Shown piece by piece: positions 1 to 64,000 of a stretch of 64,000 nt of DNA. The translations under genes were made by a program, and so were the position numbers. The DNA lies in assembly GCF_014280235.1 (NCBI RefSeq), contig NZ_CP047940.1, forward strand, positions 2,480,001-2,544,000, read 5' to 3'. Numbering within the stretch: position 1 is the first letter of the stretch; each line of letters opens with the position of its first letter. This DNA is from Cyanobium sp. NS01 (lineage in GTDB: Bacteria > Cyanobacteriota > Cyanobacteriia > PCC-6307 > Cyanobiaceae). A model generated the notes under the pieces. That model searched no databases, was not told the origin of the DNA, and was given only the letters and a program-made list of their open reading frames with translations.

Positions 1-404
1 ACGGGCAGCAAGGCCCTGGTGGCCGGCGTGATCGCTGCCTCGATCAGGTCCAGATCGATCAGGTAGCTGGCGGGGTCCACGTCCACGAACACCGGCGTGG
101 CCCCCACGGCACTGATCGCCTCGGCGGTGGCGAAGAAGCTGAAGGAGGCGGTGATCACCTCATCGCCGGGGCCGATGCCGAGGCCGCGCAGGGCGAGCAC
201 CAGGGAGTCGGTGCCGCTGTTGCAGCCCACCGCGTGGGGCACGCTGCAGGCCTCGGCAAAGGCGGCCTCAAAGGCGGCGATGGTGGGGCCGCCGATGTAC
301 TGGCCGCTACGCAGCACGGTCAACACGGCGTCATCGAGGGCACCACCCAGCTCCTGGATCTGCTCACCGAGGCTGAAGGGTGGCACCTGCATGCGGCTCA
401 CCAT
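1..404 (-). CDS. DegT/DnrJ/EryC1/StrS-family PLP aminotransferase, N-terminal part (cut by window edge)
   Basis: The gene begins inside the window and its 3' end lies beyond position 1. The first 134 codons read as a DegT-type sugar aminotransferase: an opening MQVPPFSLGEQ segment, then GPTIAAFEAAFAEA, the cofactor-phosphate loop GCNSGTDSLVLAL and the following GDEVITASFSFFATAEAI and FVDVDP segments, all in the family order. These enzymes transfer an amino group to a keto sugar nucleotide, usually for surface glycans. The catalytic lysine lies outside the window, so an aminotransferase cannot be told from a non-aminating relative. The start may be ATG 404 or ATG 392. It follows the thioredoxin-like gene by about 21 bases on the same strand and is probably co-transcribed with it. 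Confidence 0.85.
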   Translation of the reverse strand, partial: MVSRMQVPPFSLGEQIQELGGALDDAVLTVLRSGQYIGGPTIAAFEAAFAEACSVPHAVGCNSGTDSLVLALRGLGIGPGDEVITASFSFFATAEAISAVGATPVFVDVDPASYLIDLDLIEAAITPATRALLP

Positions 405-425
405 AAACGCAATGAGCGGCAGGGA

Positions 426-1046
426 TCAGCGGGCCCATTCCGGTTCTGAACCTGGATGCCACTTGATGTTGCAGCCGATGGCGGGGCGCTGCTCCCCTGC
501 CGGAGTGCCTCCAGCCTCAAGGGCCGCGAGGGCAGCGCGCAGATCTTTGCCATCAGCGGGCCGGCCCTGGCCGGGGCGGCTGTCATCGAGCTGGCCGCGA
601 TACACCAGCCGCAGAGCGCCGTCGGCGGCCGGGGCGAAGAGGTAGGGATCGGGGGTGCAGGCGGCCCGGAAGGCCCGGGCGATCTCCTGGTGGCCATCCA
701 GCAGGTAGGGGAAGGTCCAGCCGTGGCGAGCCGCCTGGGCCCTTAGACCCTCGGCGCCGTCCTGGGGGTGGGTCTGCAGGCTGTTGCTCGAGATCGCCAG
801 GATCCGCAGCCGCAGCGGCGGGCCGGCCACATCCGCCTGCAGGCGGCTGAGCTCCTGTTCCACGTGCTTCACGAAGGGGCAGTGTTCACACAGAAACAAC
901 ACCAACACGGGCCCCCTGGCCAGGCCATCGAGGTCGAGCGGTTCGCCACTCACCTGCTGGGCAGCACCAGTGGCCAGCTGGGCGCTGATCACTCCGAACG
1001 GCAGGGGCGTGCCCAACGGCAGCATGGTGGATGGCGTCAGCGCCAT
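426..1046 (-). CDS. Thioredoxin-fold (AhpC/TSA-like) redox protein
   Basis: A 206-residue protein of the peroxiredoxin/thioredoxin-like superfamily. It has a strand-turn with a CxxC pair in LFLCEHCPFVKHVEQEL (about residues 51-67), then LAISSNSLQTHPQDG, a bulk-substrate segment TFPYLLDGHQEIARAFRAACTPD, and a C-terminal GCNIKWHPG typical of this cyanobacterial/proteobacterial subfamily. The CxxC suggests a thiol-disulfide or peroxidase role in the cytoplasm, since no signal peptide is visible. The substrate is unknown. It is divergent from the lipoprotein gene starting at 1065, so the two share an 18-base upstream gap. Confidence 0.85.
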   Translation of the reverse strand: MALTPSTMLPLGTPLPFGVISAQLATGAAQQVSGEPLDLDGLARGPVLVLFLCEHCPFVKHVEQELSRLQADVAGPPLRLRILAISSNSLQTHPQDGAEGLRAQAARHGWTFPYLLDGHQEIARAFRAACTPDPYLFAPAADGALRLVYRGQLDDSRPGQGRPADGKDLRAALAALEAGGTPAGEQRPAIGCNIKWHPGSEPEWAR

Positions 1047-1064
1047 GGGCCTGTTCCTTCATCG

Positions 1065-1613
1065 ATGCCTGCCCTCACGCTAAAGAACTCTTCCCTGCAA
1101 GCCAGCGCGGCTCTGGCGGGGTTGCTGCTCAGCGCCGGCTGCGTGCCGGCCCACCGCCAGGCCAGCTGGGCGATCTTCCCCCTGCAGCGCAGCGTGCCCC
1201 ACGACGGCCTGGCGGTGGTGAGCCAGCCCGATGGCTACGGCCTGCACATCTGGATCGACACCGACACCCGCGAGAGCGGCATCTGCCAGCCCCGCTGGAC
1301 GCCCGACCCGGCGCGGCTGTTCAACGGCAACGGCACGGCTCCGTTCAGTTCGGGGCTGGCCAGCCGCCAGGAGTTCTTCCAGGCCGTGGCCCGCAGCGAT
1401 GTGCGCCGGGCCCTGCGCCAGCAGAGTGAGGCCCTCTGTCAGGAGGCCGATCCCAAGCGCAGCTTCCGCTGGCTGGAGCCGCCCCTGACACCCGAACAGG
1501 TGCAGGTGGAGGCCTTCCCGCTGCTGGAGGAGCCGGATCTGCTCAGCGATCCCGCCGCCGTGCTCGAGCAGGAGGAGGCCTTTCTCAAGGAGGCCACGGA
1601 ACCCGGGGATTGA
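1065..1613 (+). CDS. Putative lipoprotein of unknown function
   Basis: A 182-residue protein beginning MPALTLKNSS. The N-terminus has a hydrophobic stretch ending in the lipobox LLSAGC, so Cys26 is the likely lipidated residue after signal peptidase II cleavage. The mature part has no domain I recognise. It is rich in Trp, Arg and Glu, with motifs such as GLHIWIDTDTRESGICQPRW, and ends in an acidic helix-like tail. The frame is open further upstream, but the ATG at 1065 sits directly before the signal peptide and clears the divergent gene starting at 1046. It converges with the photolyase-like gene. Confidence 0.75.
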   Translation: MPALTLKNSSLQASAALAGLLLSAGCVPAHRQASWAIFPLQRSVPHDGLAVVSQPDGYGLHIWIDTDTRESGICQPRWTPDPARLFNGNGTAPFSSGLASRQEFFQAVARSDVRRALRQQSEALCQEADPKRSFRWLEPPLTPEQVQVEAFPLLEEPDLLSDPAAVLEQEEAFLKEATEPGD

Positions 1614-1631
1614 GCCCAGGGCTTGAGCTCA

Positions 1632-3020
1632 TCAGCCCGTGAGGAAGCGGCGCCACACCAGGGGCTCGGCCTGGCGCCAGTAGCGCGAGAAACGGCGCAG
1701 ATCGGGGGGCGACTCCAGCCGCACAAAGGGTTCCGGCTCCAGCACCTGCACGGGCAGCACCACGGCAATCCTGCGACGGATCAGCTCGAAGCGGGGATCC
1801 ACTGCAGCGGAGGTCACCACGCCATCAGCCCCATGACGAGCGGCGAAGGCAAGCACCTGCTCGGCCACATCCCCCTGCCTGAGGCTCACCGGCAGCTCCA
1901 GGGCGCATTCGTAGAGGAAGCCCAGCCGTTGGAGGCTGAGGCCAGAGGCCGCGATCAGGGAGGTGTCGAACACGAACAGCGCCGGCGCCTCGGGCCAGGC
2001 GCGCAGGGCAGGGTTGGCAGGCCCCAGTGCCTCACCGTGCACCCACACCAGCGGGCGGCCGAGCAGTGGGCCTGATCTCGTAGGCGGAGCGGGAGCCGCG
2101 AGTCGCTGCACCGGTGCTGGGAGGCTCTGATCCAGGCCCACCGGCGAGGGGGCGAACAGCCGTTGCTGCAGGGTTTCATAGCTGGCCTCGAAAGGACAGC
2201 CGGCCCCAGCCAGCAGGCAGCCGCGACAGTGGCGGTCTCCCGCAAAGCGTTCCAGGTTGGCGCGGTTGAAGATGTAGGGCTTCTGGCTGAAGCTGCTCGC
2301 CACCCACTGCCAACTGAAGTTGTTGCTGGCCGGATCTCCATCCAGCAGGTGCTGCAGAAACCAGCGGGCGCCCGCCTGCCACTGCACCTGGCGCCAGTGC
2401 ACCACATAGCTGGCGAGCCACATCCGAGCGTGATTGTGAAGCCAGCCGCGGCCCAGCAGCTCCCCAGCGAAGGCATCCATGCAGGCCAGACCGGTGCGGC
2501 CCGTCGCGATGTCAGCGGGAAGCGCGTCGGCATAGCGACCGGGGGGATGACCCGTCTTGAGGGGCTCCTGGTCGTTCCAGATGGCATCGCCTCTCTGCTT
2601 CCAGAGCCGCTGCCAATAGTCGCGCCAGCCAAGCTCATTGATCAACTTGCCGGCAAGTTGCCGGCCCTCAGCCCGCTGTCCGCTGCGTCCGTAGCCCCGC
2701 TCCTCCAGCCAGCGGAACACCGCGTCGCGTACCTCAGCCAGACTGAGCACCCCATGGCGGATGTAGGGCGAGAGGCCGCTCACGGCGCCGTCGATGTGGT
2801 TGCGGCTGCAGCCATAGGCGATCGGATCCAGCTGGGCGAGCTGGGCCAGGGCAGCCACGCCGCCGCCGCGGATCGGGCTCAACCCACCCCAGGCCGAGGG
2901 GAACAGTTCGGTGATGGTCTGCTCCAAATCCTTCCGATCCAGGAAGGTGCTGGGCAGATCAGCCGCAGCATTGGCGGGAGGCATCGGGAGGCAACAGGGT
3001 CCGTCGAGCGGCTCGCCCAA
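1632..3020 (-). CDS. Photolyase/cryptochrome-like FAD protein with inverted domain order
   Basis: A 462-residue protein. Residues of about 50-300 match the FAD-binding helical domain of DNA photolyases and cryptochromes: SRNHIDGAVSGLSPYIRHGVLS, a LINELGWRDYWQRLW helix, and the conserved pair GDPASNNFSWQWVAS and FNRANLERF. In ordinary photolyases an alpha/beta antenna domain comes first. Here a segment resembling that domain follows the FAD domain (about 320-462: PLVWVHGEALGPANPALRAW, LFVFDTSLI, RLGFLYECAL, LRQGDVAEQVLAFAARHGAD). This reads as a circular permutation. Whether it repairs pyrimidine dimers, binds an antenna chromophore or acts in light sensing cannot be told. It lies 34 bases downstream of the phosphopantetheinyl transferase gene on the same strand. 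Confidence 0.8.
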   Translation of the reverse strand: MGEPLDGPCCLPMPPANAAADLPSTFLDRKDLEQTITELFPSAWGGLSPIRGGGVAALAQLAQLDPIAYGCSRNHIDGAVSGLSPYIRHGVLSLAEVRDAVFRWLEERGYGRSGQRAEGRQLAGKLINELGWRDYWQRLWKQRGDAIWNDQEPLKTGHPPGRYADALPADIATGRTGLACMDAFAGELLGRGWLHNHARMWLASYVVHWRQVQWQAGARWFLQHLLDGDPASNNFSWQWVASSFSQKPYIFNRANLERFAGDRHCRGCLLAGAGCPFEASYETLQQRLFAPSPVGLDQSLPAPVQRLAAPAPPTRSGPLLGRPLVWVHGEALGPANPALRAWPEAPALFVFDTSLIAASGLSLQRLGFLYECALELPVSLRQGDVAEQVLAFAARHGADGVVTSAAVDPRFELIRRRIAVVLPVQVLEPEPFVRLESPPDLRRFSRYWRQAEPLVWRRFLTG

Positions 3021-3054
3021 CGACGAAGCCTGAGGCCATTGCAGCGCATCGGCC

Positions 3055-3765
3055 TCAGCCGCTCAGCGAGGGATCTGACGCTTGGCCGGCAGCCAGGGCC
3101 CCCACATAGCCCCTGCCGAGGCAGAGCCTCCAGTGGCCCATCAGGCCGGCCGATCCGCCCACAGGTGGCGCGGCCAGGCCCCAGCCACCGGCCTTCAGTT
3201 CGGCTTCCAGATGACACCAGGCCTGCAGAAACGCCGTGGCCTGCTCTGCAACAGGCTGCTGCAGGAGGGCGTCAACCTGCTGGCTCGACAACAGGCGACG
3301 CGCAATGGGTTGCCAGTTGAGCGCCGGCCGCTCCTGCTCCACATCGACCCCCAAAGGCCGGCAGCGGTGGAGGGCCAGGAGAATCAGATCCCCGGAATGG
3401 CTGACATTGAACTGCGGCCCCCCGGGGCAATAGGGCTTGCCTCGCGGACCCAGGGCGATCGCCACGTGCTGCGGCTGCTGATCCATCCAGAGAGCCAACA
3501 TCTGGCGCAGCAGGCCACGGCCCAGCAGAAAGCGATCCTGATCCGCCTTGTGGCGAAAGCCGCCAAGGCGGCAGTTCTCCTCTGCCGTCAGCGTGCAGGC
3601 CAAACCAGCCAGCAGGGGAGCGCTGATGCCAGCCCCACGATTCACGGCCAGCAGCAGGGGCTGATCCTGTTGAGAGCAGCCATCCGCAGCAAGGAGTTCC
3701 GGCAGGGAGAGCCCCGGAAACCACGGGATGGGCTTGAGGAGTGTCAGATCAGTGGCCTGCGCCAT
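3055..3765 (-). CDS. 4'-phosphopantetheinyl transferase, Sfp/HetI type
   Basis: Transfers the phosphopantetheine arm of coenzyme A to a serine of carrier proteins (acyl carrier protein, or a polyketide/peptide synthase carrier). The 236-residue length fits the two-lobed Sfp class. Motifs in order: LGRGLLRQML (about 81-90), LGPRGKPY (105-112), NVSHSGD (120-126), the metal-binding GVDVE (139-143) and WCHLEAELKAGG (183-194), where Glu and Lys are the expected catalytic residues. No other PPTase gene is in this window, so it may be the general enzyme activating fatty-acid synthesis in this organism. That is inference. Confidence 0.9.
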   Translation of the reverse strand: MAQATDLTLLKPIPWFPGLSLPELLAADGCSQQDQPLLLAVNRGAGISAPLLAGLACTLTAEENCRLGGFRHKADQDRFLLGRGLLRQMLALWMDQQPQHVAIALGPRGKPYCPGGPQFNVSHSGDLILLALHRCRPLGVDVEQERPALNWQPIARRLLSSQQVDALLQQPVAEQATAFLQAWCHLEAELKAGGWGLAAPPVGGSAGLMGHWRLCLGRGYVGALAAGQASDPSLSG

Positions 3766-3935
3766 GGGGCCGGGTCAAGGTCTTCCAGGAAACAACGCGT
3801 GAAACCCTGGAGAACTCTGCCTGACGGCATGAATCAGGACCAGCTGCCCTCTGAGCCATGGTCATGGTCTGACCACGCCCACACTGTTGCCAACATCGGG
3901 GCAAGAAACTATCCCAAAATCAACACGATCCAGAG

Positions 3936-5345
3936 ATGCCTGATCGCTGCCGGACCTGGCTACGAACGCGGCGAGGCATGGTCTTGGCCTCGATGGTGCT
4001 GCTCGGGCTGTCAGGAACGGTCGCAGCGACGCTCTACATCCAGGTTCGCGCCCGGCTCGTTCTGGCCCAGGCTGGATCGGCCTACGTGGCCAAGACCCTC
4101 TGCAGCGGGGTCCTGATGGCAGAGATGGACGATGCCCAGCTCTGGGCGGCTGAACTCTCGCGGGCCCGCGGTCTGGTGAACGCCAGATTCATTCCTGATC
4201 GGGGAGAGGTGGTCACCGATGCCCTGTGGGGGCTGGTCTCAGCCCGCGCGACGCGGCAATCGAACCTGGGGTGTTCGCTGTACCACCAGGACATGCCTCC
4301 CGTTTCCCTGCCGGAGCAACCCAGGCCAGTGAGCTCAGATCAGCCCAGCCCATCGATGCCCTGGCGCCTGGATCCCGCCTCGCCAGACGCACCTCCTGGA
4401 GCTCCAGACGTGCAGGAACTGCAAGAGGTGTTGGATGAAGCCTTCCGGGAGCCCGATCCCCAGAACCCACGCCGCACCCGCGCTGTCGTGGTGGTGCACA
4501 ACGGATGGGTGGTGGCGGAACGCTATGCCCCCGGTGTCAGTCCCGCCACACCACTGATCGGCTGGTCAGTCACCAAGGCCCTCACCCACGCCTTGGTCGG
4601 CATCGCCGTGAAAGAGGAGCTGCTGCAGCTGGACAAGCCGGTTCAGGTTCCCGAGTGGACCTTGCCTGAGGATCCCAGGCGGGCGATCACCCTCGACCAG
4701 CTGCTGCGCATGAGCAGCGGTCTCGCGTTTACCGAGGTCTACGGCGACTTCGAGACGGATGTTGTGAAGATGCTCCTGCACAGCGAGGATGCCGCTGCCT
4801 ACGCAGCGGGGAAGCCGCTGGAGGCGGAGCCCGGCAGGCTGTGGCACTACTCCTCCGGCGACAGCAATCTCATCTCCAGGGGTCTGCGACTGGCCTTGTC
4901 GGATGATGCTGCCTACTGGCGATTTCCCTATGAGCACCTGTTCCAGCCCCTGGGGATGCACAGCGCTGTGGTCGAAACCGATCCTTCCGGTACGTTTGTG
5001 GGCTCTTCACTTGCCTACGCCACGGCCCGGGACTGGGCTCGTTTCGGGTTGCTCTACCTCCACGATGGCGTGTGGGGCGATCGGCGCCTTCTCCCCCACG
5101 GCTGGGTCAAGCAGGCGATCACACCCACCCCCGGCTCTGAGGGAAACTACGGTGCTCACTGGTGGCTGAATCAGGGCGGCCGTTTCCCTGATCTACCCCG
5201 CGATACGTTCTATGCGAGGGGGTTCAGTGGACAGCTGATGATGATCGTGCCCTCCCGCAACGTGGTGATCGTGCGGCTGGGCCAGACACCCGGCAAGGGA
5301 TTTAATCCCAACACCTTTGCCAGGAGAGTGCTGAAGGCGTTGTGA
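3936..5345 (+). CDS. Membrane-anchored serine hydrolase of the class C beta-lactamase/NylB type
   Basis: A 469-residue protein with an N-terminal membrane segment (about 15-35, MVLASMVLLGLSGTVAATLY) and a region of about 130 residues before the hydrolase domain. The catalytic core shows the SxxK nucleophile motif SVTK (Ser211, Lys214), a YSSGDSN motif at about 305-311 in the position of the Tyr-containing box, and GAHWWLNQGG near the C-terminus. The fold covers penicillin-binding proteins, esterases and amide hydrolases such as the 6-aminohexanoate-oligomer enzyme. Substrate is unknown, and beta-lactamase activity should not be assumed. It is monocistronic and divergent from the PPTase gene. 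Confidence 0.85.
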   Translation: MPDRCRTWLRTRRGMVLASMVLLGLSGTVAATLYIQVRARLVLAQAGSAYVAKTLCSGVLMAEMDDAQLWAAELSRARGLVNARFIPDRGEVVTDALWGLVSARATRQSNLGCSLYHQDMPPVSLPEQPRPVSSDQPSPSMPWRLDPASPDAPPGAPDVQELQEVLDEAFREPDPQNPRRTRAVVVVHNGWVVAERYAPGVSPATPLIGWSVTKALTHALVGIAVKEELLQLDKPVQVPEWTLPEDPRRAITLDQLLRMSSGLAFTEVYGDFETDVVKMLLHSEDAAAYAAGKPLEAEPGRLWHYSSGDSNLISRGLRLALSDDAAYWRFPYEHLFQPLGMHSAVVETDPSGTFVGSSLAYATARDWARFGLLYLHDGVWGDRRLLPHGWVKQAITPTPGSEGNYGAHWWLNQGGRFPDLPRDTFYARGFSGQLMMIVPSRNVVIVRLGQTPGKGFNPNTFARRVLKAL

Positions 5346-5347
5346 GG

Positions 5348-5364
5348 ATGCGTCTACGACGCAT
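5348..5364 (+). terminator. Stem-loop just after the serine hydrolase gene
   Basis: A perfect 7-bp inverted repeat (ATGCGTC, loop TAC, GACGCAT) starts three bases after the stop codon. There is no T tract, so it is a candidate 3'-end structure rather than a clear intrinsic terminator. Confidence 0.35.
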
Positions 5365-5555
5365 GACAGATGGCCTATCTACACGTGAATGGGATCATCC
5401 AGTCAGCAGATGATCGCGAGCACCGAAAACTCTGATGTAGAAGCAGGGGGGCTCATGGACAAGCTCACGGGTTCAGCTCGCTGAGCCGCCTCGTCACCAG
5501 GCGAGGTGCTGCGGGAAGATGACAGGCCCACGCTGTGCCACCTCGGCTCCCCCCC

Positions 5556-6338
5556 ATGCTCCTTGATCTGCGCGGCAAGAAGGCCCTGGTCACCGGCATC
5601 GCCAACAACCGCTCGATCGCCTGGGGCATTGCCCAGCAGCTCGCCGCCGCTGGCTGTGAGCTGGGGGTCACCTACCTGCCGGATGAGAAGGGCCGCTTCG
5701 AGGCCAAGGTGCGCGAGCTCACGGCGCCGCTGAACCCCAGCCTGTTCGAGCCCCTGAACGTGCAGGACCCCGCCCAGATCGAAGCGGTGTTCGAGCAGGT
5801 GAAGCGGCAGTGGGGGCAGATCGATGTGCTGATCCACTGCCTGGCCTTCGCCGGCAAGGAGGAGCTGGTGGGCGACTACTCCGCCATCAGCCCCGAGGGC
5901 TTCGCCCGGGCCCTGGAGGTGAGCGCCTACTCCCTGGCCCCCCTCTGCCGCCACGCCAAGCCCCTGTTCAGCCAGGGGGCCAGCGTGATCACCCTCAGCT
6001 ACCTGGGCGCCGAGCGCGCCATCCCCAACTACAACGTGATGGGCGTGGCCAAGGCGGCCCTGGAGGCCTCGGTGCGCTATCTGGCCGCCGAGCTGGGTCC
6101 CGAGAAGCAGGTGCGCGTCAACGCCATCAGCGCCGGGCCGATCCGCACCCTGGCCAGCTCCGCCATCGGCGGCATCCTCGAGATGATCCACAACGTGGAG
6201 GAGAAGGCCCCGCTCAAGCGCACCGTGACGCAGGACGAAGTGGGCGCCACCGCCGCCTTCCTGGCCAGCCCCCTGGCCTCGGGCATCACCGGCCAGGTGC
6301 TCTACGTGGACGCCGGCTACTGCATCACCGGCATGTGA
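5556..6338 (+). CDS. fabI: Enoyl-[acyl-carrier-protein] reductase (NADH)
   Basis: Catalyses the last reduction of each cycle of type II fatty-acid synthesis. Length is 260 residues from the ATG at 5556, chosen over the ATG seven codons upstream because FabI proteins start a few residues before the ALVTGIANNRSIAWGIA nucleotide loop. The catalytic set is intact: NYNVMGVAKAALE carries the Tyr and Lys spaced Y-x6-K, AISAGPIRTLA follows, and the C-terminus ends GQVLYVDAGYCITGM. It converges on the carbonic anhydrase gene, and hisB follows on the same strand beyond that gene. Confidence 0.96.
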   Translation: MLLDLRGKKALVTGIANNRSIAWGIAQQLAAAGCELGVTYLPDEKGRFEAKVRELTAPLNPSLFEPLNVQDPAQIEAVFEQVKRQWGQIDVLIHCLAFAGKEELVGDYSAISPEGFARALEVSAYSLAPLCRHAKPLFSQGASVITLSYLGAERAIPNYNVMGVAKAALEASVRYLAAELGPEKQVRVNAISAGPIRTLASSAIGGILEMIHNVEEKAPLKRTVTQDEVGATAAFLASPLASGITGQVLYVDAGYCITGM

Positions 6339-6362
6339 GCACCCGCCCCTTCAGGGGGTGCT
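6338..6362. terminator. Stem-loop between the convergent fabI and carbonic anhydrase genes
   Basis: AGCACCC (6338-6344) pairs with GGGTGCT (6356-6362) across an 11-base loop. It overlaps both stop-codon regions and could act on both strands. No T tract is present, so termination is only suggested by the position. Confidence 0.4.
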
Positions 6363-6872
6363 GATGAACTGCTCCGTGCGCATCGGCATCACCGCCCCCA
6401 TCCAGTCGATCGTGGTGGTGTGGAGGTTGTAGAAGGCCGCTTCCACGCTCAGCCGCCCGGCGCGCAGCAGGTCGGTGAGCAGCACGCTGGAATCCACCAG
6501 GTTGCGGGCGGCATTGAGGGTGTGGTGGCGGGAGGCCTGATCGAGGTCGTGGTGGCCGCCGAGGTTGATCAGCTCCATGCGCAGCTGGCCCACCAGCTGG
6601 GCCAGGCTCGGGGTGAGCGTGAGCGCCGGGTTCAGGGCCGCCTCCACGGCGCCGCAGCGTTCATGGCCCAGCACCACGATCACCGGCACGCCCAGGTGAG
6701 CCACGGCGTACTCCAGCGAGGCGATGGCGGCGGTGGTGGAGAGGGTGCCGGCGTTGCGCACCACGAACAGGTCGCCGAATCCGGTGTCGAACAGCAGCTC
6801 CACCGGCACCCGCGAGTCGGCGCAGCCCAGCACCGCGGCGGTGGGGTGCTGACCCGATTCCACCTCCAGCAT
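6351..6872 (-). CDS. Beta-class carbonic anhydrase, apparently lacking the usual N-terminal region
   Basis: Interconverts CO2 and bicarbonate. The zinc-binding core is complete: LGCADSRVP supplies Cys17 and the Asp/Arg dyad, and [14 protein letters not shown] supplies His70 and Cys73. From the first available start (ATG 6872) the protein is 173 residues, whereas family members usually have a further 40-60 residues (an NxRF-type helix) before this core. In the same frame 17 more codons upstream look like authentic sequence (…[10 protein letters not shown]) but contain no ATG, GTG or TTG, and a TGA follows. So the gene is either truncated or frameshifted near 6925. It sits between fabI and hisB on the opposite strand and abuts the hisB 5' end. 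Confidence 0.85.
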
Positions 6873-6964
6873 GCGCTCGCGGCGGCCGCAGCGGTGGGCG
6901 TGATTGTGGACGGATAGCGGCCGTCAACTTCGGCATGATTGGTACAGTCCCGCCCCTTTGGCCC

Positions 6965-7612
6965 GTGTCCTCCCTTCCGGACCTCAACCACGACGGCCCC
7001 GGCGGCGGCCGCGGTGGCACCGTGCACCGGCTCACCGGCGAAACCGACGTGAGCGTGCGGCTGGGCCTCGATGGCAGCGGCCGCTGCCAGGTGGGCACCG
7101 GCGTGCCCTTCCTCGACCACATGCTCCACCAGCTGGCCAGCCATGGCCTTCTGGATCTGGAGATCAGCGCCGTGGGCGACACCCACATCGATGATCACCA
7201 CACCAACGAGGACGTGGGCATCGCCCTGGGCCAGGCCCTGGCCCAGGCCCTGGGCGACCGGCGCGGCATCCAGCGCTTCGGCCACTTCGTGGCCCCCCTC
7301 GACGAGGCGCTGGTGCAGGTGGCCCTCGACTGCTCCGGGCGGCCCCACCTCAGTTACGGCCTGGAGATCCCGGCCCAGCGGATCGGCAGCTATGACACCG
7401 AACTGGTGAAGGAGTTCTTCGTGGCGGTGGTGAACAACTCCGGCCTCACCCTGCACATCCGCCAGCTGGCGGGCTCGAACTCGCACCACATCGTGGAGGC
7501 CTGCTTCAAGGCCTTCGCCCGGGCCCTGCGGCTGGCCACGGAGATCGACCCGCGCCGCGCCGGCGCCATTCCCAGCAGCAAGGGAGTGCTGGAGCGGGCT
7601 GGCGCGGCCTGA
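6965..7612 (+). CDS. hisB: Imidazoleglycerol-phosphate dehydratase
   Basis: Sixth step of histidine biosynthesis: dehydration of imidazole glycerol phosphate to imidazole acetol phosphate. The manganese-binding motifs are present: [34 protein letters not shown], and [19 protein letters not shown] near the C-terminus. Starting at GTG 6965 gives 215 residues. An in-frame ATG at 6935 would add ten residues that look unlike the family, and I consider it less likely. It is a monofunctional dehydratase with no fused phosphatase domain. It converges with lpxI. Confidence 0.95.
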
Positions 7613-7654
7613 AGCAGGTCGGACCGGCGCCTGGGCCGATCCAGCCTCAAAGTG

Positions 7655-8485
7655 TCAGCGGATCTGCTGGCGCGCCCACAGGAAGAGCCCCAGGCGCTCG
7701 GCATCGGCCATGGTGCGCTCGGCATCGAGCAGCAGGGCGCCGCGGGCCTCCCAGGCGATGCCGGAAAGGCCTGCTGCTGCGGCCTTCGCCACCGTGGTGG
7801 GGCCGATGGCGGGCAGGTCCATGCGGCGGTCCTGCTGGAGCTTCGGGGCCTTGTAGAGCACGCCGGAACGGGGCGCCTCCGGTGGCAGGGCCCGGCTGCT
7901 GGCCACCCACTCGAGCATGGCGTCGGTGCCGGGCAGGGCTTCGGTGGCCAGGCAGAGCCCCCCCGCCACCACTGCGCCCTGGCCCACGTCCACCATCGAG
8001 ATCGCCTCCACGATCTGGGCGGCGCGCTCCACATCCGCCCGGTCCATCTCTGTGGGCAGGCGGCTGGCGTAGACGCCTGGCTCGGGCAACAGCTTGGGCG
8101 CCACGTCCTCCACACCCACCACCTCCAGCCCGAGCTCCTCGATGATCTCCGCCAGGGACCGCAGGGAGGCGTCGTCGCCCTTGCGCAGCGAGGCCAGGAT
8201 GCGGGGCGCCGCCATCAGGGTGGAGCCCTCGAAACGCATGATGTTGAGGGCCCGGGGCCGGTGGAACTTGCCCACCATCACCACCTGGCGGATGCCGCGC
8301 TTCTCGAGCGAGCGGAAAAAGGAGATGGAGCGCTCGAAGTAGAACTCCTCAGCGTCCTCCAGCTCCACCTCCAGGCCATGGGGCCGGCAGACCAGGTGAG
8401 GCCGCCCAGACGCCCTCAGGGCCTGCGAGAGCATCCTGGGCAGCACGCCGGCACCGGCAATGATCGCGAGGGTCGAGTCACCCAT
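7655..8485 (-). CDS. lpxI: LpxI-type UDP-2,3-diacylglucosamine pyrophosphatase
   Basis: Removes UMP from UDP-2,3-diacylglucosamine to give lipid X in lipid A synthesis; LpxI replaces LpxH in many bacteria. At 276 residues it matches the family: an N-terminal LAIIAGAGVLPRML, then GKFHRPRALNIMRF, LAEIIEELGLEVVGVEDVAP and the C-terminal domain segments VVAGGLCLATEALPGTD, PAIGPTTVAKAAAAGLSGIA and LLLDAERTMADAERLGLFLW. It lies 92 bases downstream of hisS on the same strand. The family was long annotated as DUF1009. Confidence 0.9.
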   Translation of the reverse strand: MGDSTLAIIAGAGVLPRMLSQALRASGRPHLVCRPHGLEVELEDAEEFYFERSISFFRSLEKRGIRQVVMVGKFHRPRALNIMRFEGSTLMAAPRILASLRKGDDASLRSLAEIIEELGLEVVGVEDVAPKLLPEPGVYASRLPTEMDRADVERAAQIVEAISMVDVGQGAVVAGGLCLATEALPGTDAMLEWVASSRALPPEAPRSGVLYKAPKLQQDRRMDLPAIGPTTVAKAAAAGLSGIAWEARGALLLDAERTMADAERLGLFLWARQQIR

Positions 8486-8577
8486 CTAGGCCGGCGGTCA
8501 CAGTCCAGTCGTGGTTGGCGGCAGTCAACTGCCAGCACGTGGTCACTGACGGCCTGGAGTGGACACGTCCTCAGTCG

Positions 8578-9861
8578 TCATCGGGCCAGCCGCGCCGCGA
8601 CTTGCTCGGGGCTGAGCCGCTGATCGGCGCTGGCGGCAGGGGAGCCCTCCACCCCGCTGGGGCGCAGCTCGCGCAGCAGCACCACGCCGGCGCTGGCCTC
8701 GTCCTCGCCGATCACTGCAGCCCAGGAGGCCCTGGAGCGATCCGCCCGCTTGAACTGCTTGGCGAAGGCGGCTCCGCTGGGATCGATCTCCACCACCAGC
8801 CCGGCCCGGCGGCACAGCCGCGCCAGCGGCAGGGCCTGGGCCTCGGCCTCAGCGCCGCGGCTCACCACGTAGAGATCCGGCGGCGGCTGGCTGGGCAGGC
8901 CCGCGGTGGCAGAGCGGCTGAGCAGCAACACCAGCCGCTCCAGCCCCATCGCCCAGCCGATGGCCGGTGTGGCCGGGCCGCCCAGCTGCTGCACCAGGCC
9001 GTCGTAGCGGCCGCCGCCGCAGACGGTGGCCTGGGCCCCGAGCTGATCGCTGGTGATCTCGAAGGCCGTGTGGCTGTAGTAGTCGAGGCCCCGCACCAGG
9101 CGGGGATTGAGCTGCACCGGAATGGCCAGCGCCGCCAGACCGGCCTGCACCGCCTCGAAGCGCTCGCGGCTGGCCCCACAGAGGCTCTCCAGCAGGCTGG
9201 GTGCCTCGGCCAGCAGGGCCTGGGTATCGGGGTGCTTGGAATCCAGCACCCGCAGGGGGTTGCTCTGGAGGCGGGCCTGGGACTCGGGGTCGAGCTGAGA
9301 GCGGCGCTGCTCCAGCCAGGCCACCAGCTGCTGGCGGTAGCCGGCGCGGTCTTCCGGGCTGCCCAGGCTGTTGAGCTCGAGCGCCAGGCCCCCCACCCCC
9401 AGATCGGCCAGCAGATCCCACGCCACGGCGATGGCCTCCACATCGGCGCGGGGGTCGGCAAAGCCGAGCAGTTCCAGGCCGATCTGATGGAACTGGCGCT
9501 GGCGGCCGGCCTGGGGGCGCTCATAGCGGAACATCGGCCCGCCATACCAGAGCCGCTGGGGCCCCTGGCTGAGCAGCCCGTGCTGCAGCACGGACCGCAC
9601 CACCGACGCCGTGCCCTCCGGCCGCAGCGTGCAACTGCGCTCGCCCCGGTCGACGAAGGAGTACATCTCCTTGCCCACCACGTCGGTGGCCTCACCGATG
9701 CCACGGGCGAACAGCTCAGTCGCCTCCAGCAGCGGCGTGCGGATCTCCTGGATGGCGGCGCGGCGAAAGTGCTCCGCGGCCCGGCCTTCCACGTACTGCC
9801 AGAGGGCCGTGGCCCCAGGCAAGAGGTCCACCATGCCGCGCAGACTCTGCAGCGAAGCCAA
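8578..9861 (-). CDS. hisS: Histidyl-tRNA synthetase
   Basis: Charges tRNA-His. A class II synthetase of 427 residues, normal length. Seen in order: [10 protein letters not shown] start, motif 2 ([21 protein letters not shown] region, about 111-131), the histidine-specific [13 protein letters not shown], the glycine-rich [16 protein letters not shown], motif 3 ([11 protein letters not shown]) and a C-terminal anticodon-binding domain with [17 protein letters not shown]. It starts 7 bases after the stop of the UDP-glucuronate epimerase, so it is probably the fourth gene of the sugar-nucleotide operon. Confidence 0.97.
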
Positions 9862-9868
9862 TCCCGGT

Positions 9869-10944
9869 TCAGGCGAAGGGAACCGAGTCTGCCTGGCGAA
9901 GCCGCGCTGCAGGGTTCTGGACCCGCGCTGAGCCGTGATGGTCCAGATACCAGCGGGCGAAGCGCTCCACTCCCTGCTCCAGGCTGGTGGAGGGCTCGAA
10001 CCCCACCCAGGCCTGCAACCGGGAGGTGTCGGCCGCTGTGGCCTTCACATCGCCAGGCTGCATGGGCTGGAGATCGAGCACGGCCCGGCGGCCCAGGGCC
10101 GCCTCCAGAACTTGAATGAAGCGCAGCAGCTCCACCGGCTCACTGTTGCCCAGGTTGAACAGGCGATGGGGCGCCCAGCTGGTGGCGGGATCGGGAGCGG
10201 CCGGATCGAACTCCGGGTTGGGGGTGGCGGGTTGATCGAGGCAACGCACCAGCCCCTCCACGATGTCGTCGATGTAGGTGAAGTCGCGCCACATGGCGCC
10301 GTGGTTGAACACCCGGATCGGCTCGCCGGCCAGGATCGCCCTGGCGAACAGCATCGGCGCCATGTCCGGCCGTCCCCAGGGGCCATAGACCGTGAACAGG
10401 CGCAACCCCGTGGCCGGCAGTCCGTAGAGATGGCTGTAGCTGTGGGCCATCAGTTCATTGGCCTTCTTGGTGGCGGCGTAGAGACTCACCGGGTGGTTCA
10501 CCGGCTGGGATTCCGTGAAGGGAAGCTGGGTGTTACCGCCATACACCGAGCTGCTGGAGGCATACACCAGGTGGGCCACCTGCTGCGCTCGGCAGGCCTC
10601 CAGCACCTGGGAGAAGCCCAGCAGATTGCTCTGGATGTAGGCCGCCGGATTGGTGATCGAGTGGCGCACGCCGGCCTGGGCGGCCAGATGCACCACCCGG
10701 TCAAAGCGCTCCCGCTCGAACAGGGCGCTCAGCAGGGAGGGCTCCTCGATGGACCCCTCCACGAAGCGCCAGGCGCCCGAGGCGGCAAAGGGCTCCAGCC
10801 GCGCCAGCCGCGCCCGCTTGAGGTCCGGGTCGTAGTAGGGGCTCAGGTTGTCGAGGCCCACCACCCGCTCCCCTCGCGCCAGCAGGCGCTCGCAGAGGGC
10901 CCCGCCGACGAAGCCAGCCGCCCCTGTCACCAGAACAGCTGTGG

Positions 10945-10948
<4 letters not shown>
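9869..10948 (-). CDS. NAD-dependent UDP-sugar epimerase, probable UDP-glucuronate 4-epimerase
   Basis: A 359-residue extended short-chain dehydrogenase. The NAD loop is [17 protein letters not shown] (residues 7-23). The catalytic residues are Ser in [16 protein letters not shown] and YxxxK in [22 protein letters not shown]. The segments [31 protein letters not shown] and [15 protein letters not shown] are characteristic of the UDP-glucuronate 4-epimerase subgroup, which makes UDP-galacturonate. Its start overlaps the stop of the upstream UDP-glucuronate decarboxylase by 4 bases (ATGA), consistent with shared use of UDP-glucuronate. A UDP-glucose 4-epimerase function is less likely on these motifs. 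Confidence 0.88.
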
Positions 10949-11898
<950 letters not shown>

Positions 11899-11902
11899 GG
11901 CC

Positions 11903-13375
11903 TCACCCCTCCCCCACGCGCCAGACGCTGAGCCCGGCGGCGCGGGCGGCCTGCTGATCGGCGCTGCCGCGGGCATCAAAGAGCCAGGCGGGTCTGCGCA
12001 TCAGGGCAGCGGTGGCGGCCCAGTCAATCCGGCTGAACTGCTGCCATTCGGTGAGTAGCAGCAGGGCGTCGGCTCCTGTCGCGCCCTGCTCAAGGGCGGC
12101 ACAGGGCGCCCAGCTGGCCTCGCCGTCGCCGGGGGGCTGGCCGAGGTCGGCCTCGATCTGGGCTGGGCTCACCTTGGGATCGAGGATCTGCAGGTGGGCG
12201 CCCTCCTCGATCAGGTCGCGGGCGATCTGGATGGCGGGTGAGGCACGGGTGTCGTTGGTGTCGGCCTTGAAGGCAAAGCCGAGCAGCACGAGGCGCTTAC
12301 CGGTGACGGTGCCGAACAGGCGCTGCACCACCAGGCGGGCGATGCGGTGCTGCTGCCAGCTGTTGAGGGTCACCACCTGCTCCCAGTAGCTGGCCACCTC
12401 CTGCAGCCCGTAGTGGCGGCAGAGGTACACCAGGTTGAGGATGTCCTTCTGGAAGCAGCTGCCGCCAAAGCCCGGGCCGGCCTTGAGGAACTTGGGACCG
12501 ATACGGCTGTCGCTGCCGATGGCGCGGGCCACCTCGTTGACGTCAGCACCGCTGGCCTCGCAGAAGGCGGCGATGCTGTTGATCGAGCTCACCCGCTGGG
12601 CAAGGAAGGCATTAGCGGCCAGCTTGCCCAGTTCGCTGCTCCAGATGTTGGTGCGCAGGATGCGCTCCTGGGGCACCCAGTGGGCGTAGATGGCGGCGAG
12701 GGCCTCGATCGCCTCGGGATCCTCACCGCCGATCAGCACCCGGTCAGGGGCCTCGAGATCGGACACGGCCGTGCCCTCGGCGAGGAATTCGGGGTTGGAG
12801 AGCACCGCAAAGCTCTGGCCGGGCTCAGCGCAGCCGAGGATCGCCTTGACGGCCTCGGCGGTGCGCACCGGCAGGGTGCTCTTCTCCACGACGATCGTGT
12901 GGCCGCGGGCGGCCTTGGCCACGGTGCGGGCACTGGCCTCGATCCACTTGAGGTCACTGGCCTGCCCGGCGCCCAGGCCCCTGGTCTTGGTGGGGGTGTT
13001 GACGGAGAGGAACACCATGTCGGCGGCGGCGATGGCCTCCTCCACGGCGGTGCTGAAGTGGAGGTTGCGGCCGCGGCAGCGGGCCACCACGGCGTCGAGG
13101 CCCGGCTCGTAGACCGGCAGGCGGCTGAGGTCGGGGTGGTTCCAGAGGGCGATGCGCTCGGCGTTGAGGTCCACCACGGTCACGTCGATCTGTGGGCAGC
13201 GATCAGCGATCACGGCCATGGTGGGTCCGCCCACGTAGCCCGCGCCGATGCAGCAGATGCGACGGGGTAGCTGTGCTGCCAAGGGAAGACACCTGGAATC
13301 CGATGACGCTACGCCAGGCGTTTCCTGGCGCTCAGAGCTCGCCGAAGCCCCCTGGACCAAACAGGAAGTTGCCAC
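11903..13375 (-). CDS. UDP-glucose 6-dehydrogenase, animal/plant-like type
   Basis: Oxidises UDP-glucose twice with NAD to UDP-glucuronate. Motifs: the NAD loop [25 protein letters not shown], the [12 protein letters not shown] box, catalytic-lysine region [16 protein letters not shown], the active-site cysteine in [18 protein letters not shown], and [18 protein letters not shown]. The pattern matches the longer eukaryote-type enzyme ([28 protein letters not shown]) rather than the short E. coli Ugd. From ATG 13375 it has 490 residues, but the first 31 are unlike the family; a TTG at 13282 just before [15 protein letters not shown] is a credible true start. It heads a tight operon with the decarboxylase, the epimerase and hisS. 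Confidence 0.94.
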
Positions 13376-13441
13376 CGAAGGTGCCGCGCGGTAAGCGAGC
13401 CGGTCCGCGAGATGGCTGGCTGGAGACGGTGGGGGTCGGCA

Positions 13442-13652
13442 TCAGCGAACCGCCGTGTGGGCGTCGGCCGTGATCGCCTTGTCGCTGAGGTTTGAGATCG
13501 TGAAGCCGAGGGCACCGTCTCCAGCAACGGTTAGCGACAGGTCAAGTACGGGTCGAGCGAGATGTCACGGTCAAGGAGGCCAGCGTGAACATGAGACTCT
13601 CACCCACAGCCAACTCTCGGCCCAAAAGGGTGGCCGCCATGGGAACTTGACT
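13442..13652 (-). pseudogene. Possible degraded coding remnant in the ugd upstream gap
   Basis: The 314-base gap between 13376 and 13689 has no complete gene. Two short minus-strand segments in different frames look protein-like: one ending at 13542 (SQVPMAATLLGRELAVGESL, then MFTLASLTVT) and one at 13442-13564 (LDLSLTVAGDGALGFTISN, then LSDKAITADAHTAVR before a stop). The second resembles the end of a beta-sandwich or repeat protein, but I cannot name a family. They could be pieces of a decayed gene or chance. The gap must also hold the ugd promoter, which I could not pick out. Confidence 0.22.
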
Positions 13653-13689
13653 CAGAAGTCGATTGTATTCAGTGTTTTCATGCTCCGCT

Positions 13690-14604
13690 TTACCCGCCTG
13701 GCGTTGGCTTGTCAGAGGCTGAGCCGGCCTCGGCTGGCAAAAAGGTCTTCCAGCCCAGATTGTTGATCGCCGCGAGTGGCCGGAAGTCGTCGTCTCCGGC
13801 CGCCGCCACCCCGAGATGATCAGGGCGGCCAGCCCGCACCCGCAAGCCTTTCCCCAGGGGGAAGCTGCGCTGATCGCCCTTGTTGAGCAGTTCAGCGAGA
13901 ACAACCCGTCCACTCACTGTCTCCACCTCCACCCAGCAGGGTCCATCGGCTTTCAGCCGTAGATCCTGCGTGCCAGGTTTTGGGCTTACCGGCGGGTCAT
14001 TGGGGCTGGGAGTGGCCGAGTCCGCCCCTTCGGCCTGGACGTTGCTCGCAGGCTTGCTGTCTACCCTGCTCCCGCTGGACCGCCCTGCGCTACGGGCATC
14101 CTGGCCCCTACGCCCCAGGGAGTCGACGCCCACCACCAGCAGGACAACTGCCGTCGTGGTGGTCATCAGCAGCGGCAACTGTTGTCGCAGCGACAACCGC
14201 CGAGTGGCCGATCTCCAGCGCCGGCGCAGGCCGATGCGCCAACACCGTGTGCGCCTGGGAGGCAGTGGATCGGACCTGGCTGGGGCAGCATCCGCTGTGA
14301 CTTCAGGCCTTGGAGAGGACAGGACCACAGGGGGCGCAGGGCTCTCAGCAAGGGACAACTGGCCGGAGGGGAGCTGCTGATACAGGCAGCGTCGCTCCTC
14401 AAGCAGCCGCCGGATTTCTAGGGCAAGGAGCTGAACTTGCTGACGAAACTTCGTCTCGTAGATGGAGGGGATTTCGTTAATCAGGGTCTGGTATTCCACC
14501 AGTTCAGCCTTGGCCCGCTCCAACTCCTGCTCCAGAAGCTGTGCAGCTTCCTCGCCAACAGAGGACTGATGGCTGGGTGATTCTGGGGAGGGTTGGGCCT
14601 TCAA
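13690..14604 (-). CDS. Coiled-coil single-pass membrane protein with RodZ-like C-terminal domain
   Basis: A 304-residue protein without a firm family name. Residues 15-80 are charged and helical (LLEQELERAKAELVEYQTL), likely a coiled coil. An Arg-rich stretch precedes one membrane span at about 144-164 (LPLLMTTTTAVVLLVVGVDS), so the N-terminus should be cytoplasmic. After a Ser/Pro-rich linker, residues of about 215-300 (LRLKADGPCWVEVETVSG, then VVLAELLNKGDQRSFPLGKG) resemble the extracytoplasmic beta domain at the C-terminus of RodZ. It lacks the RodZ helix-turn-helix. It lies 75 bases after pilQ on the same strand, which suggests a role with the pilus or envelope. Confidence 0.65.
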   Translation of the reverse strand: MKAQPSPESPSHQSSVGEEAAQLLEQELERAKAELVEYQTLINEIPSIYETKFRQQVQLLALEIRRLLEERRCLYQQLPSGQLSLAESPAPPVVLSSPRPEVTADAAPARSDPLPPRRTRCWRIGLRRRWRSATRRLSLRQQLPLLMTTTTAVVLLVVGVDSLGRRGQDARSAGRSSGSRVDSKPASNVQAEGADSATPSPNDPPVSPKPGTQDLRLKADGPCWVEVETVSGRVVLAELLNKGDQRSFPLGKGLRVRAGRPDHLGVAAAGDDDFRPLAAINNLGWKTFLPAEAGSASDKPTPGG

Positions 14605-14679
14605 AGCGGATGGATCATCAGAGGCAAGAGCAGAGATCAGCCTCTAAGCGATGGCGCCGCCGCAAGTAAAACCAGCCCA

Positions 14680-17169
14680 TTAGAAGTCTCCATTGCCGAG
14701 GAATTCACGGCCTTGCCGGGTACCCGGCTGATAGCCATAGCCAAACGTGCCACCCGTTTCGTCGTTGATGATACGTGGTGTGACCATGATCACAAGTTCA
14801 CGCTTTTCTTTTTGGTTGCCAGTACTGCGGAAGAACTGACCGATCAAGGGAATATCCCCCAGAATCGGCCATTTGCTGACCACCGAGCGATCAAAGTCTG
14901 AAATCACACCGGTGAGAATGAGTGTCTGACCATCGCGCACCCGCAAGGCGCCGGTATCCAGACTTCGGATGCTGAGAATGTTGAGATCCGAGCCACAACC
15001 TGCAGGAGCCGGTTCGCGATCGGTCACGGCAGAAACGCTCGGAGAAAGTACAAAGGTGATGAAGCCGTTGTCATCAATCTTCTCCACCCGTGCTCCCAGC
15101 ACAAGCCCCGCGGTCGCCAGCCCCGGGGTGCACACCACATTTCCGCCCTGGGCGGGAGTTTCCGTCTCGTAGCTGGTCACCACGTTCGTTCCTACCCTCA
15201 CCACGCCTTCATTGGCCCGGCGCCGCCCAATCGGTGAATCAACACCAAATTCACGGATACCCTGCCGCACTTCATCTGAATTCGTGCCGCTGGACATTTC
15301 ATTCCCTTCCCTTAGCAAGGAAGGATTCTCCTGCAGGATCAGGGTGGGGCTAGCCAGCAGCTTGGTCGAACCCGAGACGATCTGGGCCCTGACAAAATCA
15401 AAGAACGTATCCGCAGGGTAGTTGGTACCAGGGTTGATCCTCCTGGTGCCCGTAAAGGTTGAGGATGAGATAGTGGATGTTTCTACATTGCGTCCGAGGG
15501 TGCGGGAGAGCACCCTGTTGACATTTCTCTGCAGAGAGTCGGAGCTGAGATTGGTGGAATTGTTAATCGGCTCCACGATGAACTGCCCGTCCTGCTCAAC
15601 CAGGCGTGAGCCGGTTTCACTTGACAATGCCCGATTGACATCCCGTAGCTGGCTGTTGGTGAGAGTCCTACCCAGCCCCCGCGTGATGGCAAGACTGTTG
15701 GAGGAGTTACGGGTAACGGTTTCCGCCTGTGCGAAGTCGGCCTGCCCGGGAGGCAAGAAACGACCGAAGGCCCCCAGCAGCTGGCCATTATCGTTGACGA
15801 TGAAGTTATTACCGAATCGGAAAGCGAAGGAATTATCAATCGAGGCTTCATTCTCGAGATTAACATCGAGAATCCTCACATTCAAAGCAACCTGACGTTG
15901 CCTGAGGTCCAACTGTCTGAGGTACTGCTCACCGATGGCCACCACGGATGGATCACCCACCATGGTGATCGTGCCGAGGCGCGTATCAGTGGTGGCTCGC
16001 AGGCCGATGAGGGGGCCAGTGGTGGCGCCGAAGGCTTCCACGGTTGTGATTGAACTGGCCTGGGTGGTCTGGGCGTTGGGGGCGGAGGAGATCGCATCGG
16101 CCTGGGTCACACCCTGGGTGACCGAGGTGGTGACGGTGTTGGTCTTGGTGACCGTGGCTCCCAGGTTGGCCAGATAATCCGCAGCGGCATTCGGGCCCAC
16201 CTGGTTGAGACGATACACTTTCGACACCTGGGCGCCGAAGCTCTTCGAAAGGGCATTCGGACCCGCCAGGATCATGTTGCCCTCAAGCTTTCCCTGCAGG
16301 CCTGCTGCCAGGAGGGTGGTATTCAAGGCGCGGGCATAGGACTCGCCGCGGAAGGCAATCGACAGGGGCCGATTATTCTGATTGGGCGGTGCTCCAGCGG
16401 GCGCCGCGGCGACAGAGGGCTCATCGACATAGGCAAAGCCGTAACCCCCCAGACTGGCCAGGGCCATCAGCGCGTCGCGGGCCGGCGCATTCTTGAGGGT
16501 CATCGTCACCGGCGGACCAGAGACATTGACGAAGCCGGGGTTGCGCAGGGTCATGGTGCCAACGGCCATGTCACCCAGGGGTGGCGCCACGGCCCTCGGC
16601 TGCAGGGGCGGCGCATAGGTGGGCAAGGGCACGGCGCCTGGGCTGGCCAGGTTGAAGCTGTTGACCTGCAACGAGGCCTGGGGCACTGGCGAGGGGAAGG
16701 AGAGGATCAGGGAGCGCCCATCGGCACTCACCACAGGCCTGCCCAGGGTGACCCCGGGCATGGGGGTGACGCTGATCGAGAACGAGGTGCCCCCGCCATC
16801 AAAGTTGATCGCCTGGAAGCCCACCTCCGGCAACGACAGACGCTGAGGACCCACCATCAAGGCCGCAGGCTCAGCGGTGAACAGCTGGCCCTGCCATCCG
16901 GGACCATCCGAATTCTGCTGCAGCTGGGGCGAGATCCCAGTGCCTTCAATCACCAGCTCCACCGTGTCCGGCAGGCGCCGCACCTTGAGCTGAACAGCGC
17001 CAGTCAGCTCCTCGGCTGGAGGGATGGTGCCCGCCGATGGCACCCTCGGAGCTGACCCAGCCGCTGTCTGGAGCAGTAGAAGCGTAAGACAGCCAGATGC
17101 GAGGATCAATGGCCAGCAGGTTTTTCCAGCGGCAGGCCCTAAACGCGTACCGCGCAGCACCACCATCAC
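14680..17169 (-). CDS. pilQ: Type IV pilus secretin PilQ
   Basis: Forms the outer-membrane pore for the pilus fibre and, in competent cyanobacteria, for DNA entry. 829 residues with a signal peptide (hydrophobic core at about 20-38). An AMIN-like N-terminal domain (PDTVELVIEGTG) is followed by an STN-type domain (PVTMTLKNAPARDALMALAS) and an N1 domain with a Thr-rich insertion (about 330-375). The C-terminal secretin domain includes VALNVRILDVNLENEASIDN, LASPTLILQENPS and the closing signature around LTGVISDFDR, WPILGDIPLIGQFFRS and ELVIMVTPRII. It is separated from pilO by 165 bases, unlike the overlapping pilM-N-O genes. Confidence 0.95.
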   Translation of the reverse strand: MMVVLRGTRLGPAAGKTCWPLILASGCLTLLLLQTAAGSAPRVPSAGTIPPAEELTGAVQLKVRRLPDTVELVIEGTGISPQLQQNSDGPGWQGQLFTAEPAALMVGPQRLSLPEVGFQAINFDGGGTSFSISVTPMPGVTLGRPVVSADGRSLILSFPSPVPQASLQVNSFNLASPGAVPLPTYAPPLQPRAVAPPLGDMAVGTMTLRNPGFVNVSGPPVTMTLKNAPARDALMALASLGGYGFAYVDEPSVAAAPAGAPPNQNNRPLSIAFRGESYARALNTTLLAAGLQGKLEGNMILAGPNALSKSFGAQVSKVYRLNQVGPNAAADYLANLGATVTKTNTVTTSVTQGVTQADAISSAPNAQTTQASSITTVEAFGATTGPLIGLRATTDTRLGTITMVGDPSVVAIGEQYLRQLDLRQRQVALNVRILDVNLENEASIDNSFAFRFGNNFIVNDNGQLLGAFGRFLPPGQADFAQAETVTRNSSNSLAITRGLGRTLTNSQLRDVNRALSSETGSRLVEQDGQFIVEPINNSTNLSSDSLQRNVNRVLSRTLGRNVETSTISSSTFTGTRRINPGTNYPADTFFDFVRAQIVSGSTKLLASPTLILQENPSLLREGNEMSSGTNSDEVRQGIREFGVDSPIGRRRANEGVVRVGTNVVTSYETETPAQGGNVVCTPGLATAGLVLGARVEKIDDNGFITFVLSPSVSAVTDREPAPAGCGSDLNILSIRSLDTGALRVRDGQTLILTGVISDFDRSVVSKWPILGDIPLIGQFFRSTGNQKEKRELVIMVTPRIINDETGGTFGYGYQPGTRQGREFLGNGDF

Positions 17170-17218
17170 CTAAAGCGGGATTGGAAGAGCGTGAGCCTAC
17201 GCGCGTTCAGGAGGCGAA

Positions 17219-17235
17219 TACAGTCAATTGCTGTA
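17219..17235. promoter_or_regulatory. Short palindrome in the pilO-pilQ gap
   Basis: TACAG and CTGTA flank the seven bases TCAATTG at 17219-17235, in the 165-base space before pilQ. The spacing and symmetry could fit a regulator site or a small hairpin. It does not match the NtcA (GTA-N8-TAC), CRP (TGTGA-N6-TCACA) or cyanobacterial LexA patterns. I see nothing else to name in this gap. Confidence 0.25.
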
Positions 17236-17334
17236 CAAAAACGGAGGCCTCCATCCCAGTAAACCGGTAGCAAATGCGGCAGCGACTCGCTTCTCTGTGA
17301 GTACGTCAACCTGCCGTGTTGCTCTGCTAGAGCC

Positions 17335-18120
17335 CTACTCGACCCCGGGCGGCGCCGGCGGAATAGGTGCTGGAGCGCTGGGAGCCGGAGGCGCCTCAGG
17401 GGCATCGGCGGCAGCCTCGACAGGCCGGGGCTTCAATCCTCCTTCGGGCACCTTGTAGTAGGTGAGCAGCAGCTTCAGCTCGGGCACGGCCGGAGTTCCG
17501 GGTGGGAGGCGGCCCTGCTGATTGGCTCCCGTGGCGGCTGCGGGGTTGACCAAAACCATCCTGAAGTCACTGGGGATGGCCAGCAGGCTGAGCTTCTCGA
17601 CGGCCCGGAGAAAGCCGAGCAACCGCGGATAGCTTCCCCTGGCGCTGAGCAGCACCTGCTCCGCCGTCAATCCGGCCTGTTCAAGCGGGGTCTGGGACGG
17701 TGGAACCTGCTCCCCTTCCGCCTGGCCATCTGGCTGAGCAGCCGCACGGGTCGCCACCGGCTCATAGAGCTCGAGCTGCACGCCGTTGCGGATGGCTTCG
17801 CGGTCGATCTGGCTCAGAAAGGTGAGAAACTCGCCGCTGCCCTGAATCAGGGCCAGGATTTTGCGCTGTTGCTGCTCGGCCTTGTCCCTGTCCAGGGCGG
17901 TCTGATCGAGCTGGCGGCGGATCAGCGGGATCCTCTGTTCCAGGACCTGGAGCTCGGCAAGCCGTTGGGAGTCCGAACGCAGACGCAGCAACTGGGGCAC
18001 CAGCAAGCCTGCGCTGAGCACCGAAGCGATCAAGACCCCCACGCCGATCGGAACACCCAGCAGGATGCGCTGGCGCAGGATCTGCTCCTCATGGGACTGG
18101 GAAGACTGGAGATTGGTCAT
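17335..18120 (-). CDS. pilO: Type IV pilus alignment protein PilO
   Basis: Inner-membrane component of the PilMNOP alignment platform. 261 residues: a short cytoplasmic N-terminus, one membrane span (about 19-44, ILLGVPIGVGVLIASVLSAG), a coiled coil (LRSDSQRLAELQVLEQRIPL onward), then the ferredoxin-like periplasmic domain including ILALIQGSGEFLTFLSQIDRE and GSYPRLLGFLRAVEKL. The Pro/Ala-rich tail (about 235-261) is an extension of low complexity. Its start overlaps the pilN stop by 4 bases. Confidence 0.9.
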   Translation of the reverse strand: MTNLQSSQSHEEQILRQRILLGVPIGVGVLIASVLSAGLLVPQLLRLRSDSQRLAELQVLEQRIPLIRRQLDQTALDRDKAEQQQRKILALIQGSGEFLTFLSQIDREAIRNGVQLELYEPVATRAAAQPDGQAEGEQVPPSQTPLEQAGLTAEQVLLSARGSYPRLLGFLRAVEKLSLLAIPSDFRMVLVNPAAATGANQQGRLPPGTPAVPELKLLLTYYKVPEGGLKPRPVEAAADAPEAPPAPSAPAPIPPAPPGVE

Positions 18121-18824
18121 GGCAGCAGTCCCTCCTTCTGGAGCAGGTCGAGGCGGCGGGAAAGGCCCTCGGCGCCCAGGTCTTCGAGGACGACCTTTTC
18201 AGCCGCCGCAGGGATCGGCTCGCGAAATGCAAAGCGAAGTTCGAACTCCACGGCAGGCGACACCCTGTTGTTGTTGGTCGCCGTCCGGTCACGGGCGGCC
18301 TTGATCAGGGTCACCCCCTTGTCGGCGTCGACCAGGGGCGAACGTTCGAGCACAAGCTGGAGGGCATTGATCCGAACGAAGGCTTCCGGATCGTTGGCCA
18401 GTCCTTTGAGCAGCATCTGCTGCTGGTCGTTCTGCTGGAGGGCGTCGGTGAGCTGAATCCCCTGCGGCACCCTCTGTTGCAGATCCCGCATCAGGGCTGA
18501 GGAGGAGCGGGTTCCGATCAATCCGTTGACCAGAGCCGTGTTGCTCTGCTCCAGGGTCCGGAGGCCTTGGGCGCTGGCGGTGAACTTGCCCTGGAGCTGC
18601 TGCTCCTCTGCCTCCGCCCTGGCGAGCCGATCGATCTCCGCCTCCACGAACAGGCCACGCAGCACCGCCAGACCGGTGAGACCAAGCAACAAGCCGATGA
18701 GGCCAGTACCGATCGCCGCGCCCTTGAGCATGGTCTGGCGATCGGACTGGCTGGCCAGCGCCGGTTGCTGAAGGCCCAGCTCCTCGCGCTTCTCGCGCAA
18801 CAGATCGAAGGGGGCGCTGCTCAT
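18117..18824 (-). CDS. pilN: Type IV pilus assembly protein PilN
   Basis: PilN links cytoplasmic PilM to periplasmic PilO. 235 residues with the typical plan: a short cytoplasmic N-terminus starting MSSAPFDLLREKREELGLQQ, a membrane span (about 35-58, AAIGTGLIGLLLGLTGLAVL), a coiled coil, then a periplasmic domain beginning ALMRDLQQRVPQGIQLTDAL. PilN usually carries an INLLP-like PilM-binding motif near the N-terminus; here FDLLRE may be its degenerate equivalent. It overlaps pilM upstream and pilO downstream by 4 bases each. Confidence 0.88.
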   Translation of the reverse strand: MSSAPFDLLREKREELGLQQPALASQSDRQTMLKGAAIGTGLIGLLLGLTGLAVLRGLFVEAEIDRLARAEAEEQQLQGKFTASAQGLRTLEQSNTALVNGLIGTRSSSALMRDLQQRVPQGIQLTDALQQNDQQQMLLKGLANDPEAFVRINALQLVLERSPLVDADKGVTLIKAARDRTATNNNRVSPAVEFELRFAFREPIPAAAEKVVLEDLGAEGLSRRLDLLQKEGLLP

Positions 18825-19702
18825 CGGGCCAACGCCACCTGAGCCAATCCTGCCAGCGCCAGGGTGCCGAAACCGCGCCGATCAACAAGTTCCAGCTCCA
18901 GGCCAGTCTCCTGCTCCACCGCTGCGGCGGCACTCAGCTCGTCGCTCACCAGCAGCCGGTCATGGGTGATGCCGAACTGATCACGGCAGAACTGCAGACA
19001 GCGTTGCAGGGCAGGCACCAGCTGGGTGGCCTCCAGGGGAAGCCGCCGCTGGAAGTGGGGGGCCCCGTCCACCCAAACGTCGAGCAGGCATTCGCTGCTG
19101 GTGGGCTGCAGCACGCCAAGCAGATCGCCTGGGGCCATCGCGTCAAGCTCTTCACGCAGGGCCAGCATCTGGCAGGCCTGGGAGGGCAGCAGGTGGCGCA
19201 GGCTTGAGCCGGCGATGGCGAACAGGTCGATCCAGGCTTCCACCGTGGTCCGCGGCGCCGCGACCACCACCGCCCTTCCCTCCCGACCGGGCACTGGTTG
19301 CACATCGATGCGGGCCGCGCCCAAGGGATAAGGGAGCTTCAGATCGGGATTGAGCTCGCGCAGAGCTTCGATGGGGTCCTCAGGGCTGACGCCGCCGGGC
19401 CAGCTGATCAGGCGCCACTCACAGGCCTGGCGGGGCAGAGCCACCACCAGAGTCGCATTGGGAGCCTTCTGCTCCAACAACAGGTCTCCGACAAAATCCC
19501 CAAAGGCATCGGCAGCAATCGGCATGCCATCGCGCAGGGTGCGGGCCGGAACCGGTGCACTCCAGTTCTGTGCCTGAGGCTTGCCGTTGCGCAACCCCTG
19601 ACCCACCAGCAACTGCGGATCGGTGAAGTCCAGCAGCACAATCCTGGGCAACAGCTCAGCCCGCAGTTGCCGCCAGCGCTCCTTGATCCCGACGAGCACC
19701 AC
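18821..19702 (-). CDS. PilM-like cytoplasmic pilus protein (diverged)
   Basis: Assigned mainly from position, directly before and overlapping pilN. The 293-residue protein has no signal peptide or membrane span. Segments such as TLVVALPRQACEWRLISWPG, EALRELNPDLKLPYPLGAA, RAVVVAAPRTTVEAWIDLF and LQRCLQFCRDQFGITHDRL follow the PilM order of the actin-like fold. The usual N-terminal nucleotide loop (GIDIGxxxVK) is missing: the matching strand reads RIVLLDFTDPQLLVGQGL. It may be a scaffold that no longer binds ATP like classical PilM. It starts 61 bases after the pyrD stop. Confidence 0.75.
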   Translation of the reverse strand: MVLVGIKERWRQLRAELLPRIVLLDFTDPQLLVGQGLRNGKPQAQNWSAPVPARTLRDGMPIAADAFGDFVGDLLLEQKAPNATLVVALPRQACEWRLISWPGGVSPEDPIEALRELNPDLKLPYPLGAARIDVQPVPGREGRAVVVAAPRTTVEAWIDLFAIAGSSLRHLLPSQACQMLALREELDAMAPGDLLGVLQPTSSECLLDVWVDGAPHFQRRLPLEATQLVPALQRCLQFCRDQFGITHDRLLVSDELSAAAAVEQETGLELELVDRRGFGTLALAGLAQVALAR

Positions 19703-19763
19703 GTCAGGGAGCCCATGAACGTTTCAGAAATTAACCCATCCTTGCTCAATTGGATCTAACCAA

Positions 19764-20963
19764 TCAGCCAACTCTCCACGGCAGGCCGGCCCCCACCGCC
19801 TGGCCCAGATGGGCCAGGCGGTGACACCCGAGCTGCCGACTGAGGCCCTCCAGAATCCTGGGCACCAGAGCTGGGCCCCCATAGATCCAGCCGGTGTAGA
19901 GCTGAATCAGGGAGGCGCCGGCGGAGATCCGTTCCCAGGCGGCCTCTGGGGAGTCGATCCCTCCCACACCGATCAACGGCAGGGCAGGCCCCGCCGTGGC
20001 CCTGAGCCGGCGCAGCACTTCCAGGGCACGCCGTCGCAACGGAGCGCCGCTGAGCCCCCCCGCCTCCTCCGCCAGGCTGCGCCCCGTCTGGGCCAGGAGC
20101 CGCTGCTCCAGCCCGAGGCGGTTGAGGCTGGTGTTCACGGCAATCACCCCGGCCAGACCCTCCTCGTAGGCCATGCGGGCAATGGCGTCGATGGCATCGT
20201 CTTCGAGGTCGGGAGCGATCTTCACCAGCAGCGGGGGGCAGGCGGGCAAGCGCCGCAGCCGCTCCACCAAGCGGCGCAGCAGCACTTCGTCCTGAAGATC
20301 ACGCAGCCCTGGGGTGTTGGGCGAGCTCACATTGATCACGGCGTAGTCGGCCTGGGGCGCCAGCAGCTCCAGAGAGGCGGCGTAGTCGTCCGGGGCCTGC
20401 TCCAGGGGAGTGAGCTTCGACTTGCCCAGGTTGATGCCCAGCACCGCGGGGCGCTGGCCTGGCGCAGGCAGCCGCTGGCGCTCCAGGGTGCGCAGCGCTG
20501 CGGCCGCCCCCTGGTTGTTGAAGCCCATGCGGTTGAGGGCAGCCCGCTCTTCAGCCAGCCGAAACAGACGAGGGCGGGGATTACCGGGCTGGGCGTGCCA
20601 GGTGATCGTGCCCAGCTCGGCGAAGCCGAAGCCGAACTGGTGCCAGATCGCCGCCGCCACGGCGTCTTTGTCGAATCCCGCTGCCAGCCCAAGCGGGTTG
20701 CGGAAGCGGCAGCCGAACAGGGTCTGCTCCAGGCGCGGGTCAGGCCGGCACAGCTCCTGGCCGAGGCCGGCCAGGGCCCCGCTCAGCAGGGGCCAGCGCC
20801 GCCGCAACGAGGCCTGGCCCAGGGTCGTCAGGGTGAGGCGGCTGAGCTGTTCGGCGTCGGCCCCGGCATCGCGGCTGAGCAAAGGAGCCACGAAGCGGTC
20901 GTACAGCGCCCCTGTGGCGCTCTCTCCAGCCTTGGCGCCGGCCTGCTCACCATCTCCCATCAC
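19764..20963 (-). CDS. pyrD: Dihydroorotate dehydrogenase (quinone), class 2
   Basis: Oxidises dihydroorotate to orotate in pyrimidine synthesis, passing electrons to quinone at the membrane. 399 residues, with the N-terminal helical region typical of the membrane-associated class 2 enzymes. Conserved parts: [54 protein letters not shown], the FMN/substrate segment [16 protein letters not shown] with the Ser base used by class 2, [12 protein letters not shown] and the phosphate loop [20 protein letters not shown]. It follows rnhA by 6 bases. Confidence 0.96.
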
Positions 20964-20969
20964 ACCCGC

Positions 20970-21782
20970 CTACGGCCGATCGTCCAATCCTGCCGTCCCG
21001 CGCCGCAGGCGCCAGCGGCCATCCTCCAGTGGCTCCACCCGCCAGTCCCGCCAGGTCCAGGCACGGCTGCGGCGCTCCAGCGTGCGCAGGGGCTGCTCCA
21101 CCAGCTGGGCAAGCTCCAGCAGGGAGAGGCCGTAGCCCCGATCCGCCACCCGGTCGGCCCACTCCAGCCGCGTCAGCAACTGCTGCAGTGGCGCCGGGGC
21201 AAGGCCCGCCTCGGGGGCGTCGGATCCATCAGCGCCGGGAACGACCTGTTCGGCCTGTCCGGAAGGAGCCGGCACTTCGGCCTCCAGCCTGGCGGTGGCC
21301 AGCACCTCTCCGGCCATCAGCGGCGGGATCTGGCCACGGGAAAAGGCCACGGCGATGGTGTCGCAACGCTCATTGTCCGGATCGCCGCTGTGGCCCTTCA
21401 CGTGGCGCAGGGACACATCGGCAAGGCGGGCCCGGTCGAGCTGCTCCCAGAGATCACGGTTCAGCACCTGCCCACCGGAGGCAGTGCGCCAGCCCTTGCG
21501 CTTCCAGCCGTGAATCCACTTGCCGAGGCCATCAATCAGATAACGGCTGTCGGTTCGGATCGCCAGGTCGGGATGGCGGGGCAGATCGCGCAGAGCGTTC
21601 AGCAGCGCCAGGGCCGCCGTGAGCTCCATGCGGTTGTTGGTGGTGTGCTGGTCGGCGCCGCCCAGCTCATGGACGGAACCATCTTCAAAGCGCAGCAGCC
21701 CCCCCCAGCCGCCCGGGCCGGGGTTGCCACTGCAGGCCCCGTCACAGGCCGCCGCCACCACCCGCGCTGGCCGATCAGCCAC
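20970..21782 (-). CDS. rnhA: Ribonuclease HI with a C-terminal extension
   Basis: Cleaves RNA in RNA-DNA hybrids. The DEDD catalytic carboxylates are in place: [17 protein letters not shown] (Asp), [12 protein letters not shown] (Glu), [16 protein letters not shown] (Asp) and [14 protein letters not shown] (Asp). The catalytic domain ends near residue 155. A further 115 residues carry a Pro/Ala linker and a small domain ([20 protein letters not shown], then [20 protein letters not shown]) that I do not recognise; the Trp/Arg-rich end might bind nucleic acid. It is first in the rnhA-pyrD-pilMNO run and diverges from the DUF3747 gene. Confidence 0.93.
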
Positions 21783-21850
21783 TGGACATCCTCAAGATCG
21801 TCGCTAGACAGATCTTCTACTCTGAGCTGCCATCAGGGCAGAGCGTCGCC

Positions 21851-22699
21851 ATGATCAGCAGCCGAGCCTCAGTCAGCAGGCGTGCCTGCATGGCGCTTCG
21901 CGTCGCTGTCACCGGCACGGCGATCACCGCCACAGGTGCCGCCGCCATCCTCAGTTCCAGCTGGCTGATGGGCCGCCAGGCCAGCGGCGCCAGGGCAGCG
22001 GCTCTGTTCGGAAGCGAGCCGATCGCTCCCGGTCAGGCCATCGCCGTAGCCCAGCCCCTGGCCGGCAACCGCTGGAACCTGATCGTGCTCGAGCAGCTTC
22101 AGGCGGCCCCGCCCTGCTGGCGGGAGTACCCGGATGGCTCGGTGATCTCCTACGACAACGACGTGGCCGAGGGCGTGTGCGGCCGCTACCTCTCCAGCAG
22201 TGCCTACTCGCTGAGGGTGGCCAACGACGATCTCAACAACCCCTGGCGGCTGCGGGTGGAGAGCGAGAACGGCCGCCTGCGGCTGCTGGCCTCCCACCCC
22301 CAGCAGACCACCCTGATCCCGGTGGCCAGCGGCAAGGCTCCTGCCAGTGGCCTCGCCAGCCTCAAGCTGGAGCCGGGCTGGACCTTCCAGCGCCGTACCT
22401 ACGGCGAGCAAACCCTCAGGCATCTCTACATGGCCCACGCCGAGCCGCTTCCAGTCCTGCTGGCCCGGGCCCGGGGCGGCGGTCAGCTGGCGGCGCTGCC
22501 GTCCCTGGCCCCACCCCCGTTGCTGAACCAACCTGGCCCCGTGGCGGAGTCCAGCCCCAGCAGCACGCGGCGGGGCCTTGCCAGGGTGGAGCGCTCATCG
22601 GTGCTGTCCAGTCGATCCAGGCTGCTGAGGCAGTCCAGCTCCCAGCGCCCCCGCCAGAGCGGCGTGATTGCCCTTGAGGTGGTGCCCTACGGCAGCTGA
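21851..22699 (+). CDS. Secreted DUF3747-like protein
   Basis: A 282-residue protein with an N-terminal signal sequence (about 14-36, ending GAAAILSSSWLMG). The mature part has the layout of the cyanobacterial DUF3747 family: LFGSEPIAPGQAIAVAQPLAG, WNLIVLEQLQAAPPCWREYPDG, the Cys-containing VCGRYLSSSAYSLRVANDD and LRLLASHPQQTTLIPVASGK. The role is unknown; members are thought to sit in the periplasm or outer envelope. The C-terminal 80 residues are Ser/Arg-rich and poorly conserved. A strong terminator lies 144 bases beyond the stop, which may belong to this gene or to a small RNA in between. Confidence 0.75.
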   Translation: MISSRASVSRRACMALRVAVTGTAITATGAAAILSSSWLMGRQASGARAAALFGSEPIAPGQAIAVAQPLAGNRWNLIVLEQLQAAPPCWREYPDGSVISYDNDVAEGVCGRYLSSSAYSLRVANDDLNNPWRLRVESENGRLRLLASHPQQTTLIPVASGKAPASGLASLKLEPGWTFQRRTYGEQTLRHLYMAHAEPLPVLLARARGGGQLAALPSLAPPPLLNQPGPVAESSPSSTRRGLARVERSSVLSSRSRLLRQSSSQRPRQSGVIALEVVPYGS

Positions 22700-22771
22700 G
22701 CCGCCCCCAGGCCAGTTCAACGAGTGACCGACGCCCCCTGGCACCCTGAGATTCCCTCGTTAACGTCATGT

Positions 22772-22872
22772 TTGTGAGGAGTGGGGAACGACTCTTCCGG
22801 GTCGAAACGAGGACAGACTCCGAAAGACCGTTCCACAATCCTGCCCCGCCTTTGGCGGGGCATTTTTTTTTT
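22772..22872 (+). ncRNA. Candidate small RNA
   Basis: The bases between the DUF3747 stop and the terminator can fold on their own. GTGG-G-GGAACG near 22781 pairs with CGTTCCAC near 22830, an inner GGGTC pairs with GACTC, and the apical loop is GAAACGAGGACA. A strong intrinsic terminator follows. The 5' part holds GTGAGGAGT (22774-22782), a perfect complement of the ultraconserved ACUCCUCAC core of the picocyanobacterial sRNA Yfr1. Yfr2-family RNAs are known partners of Yfr1, so a Yfr2-like RNA is possible, but I cannot confirm the family motif. The alternative is a long 3' UTR of the upstream gene. Confidence 0.42.
22843..22872 (+). terminator. Strong intrinsic terminator
   Basis: GCCCCGCC (22843-22850), loop TTT, GGCGGGGC (22854-22861), then A and ten consecutive T. 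A textbook Rho-independent terminator reading rightward, ending the DUF3747 transcript or the candidate small RNA. Confidence 0.93.
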
Positions 22873-22943
22873 GCAGATCAAGGTTCCTGAAGTTGGGGAC
22901 CAGCAGGCTTCAGGTCGGGCGCGGGAGCTGCCAGCGGCCCAGC

Positions 22944-22971
22944 AAAAAGCCGGCCCACGAAGGAGCCGGCT
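22944..22971 (-). terminator. Intrinsic terminator after rplL
   Basis: On the minus strand AGCCGGC, a 10-base loop and GCCGGCT are followed by a run of five T (22944-22948 on the plus strand as A). It lies about 60 bases beyond the rplL stop and should end the ribosomal-protein transcript. Confidence 0.85.
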
Positions 22972-23031
22972 ACTGAAGGCGCCGCCTGGGCGCCGGTGGG
23001 CGCGGGGCCGGCAAAGCCGACCCCAGGGTGA

Positions 23032-23415
23032 TCACTTGATCGACACCTTGCCGCCCACCTCTTCGATGGCCTTCTTGAGGGCCTCGGCATCGGCCTTGGC
23101 GATGCCTTCCTTGACCGGCTTGGGAGCGGCCTCCACGAGGGCCTTGGCGTCGCCCAGGCCCAGGCCGGTGGCTTCGCGCACGGCCTTGAGCACCTTGATC
23201 TTGGCCGAATCTTCGAAACCCTCAAGGATCACGTCGAATTCGGTCTGCTCTTCAGCGGCCTCAGCGGCAGCGGCAGGAGCCGCGGCCATCATCACGCCAG
23301 CGGAAGCGGCGGCGGAGACGCCGAAGGCCTCCTCAATCTGCTTGACGAGCTCGGAAGCCTCAAGCAGGGAGAGGGATTTGAGTTGGTCGAGAATCTGGTC
23401 GGTCGTAGCAGACAT
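23032..23415 (-). CDS. rplL: Ribosomal protein bL12 (L7/L12)
   Basis: Forms the flexible stalk that recruits translation GTPases to the 50S subunit. 127 residues: N-terminal dimerisation helices ([20 protein letters not shown]), an Ala-rich hinge (about 35-52), and the C-terminal factor-binding domain [20 protein letters not shown] … [20 protein letters not shown], ending GGKVSIK. Last gene of the secE-to-rplL block, 80 bases after rplJ. Confidence 0.98.
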
Positions 23416-23495
23416 GGTTGGGAATCAGCAACAGATCTGTGGGAAACAGTCGGATCGGTTGAACTCGGCAACAGCCGCTGGCATTGAGGCGGGCC

Positions 23496-24029
23496 TCAGG
23501 AGGCCTGGCCTTCGCCATCGGCGTGTTGCTGGAGCGCCCGAGCGAGACCGGAAGGAACCTCGTTGATGCCCACGGCCACCTTGGTGGCCACAGCGTTGAT
23601 CGCACCGGCGATCTGAGCCATGAGCACCTCCTTGGAGGGCAGATCCCCGATGGCCTTGATGTCGGACCGGGAGAGGAGCTTGCCTTCGAAAAGGCCGCCC
23701 TTGGTTTCCGACTTCTTGCTGTCCTTCTGGAAGGACTGCACGGCCTTCACCGCACCACCCACGTCGCCCTTGACGAGCACGAAGGCGTTGGTGCCGGTGA
23801 GCAGGGATTCGAGATTCGACCAGGCACTGTCGCCATCAATGGCCCGACGCATCAAGGTGTTTTTGGTCACCTTGCACACACCGTTGCTGGCCTGCAGACG
23901 GGTCCGCAGATCAGACATCTCCTTGATGGACAGACCCTTGAAATCAAGGACCAGCGCCAGTTCGGCCTCGCCGAGGAGCCCCTTGAGCTCTTCGACGATC
24001 TGTTGCTTGTTCTCCAGCGTGCGGCCCAT
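23496..24029 (-). CDS. rplJ: Ribosomal protein uL10
   Basis: Anchors the L12 dimers on the ribosomal stalk base. 177 residues from ATG 24029 ([19 protein letters not shown]), the normal bacterial start; the frame is open further upstream without family similarity. The conserved [38 protein letters not shown] and [17 protein letters not shown] segments are present. The C-terminal helix that binds L12 is at about 150-177. Synthesis is probably autoregulated through the leader upstream. Confidence 0.97.
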
Positions 24030-24356
24030 AGGAAAGGATCGGATCGGGGGAACAAGCCGGGTACGCGGCCCTGGACGCCAACGCCAACCACTCCGAGAGT
24101 GACTGCCGAAGGGCTCGAGGCCGCTGCATGCTCCTGACCCGATCAAGACACCCGTGGATCAACCCACCGGCGGCCTGGAGGCCGAAAACCTGTCGCGTAC
24201 ACCTCGGCAGGACTTACAGAAACGGATCATCCGGGGAACCGGAAGCCGTTCTCACCTGCTGTCTGGGGTAGGGCGCGTGCCCTTCTGGCCTAAGCCAGCT
24301 CATAAACATAACTCAGCGTGGGGCCAGCCTTTGATGCTGAACCCACCGGTTCCGGC
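24030..24356 (-). promoter_or_regulatory. rplJ leader, probable L10-binding regulatory region
   Basis: 327 bases without a gene between rplA and rplJ, the place of the L10 leader that lets the L10-L12 complex repress its own translation. Read on the minus strand it folds into several hairpins: CTGGC-TTAG-GCCAG (24285-24298), GGGC-ACGC-GCCC (24271-24282), and a GAACGGCTTCCGGTTC stem-loop around 24238-24253. I infer the L10 leader from position and structure; I did not match the kink-turn consensus base by base. Confidence 0.5.
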
Positions 24357-25064
24357 TCAGCCCTCCTGCTTGATGTCCTGCAGGGCGGCGAAGTCCACCT
24401 GCACCGAGGGACCCATGGTGGAGGTGACGTAGAGGGAGCGCCAGTAGCGGCCCTTGGCACCGCTGGGCTTCTGGCGATCGATCGTCTCCTGCAGGGCCTT
24501 GAGGTTGTCGAGCAGCTTGGCGGAATCGAAGCTGGCCTTGCCGAAGCGCACGTGCACGATGCCACTGCGGTCGGCACGGAACTCGAGCTTGCCGGCCTTG
24601 AACTCGGCGATGGCGCCGACCAGGTCAGTGGTGACGGTGCCGGCCTTGGGGTTGGGCATCAGGCCCCGGGGGCCCAGCACCCGGCCCAGCTTGGCCACCT
24701 TGGGCATCATGTCCGGGGTGGCGATCAGCAGATCGAAGTCGATCGTGCCGCCGGCGATCTGATCCACCAGATCGTCGTCGCCGGAGAGCTCGGCGCCGGC
24801 GGCCTTGGCGGCAGCCACGGCCTCACCCCGGGCGATCACGGCGATGCGAATGCTCTGACCGGTGCCGTGGGGCAGGGCCACGGTGGTGCGCAGCTGCTGG
24901 TCGGTGTACTTGGGATCGATGCCGAGGCGCACGTGGGCCTCGATCGTCTCGTCGAACTTGGCGGTGGCGTTGGCCTTCACCAGCTCGATGGCCTCCATGG
25001 GCTCATGGGCTCGCTCGGCGACCTTGGCCTGGAGGGAGGAAAAACGCTTGGAAACTTTTGGCAT
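24357..25064 (-). CDS. rplA: Ribosomal protein uL1
   Basis: Forms the mobile L1 stalk at the E site. 235 residues from ATG 25064 ([15 protein letters not shown]). The family signatures are intact: [20 protein letters not shown], the two-domain hinge with [20 protein letters not shown] and [15 protein letters not shown], and [18 protein letters not shown]. 97 bases downstream of rplK. In other bacteria L1 can repress the L11-L1 mRNA. Confidence 0.97.
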
Positions 25065-25161
25065 GGCGGGTATGGGGTGCGGGCGATGCAGGGCAGGGCT
25101 GGGGCGCCGTAGGCGCGGTGGGCCGCTGGCTGGATCTCCCCCTGGGGAGGGATGGAAGGAC

Positions 25162-25587
25162 TCAGTCGTTGACGGCGACGCCCATGTTGCGGGCGGTGCC
25201 TTCGATGATGCGCATGGCCGACTCGACGCTGGTGCAGTTGAGGTCGGGCAGCTTGGTCTTGGCGATCTCCTCGAGCTGGGCGCGGCTGATGGCACCCACC
25301 GCCCCCTTGGCGGAGGTGGCGGCACCCTTCTCAATGCCGGCGGCCTTGGAGATCAGCACCGAGGCGGGAGGGGTCTTGGTGATGAAGGTGAAGCTGCGGT
25401 CTTCAAAGACCGAGATCTCCACCGGAATCACATAGCCGGCCTTCTCCTGGGTGCGGGCGTTGTACTCCTTGCAGAACGCCATGATGTTGACGCCGTGCTG
25501 ACCAAGGGCAGGACCCACAGGGGGCGCCGGGTTGGCTTTGCCGGCCTGGAGGGCCAGCTTGATCACGGCTACGATTTTCTTGGCCAT
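25162..25587 (-). CDS. rplK: Ribosomal protein uL11
   Basis: Part of the GTPase-associated centre with the L10-L12 stalk. 141 residues, standard length, starting [20 protein letters not shown] with the Pro-rich [20 protein letters not shown] and the RNA-binding C-terminal domain ending [12 protein letters not shown]. The ATG at 25587 has no good Shine-Dalgarno at normal distance, whereas a perfect one lies 32 bases upstream (see the leader entry). Confidence 0.98.
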
Positions 25588-25613
25588 CGTCTCGAACTAC
25601 TGGGCGGAGCTGC

Positions 25614-25634
25614 GGATCACCTCCTGAAGGGAGG
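25614..25634 (-). promoter_or_regulatory. Perfect anti-16S element inside a hairpin in the rplK leader
   Basis: On the minus strand AGGAGGTGATCC (plus 25614-25625) is an exact 12-base complement of the 16S rRNA 3' end. Its GGAGG is the right arm of the hairpin CCTCC-CTTCA-GGAGG (25620-25634). It stands 32 bases before the rplK ATG, too far for direct use as an ordinary ribosome-binding site, and no start codon lies at the proper spacing. A ribosome standby or feedback element is possible. Confidence 0.5.
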
Positions 25635-25690
25635 CGTGACGGGAACGGCCATCCTCCGCAGGGAGACGGCCGCTGAGCAGAGCCAGGGGC

Positions 25691-26362
25691 TCAGCTCTGC
25701 TTGCTGATCTGGGCGAATTCGAGTTCCACAGGCGTTTCCCGACCGAAGATCGAGAGCAGGGCCTTGAGCTTGTTGCGCTCGCCCGACACCTCGATCACCT
25801 CGCCCTGGAAGTCCTTGAAGGGCCCGGCCGTCACCAGGATCTGATCGCCCTCGGTGAGATCGACCTTCACCACTGCTTTCTTCTCAGCCGCCCGCTTGAA
25901 GATGCGGTCCACCTCCTGGCGGCTCAGCGGCCGCGGCTTGATGTGGCCGCGGGCGCGGGCCGTGGCCCGACGCTCCTCCGCCCCCACGAAGTTGATCACG
26001 TTGGGGGTGCTGCGCACCGCCATCATCGTGTCCTCGTCGAGCATCATCCGCACCAGCACATAGCCGGGGAACACCTTCTCCTCGGTGCTCTGGCGGCTGC
26101 CATCCTTCTTCAGCTTCACCCCGGGGGTCTGGGGGATCTCGATCTCCAGGATGCGGTTGTCCACCCCGAGGGTCACCGCCCTCTGCTCCAGGGTGGCCTT
26201 CACTTTCTTCTCGCAACTGGACGCCACCTGCACCGCATACCAGCGAGCCACCTGGCGCTTCTCGGTGGGGGCTTCAGCCGCGGGCTCAGAGCGCGTCTCT
26301 GCCTCCGGGCCAAGCGAGTCGGCAGCGGCGTCGGTTTGGGGTTCAGAGAGGGTCTCGGACAC
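25691..26362 (-). CDS. nusG: Transcription elongation/antitermination factor NusG
   Basis: Binds RNA polymerase and couples transcription to translation or termination. 223 residues. The first 35 are an acidic, Ala/Glu-rich extension; the NGN domain follows (ARWYAVQVASSCEKKVKATL … VFPGYVLVRMMLDEDTMMAV, then NVINFVGA). The C-terminal KOW domain reads GDQILVTAGPFKDFQGEVIE. ATG 26362 includes the extension; a later start cannot be excluded. Between secE and rplK on the same strand, the canonical order. Confidence 0.97.
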   Translation of the reverse strand: MSETLSEPQTDAAADSLGPEAETRSEPAAEAPTEKRQVARWYAVQVASSCEKKVKATLEQRAVTLGVDNRILEIEIPQTPGVKLKKDGSRQSTEEKVFPGYVLVRMMLDEDTMMAVRSTPNVINFVGAEERRATARARGHIKPRPLSRQEVDRIFKRAAEKKAVVKVDLTEGDQILVTAGPFKDFQGEVIEVSGERNKLKALLSIFGRETPVELEFAQISKQS

Positions 26363-26446
26363 GGTGCTCAGGCTGGGGGCTCAGGAAAACAGGGGGGAGT
26401 GGGCGCTGCGGCTGGGGGCTGGAGGTCTGACAGGACTGGCGGAGGG

Positions 26447-26752
26447 TCAGCCGAACACCTGGGAGGAGGCCCAGCCGTAGAAGCGGTCGATGGCCGCGAT
26501 CGCCGCCGCCGAGAGCCCCACCATCAGGATCACCGCCACCGACTCACTGAACAGCTGCTGGCGGCTGGGCCAGACCACCCGGCGCAGCTCCGCCAGGGTG
26601 GCGGCACCGAAACCCTTGGGGCTGGCCGCCTCGGCCGCTGCAGTGGACTCAGCCGCCACCTGTTCAGAGGCAGCCTGCTCAGCCGCAACGCTGCGTGGGG
26701 AGCGGTTGGGGTCGGAGCTGTTGGGATCGGGGCTGTTGGGGTCGGACAACAC
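26447..26752 (-). CDS. secE: Preprotein translocase subunit SecE
   Basis: Essential clamp of the SecYEG channel. 101 residues, of which the first 45 are a poorly conserved hydrophilic extension with a repeated SDPNSPDPNSSDPN stretch mirrored as a short tandem repeat in the DNA. The conserved part is LAELRRVVWPSRQQLFSESV followed by a single membrane span (about 72-92). It lies 84 bases upstream of nusG and 47 bases downstream of the clpB-like gene. Confidence 0.95.
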   Translation of the reverse strand: MLSDPNSPDPNSSDPNRSPRSVAAEQAASEQVAAESTAAAEAASPKGFGAATLAELRRVVWPSRQQLFSESVAVILMVGLSAAAIAAIDRFYGWASSQVFG

Positions 26753-26799
26753 GGGCGCTGACGCACGCGGGCATCCGCGCGACTCGGCAAACAGTCACC

Positions 26800-29565
26800 C
26801 TACCGGACGCCCTTCCCCAGGGGTTCAAAGCACAGACCAGCGCCGGCGCCCTCTCCGAGGCTGATGTGCACGCCCCGGGCCCCCTCGTAGCGGTCCTCCA
26901 GCAGCTCAGTGGCCAGGGGATTCTCGATACGGCGCCGCAGCACCCGGCGCAGGGGCCTGGCGCCGTACTCCGGCTCATAGCCCTGGGCCGCGAGGGCCTG
27001 CACCACCGGCTCCTCCACCTCCAGCTGGAGCTGCTGCTCCGCCAGCAGGGCGGCCAGCTCGGCCAGCTGCAGCCGCACGATGCGCTCGAGATCGGCCTCC
27101 GAGAGAGGCCGGAAGCGGATCACCTCGTCGATGCGGTTGAGGAACTCGGGCCGGAAGCTGGCCGCCAGGGCCTGGTCCATGGCCTGCTCCACCTGGGCCC
27201 CGTCCAAGGCGCCGCGGGCATGGTCGAGGATCGCCCGGCTGGCCAGGTTGCTGGTCATGATCACCACCGTGTGGCGGAAGTCCACGGTGCGGCCCTGGGA
27301 ATCGGTGAGCCGGCCGTCATCGAGCACCTGCAGCAGCAGGTTGAACACCTCAGGGTGGGCTTTCTCCACCTCATCGAGCAGCAGCACGGCATAGGGACGG
27401 CGCCGCACGGCCTCGGTGAGCTGCCCCCCCTCCTCGTAGCCGACGTAGCCGGGCGGGGCCCCCACCAGCCGGGCCACGGCATTGCGCTCCATGAATTCGC
27501 TCATGTCGAGGCGCACCAGGGCCTCGTCCTCGTCGAACAGGGCCGCGGCCAGGGCCTTGGCCAGCTCGGTCTTGCCCACACCGGTGGGGCCGAGGAACAG
27601 GAACGAGCCCACGGGCCGCCGCGGCGACTGCATGCCGGCCCGGGCGCGCCGGATCGCGGCCGCCACCGCCGCCACGGGCTCCAGCTGGCCGATCACCCGC
27701 TCGCCGAGGCGGCTGTCGAGCTCCAGCAGCTTCTGGCGTTCGCCGGCCAGCAGGCGCTGCACCGGAATGCCGGTCCGGCGGGCCACCACATCGGCGATGT
27801 CGCCGGGCTCCACCTGCTCGCGCAGCATGGCGTCAGTCTGCATCGCCTCCTCCAGGTCGCGGCGGCGCTGCTGCACGCCGTGGAGCTGGTCGTACTGGAG
27901 GCGGGCCGCCTCCTCGAGATCGCCGCAGCGCTCCGCCTCGGCGATGGCATGGCGCAGGTCTTCGTCCTGCTGGAGCAGTTCGCGCAGTTCCGCCACCCGC
28001 TGCCGCTCCGCCTGCCAGCGCTGCTTGAGGCCCTGCAGCGCCTCGGAGGCCTGGCGCCGTTGCTCCTGCAGGGCAATCCGTTCGGCTTCCGGCGTCGCCT
28101 CGGCCGAGAGCAGGGCCAGCTCCACCCGCCGCAAGGCCACCTCGGCCTCCTCGACCGGGCGCGGTTTGGAGGTGACCTCCATGCGCAGGTTGGCGGCGGC
28201 CTCATCCACCAGATCGATGGCGGAATCGGGCAGGCAGCGATCGGCGAGATAGCGGTCCGCCAGCCGTGCGGCGGCGGCCAGGGCGGCATCGGTGATGGTG
28301 ACGCCGTGGTGGAGTTCGTAACGCTCCTTGAGGCCGCGCAGGATCTCCACGCTGGTCTCGATGCCGGGCTCGCGGATCACCACCTGCTGGAAGCGACGTT
28401 CCAGGGCGGGGTCTTTCTCGATGCTGCGGCGGTATTCCTCCGGTGTGGTGGCCCCCACACAGCGCAGCTCGCCGCGGGCCAGGGCCGGTTTGAGGATGCT
28501 GCCGGCATCGGCGTTGGAGCGGTCGCTGCTCACCACCGCATGCAGCTCATCGATGAACACGATCACGCCGGGGTCGGCATCGCGCACCTCCGCCAGCACC
28601 GAACGCAGGCGCTCCTCGAACTGACCGCGGAATTTGGCACCGGCGATCAGGGCCCCCAGGTCGAGGGCCACCAGCCGCTGCCCCAACAGGGCATCGGGCA
28701 CCTCCCCGGCCACGATCCGCTGGGCCAGGCACTCCGCCACGGCGGTCTTGCCTACGCCCGGCTCGCCGATCAGCACCGGGTTGTTCTTGCTGCGGCGCGA
28801 CAGCACCTGGATCAGACGGCGGATTTCGGCGTCGCGGCCGATCACCGGATCGAGTTCGGCGGCCCGGGCGGCGGCGGTGAGGTCGCGGCCGTAGCGCTCC
28901 AGTGCCGTGGGCTCGGGGCCTTCCGGCTCCAGCTGCAGCGGCGGAGCGGCGGCTGGCGCCCGCTCCGCGGCTGGGGTGGGGGCGACGGGAGCTGGTGGAG
29001 CCGCCACGGGCGCGGCGGGGGCATGGTCGGGACGACGCGGCGGAGGGGGCGCCAGGGCCCCCGGGCGCAGCTGGCGCAGCAGCAGCTCCTCGGTGAGGCC
29101 CTGCTGCGCCAGGAGGCTGGCGCCGATGCGGGGCTCCTCCACCAGGGCCAGCAACAGGTGAGGCAGATCGAGCAGCCGCGACCCCCAGCCGGCGCGGCGG
29201 CGGTCGGCCTCCTCAAGCAGATCCTCCAGGGCATCGCCGATGAACAGCTGATCGGACGTGCTGGTGGGTTGCTGGGCGCAGAAGGTCTCCAGCTGGTCCA
29301 GCAGCTGATCGGCATCGAGGGGCAGGCGGTCGGCCCAGGCCCCGAAGCGCCGCTCCAGCAGCAGGGCCTGCAGCAGGTGCTCCACATCGAGCACGCCGTG
29401 GCGCCAGCGGCGGGCCCCGTCCTGGCCGGCCAGCAGCAGCTCCCAGGCCTCGGCGCTGAAGCGTTCGGGCTCGCCGGTGAGGCTGGCCGGGGCCGCAGGA
29501 GCCGCAGCGGTTCTGCCCCCGGAACGCACCACGGAGGACACGTCGCGACCCAGCTCAGCCGGCAT
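26800..29565 (-). CDS. ClpB-type AAA+ disaggregase, diverged paralogue
   Basis: A 921-residue chaperone ATPase expected to thread aggregated proteins. Clp N-domain at about 35-170, then a Pro/Ala linker (175-220). AAA1 has Walker A GEPGVGKT (267-274) and Walker B VIVFIDE (335-341). The coiled-coil middle domain (about 470-565) is shorter than in classical ClpB. AAA2 has Walker A GPTGVGKT (659-666), [20 protein letters not shown] and the sensor-2 GARPLRR. No ClpP-docking loop is apparent. The start overlaps the glyoxalase gene by 11 bases. This is likely the second cyanobacterial ClpB rather than the heat-shock ClpB, judged by the divergent N-terminus and middle domain. Confidence 0.9.
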
Positions 29566-29956
29566 CGGATCTGGACCCCAGCTGGATCAACTCCACCTTG
29601 TAGCCATCGGGATCCTCCACAAAGGCAATCACGGTGGTGCCGTGCTTCATCGGGCCCGGCTCCCGCACCACCCGCCCTCCCTTGGCCGCGATCGCGCCGC
29701 AGGTGCCATGGATGTCGTCGACGCCCAGGGCGATGTGGCCATAGCCCTCACCGAGGTCGTAGCGCTCGGTGTCCCAATTCTGGGTGAGCTCCAGCACGGT
29801 GTGGTCGCTCTCCTCGCCATAGCCCACGAAGGCCAGGGTGAAGCGGCCGGAGGGGTAGTCCTTGCGGCGCAGCAGCGTCATCCCCAGCACTTCGGTGTAG
29901 AACGCGAGGGAGCGGTCCAGGTTCCCCACCCGGAGCATGGTGTGCAGCAGACGCAT
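29555..29956 (-). CDS. gloA: Lactoylglutathione lyase (glyoxalase I)
   Basis: Converts the methylglyoxal-glutathione adduct to S-lactoylglutathione. 133 residues from ATG 29956 ([20 protein letters not shown]), the standard start. Metal ligands are in the expected places: His in LLHTMLRV, Glu in [11 protein letters not shown], His in [13 protein letters not shown] and Glu in [10 protein letters not shown]. The Ni-type bacterial length suggests a nickel/cobalt enzyme. Co-transcribed with the clpB-like gene and divergent from eno. Confidence 0.95.
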
Positions 29957-30044
29957 CGGCTGGCCGAGGCAGAGGTCGTGGTTCCATTCTGGCCAGCAAG
30001 CCGGCCCACAGTGCCCGTTGCCACACATGGGCGGGAGGGGGTGA

Positions 30045-31376
<1,332 letters not shown>

Positions 31377-31380
31377 GGTC

Positions 31381-33045
31381 TCAGTCTGGATCGGTGGTGC
31401 TGGTGGCGATGCCAGGCAGCTGATCCAGGCGGCCATCGCGGGACAGCCGGGCCTGGAGCTTGAGCCAGCCCAGCCCCACCGGCAGCGAGGCCACGGCGGG
31501 GATCACCACCAGGGCCGGTTGGCGGCTGGTGGCCAGCAGCGACGCCGCGACCGCCAGCCCGGCCAGCAGCATCGACTGTCCGGCGGACTGCTGGGCCAGG
31601 GCGAGGCGCCGCAGCAGCCGGTCGGTTTCGCCGGCCCGGATCTGCACCTGCAGGTCCCCCTGCTCGATGCGGGCCAGGCTGTCGTCGAGGCGGCGCGGAA
31701 TGCCGAGGGCGCGGCTGCCCACCTCGGCCGCCTGGCGGGAGAGTTCGCCGAGGAGGTCACCGCCGCCGTTGCCGCTGGAGGTCATCAGGGGGAGCAGGTA
31801 GGGGCGGGCAATCGCCACCAGGCTAAAGCCAGGATCGAGGCTGCGGCCCACCCCCTCGAAGGTGGAGAGAGCCCGCATCACGAAGATCAGCTCGGGCGGC
31901 ACCCGAAAGGGCTGGCCATAGACGAGGTCGTAGAGGTCACCGGAGAGCTTCTGCAGCACGTTGGCGGAGAAGGGCGGCGTGAGGGCGTCGTTGAGCATCA
32001 CCCGCACCAGCCGCCGCACGGGGCCTGGATCCGCCTCGGGGGCGATGACCCCGGAAGCCTGCAACTCCTTCACCAGGGTGGAGGCATCGCGGGCGGCGGC
32101 GGCGCGCACCATGCGCCCCAGGCGGGAGCGCAGCCGGCCCGAGAGCTGCCCCATCATGCCGAAGTCGTAATAGATGAGGGTGCCGTCTGGGGCGACAGCG
32201 AGGTTGCCGGGGTGGGGATCGGCGTGGAAGAAGCCGAAGCGCACCAGCTGCTGCAGATAGCTGGCCGCCCCTTTCTCAGCCACGGCGGCGGGCACGATGC
32301 CTGCGGCCAGCAGGGCGTCGCGGTCGTTGATCTTGATGCCGGGCACGTAGTCGAGGCACAGCACCCGGCGGGAGCTCAGCTCCCACACCACGGCCGGGAT
32401 GCGGATGCCGGGGTCGTCCAGGAACTGCTGGCGGAACCGGGCGGCGTGCTCGGCCTCAAGGCGGAAATCCAGCTCGCGCAGCAGCACGCGGCGGCACTCC
32501 TGGGCGATGCCCACCCAGTCGCGGCCACGGCCCCAGCGGGGGTGACGCTGCACCACGGCGGCCAGCTGCTGCAGCACCTCCAGGTCCAGCCGGAACAGCC
32601 GCTCCAGCCCAGGGCGCTGCACCTTGAGCACCACCTGGCGTCCACTGCGCAGGCTGGCGCGATGCACCTGGGCGAGGCTGGCCGAACCGAGCGGCAGCTC
32701 CTCGAGGTCGATGATCTCGGCGCAGCGCTCGCCCAGCTCCTCTTCCAGCAGGGCCTGCACCACGGCAAAGGGGAAGGCGGGCACCTGGTCCTGCAGGGAG
32801 GCCAGCTCCTCCACCAGTTCAGGGGGCAGCACGTCCGGCCGGGCCGAGAGCAGCTGGCCGAGTTTGATGAAGGCCGAGCCGAGGGCCAGGAACTCGCGGG
32901 TCAGCCAGCGGGCCCGTCGCCTGGCGCGGCGGCTGCGCCGTTCAGGGGTGGGGCCGCCCGGGTAGGTCCAGCGCTTGCCATCCCACCAGAGTCCGGCGCT
33001 GAGGCGCAGGGCCAGCCACCAGATGCGCAGGGGGCGCTGGATCAC
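31381..33045 (-). CDS. AarF/ABC1/UbiB-family atypical kinase
   Basis: A 554-residue protein-kinase-like ATPase of the ABC1 family, linked in bacteria and plastids to quinone and prenyl-lipid metabolism. Family elements: FIKLGQLLSARPDVLPPELV (the KxGQ motif), the Ala-rich nucleotide loop LGSASLAQVHRASLRSG, the lysine in VVLKVQRPGLE, the catalytic FFHADPHPGNLAVAPDG and YYDFGMMGQLSGRLR with the metal-binding Asp. Two hydrophobic segments at about 495-540 should anchor the C-terminus. Its start overlaps the upstream small gene by 4 bases. Confidence 0.93.
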   Translation of the reverse strand: MIQRPLRIWWLALRLSAGLWWDGKRWTYPGGPTPERRSRRARRRARWLTREFLALGSAFIKLGQLLSARPDVLPPELVEELASLQDQVPAFPFAVVQALLEEELGERCAEIIDLEELPLGSASLAQVHRASLRSGRQVVLKVQRPGLERLFRLDLEVLQQLAAVVQRHPRWGRGRDWVGIAQECRRVLLRELDFRLEAEHAARFRQQFLDDPGIRIPAVVWELSSRRVLCLDYVPGIKINDRDALLAAGIVPAAVAEKGAASYLQQLVRFGFFHADPHPGNLAVAPDGTLIYYDFGMMGQLSGRLRSRLGRMVRAAAARDASTLVKELQASGVIAPEADPGPVRRLVRVMLNDALTPPFSANVLQKLSGDLYDLVYGQPFRVPPELIFVMRALSTFEGVGRSLDPGFSLVAIARPYLLPLMTSSGNGGGDLLGELSRQAAEVGSRALGIPRRLDDSLARIEQGDLQVQIRAGETDRLLRRLALAQQSAGQSMLLAGLAVAASLLATSRQPALVVIPAVASLPVGLGWLKLQARLSRDGRLDQLPGIATSTTDPD

Positions 33046-33404
33046 GGGCGCCGATCCAGACGCTGACCCAGCCCTGCCACCTGGGCCCGCAGGGCATCGA
33101 TCTGCTCCTGGACGGACAGCCCAGGAGCGGCAGCAGCGCGGCGTGGGAAGCCATCGCCGGGGCGGCCTGGATCTGGATCAACGGCTGTGGAGGCAGAGCC
33201 AGCTGCGCCGCCCCGGCCATCGCGCTCCAGGCGGCCGGCCTCCAGCTCCACCTCCTCCCAGAAGAGCTGCAGCTCCTGGCGCACTTTCTCAGGGGCGTCC
33301 TGCACCACCAGGGCCAGGTTGGCGGCGGCATCCACCAGGCTGCTGCCGAGGCGGGCGCCCAGCCGGGCCACCGCGGCCTGCATCAGGATCTGGGGGGCCG
33401 TCAT
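33042..33404 (-). CDS. Small conserved-looking protein of unknown function upstream of the AarF kinase
   Basis: 120 residues from ATG 33404 (MTAPQILMQAAVARLGARLG), preferred over the longer frame because the extra upstream residues are low-complexity. A helical N-terminal domain (SSLVDAAANLALVVQDAPEK, then a WEEVELEAGRLE helix) is followed by a Gly/Pro-rich linker and a C-terminal helix LSVQEQIDALRAQVAGLGQR. No signal peptide or membrane span. The 4-base overlap with the kinase gene suggests translational coupling and perhaps a joint task. I do not recognise the family. Confidence 0.65.
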   Translation of the reverse strand: MTAPQILMQAAVARLGARLGSSLVDAAANLALVVQDAPEKVRQELQLFWEEVELEAGRLERDGRGGAAGSASTAVDPDPGRPGDGFPRRAAAAPGLSVQEQIDALRAQVAGLGQRLDRRP

Positions 33405-33485
33405 GGGGCCTGAGCTGCTGCTGGAACTGTGCCAGATGGGCGCTCCCACTGCGCGGCCAGCCGCAGGCTTCAACGGGAGAGAGCC

Positions 33486-33989
33486 TCAGGGGCTGGGCTC
33501 CGGCAGGGCCGGAGCTGGGGGTGCGAAGGAGTCGGGCTCGGCGGCGGCATCCGCGCCTGGGTCGGCAACAGGGTTGAGGGGCGGGATCTCAGGGAGAGAC
33601 TGGAGAGCCCGCTCCTGCTCAGCTCGCCGCTCATCCCGCTGGCGTTCGGCAGCCTGCTGCCTCTCGGCGGCCTGCCGGCGCTCGGCGTCCAGGCGTTCCT
33701 GCTGGCGCTGCTTGGCCTGGCGCTCCAGTTCGAGCAGCTCCAGGTCGCCGCGGATCTCCTCCTGCCCAGTGCCGAAGCGCAGGCGCAGGCTCTCGAGGCT
33801 GGTGCCGGGAAACTCCCGCACGTCAAAGCCCTGCTGCAGTTGCACGAGCCCCGGCAGCTGCAGCACCAGAATCCGTTGGGTGATGCCATAGCCCAGCCCG
33901 AAGCAGAAACCGGCCAGCAGCGGACCCCGCCAGCGGTGGCGGGGTCGGGCGCGCCTGGCAGGGACAGCAGTTGGACTCGACTGGGCCAT
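33486..33989 (-). CDS. Single-pass membrane protein with coiled coil, unknown function
   Basis: 167 residues. A basic N-terminus precedes one membrane span (about 24-44, LLAGFCFGLGYGITQRILVL), then a short domain (FDVREFPGTSLESLRLRFG) and a long Glu/Arg/Gln-rich helix (about 82-130, with repeated RQQAAERQ) that should form a coiled coil. The C-terminus is Pro/Ala-rich. By charge the coiled coil should face the periplasm or lumen. No catalytic motif. It lies 82 bases upstream of the preceding small gene on the same strand. Confidence 0.7.
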   Translation of the reverse strand: MAQSSPTAVPARRARPRHRWRGPLLAGFCFGLGYGITQRILVLQLPGLVQLQQGFDVREFPGTSLESLRLRFGTGQEEIRGDLELLELERQAKQRQQERLDAERRQAAERQQAAERQRDERRAEQERALQSLPEIPPLNPVADPGADAAAEPDSFAPPAPALPEPSP

Positions 33990-34011
33990 GGGGAGAGGCT
34001 ACGTGCCGCGC

Positions 34012-35256
34012 TCAGGTGGTGTAATCGGCGTTGATGCGCACGTACTGATCCGAGAGGTCGCAGCCCCAGGCCCTGCCGCTGCCAGGGCCCTGCCCCAGCC
34101 GCAGGCGAATCAGCACCGTGTCACCGCCAGGCCCTCTGCCGCCCAGGTAAGTGCCGGCGGCGCGATCGCGCAAGTAGGCGGAGGCGGCGGACCGATCGAA
34201 GCGCAGGGGCTGGCCGGCGGCCATCAGCTGGTGCTCCCCCAGCCACAGGGCCACCGCCTCGGGATCGAAGACCACCCCGGCGCGGCCGGCGGCGGCCACG
34301 ATCCGGCCCCAGTTGGGATCGCGGCCATGCACAGCGCACTTCACCAGCGAGGAGCCGCAGACGGTGCGGGCCACGGCGATGGCGCCGGCCTCATCGGCGG
34401 CCCCCTCCACCTGCACCTCGATCAGGCAGGTGGCCCCCTCGCCATCGCGGGCGATCGCCCGGGCCAGGTGTTGCGACACCGCCGTGAGGCCGGCCTCCAG
34501 CGCCTCAAGGTGCTCGGGGCTCAGGGGCTCGCCGGCTGCAAAGGCCAGGACCGTGTCGTTGGTGCTGGTGTCGCCGTCCACCGTGATCGCATTGAAGGAG
34601 CGATCCACCGCCCGCCGCACCATCGCCTGCCACAGGGGCGCCGGCACGCCGGCATCACAGCTGAGGTAGCCCAGCATCGTGGCCATGGCGGGGTGGATCA
34701 TGCCGGAGCCCTTGGCCATGCCGCCGATCCGCACCCGGCGGCCGCCCAAGTCGGCCTCCAGGGCAATCTGCTTGGCCGTGAGGTCGGTGGTGAGGATGGC
34801 GGTGGCCGCGGCCTCGCCGCCCTCGGGGCTGAGGGCCTCGGCCAGGGGATCGAGGCCCGCCAGCAGGGTGTCCATCGGGATCGGCACGCCGATCACGCCG
34901 GTGGAGCAGATCAGCACATGCTCGGCTGCCAGCCCCAGCCGATCGGCCAAGGCCGCGGTGGCGCGCAGGCTGTCGATCAGGCCGCGATCGCCGGTGCAGG
35001 CATTGGCCTGGCCGGCGTTGGTGAGCACCGCCCGGGCCCGGCCGCCGCTGGCCGCCAGCCGCTCGGCGCAGAGGTCCACGCAGGCCGCCCGCACCAGCGA
35101 GGTGGTGAAGCTGCCGGCGCACACGGCCCCCTCCGGGGCCAGCAGCAGGGAGAGATCGGGATTGCCCGACGGCTTGAGGCCGGCGGTGACGGCGGCGGCC
35201 AGGAAGCCAGCGGGGGCGGTGACGCCGCCGGGGATCGGGTGCCAGGTGGGGGTCAC
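34012..35256 (-). CDS. argJ: Bifunctional ornithine acetyltransferase / N-acetylglutamate synthase
   Basis: Runs the acetyl-recycling step of arginine synthesis, moving acetyl from N-acetylornithine to glutamate. 414 residues from a GTG at 35256 (TPTWHPIPGGVTAPAGFLAA), the family's start; the frame is open upstream into coaE. Thr of GMIHPAMATMLGYLSCDA is the self-cleavage nucleophile separating alpha and beta chains, and ILICSTGVIGVPIPMD-like and VAVHGRDPNWGRIVAAAGRA segments are present (VLICSTGVIGVPIPMD here, KCAVHGRDPNWGR). Ends with an aromatic-rich YVRINADYTT. Divergent from coaE. Confidence 0.96.
   Translation of the reverse strand: MTPTWHPIPGGVTAPAGFLAAAVTAGLKPSGNPDLSLLLAPEGAVCAGSFTTSLVRAACVDLCAERLAASGGRARAVLTNAGQANACTGDRGLIDSLRATAALADRLGLAAEHVLICSTGVIGVPIPMDTLLAGLDPLAEALSPEGGEAAATAILTTDLTAKQIALEADLGGRRVRIGGMAKGSGMIHPAMATMLGYLSCDAGVPAPLWQAMVRRAVDRSFNAITVDGDTSTNDTVLAFAAGEPLSPEHLEALEAGLTAVSQHLARAIARDGEGATCLIEVQVEGAADEAGAIAVARTVCGSSLVKCAVHGRDPNWGRIVAAAGRAGVVFDPEAVALWLGEHQLMAAGQPLRFDRSAASAYLRDRAAGTYLGGRGPGGDTVLIRLRLGQGPGSGRAWGCDLSDQYVRINADYTT
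34162..34991. repeat. Three HIP1 octamers (GCGATCGC) within argJ
   Basis: Copies at 34162, 34451 and 34984 lie inside the argJ coding region. HIP1 is the highly iterated palindrome of many cyanobacterial genomes; the other six copies in the window are listed in the findings. Confidence 0.7.
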
Positions 35257-35374
35257 GGCGGCAGGATGAATGGGCCCATCCTGCCGAGCCGCCGTGGTGG
35301 AGCTGAACACCTGCGCCAGCCCCTCCACCGGTGAGGGCGAGCCCTTCAGGCCCGAGCCGCTCGGCCCGACGGCC

Positions 35375-36043
35375 ATGCTCGATGGGCTGAACCGCCGTCG
35401 CTGGAGCGGCCGCCAGCGGCGCATCGGCCTCACGGGTGGCATCGCCAGCGGCAAGAGCACTGCAGGCCGTTGGCTGCAGCAACAGGCCGGGCTACCGGTG
35501 CTCGACGCTGACCTCTACGCCCGTGCAGCCCTGGCATCAGGCACTGCCGGCGAGGCGGCGGTGCTGAAACGCTATGGGCTGGAGGTGCAGGAGGCCACGG
35601 CCGGCGGGGAACCCCCCCAGCTCGACCGCGCCGCCCTGGGGCGCATCGTGTTCCATGACCCGGTGGAGCGGACCTGGCTGGAGCAGTTGGTGCATCCGCT
35701 GGTGCGCGAGCGGTTCGAGGCGGAACTGGCCCGGCTGGCGGAGGCCCCGGTGGTGGTGCTGATGATCCCCCTGCTGTTCGAAGCCGGTCTGGAGGTGCTC
35801 TGTAGTGAAGTGTGGCTGGTGGACTGCGACGCGGACCAACAGCTGAGCAGGCTCATGAATAGAGACGGGCTCAGCGAAGCCGAGGCTCGCGCCCGCATCG
35901 ATGCGCAGTGGCCCCTGGAGCGCAAGCGAACGCTGACGGATGTGGTGCTCGCTAACCGGGGCGAGGTGAGCGCCCTGGAGGCTGCCTTGGCGGATGCCTT
36001 GGAACCTGGTTCTGTCAGAGCCCAGCCAGGTTCGCCCGCCTAG
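35375..36043 (+). CDS. coaE: Dephospho-CoA kinase
   Basis: Last step of coenzyme A synthesis: ATP-dependent phosphorylation of the ribose 3'-OH. 222 residues from ATG 35375 (MLDGLNRRRWSGRQRRIGLT), the first start near the P-loop GLTGGIASGKSTAGRWL. Further motifs are LDADLYAR, a LEQLVHPLVRERF helix, VVLMIPLLFEAGLEVLCSEV and the lid RDGLSEAEARARIDAQWPLE. Upstream codons are open but unlike the family. Converges with gatB. Confidence 0.95.
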   Translation: MLDGLNRRRWSGRQRRIGLTGGIASGKSTAGRWLQQQAGLPVLDADLYARAALASGTAGEAAVLKRYGLEVQEATAGGEPPQLDRAALGRIVFHDPVERTWLEQLVHPLVRERFEAELARLAEAPVVVLMIPLLFEAGLEVLCSEVWLVDCDADQQLSRLMNRDGLSEAEARARIDAQWPLERKRTLTDVVLANRGEVSALEAALADALEPGSVRAQPGSPA

Positions 36044-36157
36044 CGACAGCTGACACATCCCTGGACCTGCCGACGCATCCGCAGAACCGCTTCAAGACCC
36101 GTGGGCAGCTCGGACAGCCTGCCCGGTGGGGCTGGACGCTTGGCCTCGGCGACAGGC

Positions 36158-37705
36158 TCAGCCCTTCAGCTTCTCGGCCAGGATCCGGTTGGCGAGTTTG
36201 GGGTCGGCCTTGCCGCCGGTCTGCTTCATCAGCTGGCCCACGAAGAAGCCCTGCAGCTTGGTCTTGCCGCCCCGGAAGGCCTCCACTTCGGCAGGGTGGG
36301 CCGCCAGCAGCTCCTCCACGATGGCGCTGATCGCCATGGGATCGGAGATCATGCCGAGGCCGCGTTCGGCCACGATCGCCTTCACGGAGCCACCCTGCTC
36401 CAGCAGCTCGGGCAGGAGGTCTTTGGCGATCTTGCCGCTGATCGTGCCGTTCTCGATCAGCTGCACCATCTCGGCCAGCTGATCGGGGCGCAGCGGCAGC
36501 TCCCCATAGGCCAGGCGGTTGGCGTTCACGTGGGCGGCGATGTCGCCGGTGATCCAGTTGGCGGTGACCTTCGGATCGGCGCCGGCCGCCACCACCGCCT
36601 CGAAGTAAGCGGCCATGGGGCGCTCATCGGTGAGCACCCGGGCGTCGTACTGGGAGAGGCCCAAGGTGTCGGCGTAGCGGTGCCGCTTGGCAGCCGGCAG
36701 TTCGGGCAACTCGGCGCGCCAGCCCTCCCGCTGCTCGGTGCTCACCTCGATCGGGCCGAGATCGGGGTCGGGGAAGTAGCGGTAATCGCTGCTGCCCTCC
36801 TTGGAGCGCATGCTCTTGGTGAGCTGCTTGCTCTCATCCCAGAGGCGGGTTTCCTGCAGCACCGGCTCGCCGCTTTCGTAGGCCTTGATCTGGCGCTGGA
36901 TCTCGAAATCGATCGCCTTCTGGATCGCCGAGAAGGAGTTCATGTTCTTGATCTCCACCTTCGTGCCGAAGGGGGCCTCGGGTCCGCGGCGCACCGAGAT
37001 GTTCACATCACAGCGCAGTGATCCCTCCTGCATATTGCCGTCGCTCACGCCCAGATAGCGCATGATCCGGCGGATCTCCGAGGCATATTCAGCCGCCTCA
37101 CGGCCGGTGCGCAGATCGGGCTTGCTGACGATCTCGGCCAGGGCCACCCCGGCGCGGTTGTAGTCCACCAGGGAGTGGGTGGAGCCGGCCAGGCGGTCGC
37201 TGCCGGCGTGCACGAGTTTGCCGGCGTCCTCCTCCATGTGCAGCCGCTCGATGCCGATCCGCTTCAGGTAGGTGTCTTTCCCCTTCTCGGCCACCTCCAC
37301 TTCGATCCAGCCGTCTTCGGCAATGGGCTCATCGAACTGGGAGATCTGATAGTTCTTGGGCAGGTCGGGATAGAAATACTGTTTGCGGTCGAACTTGCTG
37401 TGCTCGGCGATGTGCAGGTTGAGCGCCATGGCGGCCTTCACCGCATACTCGAGCACCTTCTGGTTGAGCACCGGCAGGGTGCCCGGCAGGCCGCACACCA
37501 CCGGGTCGATGTGGGTGTTGGGCTCGTCGCCGTAGGTGGTGGAGGCGCCGGTGAAGATCTTGCTGTCGGTGCCCAGCTGCACGTGGGTCTCCAGGCCGAT
37601 CACGGCCTCCCAGGCCGCTCCAGCACCCTCGGAACCGGCCGCTGGTCCAGCCATTGTCCCGGGTGCCGGCCCCTCCAGGGCTGTGGCATGGGCTGTGCCT
37701 GCCAT
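36158..37705 (-). CDS. gatB: Aspartyl/glutamyl-tRNA amidotransferase subunit B
   Basis: With GatA and GatC converts Glu-tRNA-Gln (and Asp-tRNA-Asn) to the amide form. 515 residues; the first 30 are a non-conserved extension. Signatures: WEAVIGLETHVQLGTDSKIF, HIDPVVCGLPGTLPVLN, the kinase-like LPKNYQISQFDEPIAEDG, DYNRAGVALAEIVSKPDLRT, RCDVNISVRR, and the C-terminal YqeY-like tail domain ending NRILAEKLKG. A later start near 37650 is possible. Its 5' end faces the glycine oxidase-like gene. Confidence 0.96.
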   Translation of the reverse strand: MAGTAHATALEGPAPGTMAGPAAGSEGAGAAWEAVIGLETHVQLGTDSKIFTGASTTYGDEPNTHIDPVVCGLPGTLPVLNQKVLEYAVKAAMALNLHIAEHSKFDRKQYFYPDLPKNYQISQFDEPIAEDGWIEVEVAEKGKDTYLKRIGIERLHMEEDAGKLVHAGSDRLAGSTHSLVDYNRAGVALAEIVSKPDLRTGREAAEYASEIRRIMRYLGVSDGNMQEGSLRCDVNISVRRGPEAPFGTKVEIKNMNSFSAIQKAIDFEIQRQIKAYESGEPVLQETRLWDESKQLTKSMRSKEGSSDYRYFPDPDLGPIEVSTEQREGWRAELPELPAAKRHRYADTLGLSQYDARVLTDERPMAAYFEAVVAAGADPKVTANWITGDIAAHVNANRLAYGELPLRPDQLAEMVQLIENGTISGKIAKDLLPELLEQGGSVKAIVAERGLGMISDPMAISAIVEELLAAHPAEVEAFRGGKTKLQGFFVGQLMKQTGGKADPKLANRILAEKLKG

Positions 37706-37740
37706 CTGAACTCTCCAGCGCCATTGCGTGGAGCGATCCT

Positions 37741-38919
37741 ATGGAACCCGGGCACCGGTCCTGCGCTTGGCAGGATGCCTGGGGCCTGCCGACCCCGCCT
37801 GTGAGCGCAGCCAGCGAAACACTGATCCTGGGTGGGGGCCTGATGGGCCTGGCCATCGCCCACCACCTGGCCCAGGCAGGCGGGCGCGTGCGGGTGCTCA
37901 GCCGCCGCCGCCAGGAGGCCGCCGGCTTCGTGGCGGCGGGGATGCTGGCGCCCCACGCGGAAGGCCTGGAAGGGCCCCTGCTCAGCCTGGGACAGCGCTC
38001 CCTGGCCGCCATTCCCGGTTGGGTGGCGCGGGTCGAGGCCGACGCCGGCCTGCGCTGCGGCCTGCGCCCCTGCGGCATCGTGGTGCCCTTCGCCACGGCT
38101 GATGAGCGGGATCGCTACCCCACGGCCGCCCAGGGGGAGGCCCTCGATCGCGCCGGCCTGGAGCGGCAGGTGGCGGGCCTCGGGCCCCGCTGGCAGGCCG
38201 GGCTGCTGTTCCCCCAGGACGGCCAGATCGACAACCGCCGCGGCCTGATGCGGGCCCTGGAGCGGGCCTGCGTGGAGCGGGGCGTGGGCTTCGAGGAGGG
38301 CGGTGAGGTGCTGACGCTGCAGCGCGACGGTTCAGGAGCGCTGGAGGCCGTGGGCTGGCGCAGTGCCGCCGGCCGCCAGGAGCTGCTGCGCTGCAACCAG
38401 GCAGTGCTGGCCTGTGGCGCCTGGAGCGGCCGGCTGCTGCCCCAGCTGCCGATCGCGCCGGTGAAAGGGCAGATGCTCTCCCTGCAGGGGCCCCGCCAGG
38501 CGCTGCAGCGGGTGATCTTCGGGCCAGGCACCTATCTGGTGCCCCGCCAGGACGGTCTGCTGGTGGTGGGCGCCACCTCGGAACCCCGGGCGGGGTTCGC
38601 CGGCGGGCTCACCCCCGACGGCCAGCGGCAGCTGGAGGCCGGCATCGCCGCCCTGCTGCCTGAAGCCAGCCACTGGCCGCCGATGGAGCGCTGGTGGGGC
38701 TTTAGGCCCTGCACGCCCGACCAGGCGCCGATCCTGGGGGCCAGCCCCATCCCAGGACTGTGGCTGGCCACCGGCCACCACCGCAACGGCGTGCTGCTGG
38801 CCGCGATCACAGCCGAACTGGTGGGGGAGCAGCTGCTGGGGCGCTCGCTGGACGCCGACACCGCCGAGCTGCTCAGCCACTTCCGCTGGGACCGCTTCAG
38901 CTCTGCGGCAGGCTGCTGA
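37741..38919 (+). CDS. thiO: FAD-dependent amine oxidoreductase, probable glycine oxidase ThiO
   Basis: A DAO-type flavoprotein. The FAD loop ILGGGLMGLAIAHHLAQAGG, then GFVAAGMLAPHAEG, the substrate-domain segments DGQIDNRRGLMRAL and VLACGAWSGRLLPQLPIAPV, the characteristic PVKGQMLSL, and the closing GFRPCTPDQAPILGASP and GHHRNGVLLAAITAELV. The last two are typical of ThiO, which makes dehydroglycine for the thiazole ring of thiamine. ATG 37741 follows a GGAG at seven bases; GTG 37801 is an alternative start nearer the FAD loop. It overlaps the 3' end of the cyclase gene by 23 bases. Confidence 0.85.
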   Translation: MEPGHRSCAWQDAWGLPTPPVSAASETLILGGGLMGLAIAHHLAQAGGRVRVLSRRRQEAAGFVAAGMLAPHAEGLEGPLLSLGQRSLAAIPGWVARVEADAGLRCGLRPCGIVVPFATADERDRYPTAAQGEALDRAGLERQVAGLGPRWQAGLLFPQDGQIDNRRGLMRALERACVERGVGFEEGGEVLTLQRDGSGALEAVGWRSAAGRQELLRCNQAVLACGAWSGRLLPQLPIAPVKGQMLSLQGPRQALQRVIFGPGTYLVPRQDGLLVVGATSEPRAGFAGGLTPDGQRQLEAGIAALLPEASHWPPMERWWGFRPCTPDQAPILGASPIPGLWLATGHHRNGVLLAAITAELVGEQLLGRSLDADTAELLSHFRWDRFSSAAGC

Positions 38920-40774
38920 GGGTGAACACGGGCAGCGCCCCCATCCCCTTCACCGCCTGCTCCCCCAGGGCCTGCACCGGCAGCACCGCCTGCACCAGCT
39001 CGGCGGTGGCGGCATCGAACAGCAACGGCGCCCCGGCCGTGCGGGTGAGGCCCTCCATGCGGCTGGCCAGGTTCACCTTGTCGCCGATCACGGTGAACTC
39101 CATGCGCCGCGGGCTGCCGATCTGCCCCACGATCACCTCGCCTGAGGCCAGGCCGATGCCGCTGTCCAGGGGTTCCAGCTCCTCGGCGCGCCAGGCCCCA
39201 TTCAGCCGCTGCAGGGCCCGGCGCATCGCCACCGCACAGCGCACGGCGGCGGTGGCCTCCGCCTCGGGGCCGCGGCCGATCGGGGAGCCGAACACGGCCA
39301 TCACGGCATCGCCGATGAACTTGTCCACCGTGCCGCCATGGGCATTGATCACCTCCACCATCTCGCCGAGGTAGCGGTTGAGCTGGCGCACGTGCAGCTC
39401 GATCTGGCCCCGGCTGCTGCGGGCCTTGGTGAGCTGGGTGAAGCCCTTGAGGTCGGAGAACAGCACCGTGACCGGCAGCTGCCGGCCCCGCAGGATGCCC
39501 TCGGCCTCGGCGGGGTCGGAGAGGATCTCGGCCACCACGCTGGGGGCCACGTAGCGCTCAAAGGTGCGCCGCAGCCGCCGCCGCTCGCCCTCTTCCGCCA
39601 GGTAGGCATCCCCGCCGTAGAGCACGCCCAGCAGCACCAGGGCGGAGCCGGGCACCAGCAGGGGCAGCCACACGGCGAGGCGATCAAAGCTGAACCAGGC
39701 CACCCCCAGCTGCAGGGCCAGGGCCGTCCCCACCAGCCCGAGCCGCCAGCTCACCCCGCCCCGCACCACGGCCAGGCCCCCCACCAGCAGCAGCGGCAGC
39801 ATCGCCAGCAGGCCTCGCTGCAGGGGGCGCTCCGGCCACGAGCGCAGGCCATCGCCCTGAAGGGAGTTGGCCGTGGCCGTAGCCAGCATCTCGAGCCCCG
39901 AGAGGCTGCCGAACGGCGTGGCGGTGCCAGCGCCGCCCTGGGCGCCCACCGGGCCAACCAGCACCACGGCATCGCGGATCAGGCTGCGCTTGGGGTGGTT
40001 GCGCCAGCGCTCAGGATCCAGCACTTCCCAGGCCGGGATCCTCTCAAAGGACCCCTCGGGCCCGTAGAAGCTGAGCTGGCGCTGAGCATCGTCCTGGCGG
40101 CTGCGGCGCCCGGAGCGCTCCAGCACCGCCTCGGACAGCGGCTTCTGGGGACTGGCCCCCACCAGGGCCAGCACCCGTTCGCTGTAGGTGCGCGGGTGTG
40201 GGTGGGCCTCGCCATGGCCACCGGGCAGGGTGTTGGTGATGCCGATGGCGTCGGGACCGGCCGCCAGGCGCAGGGGGTCGGCGGGGGGCGCCATGCTCAG
40301 GCCCACGTAGCTGGTGTCGCGCACCTCCATCACCTCGGCGGCGAGCACCACCTGCCCACCCCGGCGGCGAATGGCCGCGGCCAGGGCCTGATCGTCGGCG
40401 TCACCTTCGCCGCTGCGGCCCTCGAACACCACATTGATCGCCACCGCGGCTGGGCTGGCCTCACCGAGGCGATCGAGCAGGTCGCCATAGCGGGCCCGCG
40501 GCCAGGGCAGGGTGCTCAGCCCCTCCGCCCAGGGCGGGATCGCCGCGGCCCCCTGGGGCTGGTCCGCGAACCAGGCCCCCTGCTGCAGGGTGGAGTCGTC
40601 GATGGCGATCAGCACCACGGCCTGGGGCCCAGCCCGGCGGCCGCGCAGGCGCACCAGCTGATCCTCCAGACCCCGCTCCACCACCCGCAGCGGCTGGGGC
40701 GGGCGCGCCGTCAGCCAGCCGGCCGCCGCGGCCACCAGGCCGGAGGCGAGGGCCAGAGCATGGGCACGGCGCAT
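38897..40774 (-). CDS. CHASE2-domain class III adenylate cyclase
   Basis: A 625-residue membrane sensor-cyclase expected to make cAMP. An N-terminal signal-anchor (about 5-22), a periplasmic CHASE2 domain (about 30-310; VVLIAIDDSTL, VAINVVFEGRS, GDADDQALAAAIRRRGGQVV, AVVLVGPVGAQGG), then about three membrane spans (318-390). The catalytic domain (430-600) has metal ligands Asp441 (FSDLKGFT) and Asp489 (KFIGDAVMAVFG), substrate residues Lys485 and Thr561 (EFTVIGD), and Asn568/Arg572 (VNLASR). The Lys/Thr pair is the class IIIb adenylate-cyclase type. It follows the FecR-like gene by 29 bases, a pairing seen in other cyanobacteria. The sensed signal is unknown. Confidence 0.92.
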   Translation of the reverse strand: MRRAHALALASGLVAAAAGWLTARPPQPLRVVERGLEDQLVRLRGRRAGPQAVVLIAIDDSTLQQGAWFADQPQGAAAIPPWAEGLSTLPWPRARYGDLLDRLGEASPAAVAINVVFEGRSGEGDADDQALAAAIRRRGGQVVLAAEVMEVRDTSYVGLSMAPPADPLRLAAGPDAIGITNTLPGGHGEAHPHPRTYSERVLALVGASPQKPLSEAVLERSGRRSRQDDAQRQLSFYGPEGSFERIPAWEVLDPERWRNHPKRSLIRDAVVLVGPVGAQGGAGTATPFGSLSGLEMLATATANSLQGDGLRSWPERPLQRGLLAMLPLLLVGGLAVVRGGVSWRLGLVGTALALQLGVAWFSFDRLAVWLPLLVPGSALVLLGVLYGGDAYLAEEGERRRLRRTFERYVAPSVVAEILSDPAEAEGILRGRQLPVTVLFSDLKGFTQLTKARSSRGQIELHVRQLNRYLGEMVEVINAHGGTVDKFIGDAVMAVFGSPIGRGPEAEATAAVRCAVAMRRALQRLNGAWRAEELEPLDSGIGLASGEVIVGQIGSPRRMEFTVIGDKVNLASRMEGLTRTAGAPLLFDAATAELVQAVLPVQALGEQAVKGMGALPVFTLSSLPQS

Positions 40775-40803
40775 GGCGAAGACGGGGTGGGGCAGAGCGG
40801 GCC

Positions 40804-41574
40804 TCAGAAGAAGCTGGGCAAGCCGAAGATCGGCAGGGAGGGCGTGAGCGAGGAGCCAGGCAGGGGCACACCCGGCATGGCCCGGCGCAGATGGCTCTCC
40901 AGGGAGCCCATCCCCGGCAGGGAGACGCTGAATCCCCTGAACAACGGCCCGCCCAGGATCGAGCTGTAGTCGCCCGAGCTGAGCCGCAGCAGGGTGAGCA
41001 CCACCCCGGCAGGCGACAGCGTCACCCGCTGGCCCGCCTCCACGCGGGTGGGGGGGGCAGCGCCGGGCTCATCGGCGGGGATCGGCTCGCCGTCCCGCAG
41101 CGGCTCGATCTCCACCGCTCCCTCCAGCACGGAGAGCTCGGCCTCGCCGTCGTCGCGCACCTCCAGCAGGTAGTTGGTGCCCCGCACACTCATGCGTGAT
41201 GAGCGCGTGCAGCCGCTCTGGGGGCCGGACACCAGGATCTGCCCCTTCTTGAGCAGGAAGCAGCCGCTGCCCAGGCGCAGCTGGGAGAAGCGGTTCACCC
41301 GGCCCGCCGCACCGGTGTCGAAGCGGATCTGGCCGCGGCTCTTGCGGGTGCTGATCTCCTGGGGCGCGGTGGCCCGCTGCTTCACCCGGGCCTCCCGGCT
41401 GTCGATGTAGAACTCGCGGCCATCGAGGATTTCCTGCACTGTGGCCGCCTCCCGGGCCTGGGCGGGGGCGAGGGGAACCAGCAGCAGTGGCAGCACCAAC
41501 AGCCCTGAAGCCAGGCGTTGAGGCCGTGGCAGCCATTGGGGCCCTGACAGCCGCTGCGGCAGAGATGTCGGCAT
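40804..41574 (-). CDS. Secreted FecR-domain protein
   Basis: 256 residues with a signal peptide (about 20-40, LASGLLVLPLLLVPLAPAQA). The mature part shows the FecR beta domain: SREARVKQRATAPQEISTRK, the GQIRFDTGAAGRVNRFSQLR segment, and SVRGTNYLLEVRDDGEAELS followed by VLEGAVEIE. The C-terminal 60 residues are Gly/Pro/Leu-rich without a recognised domain. It has no membrane anchor other than the signal peptide and is probably periplasmic. Being translated just before the CHASE2 cyclase, it may supply or modulate the signal for that receptor, which is inference from position. Confidence 0.85.
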   Translation of the reverse strand: MPTSLPQRLSGPQWLPRPQRLASGLLVLPLLLVPLAPAQAREAATVQEILDGREFYIDSREARVKQRATAPQEISTRKSRGQIRFDTGAAGRVNRFSQLRLGSGCFLLKKGQILVSGPQSGCTRSSRMSVRGTNYLLEVRDDGEAELSVLEGAVEIEPLRDGEPIPADEPGAAPPTRVEAGQRVTLSPAGVVLTLLRLSSGDYSSILGGPLFRGFSVSLPGMGSLESHLRRAMPGVPLPGSSLTPSLPIFGLPSFF

Positions 41575-41666
41575 TCCAGCCCCTGAACCGAACCAGGGGC
41601 ATTCTCACCCGTGAATCATGCTTGGGCGGCCAGGCCACGCGGGGCCGCCATGGCCGCCCTGGCGAC

Positions 41667-42125
41667 TCAGCCCTCGCTGCGCCAGCCCTGGTCTGAGGGG
41701 GTCCAGTCGCTCAGCTCGGAGGGCTGGAACCAGAGACCGATCTCAAACAGGGCCGTTTCAGGGGCATCGGAGCCGTGGATCACGTTGCGGCCGATGTTCA
41801 CGGCCAGGTCGCCGCGGATCGTGCCGGGTTCGGCCTCGAGGGGTTTGGTGGCGCCGATCAGCTTGCGGGCGCTGGCAATGACGCCGTCGCCCTCCCAGAC
41901 CATCGCCACCACCGGCCCCGAGGTGATGAAATCCACCAGCCCGGCGAAGAAAGGACGCTCCCGGTGCACGCCGTAGTGGTTCTCGGCCAGCTCACGGCTG
42001 GGGGTGAGCTGCTTGAGGCCCACCAGCTTGAAGCCCTTGCGCTCGAAGCGGCCCAGGATTTCAGCCACCAGGCCCCGCTGAACACCATCGGGCTTGATGG
42101 CGATGAAAGTGCGTTCGGCGGCCAT
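41667..42125 (-). CDS. ndk: Nucleoside diphosphate kinase
   Basis: Balances nucleoside triphosphates through a phosphohistidine. 152 residues from ATG 42125 ([20 protein letters not shown]). The active-site His is in [20 protein letters not shown], and the conserved [20 protein letters not shown] is intact. Divergent from speA; the 127-base gap between them should hold both promoters. Confidence 0.98.
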
Positions 42126-42252
42126 GGGGTGATCGAAGGGGGTGGCGCCATCGTCCGTGGCAAGCAGCCCGCTTGGCAAGCGGTGGCCCGGCCTCAGCGG
42201 CTCTGCTGCGCCCTGCCTACATTCCTTAACGCCACACGCACGGTGCCGGGCC

Positions 42253-44214
42253 ATGGTGCTCACCGCTCCTCCCAGCACCTGGAGCGCCGAGGACGGCGCC
42301 AGCCTCTACGGCCTGGATCGCTGGGGCGACCCCTACTTCTCCGTCAACGCCCGCGGCCACGTGATCGTGCAGCCCCGCGGCGACAGGGGCGGCTCCCTGG
42401 ATCTGGTGGAGCTGGTGCGGGAGCTGCAGGGCCGCGATCTGTCGCTGCCGCTGCTGATCCGCTTCGACGACATCCTCGAAGACCGGCTGGAGCGGCTCCA
42501 CGCCGCCTTCGAGCGGGCCATCGCCCAGTACGGCTATGCCGGTCGCTACCAGGGGGTGTTCCCGGTGAAGTGCAACCAGCAGCGCCACGTGGTGGAGCAG
42601 CTGGTGGAGAGCGGCCGGCGCTGGCATTTCGGCCTGGAGGCCGGCAGCAAGGCCGAGCTGCTGATCGCCCTCTCCCTGGTGGACGACCCCCAGGCCCTGC
42701 TGATCTGCAACGGCTACAAGGATCAGCGCTACATCGAGACGGCGATCCTGGCGCGGCGGCTGGGGCGGCAGCCGGTGGTGGTGATCGAGCAGGCCGATGA
42801 GGTGGAGCGCATCATCCGAGCCAGCCGTGAGCTGGGCGCCGCGCCGCTGATCGGCATCCGGGCCAAGCTCTCCAGCCGCAGCACCGGCCGCTGGGGCAGC
42901 TCCGTGGGGGAGCGGGCCAAGTTCGGCCTCTCGGTGCCCGATCTGCTCAGCACGGTGGAGGCCCTGCGCCAGGCCGATCTGCTCGGTGAGCTGCGCCTGC
43001 TGCACTTCCACATCGGCAGTCAGATCAACGACATCGCCGTGCTCAAGGACGCCCTGCAGGAGGCGGGTCAGATCTACGTGGAGCTCACCCGGCTGGGAGC
43101 GCCGATGGGCCTGCTGGATGTGGGCGGCGGCCTGGGGATCGACTACGACGGCAGCCGCACGGCCACCGCCGCCTCCAAGAACTATTCGCTGCAGAACTAC
43201 GCCAATGACGTGGTGGCCACGGTGCGGGAGTGCTGCGCCCCCCATGGAGTGGCCGTGCCCACCCTGGTGAGCGAGAGCGGCCGGGCCATCGCCAGCCACT
43301 TCTCGGTGCTGGTGTTCGACGTGCTCGGCACCGGCCACCCCCCCGGCGGTGTGCCCCCTGAGGAAGCCGACGAGCCGCTCACGGTGCACAACCTGCGCGA
43401 AACGCTGGCCACGATCGAGGCCAGCGCCGCGCCTGGGGCCGGCACCAGGCCTGAGCTGAGCTGCGAGCTGCTGCAGGAGGCCTGGAACGATGCGCTCAAG
43501 TTCAAGGACGATGCCCTGGCCGCCTTCCGGCTGGGCTATCTGGGCCTGCCCCAGCGAGCCCGGGCCGAGCAGCTCACCTGGGCCTGCGCCGAGGCGATCG
43601 CCGCCCGGCTCACCGCGCTGCCGGAGGGCACCGAGATCCCCGAGCAGCTGGGCGCCCTGCAGGCCGCCCTGGCCAGCACCTACTACGCCAACCTCTCGGT
43701 GTTCCGCTCGGCGCCGGACACCTGGGCCATCGACCAGCTGTTCCCGGTGCTGCCGATCCAGCGCCTCGACGAGCGCCCCACGGGCCTGGGCAGCTTCGCC
43801 GACCTCACCTGCGATTCCGACGGCAAGCTGGCCCGCTTCATCGACCGGGGCCAGGTGAAGTCGCTGCTGGAACTGCACCCGCCCCGCGCCGGGGAGCCCT
43901 ACTGGGTGGGCCTGTTCCTGGCCGGGGCCTACCAGGAGGTGATGGGCAACCTGCACAACCTGTTCGGCAGCACCAATGCGGTGCACATCCGCCTCGGCAC
44001 ATCAGGGCACTACGTGGTGGATCACGTGGTGCGGGGTGACACCAATGCCGAGGTGCTCGAGGTGATGGAGCACGACCCGCGCCAACTGCTGGAGCGGCTG
44101 CGGCTGGCCAGCGAGGAGGCGATCAATGGCGGCCAGCTGAAGATCAGCGACGCGCGCCGGCTGATGGCCCACCTGGAGCACAGCCTGGGGCAGACCACCT
44201 ACCTGCAGTCCTGA
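42253..44214 (+). CDS. speA: Biosynthetic arginine decarboxylase
   Basis: Decarboxylates arginine to agmatine for polyamine synthesis. 653 residues from ATG 42253, normal length for the PLP fold III enzyme. The Schiff-base Lys is in [17 protein letters not shown], the [10 protein letters not shown] phosphate-binding segment and the [14 protein letters not shown] loop follow, and the C-terminal dimer residues Cys-Asp occur in [15 protein letters not shown]. The [19 protein letters not shown] region is typical of SpeA. It converges with the DUF3307 gene with a 5-base gap. Confidence 0.96.
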
Positions 44215-44219
44215 GGGCT

Positions 44220-44555
44220 TCAGCGCAGCAGCAGCACGGCCACCCAGAGCAGCTTGCAGCCCAGGTGCAGCATCTGGTCGATGCCGATGCTGTAGAGGCG
44301 ACGGCACTTGCCCAGGTCGATGCCGGCGTGGAGGATCCACTCGGCGAGGCCCAGCAGGGGCACACCGGTGATCACCGCCACCAGGAAGCCATGGATGCCG
44401 GCGTGGGCCACCAGCCACCAGCCCCAGGGCAGCACCCCCCTGACACCGGGGCACTTCTCCAGGGCCATGCGGTCGCTCTGCAGGGCGAAGTCGCCGAGGA
44501 AATGGCCCATGGCCAGCAGCAGAAACAGATCCAGGCCTGCCTGGAGATCGGCCAC
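44220..44555 (-). CDS. DUF3307-family small membrane protein
   Basis: 111 residues with three or four hydrophobic helices (about 8-22, 43-66, 70-82, 92-110). The family hallmark is a first helix with conserved polar residues, here LLAMGHFLGDFALQSDRMAL EK, read as GHFLGDFALQSD then an EK pair; the Asp and His residues lie within or next to the membrane. Function is unknown. DUF3307 proteins may act with a phage-type or lipid-linked process, but nothing here decides. It is divergent from the mechanosensitive channel gene starting at 44642. Confidence 0.8.
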   Translation of the reverse strand: MADLQAGLDLFLLLAMGHFLGDFALQSDRMALEKCPGVRGVLPWGWWLVAHAGIHGFLVAVITGVPLLGLAEWILHAGIDLGKCRRLYSIGIDQMLHLGCKLLWVAVLLLR

Positions 44556-44641
44556 AGGAAACGGAACAGCGATCGGAATGGAGGCCAGCGGGGAGGCTGT
44601 TGCAGCGTGGTTCCACTCTGACCCAGGCTGGGTACGGCGGT

Positions 44642-46165
44642 ATGAGCGCGTTGTTGCCGATGGCGATCCCCGGGCTGGTGCTCACCCCGCTGCTGGTGCT
44701 CGGGCTGCTGGGGCTGCACGCCTGGCTGAGGCGACGCACCCGGCTGCCGGATCTCCCCCTGCTGCTGCCCCTGGGCGCGGCCCTGGTGCACGGCGCCGTT
44801 GCCACCATCCCGGCCGGCCTGGTGGGGGCCACGGCCAGCCGCTGGCTCGCCAGCCTTGACCAGCTGCTGCTGGGCTATGCCCTGATCCGGCTGGCCACCT
44901 GGGCCGGCGTGCAGGTGCCCGGCAGCCTGGGCTGGTGGCCCCAGCCGCCGAAGATCCTGCGCGACCTGGCCATGCTGGTGCTGGCCGCCGCCTACACCGC
45001 CCTGGTGCTGCGCGAGCGGGCGGGGGTGAATCTGGTGGGGCTGTTCACCACCTCGGCGGTGCTGACCGCCGTGGTGGGCCTGGCCGCCCAGGAAACGCTC
45101 AAGGACATGGTCGCCGGCATCAGCCTGCAACTCGATGCCCCCTTCAGTGAGGGCGACTGGATCGAGGTGAATGGAGAGGCGGGCGTGGTCAAGAGCGTCA
45201 CCCTGATGAACACCTACCTGCAGCCCGCCGACGGCAGCCTGCTGGTGATCCCCAACGACACCGTGGCCCAGGCGATGGCGCGCTGTTTCGCGCCGCGGGC
45301 GCCGGTGGGCAACCGCTTCAGCATCGGTCTCGACTACGCCCTGCCGCCGGGCCAGGCCTGCGCCCTGCTGGAGGCGGCGATGGCCGACTGCCCCGGGGTG
45401 CTGACGGAGCCGCCGCCGCGGGCCTGGGTGGGGAGCTACGCCGACAGCGCCATCACCTATGAGCTGATGGTGTGGCACCAGGGTGCCGGTGAGCTGCAAC
45501 GGCTGGAGGTGCGCAGCGCCGTGCTGCAGCACATCTGGTACGCCCTCAGCCGCGCCGGCCACAGCATTCCCTACCCGGTGCGGGAGCTCAGGCCCAAAGA
45601 CCCGGCCCCGGCGGCAGATGATCCCGCCCTGATCGATGTGGCCGCCCGGGCCAGGCTGCTGGGCCGCAACGGGCTGTTCCAGGAGCTGGGGGCTGAGCAG
45701 CTGGCGCGCCTGGCGCCGCTCACCCGCTGCCTGCGCTTCGGGCCGGGGGAACTGGTGATGCGCGAGGGGGATCCGAGCACCGCCCTGTTCCAGGTGGTGC
45801 AGGGCGGCGTGGACGTGCTCAAGACCAACCCCCAGGGGGGTCAGACCCGCCTGGCCAGGCTGGAGGTGGGCGACGTGTTCGGAGAGATGGGGCTCTGCAC
45901 CGGCGCCCGCCGCAGCGCCAGCGTGCGCGCCACGGCGGACACCGTGCTGCTGGAGGTGGAACGCGACGACCTGCTGCCCCTGGTGGAGGCCGAACCGCAG
46001 TTCCTCGAGCAGCTGGCCCATCTGGTCAACCGCCGCCGCTGCGAACAGGAGCAGGTGTCGGCGGAGCAGGAGGCGGAGCGGGAGCTGAACCTGCTGCAGC
46101 GGATGCAGCAGCTGTTCGGCGCCATGGGGCCCGTCAGCGGGCGCAGAACCACACCTGCAGGCTGA
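44642..46165 (+). CDS. MscS-like channel with C-terminal cyclic-nucleotide-binding domain
   Basis: 507 residues from ATG 44642. Four hydrophobic segments (about 5-28, 37-62, 68-92, 108-150) lead into the MscS pore and beta domain: VLTAVVGLAAQETLKDMVAG, LDAPFSEGDWIEVNGEAGVV and VIPNDTVAQAMARCF. After the MscS C-terminal domain, residues of about 340-455 form a cyclic-nucleotide-binding domain with phosphate-binding cassette GDVFGEMGL (411-418) and RRSAS (423-427). This is the architecture of bacterial cyclic-nucleotide-gated (bCNG) channels, which respond to cAMP rather than strongly to tension. A C-terminal coiled coil (465-490) follows. It overlaps the convergent SIMPL gene by 32 bases. Confidence 0.92.
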   Translation: MSALLPMAIPGLVLTPLLVLGLLGLHAWLRRRTRLPDLPLLLPLGAALVHGAVATIPAGLVGATASRWLASLDQLLLGYALIRLATWAGVQVPGSLGWWPQPPKILRDLAMLVLAAAYTALVLRERAGVNLVGLFTTSAVLTAVVGLAAQETLKDMVAGISLQLDAPFSEGDWIEVNGEAGVVKSVTLMNTYLQPADGSLLVIPNDTVAQAMARCFAPRAPVGNRFSIGLDYALPPGQACALLEAAMADCPGVLTEPPPRAWVGSYADSAITYELMVWHQGAGELQRLEVRSAVLQHIWYALSRAGHSIPYPVRELRPKDPAPAADDPALIDVAARARLLGRNGLFQELGAEQLARLAPLTRCLRFGPGELVMREGDPSTALFQVVQGGVDVLKTNPQGGQTRLARLEVGDVFGEMGLCTGARRSASVRATADTVLLEVERDDLLPLVEAEPQFLEQLAHLVNRRRCEQEQVSAEQEAERELNLLQRMQQLFGAMGPVSGRRTTPAG

Positions 46166-46829
46166 GGCGGTCGATCGGGGGCGGCAGTTCGGCGGGGTCG
46201 AAGGCGGCAGGGGCGGCATCCGCCATCGCCCGCAGCGGCACCGGGCGCTGAGCGCCCTCCACCTGCACCTGGATCGGCCGCAACGCCTCCAGGCCCATCA
46301 CCGCCGTGAGGTCACGGGCCTGCTGCTGGGCGTCCTGGTAAGCGGCCCGCAACAACTGCTGGCGGGCGGCCCGGTCCTGTTCGGGGTTGGCCTCGGTGCT
46401 CACCGGCGACAACCGCACCCCCGGCAGGCCCCCCACCCGGCGCACCAGGGGCTGCAGCTGCGGCAGGGCAAGGCTGCCGCTCACCTGCAGGCTGGCCACC
46501 CAGGCGGCGGGATCCCTGCCGCGGCGACCCCGCTCCCAGGTGTTGGGGGAGCTGACCTCCAGCTCATCCGCGGCCAGGGTGCTGAGCTCCTGCCGCAGGG
46601 TCACCAGCCGAGCTTCGAGGGCCGCCAGGGCTTCGTCACTGCTGGCCGCCTCGGCCTCCAGGGCCAGGGAGAAGCGGAAGCGACTGGCTTCACGCCGGAG
46701 CTCCGCTGAGCCGCGGGCCTCCAGCAGGGTGCCGCTGCACTGGAGCTGCACCTGGGCCTGGGCGAGGGCAGCGGTGGGCTGCACAACCTGGACCAGGGCC
46801 GGCAACAGCAGGGCGGAGAGCCAACGCAT
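46134..46829 (-). CDS. Secreted SIMPL-domain (DUF541) protein
   Basis: 231 residues with a signal peptide (about 1-23). The SIMPL/DUF541 fold is recognisable by VQLQCSGTLLEARGSAELR, ALAALEARLVTLRQELSTLA, WVASLQVSGSLALPQLQPLV and RQQLLRAAYQDAQQQARDLT followed by GLEALRPIQVQVEG. Such proteins are periplasmic or outer-membrane associated with a poorly defined stress role. The 3' end lies inside the end of the channel gene on the other strand. Confidence 0.85.
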   Translation of the reverse strand: MRWLSALLLPALVQVVQPTAALAQAQVQLQCSGTLLEARGSAELRREASRFRFSLALEAEAASSDEALAALEARLVTLRQELSTLAADELEVSSPNTWERGRRGRDPAAWVASLQVSGSLALPQLQPLVRRVGGLPGVRLSPVSTEANPEQDRAARQQLLRAAYQDAQQQARDLTAVMGLEALRPIQVQVEGAQRPVPLRAMADAAPAAFDPAELPPPIDRLSLQVWFCAR

Positions 46830-46898
46830 GGCAAGCGGGGACGACTGCTGACCAGCATGGTCTGCGTCCGGCAGAGCCGATCCAGCCGGCCCGGCCGC

Positions 46899-48089
46899 TC
46901 AGAAGATGCCGCGAAGCAGATTGAAGGCTCCCCGGTGAAACAGCGGTGGCTTGCGGGGACCCACCCGAGCCCCTTCAGCCGGCGACAGGGTGGGGATGTC
47001 CTCCAGCAGGGGCTGGATCAGCACGGCCTGCCGTTCCAGGCGCAGGCGCCAGGCGGGCACCACCCCAGGCGCCTGCCGCTGCACCGGCTCCCCCAGGGCG
47101 CTGAACTGCAGCACGGCCGTCTGCAGCTGGGCGGTGGCCTGGGGACTCAGGCTGCAGGCGGTGCGCTGGGGTGCCAGCAGCTGACCCTCGTCCGCCATGA
47201 AGCCGCTCGCCAAAGCGGCTGGAGCCAGGGCCCCCAGCAGCGAGCCATCCCCCAGCTCTCCTGCATTGGAGGTCCAGATCACCAGGTCCCCCTCCTGTTG
47301 CCCGGGGCCGGCCACCATGGCCTGGTAGCCGAGCACCCCGGTCTGGGGCGCCCAGCTGAGCTGCCAGCGCCCTGCCACCAGGGCGGCCTGCATGGCGATG
47401 GGCTGCAGGAAGTCGTCGCCAGGATCGAGCGCGAAGGCAATCTCCGGGATGGCCTCGCCACGCACCGTGTGGGAACCCACCAGGGAGGCCGGGGCGGGGA
47501 GGGGCGGCGAGGAGAGGCTGTTGGGCCAGCGGCCCACCACCGCTCCGGGGGCCCAGTCGGGGTTGGCGGACTCCATCAGGCGGCCGAGGCGGGTCATCGC
47601 CATGGCCATGGCCCGCTGGTCTGGCAGCAGCTGGGCCAGCTCGATCACCTCCACCGGTGGGGTGGGCCCGTCCTCCGTGCAGCCCCGGTACAGCAGCAGC
47701 CGCCCCTGGGCCTGGGAAGCATCCCAGTCGTCGGCGCTCGACTGAGTTGCCCTGGAGTCCGTAGCGGCCGGAGGCAGCAGGGGCAGGGCCTCACCCAGGC
47801 CGAGGCCGGCGGGAATCCGGTGTTCCGCGCTGCGTTGCGACGGCAACGGCCCGGCGCTGCGCAGGGTGAACTCCAGGCTGCGCATGGAGGCGGGCGCCTC
47901 GGCCCGCATCAGCTCCAGCACCGCGGCCGCCGAGAGGCCGCCCCCGGCGGCCGCGGCACCGAGGCCCGAGACGGTGCGGGCCTGGATCTCGTAGCTCACC
48001 GGGGTGGCCGTGGCCGCCGCTGTGGCCAGGGGCCCCAGCAGAGCGGCCGTGGCCAGAGAGCCCCACAGACCGCAGAAGTGCCGGGCCAT
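46899..48089 (-). CDS. Secreted protein of unknown function
   Basis: 396 residues from ATG 48089, which begins a signal peptide (MARHFCGLWGSLATAALLGP). The body has Ala/Gly/Leu-rich beta-like segments: a start SYEIQARTVSGLGAAAAGGG, a central Cys in LLLYRGCTEDGPTPPVEVIE, and GEAIPEIAFALDPGDDFLQP with GRWQLSWAPQTGVLGYQAM. No enzyme motif or anchor is visible, and I cannot name a family. An Ala-rich reading like this might partly reflect base composition, but the frame is long, has a signal peptide and sits between real genes. The first eight residues of the longer frame are optional. Confidence 0.65.
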   Translation of the reverse strand: MARHFCGLWGSLATAALLGPLATAAATATPVSYEIQARTVSGLGAAAAGGGLSAAAVLELMRAEAPASMRSLEFTLRSAGPLPSQRSAEHRIPAGLGLGEALPLLPPAATDSRATQSSADDWDASQAQGRLLLYRGCTEDGPTPPVEVIELAQLLPDQRAMAMAMTRLGRLMESANPDWAPGAVVGRWPNSLSSPPLPAPASLVGSHTVRGEAIPEIAFALDPGDDFLQPIAMQAALVAGRWQLSWAPQTGVLGYQAMVAGPGQQEGDLVIWTSNAGELGDGSLLGALAPAALASGFMADEGQLLAPQRTACSLSPQATAQLQTAVLQFSALGEPVQRQAPGVVPAWRLRLERQAVLIQPLLEDIPTLSPAEGARVGPRKPPLFHRGAFNLLRGIF

Positions 48090-48133
48090 GTCACCGTTCG
48101 GGGGGCCCTGCACCCTAGGCAGCCCCTGGCTGC

Positions 48134-50857
<2,724 letters not shown>

Positions 50858-53560
50858 CTACCCACTGGGGGCATGATCGCTCAACAGCTCGATGCGACGA
50901 GTCTGCTGGCGCAGCAGGCTGCGGGCAAAGCCGGAGGACTGGTGCAGCAGCTGCTCGAAGGCGGCGGCATCGAACACGAGGGCGCGCACGGGCTGGAGGG
51001 CCGTGACGGCCGACCCCCGCGGGCGGCCACTGAGCAGGGCCATCTCGCCGAGGGTCTCCCCCGCCGCCACCCGCGCCTGCCAGTCCTCGCCGCTGACGCG
51101 GGCGCTGCCCTCCAGCAGGATCGCCATCCAGGTGGCCTCCTCGCCCGGCTGCAGGATCGCCGCGCCGGCCTGCCAGGCGCGCAGCTGGCCCCAGGCCGCC
51201 ACGTTGAACAGGGCCGAAGGCGACAGCTCCGCGAACAGGGGCACCTGCACCAGCAAGTGGAGCAGCTCGGCTTCGGCCGGCGGTGTGCCGGCCTGGAGGG
51301 TCTCGAGGTGGGCCGAACTGGGCAGGCCGCCGCGGGGCGTGCGCCGCAGCCGCGCGGCGCGGGCGGGGTCGCGCTGGTCGAGCAGCCAGAGCGACCAGAA
51401 GGCGTTCTCGGGATCGGGGTCGCTCCAGAGGTCCTCCAGCACGGCCAGCGGATCCGGCAGCGGCTCCAGCGCCAGGGGGGGCTGGAGTTCTGGAGTGGAT
51501 TCGGGCTGCGGCTCGGCGTGGGGCAGCAGGGTGAGGTCGCGGCGATGCACCTCGCCCACCACCCCGGGCGACAACAGAGCCTGCAGGGCGGCGAACTGGC
51601 GCAGCAGGGGATCGTCAGCCTGGAACTCGGCCAGCAGCGGCAGCAGCGGCAGCAGGCGGCCGACGATGCGCAGATCGATCACCGGCAACAACGGCCTCAG
51701 CAGGCCGTCGTTCGCGGCTCCGGCCTCCAAGGCGCTGCGTCGGGCCAGCTCGCCGGGCAGCTCCTCGAGGCCGGCGCTGAGCTGGCGCTGGGCGAAGGTC
51801 GAGCGCGGCCCGAAGCGCAGCAGCAGGGCCTGCCAGGCGCCATCGTCGAGACCGGAATCCTGGCGGATCATCTCCAGCCGCAGGCTCTGGGCGGCATCGA
51901 GGGCGCCGGGGCGCAGATCATGCTGGCCGGCGACCTGCAGCAGATCGTGGACAGCCTCGGCAGCGGCCTCCTCGCGCAGGTTGAGGCTGGCCCGCTGGCG
52001 GGCGTCGAGCTGCAGCAGCTGCGGGTCCTCCAGGGAGAGTTCGCGCAGGGCGGCGTGGTGATCGGCCTCCTCCAGACCCAGGGCCAGGCGCAACTCCTCG
52101 AGCTGCACGGCGCTGGTGGCCCGCTCCAGGCGGCCGCTGCGCACCAGATCGGCCAGCACGTCGCGGTAGAGCGTCTGGTTGGTGGCGGCGAGCTGGGCGG
52201 GCAGCGCCTTGGCCAGGGTGAACACCTCGCCGGGGGTGAGCTCATCGAGGGTGCGCCCATCGAGATGGGCCTCCAGATCGGGAAAGCGTTTCCTGAGCTG
52301 GGTGCGCAGGCTGGCGCTGGTGTTCTCCCGGCGGTAGGTGTCGGCGTCGCGGGGCCAGCCGCGGAAAAGCCAGATGGCGCTGGCGATCAGCACCAGGGAG
52401 CGGATCAGCTGGCCCACCTTGCCCTGCGCCAGCCCGAGGCTGGGATCGGCGAACCAGAAGAACAGGTTCACGGCCAGGAAGGTGGCCAGCAGGCGGGTGC
52501 GGGAGCGGGCCATGGCCCGGGCGCGCTCGGGGCTGTGGTCGGCGCTCAGCCCCTGGCGCAGGCCGCTCTCCAGCCAGCTGAACAGAGCCACGCTGCCGGC
52601 CCCGGCGGCGCTCAGCAGGGCCGGGATCGCCAGCAGCCGCGGCACCCCCCAGCCGGCCTCGGCCCGGGGCCAGAGGTCGAGGGCGCGGGCGGGCAGATCG
52701 GCATCGAAGGCCCAGAGGCCACTGCGCAGCATCTCGACCGTCTCCGGCCCCTGCTGGCGGGCGAGCAGAAAGAAGGCCAGCACCAGCCCCGGGTAGGAAA
52801 GCCAGGCCCAGCGCAGGCCCCGCTTGCCCTCCAGGCCGGCCCAGTAGCTGCGTTCGGCGTCGATGTCGAGGCAGGGCGACTGGCAGGCCACGCAGGCGGA
52901 GCGCTCATGGCCGTCCTCAGCCACGGTGCGGCACATCGACTGGGTGAGGCGGCTGGAATCGAGGTGGGCGGCACCGGCCAGGGGCCCGCGGGGACCGGTG
53001 ACCACCTGCTGCACCGCTCCCATCGGGCAGACGTACTGGCACCAGGCCTTGCCGGCGTAGGCCCAGCCCACGGCGACCGCCGCCGCCACGGTGAGGGCCA
53101 GCAGCAGACCCAGGCCCAGGGGGCTGCTGTTGACCGCCAGCAGGCGCAGGCACAGGCCCGCGATCAGCAGGCTCCACTGCAGGCTCAGGTGGTGGCGTCC
53201 CAGCCAGGAGTCGCCCTCCACCTTGGCCAGCTGGGGCTTGCCGTTGCGGCCCGGCACGCGGCGCTGGCGGTCCAGGGCCCGGAACAGCTGCGAGGCGAAG
53301 GCCAGCGGGCAGATGCGGCGCCAGAGCTCATGGCTGCCGGCCGCCAGGATCAGCAGACCGCTGGGCACCACCATGCCCCAGAACAGCTGGTTGCCGCCGT
53401 GGCCATGGCAGGCCAGGCCCTCAGGGCAGGGCGGCCGCCGCAGGGCCCAGTCGCTCAGGGCCGGACTCAGCAGCGAGGCGATCAGGGCCAGCCAGCCCAG
53501 CAGCAGCAGCCAGCGCACCAGGTGGGCCTGCCGTTCCGGCCAGCGCGAAAACAGCCACAT
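50858..53560 (-). CDS. Membrane iron-sulfur protein (NapH/NosR-like) fused to a cyclic-nucleotide-binding domain
   Basis: 900 residues from ATG 53560. The N-terminal 400 residues hold about eight membrane spans with cysteines in the NapH/NosR pattern: CPEGLACHGHGG (Cys45, Cys51), RRICPLAFA (Cys84), AWCQYVCPMGAVQQVVTG (Cys174, Cys178), MCRT (Cys210) and ACVACQSPCLDID (Cys223, 226, 230). Only one ferredoxin-like CxxCxxxC is present, so at most one or two clusters are likely. Residues 410-750 are a largely helical soluble region of unknown type. The last 130 residues form a cyclic-nucleotide-binding domain with GETLGEMALLSGRPRGSAV as phosphate cassette. Likely role: nucleotide-controlled membrane electron transfer, by inference. 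It ends directly at the alaS start. Confidence 0.85.
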   Translation of the reverse strand: MWLFSRWPERQAHLVRWLLLLGWLALIASLLSPALSDWALRRPPCPEGLACHGHGGNQLFWGMVVPSGLLILAAGSHELWRRICPLAFASQLFRALDRQRRVPGRNGKPQLAKVEGDSWLGRHHLSLQWSLLIAGLCLRLLAVNSSPLGLGLLLALTVAAAVAVGWAYAGKAWCQYVCPMGAVQQVVTGPRGPLAGAAHLDSSRLTQSMCRTVAEDGHERSACVACQSPCLDIDAERSYWAGLEGKRGLRWAWLSYPGLVLAFFLLARQQGPETVEMLRSGLWAFDADLPARALDLWPRAEAGWGVPRLLAIPALLSAAGAGSVALFSWLESGLRQGLSADHSPERARAMARSRTRLLATFLAVNLFFWFADPSLGLAQGKVGQLIRSLVLIASAIWLFRGWPRDADTYRRENTSASLRTQLRKRFPDLEAHLDGRTLDELTPGEVFTLAKALPAQLAATNQTLYRDVLADLVRSGRLERATSAVQLEELRLALGLEEADHHAALRELSLEDPQLLQLDARQRASLNLREEAAAEAVHDLLQVAGQHDLRPGALDAAQSLRLEMIRQDSGLDDGAWQALLLRFGPRSTFAQRQLSAGLEELPGELARRSALEAGAANDGLLRPLLPVIDLRIVGRLLPLLPLLAEFQADDPLLRQFAALQALLSPGVVGEVHRRDLTLLPHAEPQPESTPELQPPLALEPLPDPLAVLEDLWSDPDPENAFWSLWLLDQRDPARAARLRRTPRGGLPSSAHLETLQAGTPPAEAELLHLLVQVPLFAELSPSALFNVAAWGQLRAWQAGAAILQPGEEATWMAILLEGSARVSGEDWQARVAAGETLGEMALLSGRPRGSAVTALQPVRALVFDAAAFEQLLHQSSGFARSLLRQQTRRIELLSDHAPSG

Positions 53561-53658
53561 GGGGAGCGGATGGGCAGGCCGCAGGCTAGGGGCGGCAGGC
53601 CCGGCCAGCCGGGGAGCATGATCGGTTCGCAGAGGCCCTGCCCCACCGGGGCGCCGCC

Positions 53659-54093
53659 GTGAGTCAGGCCGCCAGCCCGCCATCCCGCCGCCAGTTGCGC
53701 CTGCGCTCCGTCACCTGGGCGCTGGGGGCAGGCGCCGCTGCCCTGCTGCTGGGGCTGCCGCTGGGACTGGAGGCGGCCCTGCGGGCCGGAGGCTGCGGCT
53801 TCTTCTACGGCCTGCTGGCCTTCCACCTGCAGCGGGTCGACCCCGATGACGCTCACCTGCAGGCGGGGCTGGTGGGGGCGGTGTGCGGCATCCACAGCCT
53901 CGGCCTGGCGGCCCTGACTCCATGGCCGCCGGGCCTGCCGCTGCCGGCCGCACTGGTGGCGGTTGCGCCAACTGTGATGATGGGGCTCATCCGAGCCTGG
54001 CTGCCGCTGGTCGGCGCCGCCCTGCTGCTGCACGGATCGCGCCTGCTGGCGCAACGCGTCCAGTCGGCCGAGGGGCCGACCCCCACGCCCTGA
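53659..54093 (+). CDS. Small membrane protein of unknown function
   Basis: 144 residues from a GTG at 53659. Three to four hydrophobic helices (about 18-38, 43-58, 68-88, 92-130). The motif GGCGFFYGLLAFHLQRVDPD between the first two helices carries polar residues that might be conserved, but I know no family. Divergent from the iron-sulfur membrane protein gene (98-base gap) and 37 bases before the SNF2 helicase gene, with which it may be co-transcribed. Confidence 0.6.
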   Translation: MSQAASPPSRRQLRLRSVTWALGAGAAALLLGLPLGLEAALRAGGCGFFYGLLAFHLQRVDPDDAHLQAGLVGAVCGIHSLGLAALTPWPPGLPLPAALVAVAPTVMMGLIRAWLPLVGAALLLHGSRLLAQRVQSAEGPTPTP

Positions 54094-54130
54094 CCTGCCG
54101 GGTCGAGAGACCGGTTCTGAACACCCTGGG

Positions 54131-57100
54131 ATGAGCCTGCTGCACGCCACCTGGCTGTTTCCCCCCGAAGGACCCGGGGGCCGGCTGTTCCTGTGGGCCG
54201 ACACCTGGAAAGTGGCCTCCCCGCTGCAGCCCGCCGCCGAGGCCCCCGAGCATCCCCTGGCCCTCAACGCCGACGAACTGGCCGACTGGCTCGACGACAA
54301 CGGCTACTGGGCCGAGGCCCTCAGACCCGCCCGCGCCACCCTCACCCTGCCCAGCCGCACCCAGGCGGCCCGGGGCCGCCGCGGCAGCCATGGCCAGAGC
54401 TGGTCTGGGCTGCCCCTGCAGGCCGGCGAGCCGATCCCCCGCGAGCTGCAGTGGTGGCCCTGGCAGGTGGAGGGCTGGGCCCTGCATCCGGCCAGCGCCG
54501 CCGACTGGCTCAGCCAGCTGCCCCTGGCGGGCAAGCACCCGGAAATGGCCGATGAACTGCGCTGGTGGAGCCATCTGCAGCGCTGGGCCCTGAGCCTGAT
54601 CGCCCGCGGCCGCTGGCTGCCCCAGATCGAGGAGGGCAACGGCCGCTGGCTGCCCCTGCTCAACCAGGAGGGCGACCGCCATCGCCTCGAACAGCTGGCC
54701 ATGGGGATTCCCCAGGTGGCCACCTGCGCCCTGGCGGCCGGGCCCGAGGGCGATCCCTGCCTGGCCTGCCGCAGGCCCGGCAGTGGCCGGCTGCGGGTGG
54801 CCAGCCTGGTGGAGGCCCTGCTCGATGGCCAGCTGCGGGAGACCTTCAGGCCAGCCCCTGAAGGCCTCGATCCACTGCTGCAGGCCTGGCAGAAGGCCCT
54901 GGCCAAGGGCGATGGCCGTCTTCACCTCGACGAGGAGGACGAGGAGCGCCTCGTGATCGCCACCCACCACTGGCGCGAGGCCGTGGCCGGCAAGGTGGCC
55001 CCGGCCCGGGCCTGCCTCGAGCTGTTCACCCCAGCCGAGGGGGATGAGCTCTGGGAGCTGAGTTTCAGCCTCCAGGCTGAGGCCGATCCCAGCCTGCGGG
55101 TGCCGGCGGCTGTGGCCTGGGCGGCGGGCACCCGCGGCCTGCAGCTGGGCGAGGTGGCCGTGCCCCAGCCAGGTGAGCTGCTGCTGGAGGGCCTCGGCCG
55201 CGCCCTCACGGTGTTCCAGCCCCTCGAACGGGGCCTGGACTCGGCCACCCCCACCACGATGCAGCTCACCCCGGCCGAGGCCTTCGTGCTGGTGCGCACC
55301 GGTGCCGCCCAGCTGCGGGATGTGGGGGTGGGCGTGGTGCTGCCCGCCAGCCTCTCCGGCGGCCTGGCCAGCCGCCTGGGCCTGTCCATCACAGCCGAGC
55401 TCTCCAAGAGCTCCCGAGGCTTCACCCTCGGCGAAACGCTCGACTGGAGCTGGGACTTCATGATCGGCGGGGTCACCCTCACCCTGCGCGATCTGGAGCG
55501 GCTCGCCGCCAAGCGCAGCCCCCTGGTGCAGCACAAGGGGGTCTGGATCGAGCTGCGTCCCAACGACCAGCGCAACGCCGGTCGCTTCTGCACCGCCGAC
55601 CCCGAACTCAGCCTCGACGACGCCCTGCGGCTCACCGCCACCGACGGCGACACCTTCCACCGCCTGCCGGTCCATGCCTTCACGGCCGGCCCGCGGCTGC
55701 AGGCGGTGCTGGAGCAGTACCACCAGCAGAAGGCCCCCGATCCACTGCCGGCCCCACCAGGCTTCGCGGGCCAGCTGCGGCCCTACCAGGAGCGCGGCCT
55801 GGGCTGGCTGGCCTTCCTGCACCGCTTCGACCAGGGCGCCTGCCTCGCCGATGACATGGGCCTGGGCAAGACGATCCAGCTGCTCGCCTTCCTGCAGCAC
55901 CTCAAGGCCGAGGAGGAGCTGAAGCGGCCGGTGCTGCTGGTGGCCCCCACCTCGGTGCTCACCAACTGGAAGCGCGAGGCCCATGGGTTCACCCCCGATC
56001 TGGCGGTGCGCGAGCACTACGGCCCGCGGCGGCCCAGCAGCGAGGCGGCCCTGAAGAAGGCCCTCAAGGGCGTGGATCTGATGCTCACCAGTTATGGGCT
56101 GGTGCAGCGCGACAGCGAGCTGCTGGAGAGCATCGACTGGCAGGGGGTGGTGATCGACGAGGCCCAGGCGATCAAGAACCCCGGCGCCAAGCAGTCGATG
56201 GCGGCCCGCGACCTGGGCCGGGCCGGCCGCAGCAGCCGCTTCCGGATCGCCCTCACCGGCACCCCGGTGGAAAACCGGGTGAGCGAGCTGTGGGCCCTGA
56301 TGGACTTCCTCAATCCGAAGGTGCTTGGCGATGAGGCCTTCTTCCACCAGCGCTACCGGCTGCCGATCGAGCGCTATGGCGACATGGCCTCGCTGCGCGA
56401 TCTCAAGGCCAGGGTGGGGCCCTTCATCCTGCGGCGCCTGAAGACCGACCGCTCGATCATCTCCGACCTGCCGGACAAGGTGGAGCTGCACGAATGGGTG
56501 GGGCTAAGCCCCGAGCAGAAAAAGCTCTACACCCGCACCGTGGACGAGAGCATGGATGCCATCGCCCGGGCACCTCTGGGCCAGAAGCACGGCCAGGTGC
56601 TGGCCCTGCTCACCCGGCTCAAGCAGGTGTGCAACCATCCCGCCCTGGCCCTGCGCCAGCAGCCCAGCAGCGACGACCCCCAGTTCTTCGAGGGGTTCTC
56701 CGCCCGCAGCGCCAAGCTGCAACGCCTGGAGGAAATCCTCGAGGAGGTGATCGAAGCCGGAGACCGGGCCCTGCTGTTCACCCAGTTCTCCGAATGGGGC
56801 CTGCTGCTGAAGGCTCACCTGGAGCGCAGCTGGCGCCAGGAGGTGCCCTTCCTCTACGGCAGCACCAGCAAGGCGGAACGCCAGGCCATGGTGGATCGAT
56901 TCCAGGACGATCCCCGCGGCCCGCAGCTTTTCCTGCTGTCGCTGAAGGCCGGTGGTGTGGGCCTCAACCTCACCCGGGCCAGCCACGTGTTCCACATCGA
57001 TCGCTGGTGGAATCCGGCCGTGGAGAACCAGGCCACCGACCGCGCCTACCGCATCGGTCAGCAGAACCGGGTGATGGTGCACAAGTTCATCACCAGCGGC

Positions 57101-57235
57101 TCGGTGGAGGAGAAGATCGACAGGATGATCACCGAAAAGGCCCGACTCGCCGAAGACATCGTGGGCTCCGGCGAAGAGTGGCTGGGGGGCCTGGACGTAG
57201 GCCAGCTGCGTGACCTGGTGGCCCTGGAGGAATGA
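54131..57235 (+). CDS. SNF2/RapA-family DNA-dependent ATPase (helicase-like)
   Basis: 1034 residues. An N-terminal domain of about 500 residues of the bacterial SNF2-associated type (VTLTLRDLERLAAKRSPLVQ, then HKGVWIELRP) precedes the two RecA-like lobes. Motifs: I ADDMGLGKTIQLLAFLQ (about 572-588), Ia VAPTSVLTNWKREA, II IDEAQAIKN (about 674), III LTGTPVENR, V LKAGGVGLNLTRASHV and VI TDRAYRIGQ. It should remodel DNA-bound protein or translocate on duplex DNA, likely in transcription or repair. The SWIM-domain gene begins 46 bases downstream, a recurrent partnership in bacteria. Confidence 0.95.
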   Translation: MSLLHATWLFPPEGPGGRLFLWADTWKVASPLQPAAEAPEHPLALNADELADWLDDNGYWAEALRPARATLTLPSRTQAARGRRGSHGQSWSGLPLQAGEPIPRELQWWPWQVEGWALHPASAADWLSQLPLAGKHPEMADELRWWSHLQRWALSLIARGRWLPQIEEGNGRWLPLLNQEGDRHRLEQLAMGIPQVATCALAAGPEGDPCLACRRPGSGRLRVASLVEALLDGQLRETFRPAPEGLDPLLQAWQKALAKGDGRLHLDEEDEERLVIATHHWREAVAGKVAPARACLELFTPAEGDELWELSFSLQAEADPSLRVPAAVAWAAGTRGLQLGEVAVPQPGELLLEGLGRALTVFQPLERGLDSATPTTMQLTPAEAFVLVRTGAAQLRDVGVGVVLPASLSGGLASRLGLSITAELSKSSRGFTLGETLDWSWDFMIGGVTLTLRDLERLAAKRSPLVQHKGVWIELRPNDQRNAGRFCTADPELSLDDALRLTATDGDTFHRLPVHAFTAGPRLQAVLEQYHQQKAPDPLPAPPGFAGQLRPYQERGLGWLAFLHRFDQGACLADDMGLGKTIQLLAFLQHLKAEEELKRPVLLVAPTSVLTNWKREAHGFTPDLAVREHYGPRRPSSEAALKKALKGVDLMLTSYGLVQRDSELLESIDWQGVVIDEAQAIKNPGAKQSMAARDLGRAGRSSRFRIALTGTPVENRVSELWALMDFLNPKVLGDEAFFHQRYRLPIERYGDMASLRDLKARVGPFILRRLKTDRSIISDLPDKVELHEWVGLSPEQKKLYTRTVDESMDAIARAPLGQKHGQVLALLTRLKQVCNHPALALRQQPSSDDPQFFEGFSARSAKLQRLEEILEEVIEAGDRALLFTQFSEWGLLLKAHLERSWRQEVPFLYGSTSKAERQAMVDRFQDDPRGPQLFLLSLKAGGVGLNLTRASHVFHIDRWWNPAVENQATDRAYRIGQQNRVMVHKFITSGSVEEKIDRMITEKARLAEDIVGSGEEWLGGLDVGQLRDLVALEE

Positions 57236-57281
57236 TCCTCCCCAGCCTGATCCCAGCGATTCCCACCGTCATCCTGTTGCC

Positions 57282-58208
57282 ATGACCAGCACTCCGATCA
57301 CCACCCAGCTCGGCAACGAGGGCCTCGGCCAGCAGGCCTGGTGGGTGGCCCAGTGGATGGAGCTGATCAACTCCTACCGCTTCAAGAAACGCCTGGAGCG
57401 GGCCTGGGAGTATGCCCGCTCCGGCAACGTCACCTCGATCCGTTTCGAGGGGCGCCGGGTGCACGCCCGGGTGCAGGGCAGCGGCGACGATCCCTACAAG
57501 GTGAAGCTCTGGCTCGACGTGCTCAACGACGACGACTGGGGCTATGTGCTGGAGGCCCTCAGCCAGAACGCCCGCTGGTCAGCCCAGCTGCTGGCCGGCG
57601 TGATGCCGGAGGACATCGAGCGAGCCTTCGCCGCCTCCGGCAAACGCCTCTTCCCCTTCAAGCTGCAGGAGGTGCGCAGCGAGTGCACCTGTCCGGACAA
57701 GACGAACCCCTGCAAGCACGTGAGCGCGGTGTTCTACCTGATGGGGGAGCGCTTCAGTGAAGACCCCTTCGTGCTGTTCCAGCTGCGGGGCCGATCCCGC
57801 GCCCAGCTGCTGGCCGACCTGGCCAAGCGACGCCAGACGATGCTGGCCAGACAGGCCCGCGGCAAGGGCAGCCGGCCTGCCGCGGCCCTCGCCACAGCGC
57901 AGCCCGTGCATTCGGCCATCCGCGATCCCAGCCGCTGGTGGCGCTACGAAGCCCCCCTGCCGCCCGATCTGGTGGTGATCACGCCGGCGATGGAGGGGGA
58001 AACCGGGCTCGATGCCGCCGGCCGACTGCCCCTGGCGGAGTCGCCCCGCTTTCCCGAGGCCAACGGACTGTTTCTCGAGCACCTGCTGACCTACAACCGG
58101 GAGCGCTCCAACGAGGCCATGGCCCGGGCCATGGACAACGGCAATGAGGAGAAAGAGACGGAGAAGGAGAAGGAGGCGGCGGGATCAGCCGCAGGCACTG
58201 GCTCCTGA
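57282..58208 (+). CDS. SWIM zinc-finger protein, SNF2 partner
   Basis: 308 residues from ATG 57282 (MTSTPITTQLGNEGLGQQ). The SWIM finger CxCx6CxH is in ECTCPDKTNPCKHVSAVFYL (about 133-152). The N-terminal part (GLGQQAWWVAQWMELINSYR, GRVHARVQGSGDDPYKVKLW) matches the family that accompanies SNF2 ATPases, often in one operon. The C-terminus ends in a Glu/Lys-rich tail (MDNGNEEKETEKEKEAAG) of low complexity. It probably binds nucleic acid or a protein partner of the helicase. Confidence 0.92.
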   Translation: MTSTPITTQLGNEGLGQQAWWVAQWMELINSYRFKKRLERAWEYARSGNVTSIRFEGRRVHARVQGSGDDPYKVKLWLDVLNDDDWGYVLEALSQNARWSAQLLAGVMPEDIERAFAASGKRLFPFKLQEVRSECTCPDKTNPCKHVSAVFYLMGERFSEDPFVLFQLRGRSRAQLLADLAKRRQTMLARQARGKGSRPAAALATAQPVHSAIRDPSRWWRYEAPLPPDLVVITPAMEGETGLDAAGRLPLAESPRFPEANGLFLEHLLTYNRERSNEAMARAMDNGNEEKETEKEKEAAGSAAGTGS

Positions 58209-58247
58209 ACCGGCCACGCCCCAGCCACGCCCGATCGCAGCCCACCG

Positions 58248-58763
58248 ATGATCTCCTCCCAGGCAAAGCAGAACGTCCTGGCCGGCTGGCTGCAGCCGGA
58301 CGCGCTGCAGACGGTCTGCTCGATCCTGCAGTCCCACCAGCAGGCCTTCGGCAGGCCCCTGCTGGCGGGCCTGGCCGCGGACGCCTCCGACCTGCAGCGG
58401 GCCCAGGCCCTGTTCGCCTCTCCGGCTGCGGTGCTCGCCCATGACGGCGCCGATCCAGACACCGACCCCGGCCCCCGGTTGATCTACGCCAACCGCAGCG
58501 CCCTCGTGCTGTGGCGCCGGCGCTGGGGGGAGATGGTGGGCCTGCCCTCGAAATTCACCGCCGCAGCCCAGGAGCGCAGCGGCCGGCAGCAGGCTCTGCG
58601 CCAGGCCAGGGCGGCTGAGGCCCTCAGCGGCTATGGCGGGGTACGGATCGACAGCCGGGGGCGCCGCTTCCGGATTGAGGGGGCCCGGCTGTGGACCCTG
58701 CGGGATGCCAGGGGCTGCCCCAGGGGCCAGGCCGCCCGCTTCAGCGCCTGGTACTGGCTCTGA
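58248..58763 (+). CDS. MEKHLA-domain (PAS-like) protein
   Basis: 171 residues, most of it one MEKHLA domain, a PAS-related module known at the C-terminus of plant HD-ZIP III proteins and as stand-alone proteins in cyanobacteria. Recognisable parts: VCSILQSHQQAFGRPLLAGL, LIYANRSALVLWRRRWGEMV with GLPSKFTAAAQERSGRQQAL, and YGGVRIDSRGRRFRIEGARL followed by WTLRD. Ligand and role are unknown. It ends 95 bases before flv3. Confidence 0.85.
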   Translation: MISSQAKQNVLAGWLQPDALQTVCSILQSHQQAFGRPLLAGLAADASDLQRAQALFASPAAVLAHDGADPDTDPGPRLIYANRSALVLWRRRWGEMVGLPSKFTAAAQERSGRQQALRQARAAEALSGYGGVRIDSRGRRFRIEGARLWTLRDARGCPRGQAARFSAWYWL

Positions 58764-58858
58764 GCGGCAGGTGTCGGCGGCGACAGGGATCGGTGCGGCC
58801 GATCGAGACAACGATCCGCTGGCGTTACCTACAGTCATCTTTCTTCCCGAGGGTGTCC

Positions 58859-60658
58859 ATGGCAGCTGTCACCTCCCCGTTCGCCGCGGCCCAGCCTGCC
58901 GCTGCTCCTGCCCAGCCCGCCGGGTCGCCGCGCCTCAGCCTGCAGTGCGAGGCCATCGCCGCCGACACCACCGCGATCCGCTCCCTGGACTGGGACCGCA
59001 GCCGTTTCGACATCGAATTCGGGCTGCGCAACGGCACCACCTACAACGCCTTTCTGGTGCGCGGCGCCCAGACGGCCCTGGTGGACACCAGCCACCTCAA
59101 GTTCGCCGATACCTGGCTGCCCCTGCTGGAGGAGCAGATCGATCCGGCCGCGATCGACTACCTGATCGTGTCCCACACCGAGCCCGACCATTCCGGCCTG
59201 ATCGGCCACCTGATCGATCGCAACCCCGACATCCTGATCGTGGGTTCCAAGGTGGCGATCCAGTTCCTCCAGGATCAGGTGCACCGGCCCTTCAAGAGCC
59301 GCGCCGTCAAGAGTGGCGACGAGCTCGATCTGGGCACCAACCCCGAGAGCGGCTGCGCGCATCGCTTCTCCTTCCTGAGTGCGCCGAATCTGCACTGGCC
59401 CGACACGATCTTCTCCTTCGATCACGGCACCGGCACCCTCTACACCTGCGATGCCTTCGGGCTGCACTACTGCTCCGATGAGCTGTTTGACAGCGACCCC
59501 GGCGCCATCGCCCCGGACTTCCGCTTCTACTACGACTGCCTGATGGGGCCCAATGCCCGCAGCGTGCTGCAGGCCCTCAAGCGCATGGACGCTCTGCCGC
59601 AGATCCACACGGTCGCCGTGGGCCATGGGCCCCTGCTGCGTCACCACCTCAGCCTGTGGCTGAACGACTACCGCGACTGGAGCAGCGACCGCAGCGCCGG
59701 TGAGACCTATGCCGCCGTCTGCTACGTGAGCCAGTACGGCTTCTGTGACCGGCTCAGCCAGGCGATCGCCCGCGGCATCGGCAAGGCCGGTGCCCAGGTG
59801 CAGCTGGTGGATCTGCGCGCCACCGATGCCCAGGAGCTGAGCGCCCTGGTGGGGGAGGCCAGCGCCGTGGTGGTGCCCACCTGGCCCGCCAGCCCCGACG
59901 CCGAGCTGCAGGCCTCGATCGGCACCCTGCTGGCCGCGATCAAACCGAAGCAATGGGTGGCCTGCTACGACGCCTTCGGCGGCAACGACGAGCCGATCGA
60001 CACCGTGGCCTCCAAGCTGCGCAGCCTCGGCCAGAAGGCCGCCTTCGAGCCTCTGCGCATCCGCCAGGTGCCCCATGCGGACGACTACCAGCGCTGTGAG
60101 GAGGCCGGCACCGATCTGGGCCAGCTGCTCACCAAGGCGCGCACGATCGCGGCCATGAAGGCGCTCGACGGCGACCTGGACAAGGCCCTGGGCCGCCTGA
60201 GCGGCGGGCTTTACGTGGTGACGGCCCAGCAGACCACCGAGGATGGCGGCAGCCTCAGCAGCGCCATGGTGGCCAGCTGGGTGAGTCAGGCCAGCTTTGA
60301 GCCACCCGGCCTCACCGTGGCCGTGGCCAAGGACCGGGCGATCGAATCCCTGCTCCAGGTGGGCGATCGCTTCGTGCTCAACATCCTGCGGGAGGACAAC
60401 CACCAGCTGCTGCTACGCCACTTCCTCAAGCGCTTCCCGCCCGGGGCCGACCGCTTCGCCGGTGTGGCCACCGTGGAGGGCGCCGCCGCGGGCGGGCCCG
60501 TGCTCGGGGATGCCCTGGCCTTCCTGGGATGCCGCGTGGCCCAGCGGATGGAGGGGCCTGACCACTGGATCATCTACGCCGAGGTGGAAGTGGGGAACGT
60601 GGCCGACACTGAGGCCGCCACCGCCGTGCACCACCGCAAGGTGGGCAACCACTACTGA
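58859..60658 (+). CDS. flv3: Flavodiiron protein Flv3 (canonical diiron ligands)
   Basis: Reduces O2 to water using electrons from photosystem I, protecting it under fluctuating light. 599 residues with three domains: diiron metallo-beta-lactamase-like (about 30-290), flavodoxin (about 305-460, YVSQYGFCDRLSQAIARGIG) and the C-terminal flavin reductase found only in oxygenic phototrophs (about 490-599, SSAMVASWVSQASFEPPGLT). Metal ligands are complete: His106, Glu108, Asp110 and His111 in HTEPDH, His179 (NLHW), Asp198 (TCDAFG) and a final His in VGHGPLL. Its stop overlaps the flv1 start by one base (TGATG). ATG 58859 gives the usual N-terminus. Confidence 0.94.
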   Translation: MAAVTSPFAAAQPAAAPAQPAGSPRLSLQCEAIAADTTAIRSLDWDRSRFDIEFGLRNGTTYNAFLVRGAQTALVDTSHLKFADTWLPLLEEQIDPAAIDYLIVSHTEPDHSGLIGHLIDRNPDILIVGSKVAIQFLQDQVHRPFKSRAVKSGDELDLGTNPESGCAHRFSFLSAPNLHWPDTIFSFDHGTGTLYTCDAFGLHYCSDELFDSDPGAIAPDFRFYYDCLMGPNARSVLQALKRMDALPQIHTVAVGHGPLLRHHLSLWLNDYRDWSSDRSAGETYAAVCYVSQYGFCDRLSQAIARGIGKAGAQVQLVDLRATDAQELSALVGEASAVVVPTWPASPDAELQASIGTLLAAIKPKQWVACYDAFGGNDEPIDTVASKLRSLGQKAAFEPLRIRQVPHADDYQRCEEAGTDLGQLLTKARTIAAMKALDGDLDKALGRLSGGLYVVTAQQTTEDGGSLSSAMVASWVSQASFEPPGLTVAVAKDRAIESLLQVGDRFVLNILREDNHQLLLRHFLKRFPPGADRFAGVATVEGAAAGGPVLGDALAFLGCRVAQRMEGPDHWIIYAEVEVGNVADTEAATAVHHRKVGNHY

Positions 60659-62508
60659 TGACAACCTCGATCGGCGGATCGCCCGCCCAGGCTGCCCCGA
60701 CAGCCGAGCGCCGCGTGCTGGTGATCCGTCTGGAGCCCACGCTGGTGTGCCTGCGGGGCCTGAGTCCACGCCGTTCGCGCTTTGAGGTGGAATACGGCCT
60801 CGAACGGGGCACCACCGCCAACAGCTTCCTGTTTGAGCAGGGCAGCACCAGCACCGGCCACACGGTGCCGCCGGTGCTGATCCATCCCCCCGGCATGACC
60901 TATGCCGAACCGTTCTTCGCTGCTCTGGCGGAGCTGGTTCCGAGCCATGAGGCGCTGAAGGTGGTGGTGGGAGTGGTGAACCCCAACCGGGTGGAACTGC
61001 TGAGGGCCCTGGCGGCCCGCTGGCCGAACCTGGCCCTGGTGGCCTCGAATGCCGGGGCCAAGCTGGTGCGTGAGCTCTGGGATCAACGGCGTCCACCGGC
61101 CCCGGGGGCACCGGAGCTGGCGCCGCTGCCGCCCCAGCCGACGATCGATGTGGTGAAGCAGGAGGCGAGCCGCCCCCTGGCCGGTGGGCTGCAGCTGCGC
61201 CTGATTCCGGCTCCCACCCCCCGCTGGCCCGGCGCCCTGATGGCGTTCGAGGAGTCCACGGGTCTGCTGATGAGCAGCAAGTTCTTCTCCGCCCACATCT
61301 GTCAGGAGGGTTTCGCCGAGGCCAACCGCAGCAGCACCGAGGAGGACCGGCGCTGGTTCTACGACTGCCTGATGGCCCCCATGGCCCGGCAGGTGGAAAC
61401 CGTTCTCGATCGGATCGACGAACTGCCGATCCGAACGATCGCCCCATTCCACGGCCCTGCCATCGCCGAGAGCTGGCGCAGCCTTCTGGCCGACTACCGC
61501 CGCTGGGGGGAGGGCCAGAACCGATCGAGGCTGTCGGTGGCGCTGCTCTACGCCAGTGCCTACGGCAACACCGCCACCATCGCCGATGGCCTGGCCCGGG
61601 GCGTTTCCCGCACCGGCGTGCGGGTGGAGAGCATCAACTGTGAATTCAGCGAGCCGGATCAGCTGCAGGCGGCGATCCGCTCCTGCGATGCCCTGCTGAT
61701 CGGCTCTCCCACCCTGGGCGGCCATGCGCCCACCCCGATCGTGGCGGCCCTGGGCACGGTGCTGGCGGAGGGCGACCGTACCAAGCCCGTGGGGGTGTTC
61801 GGCAGCTTTGGCTGGAGCGGCGAGGCGCTGGATCTGCTGGAGAGCAAGCTGCGCGATGGCGGCTTCCAGTTCGCGTTCGAGCCGATCAAGGTGAAGTTCA
61901 GCCCCGATGCCCTGGCCCTCAAGGCGATCGAGGAGACCGGCACCGCCCTCGGCCGCGAGCTGCAGAGTGCCAGGAAGCGCCAGGAGCGGCGCAGCGGTGG
62001 CGGCCTGCACGAGAGCCTCAGCGATCCGGCCCTCAAGGCTCTCGGTCGGGTGGTGGGTTCCCTGTGCGTGCTCACGGCCCAGAAGAGTGCTGCGGACAGT
62101 CCCGACCTCGGGGGGGCCATGGTGGCCAGCTGGGTGAGTCAGGCCAGCTTCAGCCCACCCGGCTTCACCGTGGCGGTGGCCAAGGACAGGGCCGTGGAGG
62201 GCCTGCTGCACATCGGCGACCAGTTCGCCCTCAACGTGCTGGCCGCCGGGCGGGAAACCGGGCCGATGAAGCGGTTCCTGAAGCCCTTCAGTCCCGGTGC
62301 CGATCGCTTCGCCGGGCTGGAGCTGGAGCACACCCCCGGCGGCCAGCCAGTGCTTCCGGAGGCCCTGGCCTGGCTGGAGGCCACGGTGCAGCAGCGGATG
62401 GAATGCGGCGACCACTGGCTGATCTACGCCCAGGCCCAGGAGGGCGGCGTACTCGACCCGGAGGGCACCACGGCAGTGCACCAGCGGCGCACCGGATCCA
62501 ACTACTGA
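60658..62508 (+). CDS. flv1: Flavodiiron protein Flv1 (degenerate diiron site)
   Basis: Partner of Flv3 in O2 photoreduction. 616 residues with the same three domains, including flavodoxin ALLYASAYGNTATIADGLAR and the reductase core GAMVASWVSQASFSPPGFTV. The diiron site is not canonical: the HxExDH motif is replaced by VVNPNRVE (108-113), the next His by Arg in TPRWPG and the bridging Asp by Lys in SSKFFSAH, while FHGP keeps the last His. This is the known Flv1/Flv2 pattern, so the enzyme is expected to work only with Flv3. Translationally coupled to flv3. Confidence 0.94.
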   Translation: MTTSIGGSPAQAAPTAERRVLVIRLEPTLVCLRGLSPRRSRFEVEYGLERGTTANSFLFEQGSTSTGHTVPPVLIHPPGMTYAEPFFAALAELVPSHEALKVVVGVVNPNRVELLRALAARWPNLALVASNAGAKLVRELWDQRRPPAPGAPELAPLPPQPTIDVVKQEASRPLAGGLQLRLIPAPTPRWPGALMAFEESTGLLMSSKFFSAHICQEGFAEANRSSTEEDRRWFYDCLMAPMARQVETVLDRIDELPIRTIAPFHGPAIAESWRSLLADYRRWGEGQNRSRLSVALLYASAYGNTATIADGLARGVSRTGVRVESINCEFSEPDQLQAAIRSCDALLIGSPTLGGHAPTPIVAALGTVLAEGDRTKPVGVFGSFGWSGEALDLLESKLRDGGFQFAFEPIKVKFSPDALALKAIEETGTALGRELQSARKRQERRSGGGLHESLSDPALKALGRVVGSLCVLTAQKSAADSPDLGGAMVASWVSQASFSPPGFTVAVAKDRAVEGLLHIGDQFALNVLAAGRETGPMKRFLKPFSPGADRFAGLELEHTPGGQPVLPEALAWLEATVQQRMECGDHWLIYAQAQEGGVLDPEGTTAVHQRRTGSNY

Positions 62509-62556
62509 TCCGATGCTTCGGCCCGGACCCCCAACGCCGCTCCGCCCCAGGACTTT

Positions 62557-62575
62557 GGCCTGAGCGGCTCAGGCC
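62557..62575. terminator. Stem-loop between flv1 and the convergent small gene
   Basis: GGCCTGAG-CGG-CTCAGGCC is a perfect 8-bp hairpin about 50 bases after the flv1 stop, covering the stop of the opposite gene (62569). A T tract is lacking. It may end transcription on either strand. Confidence 0.5.
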
Positions 62576-62922
62576 GCCTTTGGCGGTGGGGTGGGGTCGC
62601 CACCGACGCCATGGAAGGGGAGCACCAGGGTTGCCCAGTGGTCAGGGCGCTCGGGCCGACGGCGGCGGGCCTGCCGCACGCCGAAAGGCACGCGCACCAC
62701 GTTGGTGCCCTCCACGGGGCCGACGCTGCGGCCACCTGAGCTGATCAGCGGACGGGTGCTGGAGGCGCCGGGGCTGGTCCTGACGCTGGCCAGCTTCAGG
62801 GCCGGGGCCACCGGGGCTGGCTGGTCGGCGCTATCAGGGCTGGCTGGGCCGGCACTGCGGCCCCGGGGGGCGCTGCTGGGGCCATCGCTGCCGCGGCCGT
62901 CGTTGCTGTCGTGATCGCTCAT
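62569..62922 (-). CDS. Small conserved-looking protein of unknown function
   Basis: 117 residues from ATG 62922 (MSDHDSNDGRGSDGP); the frame is open 33 codons further upstream without a better start. The first 60 residues are Ser/Pro/Gly-rich and probably disordered. The C-terminal half is more protein-like: RPLISSGGRSVGPVEGTNVV, then RVPFGVRQARRRRPERPDHW and ATLVLPFHGVGGDP. A basic, Arg-rich patch may bind nucleic acid or membrane. I know no family name. It lies between gcvP (same strand, 166 bases upstream) and flv1. Confidence 0.65.
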   Translation of the reverse strand: MSDHDSNDGRGSDGPSSAPRGRSAGPASPDSADQPAPVAPALKLASVRTSPGASSTRPLISSGGRSVGPVEGTNVVRVPFGVRQARRRRPERPDHWATLVLPFHGVGGDPTPPPKAA

Positions 62923-63088
62923 GAGCCCCAGGCGATGGATGGCGGAGTGGGCCGAGACCTGTTCCGGAACTGAACCGAACCCGTTGAACAGCAGTTGCAA
63001 CAGATCTGGCTGCAAATGCAATGGCCCAAGTCTAAAGAAAAGCTTTTGCCTGGGCTGTTGCGGTGCCGCCAGTGTGCGCCATGGGCGC

Positions 63089-64000
<912 letters not shown>

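Follow-up and report, generated by a model that had tools for sequence, protein, structure and literature searches.

A fused photolyase of Cyanobium sp. NS01 with its FAD domain first, and relatives that encode the two halves as separate genes

The gene at positions 1632-3020 of the window (the whole stretch of 64,000 nucleotides of Cyanobium sp. NS01 that was analysed) encodes a protein in which a photolyase FAD domain comes first and a photolyase antenna-type alpha/beta domain comes last, and the other fused members gathered here likewise have a domain order opposite to that of the textbook. The reading favored here, with a probability of about three in four, is that of a fused two-part DNA photolyase of the Phr6 type that depends on FAD and probably carries an Fe-S cluster, with cyclobutane dimers (CPD) a likelier substrate than (6-4) products. 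The reversed architecture is already known, the window gene belonging to the type described by Haney et al. (mBio 2022, PMC9426592): in Cyanobium NS01 and PCC 7001, Phr6 is a single open reading frame in which the FAD domain takes the leading place, and it closely resembles a merger of the adjacent genes phr4 and phr5, which are present in every marine Synechococcus examined there. What is added to the published account is a pattern in which the two genes are retained in lock-step, a test of their relative reading frames, and a likely link to the short photolyase-like (SPL) proteins. The SPL proteins of this branch are probably the catalytic half of photolyases built from two subunits, with an alpha/beta (antenna) gene that overlaps, adjoins or lies far from the FAD gene and is kept in lock-step with it; the fusion in the window would then either have arisen as one among several, each independent, or be left over from an ancient fused gene that came apart many times.

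The features of the gene, in window coordinates, are as follows.

1632-3020, minus strand: whole open reading frame of the fused reverse-order photolyase (Phr6 type), 462 amino acids, with TTG at 3020
2151-2888, minus strand: FAD domain, residues ~45-290, delimited by Pfam, PDB matches, the range of the VIA alignment (to ~293) and the residue map
2196-2483, minus strand: span of the four cysteines C180, C265, C268 and C275, probable 4Fe-4S ligands, from their numbering, their conservation and the Phr4 pattern in the available part of PMC9426592
2061-2150, minus strand: linker rich in proline and alanine, residues ~291-320, with block mean pLDDT values of 67, 58 and 72
1635-2057, minus strand: alpha/beta (antenna-type) domain, residues 322-462, with five strands and a conserved RFSRYW helix at its end

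Residue 13 is encoded by an ATG (window 2984), which offers an alternative start and may be the true one rather than the TTG, since the model has pLDDT values below 50 at residues 1-4 and 9-17. The photolyase region is kept at 61-73% identity in 12 of the 13 genomes of the genus, and an open reading frame with the reversed order is thus beyond chance. In two of these genomes the region is divided between two frames, the alpha/beta part being separate (loci L012 and L015 in G005, L011 and L014 in G007), so that split and fused states coexist within one genus. On the same strand, an open reading frame at window 3055-3765 (minus strand) ends 35 nt upstream of the photolyase start; by eye it looks like a 4'-phosphopantetheinyl transferase, and it may share an operon with the photolyase. 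A second photolyase, of normal order, is matched in all 13 genomes of the genus, in several of them on the same contig and a few kb off; here it is a 521-aa open frame (G000:C1:2478183-2478812, plus strand) about 1.2-1.8 kb ahead of window base 1.

For the N-terminal part, the sole Pfam match of the protein is FAD_binding_7 (PF03441; residues 127-252, E 9.9e-23), and NCBIfam photolyase models cover residues 44-253. The best relatives by sequence in the PDB are class I CPD photolyases, whose chain positions 197-410 align with residues 42-255, and therefore no counterpart of their pre-FAD region lies ahead of the FAD domain in the window protein. Residues E283, W286, N349, M353 and W392 of the S. 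elongatus-type PhrA, which we take to serve at the lesion site, correspond to E129, W132, N196, M200 and W239. Among the 97 rows of the residue count, N196, W132 and W239 are invariant, E129 is kept in 95 and M200 in 90 (the remaining seven have Leu), and C180, C265, C268 and C275 are present in all 97; the pattern suggests that these cysteines are ligands of a 4Fe-4S cluster. The rows behind these counts and the tree described below form a thinned set, in which only locus numbers divisible by three were retained among the split rows of L034-L089, and only even ones among the rows that lack a neighbour. At the flavin-binding positions listed in the legend of Fig. 1 of PMC9426592, as far as available, 10 of 13 residues are identical in the window protein, while T240, W280 and A385 are replaced by V, L and S. 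The PF04244 domain of PhrB-type proteins is absent from the window protein in a Pfam search at E 1 and occurs in a separate gene of the same genome, whose product reads NHHIERLM at the lesion site, with His in the place of Asn (by eye).

For the C-terminal part, the last 141 residues alone reach E 0.13 against the Pfam family DNA_photolyase (PF00875), at 12.6 bits for a cut-off of 26.6. In an alignment of this segment with 31 members, 25 match PF00875 (best E 6.3e-5), and the 31-member profile retrieves cryptochromes and photolyases from the PDB (8p4x at E 1e-4, 1owl at E 0.0033). A profile search of the last ~140 residues had been suggested by the original prediction as a check; aligned by hhalign with the N-terminal domains of 20 classical photolyases, the 31-member profile gave 98.0% (P 1.9e-12) over 121 columns in order, and with 52 alpha/beta rows the result was 97.2% (P 3.1e-11, 91 columns). 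The controls (reversed profile, FabI, carbonic anhydrase and HisB) gave at most 0.1%.

The predicted structures point in the same direction. In the full-length model (pLDDT 91.5, pTM 0.89, with a loose linker at ~291-320), VIA matches of the FAD part include both (6-4) and CPD photolyases, with 7ykn at Z 17.3 (262 residues aligned, rmsd 5.2), 5kcm at Z 17.1 (258, 4.4) and 1iqr at Z 15.1 (238, 6.0). Because searches with the full model align mostly the FAD part, so that a missing alpha/beta domain there says nothing about that domain, the C-terminal part was given a model and a search of its own. Its 141 residues are predicted to form an alpha/beta domain of five strands (pLDDT 93.2), for which Foldseek places photolyases on top (1owm, E 5.9e-5) and VIA returns CryB (3zxs, Z 13.0; 138 aligned, rmsd 3.8), PhrB (5kcm, Z 12.5; 109, 2.3; chain 2-132) and the E. 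coli photolyase (1dnp, Z 11.9; 137, 3.6; chain 2-165). Judged by profile and predicted fold, the second domain is a photolyase antenna-type domain, the homologue of the classical N-terminal antenna domain; it is the sequence profile that carries this assignment, the margin in fold being modest.

The original prediction had placed an FAD domain at residues of about 50-300 and an antenna-like segment at 320-462, in that order. The domains were found at ~45-290 and 322-461, and their order is borne out by the sequence profile, by the fold that the C-terminal segment adopts when modelled in isolation and by conservation; a C-terminus that lacks a Rossmann-like fold or belongs to an unrelated domain was not what emerged. 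The accompanying term, circular permutation, was right in that the order is reversed, but whole domains have changed places and neither is permuted inside. It fits the product and not necessarily its history, because many relatives encode the domains as two genes.

The distribution of the two halves was followed in two samples. The alpha/beta domain occurs in 143 of 400 genomes of the family. Among 386 genomes sampled from the cyanobacterial phylum, 84 have a match to the alpha/beta profile (E 0.01) and 82 a match to the FAD profile (E 1e-50). Both halves are present in 81 genomes, which are related to each other and do not represent 81 independent events, the FAD half alone in one, and the alpha/beta half alone in two, where one match lies at a contig end and the other gene is in pieces. 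One genome, G560, whose match (E 6.2e-5) lies in a 554-aa frame and probably belongs to a classical photolyase, was dropped from the 84 to leave 83 and was restored as alpha/beta-only in the Fisher table; the co-occurrence count omits second matches in G008, G073, G486, G650, G692 and G727. An alpha/beta gene in two pieces lies at G727:C1:3526679-3527066, where the FAD partner is absent at E 1e-50, and second, partial alpha/beta matches lie at G650:C1:293235-293582 and G486:C42:18313-18417. The FAD half is followed by the alpha/beta half on one strand and within 3 kb in 59 of the 81 genomes, fused genes counted in, and in the other 22 the halves are not neighbours, lying at least 25 kb apart on the same contig in 12 and on different contigs in 10. 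That such unlinked genes are retained together speaks for one function shared by both halves. Of 139 distinct FAD rows in the loci gathered here, 91 have a close alpha/beta neighbour, 26 are fused and 22 are without a close alpha/beta domain; these totals are biased upward, as is the count of 61 of 80 loci with an alpha/beta domain, since the 80 loci were ranked by similarity to the fused query, whereas the 386 genomes were chosen otherwise. Relatives were absent from viral_contigs in two scans, with the full-length and the alpha/beta alignments, and a limited literature search found no paper that deals with unlinked pairs of the two genes or with their occurrence in other phyla.

The SPL class reportedly goes back to Xu et al. 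in 2021. In the accessible parts of the literature, SPL proteins are described as having no alpha/beta domain, the S. elongatus representative being SephrC (PMC9649867, PMC9178010), and are read as antenna-less, possibly ancestral photolyases. In genome G435, PhrA aligns with 1owl without gaps over 484 residues and with few differences; only one PF03441 gene exists there besides PhrA, it is of the window FAD type, and a 144-aa alpha/beta gene (L181) begins 3 nt after it. By elimination we infer this FAD gene to be the orthologue of SephrC, in which case the domain would be missing from the SPL polypeptide and not from the genome. A transposon screen of S. elongatus (PNAS 2022, PMC9659335) names, in the part available, a UV fitness effect for class I phr and for no other photolyase, which is neither for nor against this reading. 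If it is true, antenna-less short photolyases may be half-enzymes and not the ancestors of the family. In many bacteria, an enzyme that is usually pictured as a single chain opening with the alpha/beta domain is encoded by separate genes for its two halves. The split halves offer a natural system for the role of the alpha/beta domain in repair, by omission of one subunit.

Beyond the cyanobacteria, the order of FAD and then alpha/beta recurs in Chloroflexi (Chloroflexota), Acidobacteria (Acidobacteriota) and other records. The fused form was identified in two planctomycetes (L114, L117), one acidobacterium (L116) and one Rhodospirillales record (L111); on Deinococcus plasmids three records are fused and another (L173) holds a pair with a 4-nt overlap, the second gene of which is annotated merely as hypothetical. 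In a quick tree of 108 rows, in which many forks are weak, the fused and non-fused states require at least seven changes, of either direction. In Chloroflexi and Acidobacteria loci, weak additional matches to the FAD profile (18-39 bits) lie near the pair at L106 2731-3384, L120 2421-3008, L122 3970-4587 and L138 1592-2200, with further ones at L147 3460-3915, L150 6757-7131 and L163 6628-7185; they are perhaps clustered additional photolyase-family genes. The C-termini of six FAD-first alphaproteobacterial proteins (from Ruegeria, two Asticcacaulis, Novosphingobium, Peteryoungia and Niveispirillum) reach 13.4% by hhalign against the 52 alpha/beta rows, and homology is not claimed; they would be Z-domains, from the group named in the available text of PMC9426592. 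A Persicobacter plasmid (L190, open reading frame from 1336) encodes a FAD-first Bacteroidota protein whose C-terminus ends in FFAFWKK; despite a likeness by eye it reaches 0.4% against the alpha/beta domain, and homology is likewise not claimed.

It is very improbable that the alpha/beta domain at the C-terminus is of the general nucleotide-binding kind seen in universal stress proteins and not the photolyase antenna domain. Such proteins do come near in fold, ranking seventh in Foldseek and reaching Z 10.8 in VIA with 1mjh, the best entry other than a photolyase or cryptochrome, which we take to be of that type; the margin is modest (Z 13.0 vs 10.8) and counts against the photolyase reading, and 2 of the 31 members of the C-terminal alignment match the Pfam Usp model (best E 0.039). 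Against this stand the profile match to the photolyase N-domain over 121 columns, the 25 members that match PF00875 and the fact that the alpha/beta domain is almost always accompanied by a photolyase FAD domain. A further alternative concerns the split form, for which Haney et al. left undecided, in the part available, whether phr4 and phr5 give a heterodimer or, through a programmed +1 frameshift, one protein that only appears to be encoded by two genes. The constant phr4-phr5 spacing in their strains (PMC9426592) and the existence of fused relatives would fit a frameshift, but such a frameshift is not general, because all three relative frames occur among the 91 neighbouring pairs (offset 0 in 23, +1 in 11 and +2 in 57). 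The inferred alpha/beta start, with ATG in 83 of the 91, varies from -47 to +410 nt relative to the FAD stop, a 4-nt overlap being commonest (22 pairs), where starts and distances follow a rule (the ATG closest to the domain start if at most 8 codons away, otherwise GTG or TTG) of which the frames are independent. The 45 Cyanobiaceae-type pairs show offsets of 0, +1 and +2 in 9, 4 and 32 cases and distances of -7 to +26. Frames, distances and the unlinked genes of 22 genomes together rule out a +1 frameshift as the general source of the two-gene form, and phr4 and phr5 as a single frameshifted protein are scarcely credible.

With regard to substrate, it is possible but unlikely that the window protein is a (6-4) photolyase, as the accessible part of PMC9426592 predicts from the four Fe-S cysteines listed for Phr4. 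The cysteines are those of Fe-S (6-4) photolyases, and 7ykn, which leads the VIA matches to the FAD part, is a (6-4) photolyase. A contribution to UV survival, which also fits the favored photolyase reading, has been published for phr4 of Synechococcus RS9916, a relative of the window gene: its disruption lowered UV-C survival 20-30 fold without measurable change in UV-B survival (PMC9426592). In E. coli, phr4/phr5 protected from UV-C, in light not significantly more than in the dark, and not from UV-B (PMC9426592), a result that counts against the favored reading, as does the published (6-4) prediction. Against (6-4) repair, N196 is Asn in all 97 rows and M200 is Met or, in seven, Leu, whereas the PF04244 protein has His by eye, and an Fe-S cluster does not settle the substrate, as PMC9649867 refers to SPL enzymes as enzymes of CPD repair. 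A cyclobutane dimer is a likelier lesion than a (6-4) product, because the lesion-site E, W, N, M and W are kept and His stands at the Asn position in the PF04244 protein of the same genome. It is quite unlikely that repair of CPD is mainly directed at single-stranded DNA, as in the other FAD-first photolyases, those of the Z-domain type. Phr4 and Phr6 are reported to have Phr7 as their nearest relative (PMC9426592), the lesion-site residues are common to both types, and Z-type rows stand beside window-type rows and away from classical ones in the 108-row tree, although long branches make this placement unsure; the Z-type rows are mostly without the cysteines, and homology of their C-terminal domain is not claimed (hhalign 13.4%).

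The repair mechanism of photolyases is established for the family. For a fused photolyase acting on CPD, the lesion site, FAD and probably a 4Fe-4S cluster would all lie in the N-terminal domain, and the C-terminal alpha/beta domain should pack on that domain from the opposite chain end, while in split relatives a small separate alpha/beta protein would join the FAD subunit in trans. FAD would absorb light, perhaps aided by a pigment in the alpha/beta part, and reduced FAD would donate an electron to the UV lesion, upon which the dimer would split.

Compared with known systems, class I CPD photolyases (1owl, 1dnp) have the closest solved FAD domain by sequence, the same lesion-site E, W, N, M and W and the same alpha/beta domain; the window protein differs in its order, with no alpha/beta domain before the FAD domain, in a shorter alpha/beta domain and in four added cysteines. 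The Fe-S (6-4) photolyases PhrB and CryB (5kcm, 3zxs) are the best fold matches of both domains and share the four cysteines, whereas the window protein has the opposite order and Asn for His at the lesion site, judged by eye against the PF04244 protein of its own genome. Single-strand photolyases with a C-terminal Z-domain, such as Phr7 (Emmerich et al. 2020, as cited in PMC9426592), have FAD first like the window protein and the lesion-site residues in common (in all six rows taken as Z-type), but the cysteines are mostly missing and homology of the C-terminal domains is not claimed. The SPL protein SephrC resembles the window protein in an FAD domain that no alpha/beta domain precedes, and would belong to the same gene family; SPL proteins are described, in the texts available, without an alpha/beta domain, whereas in the window family the domain is fused behind FAD or encoded by a neighbouring or remote gene, so that a polypeptide free of it would be found in the split relatives and not in the window ORF. 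From Phr6 and Phr4 with Phr5, fused or split by strain, no difference was found for the window protein, which shares with them the cyanobacterial lineage, the FAD domain on the N-terminal side, the photolyase alpha/beta domain C-terminal in one ORF (in split relatives the next gene), the four Fe-S cluster cysteines and most flavin-binding residues; the spacing and frame of split genes vary more in the wider set gathered here than the accessible part of PMC9426592 reports.
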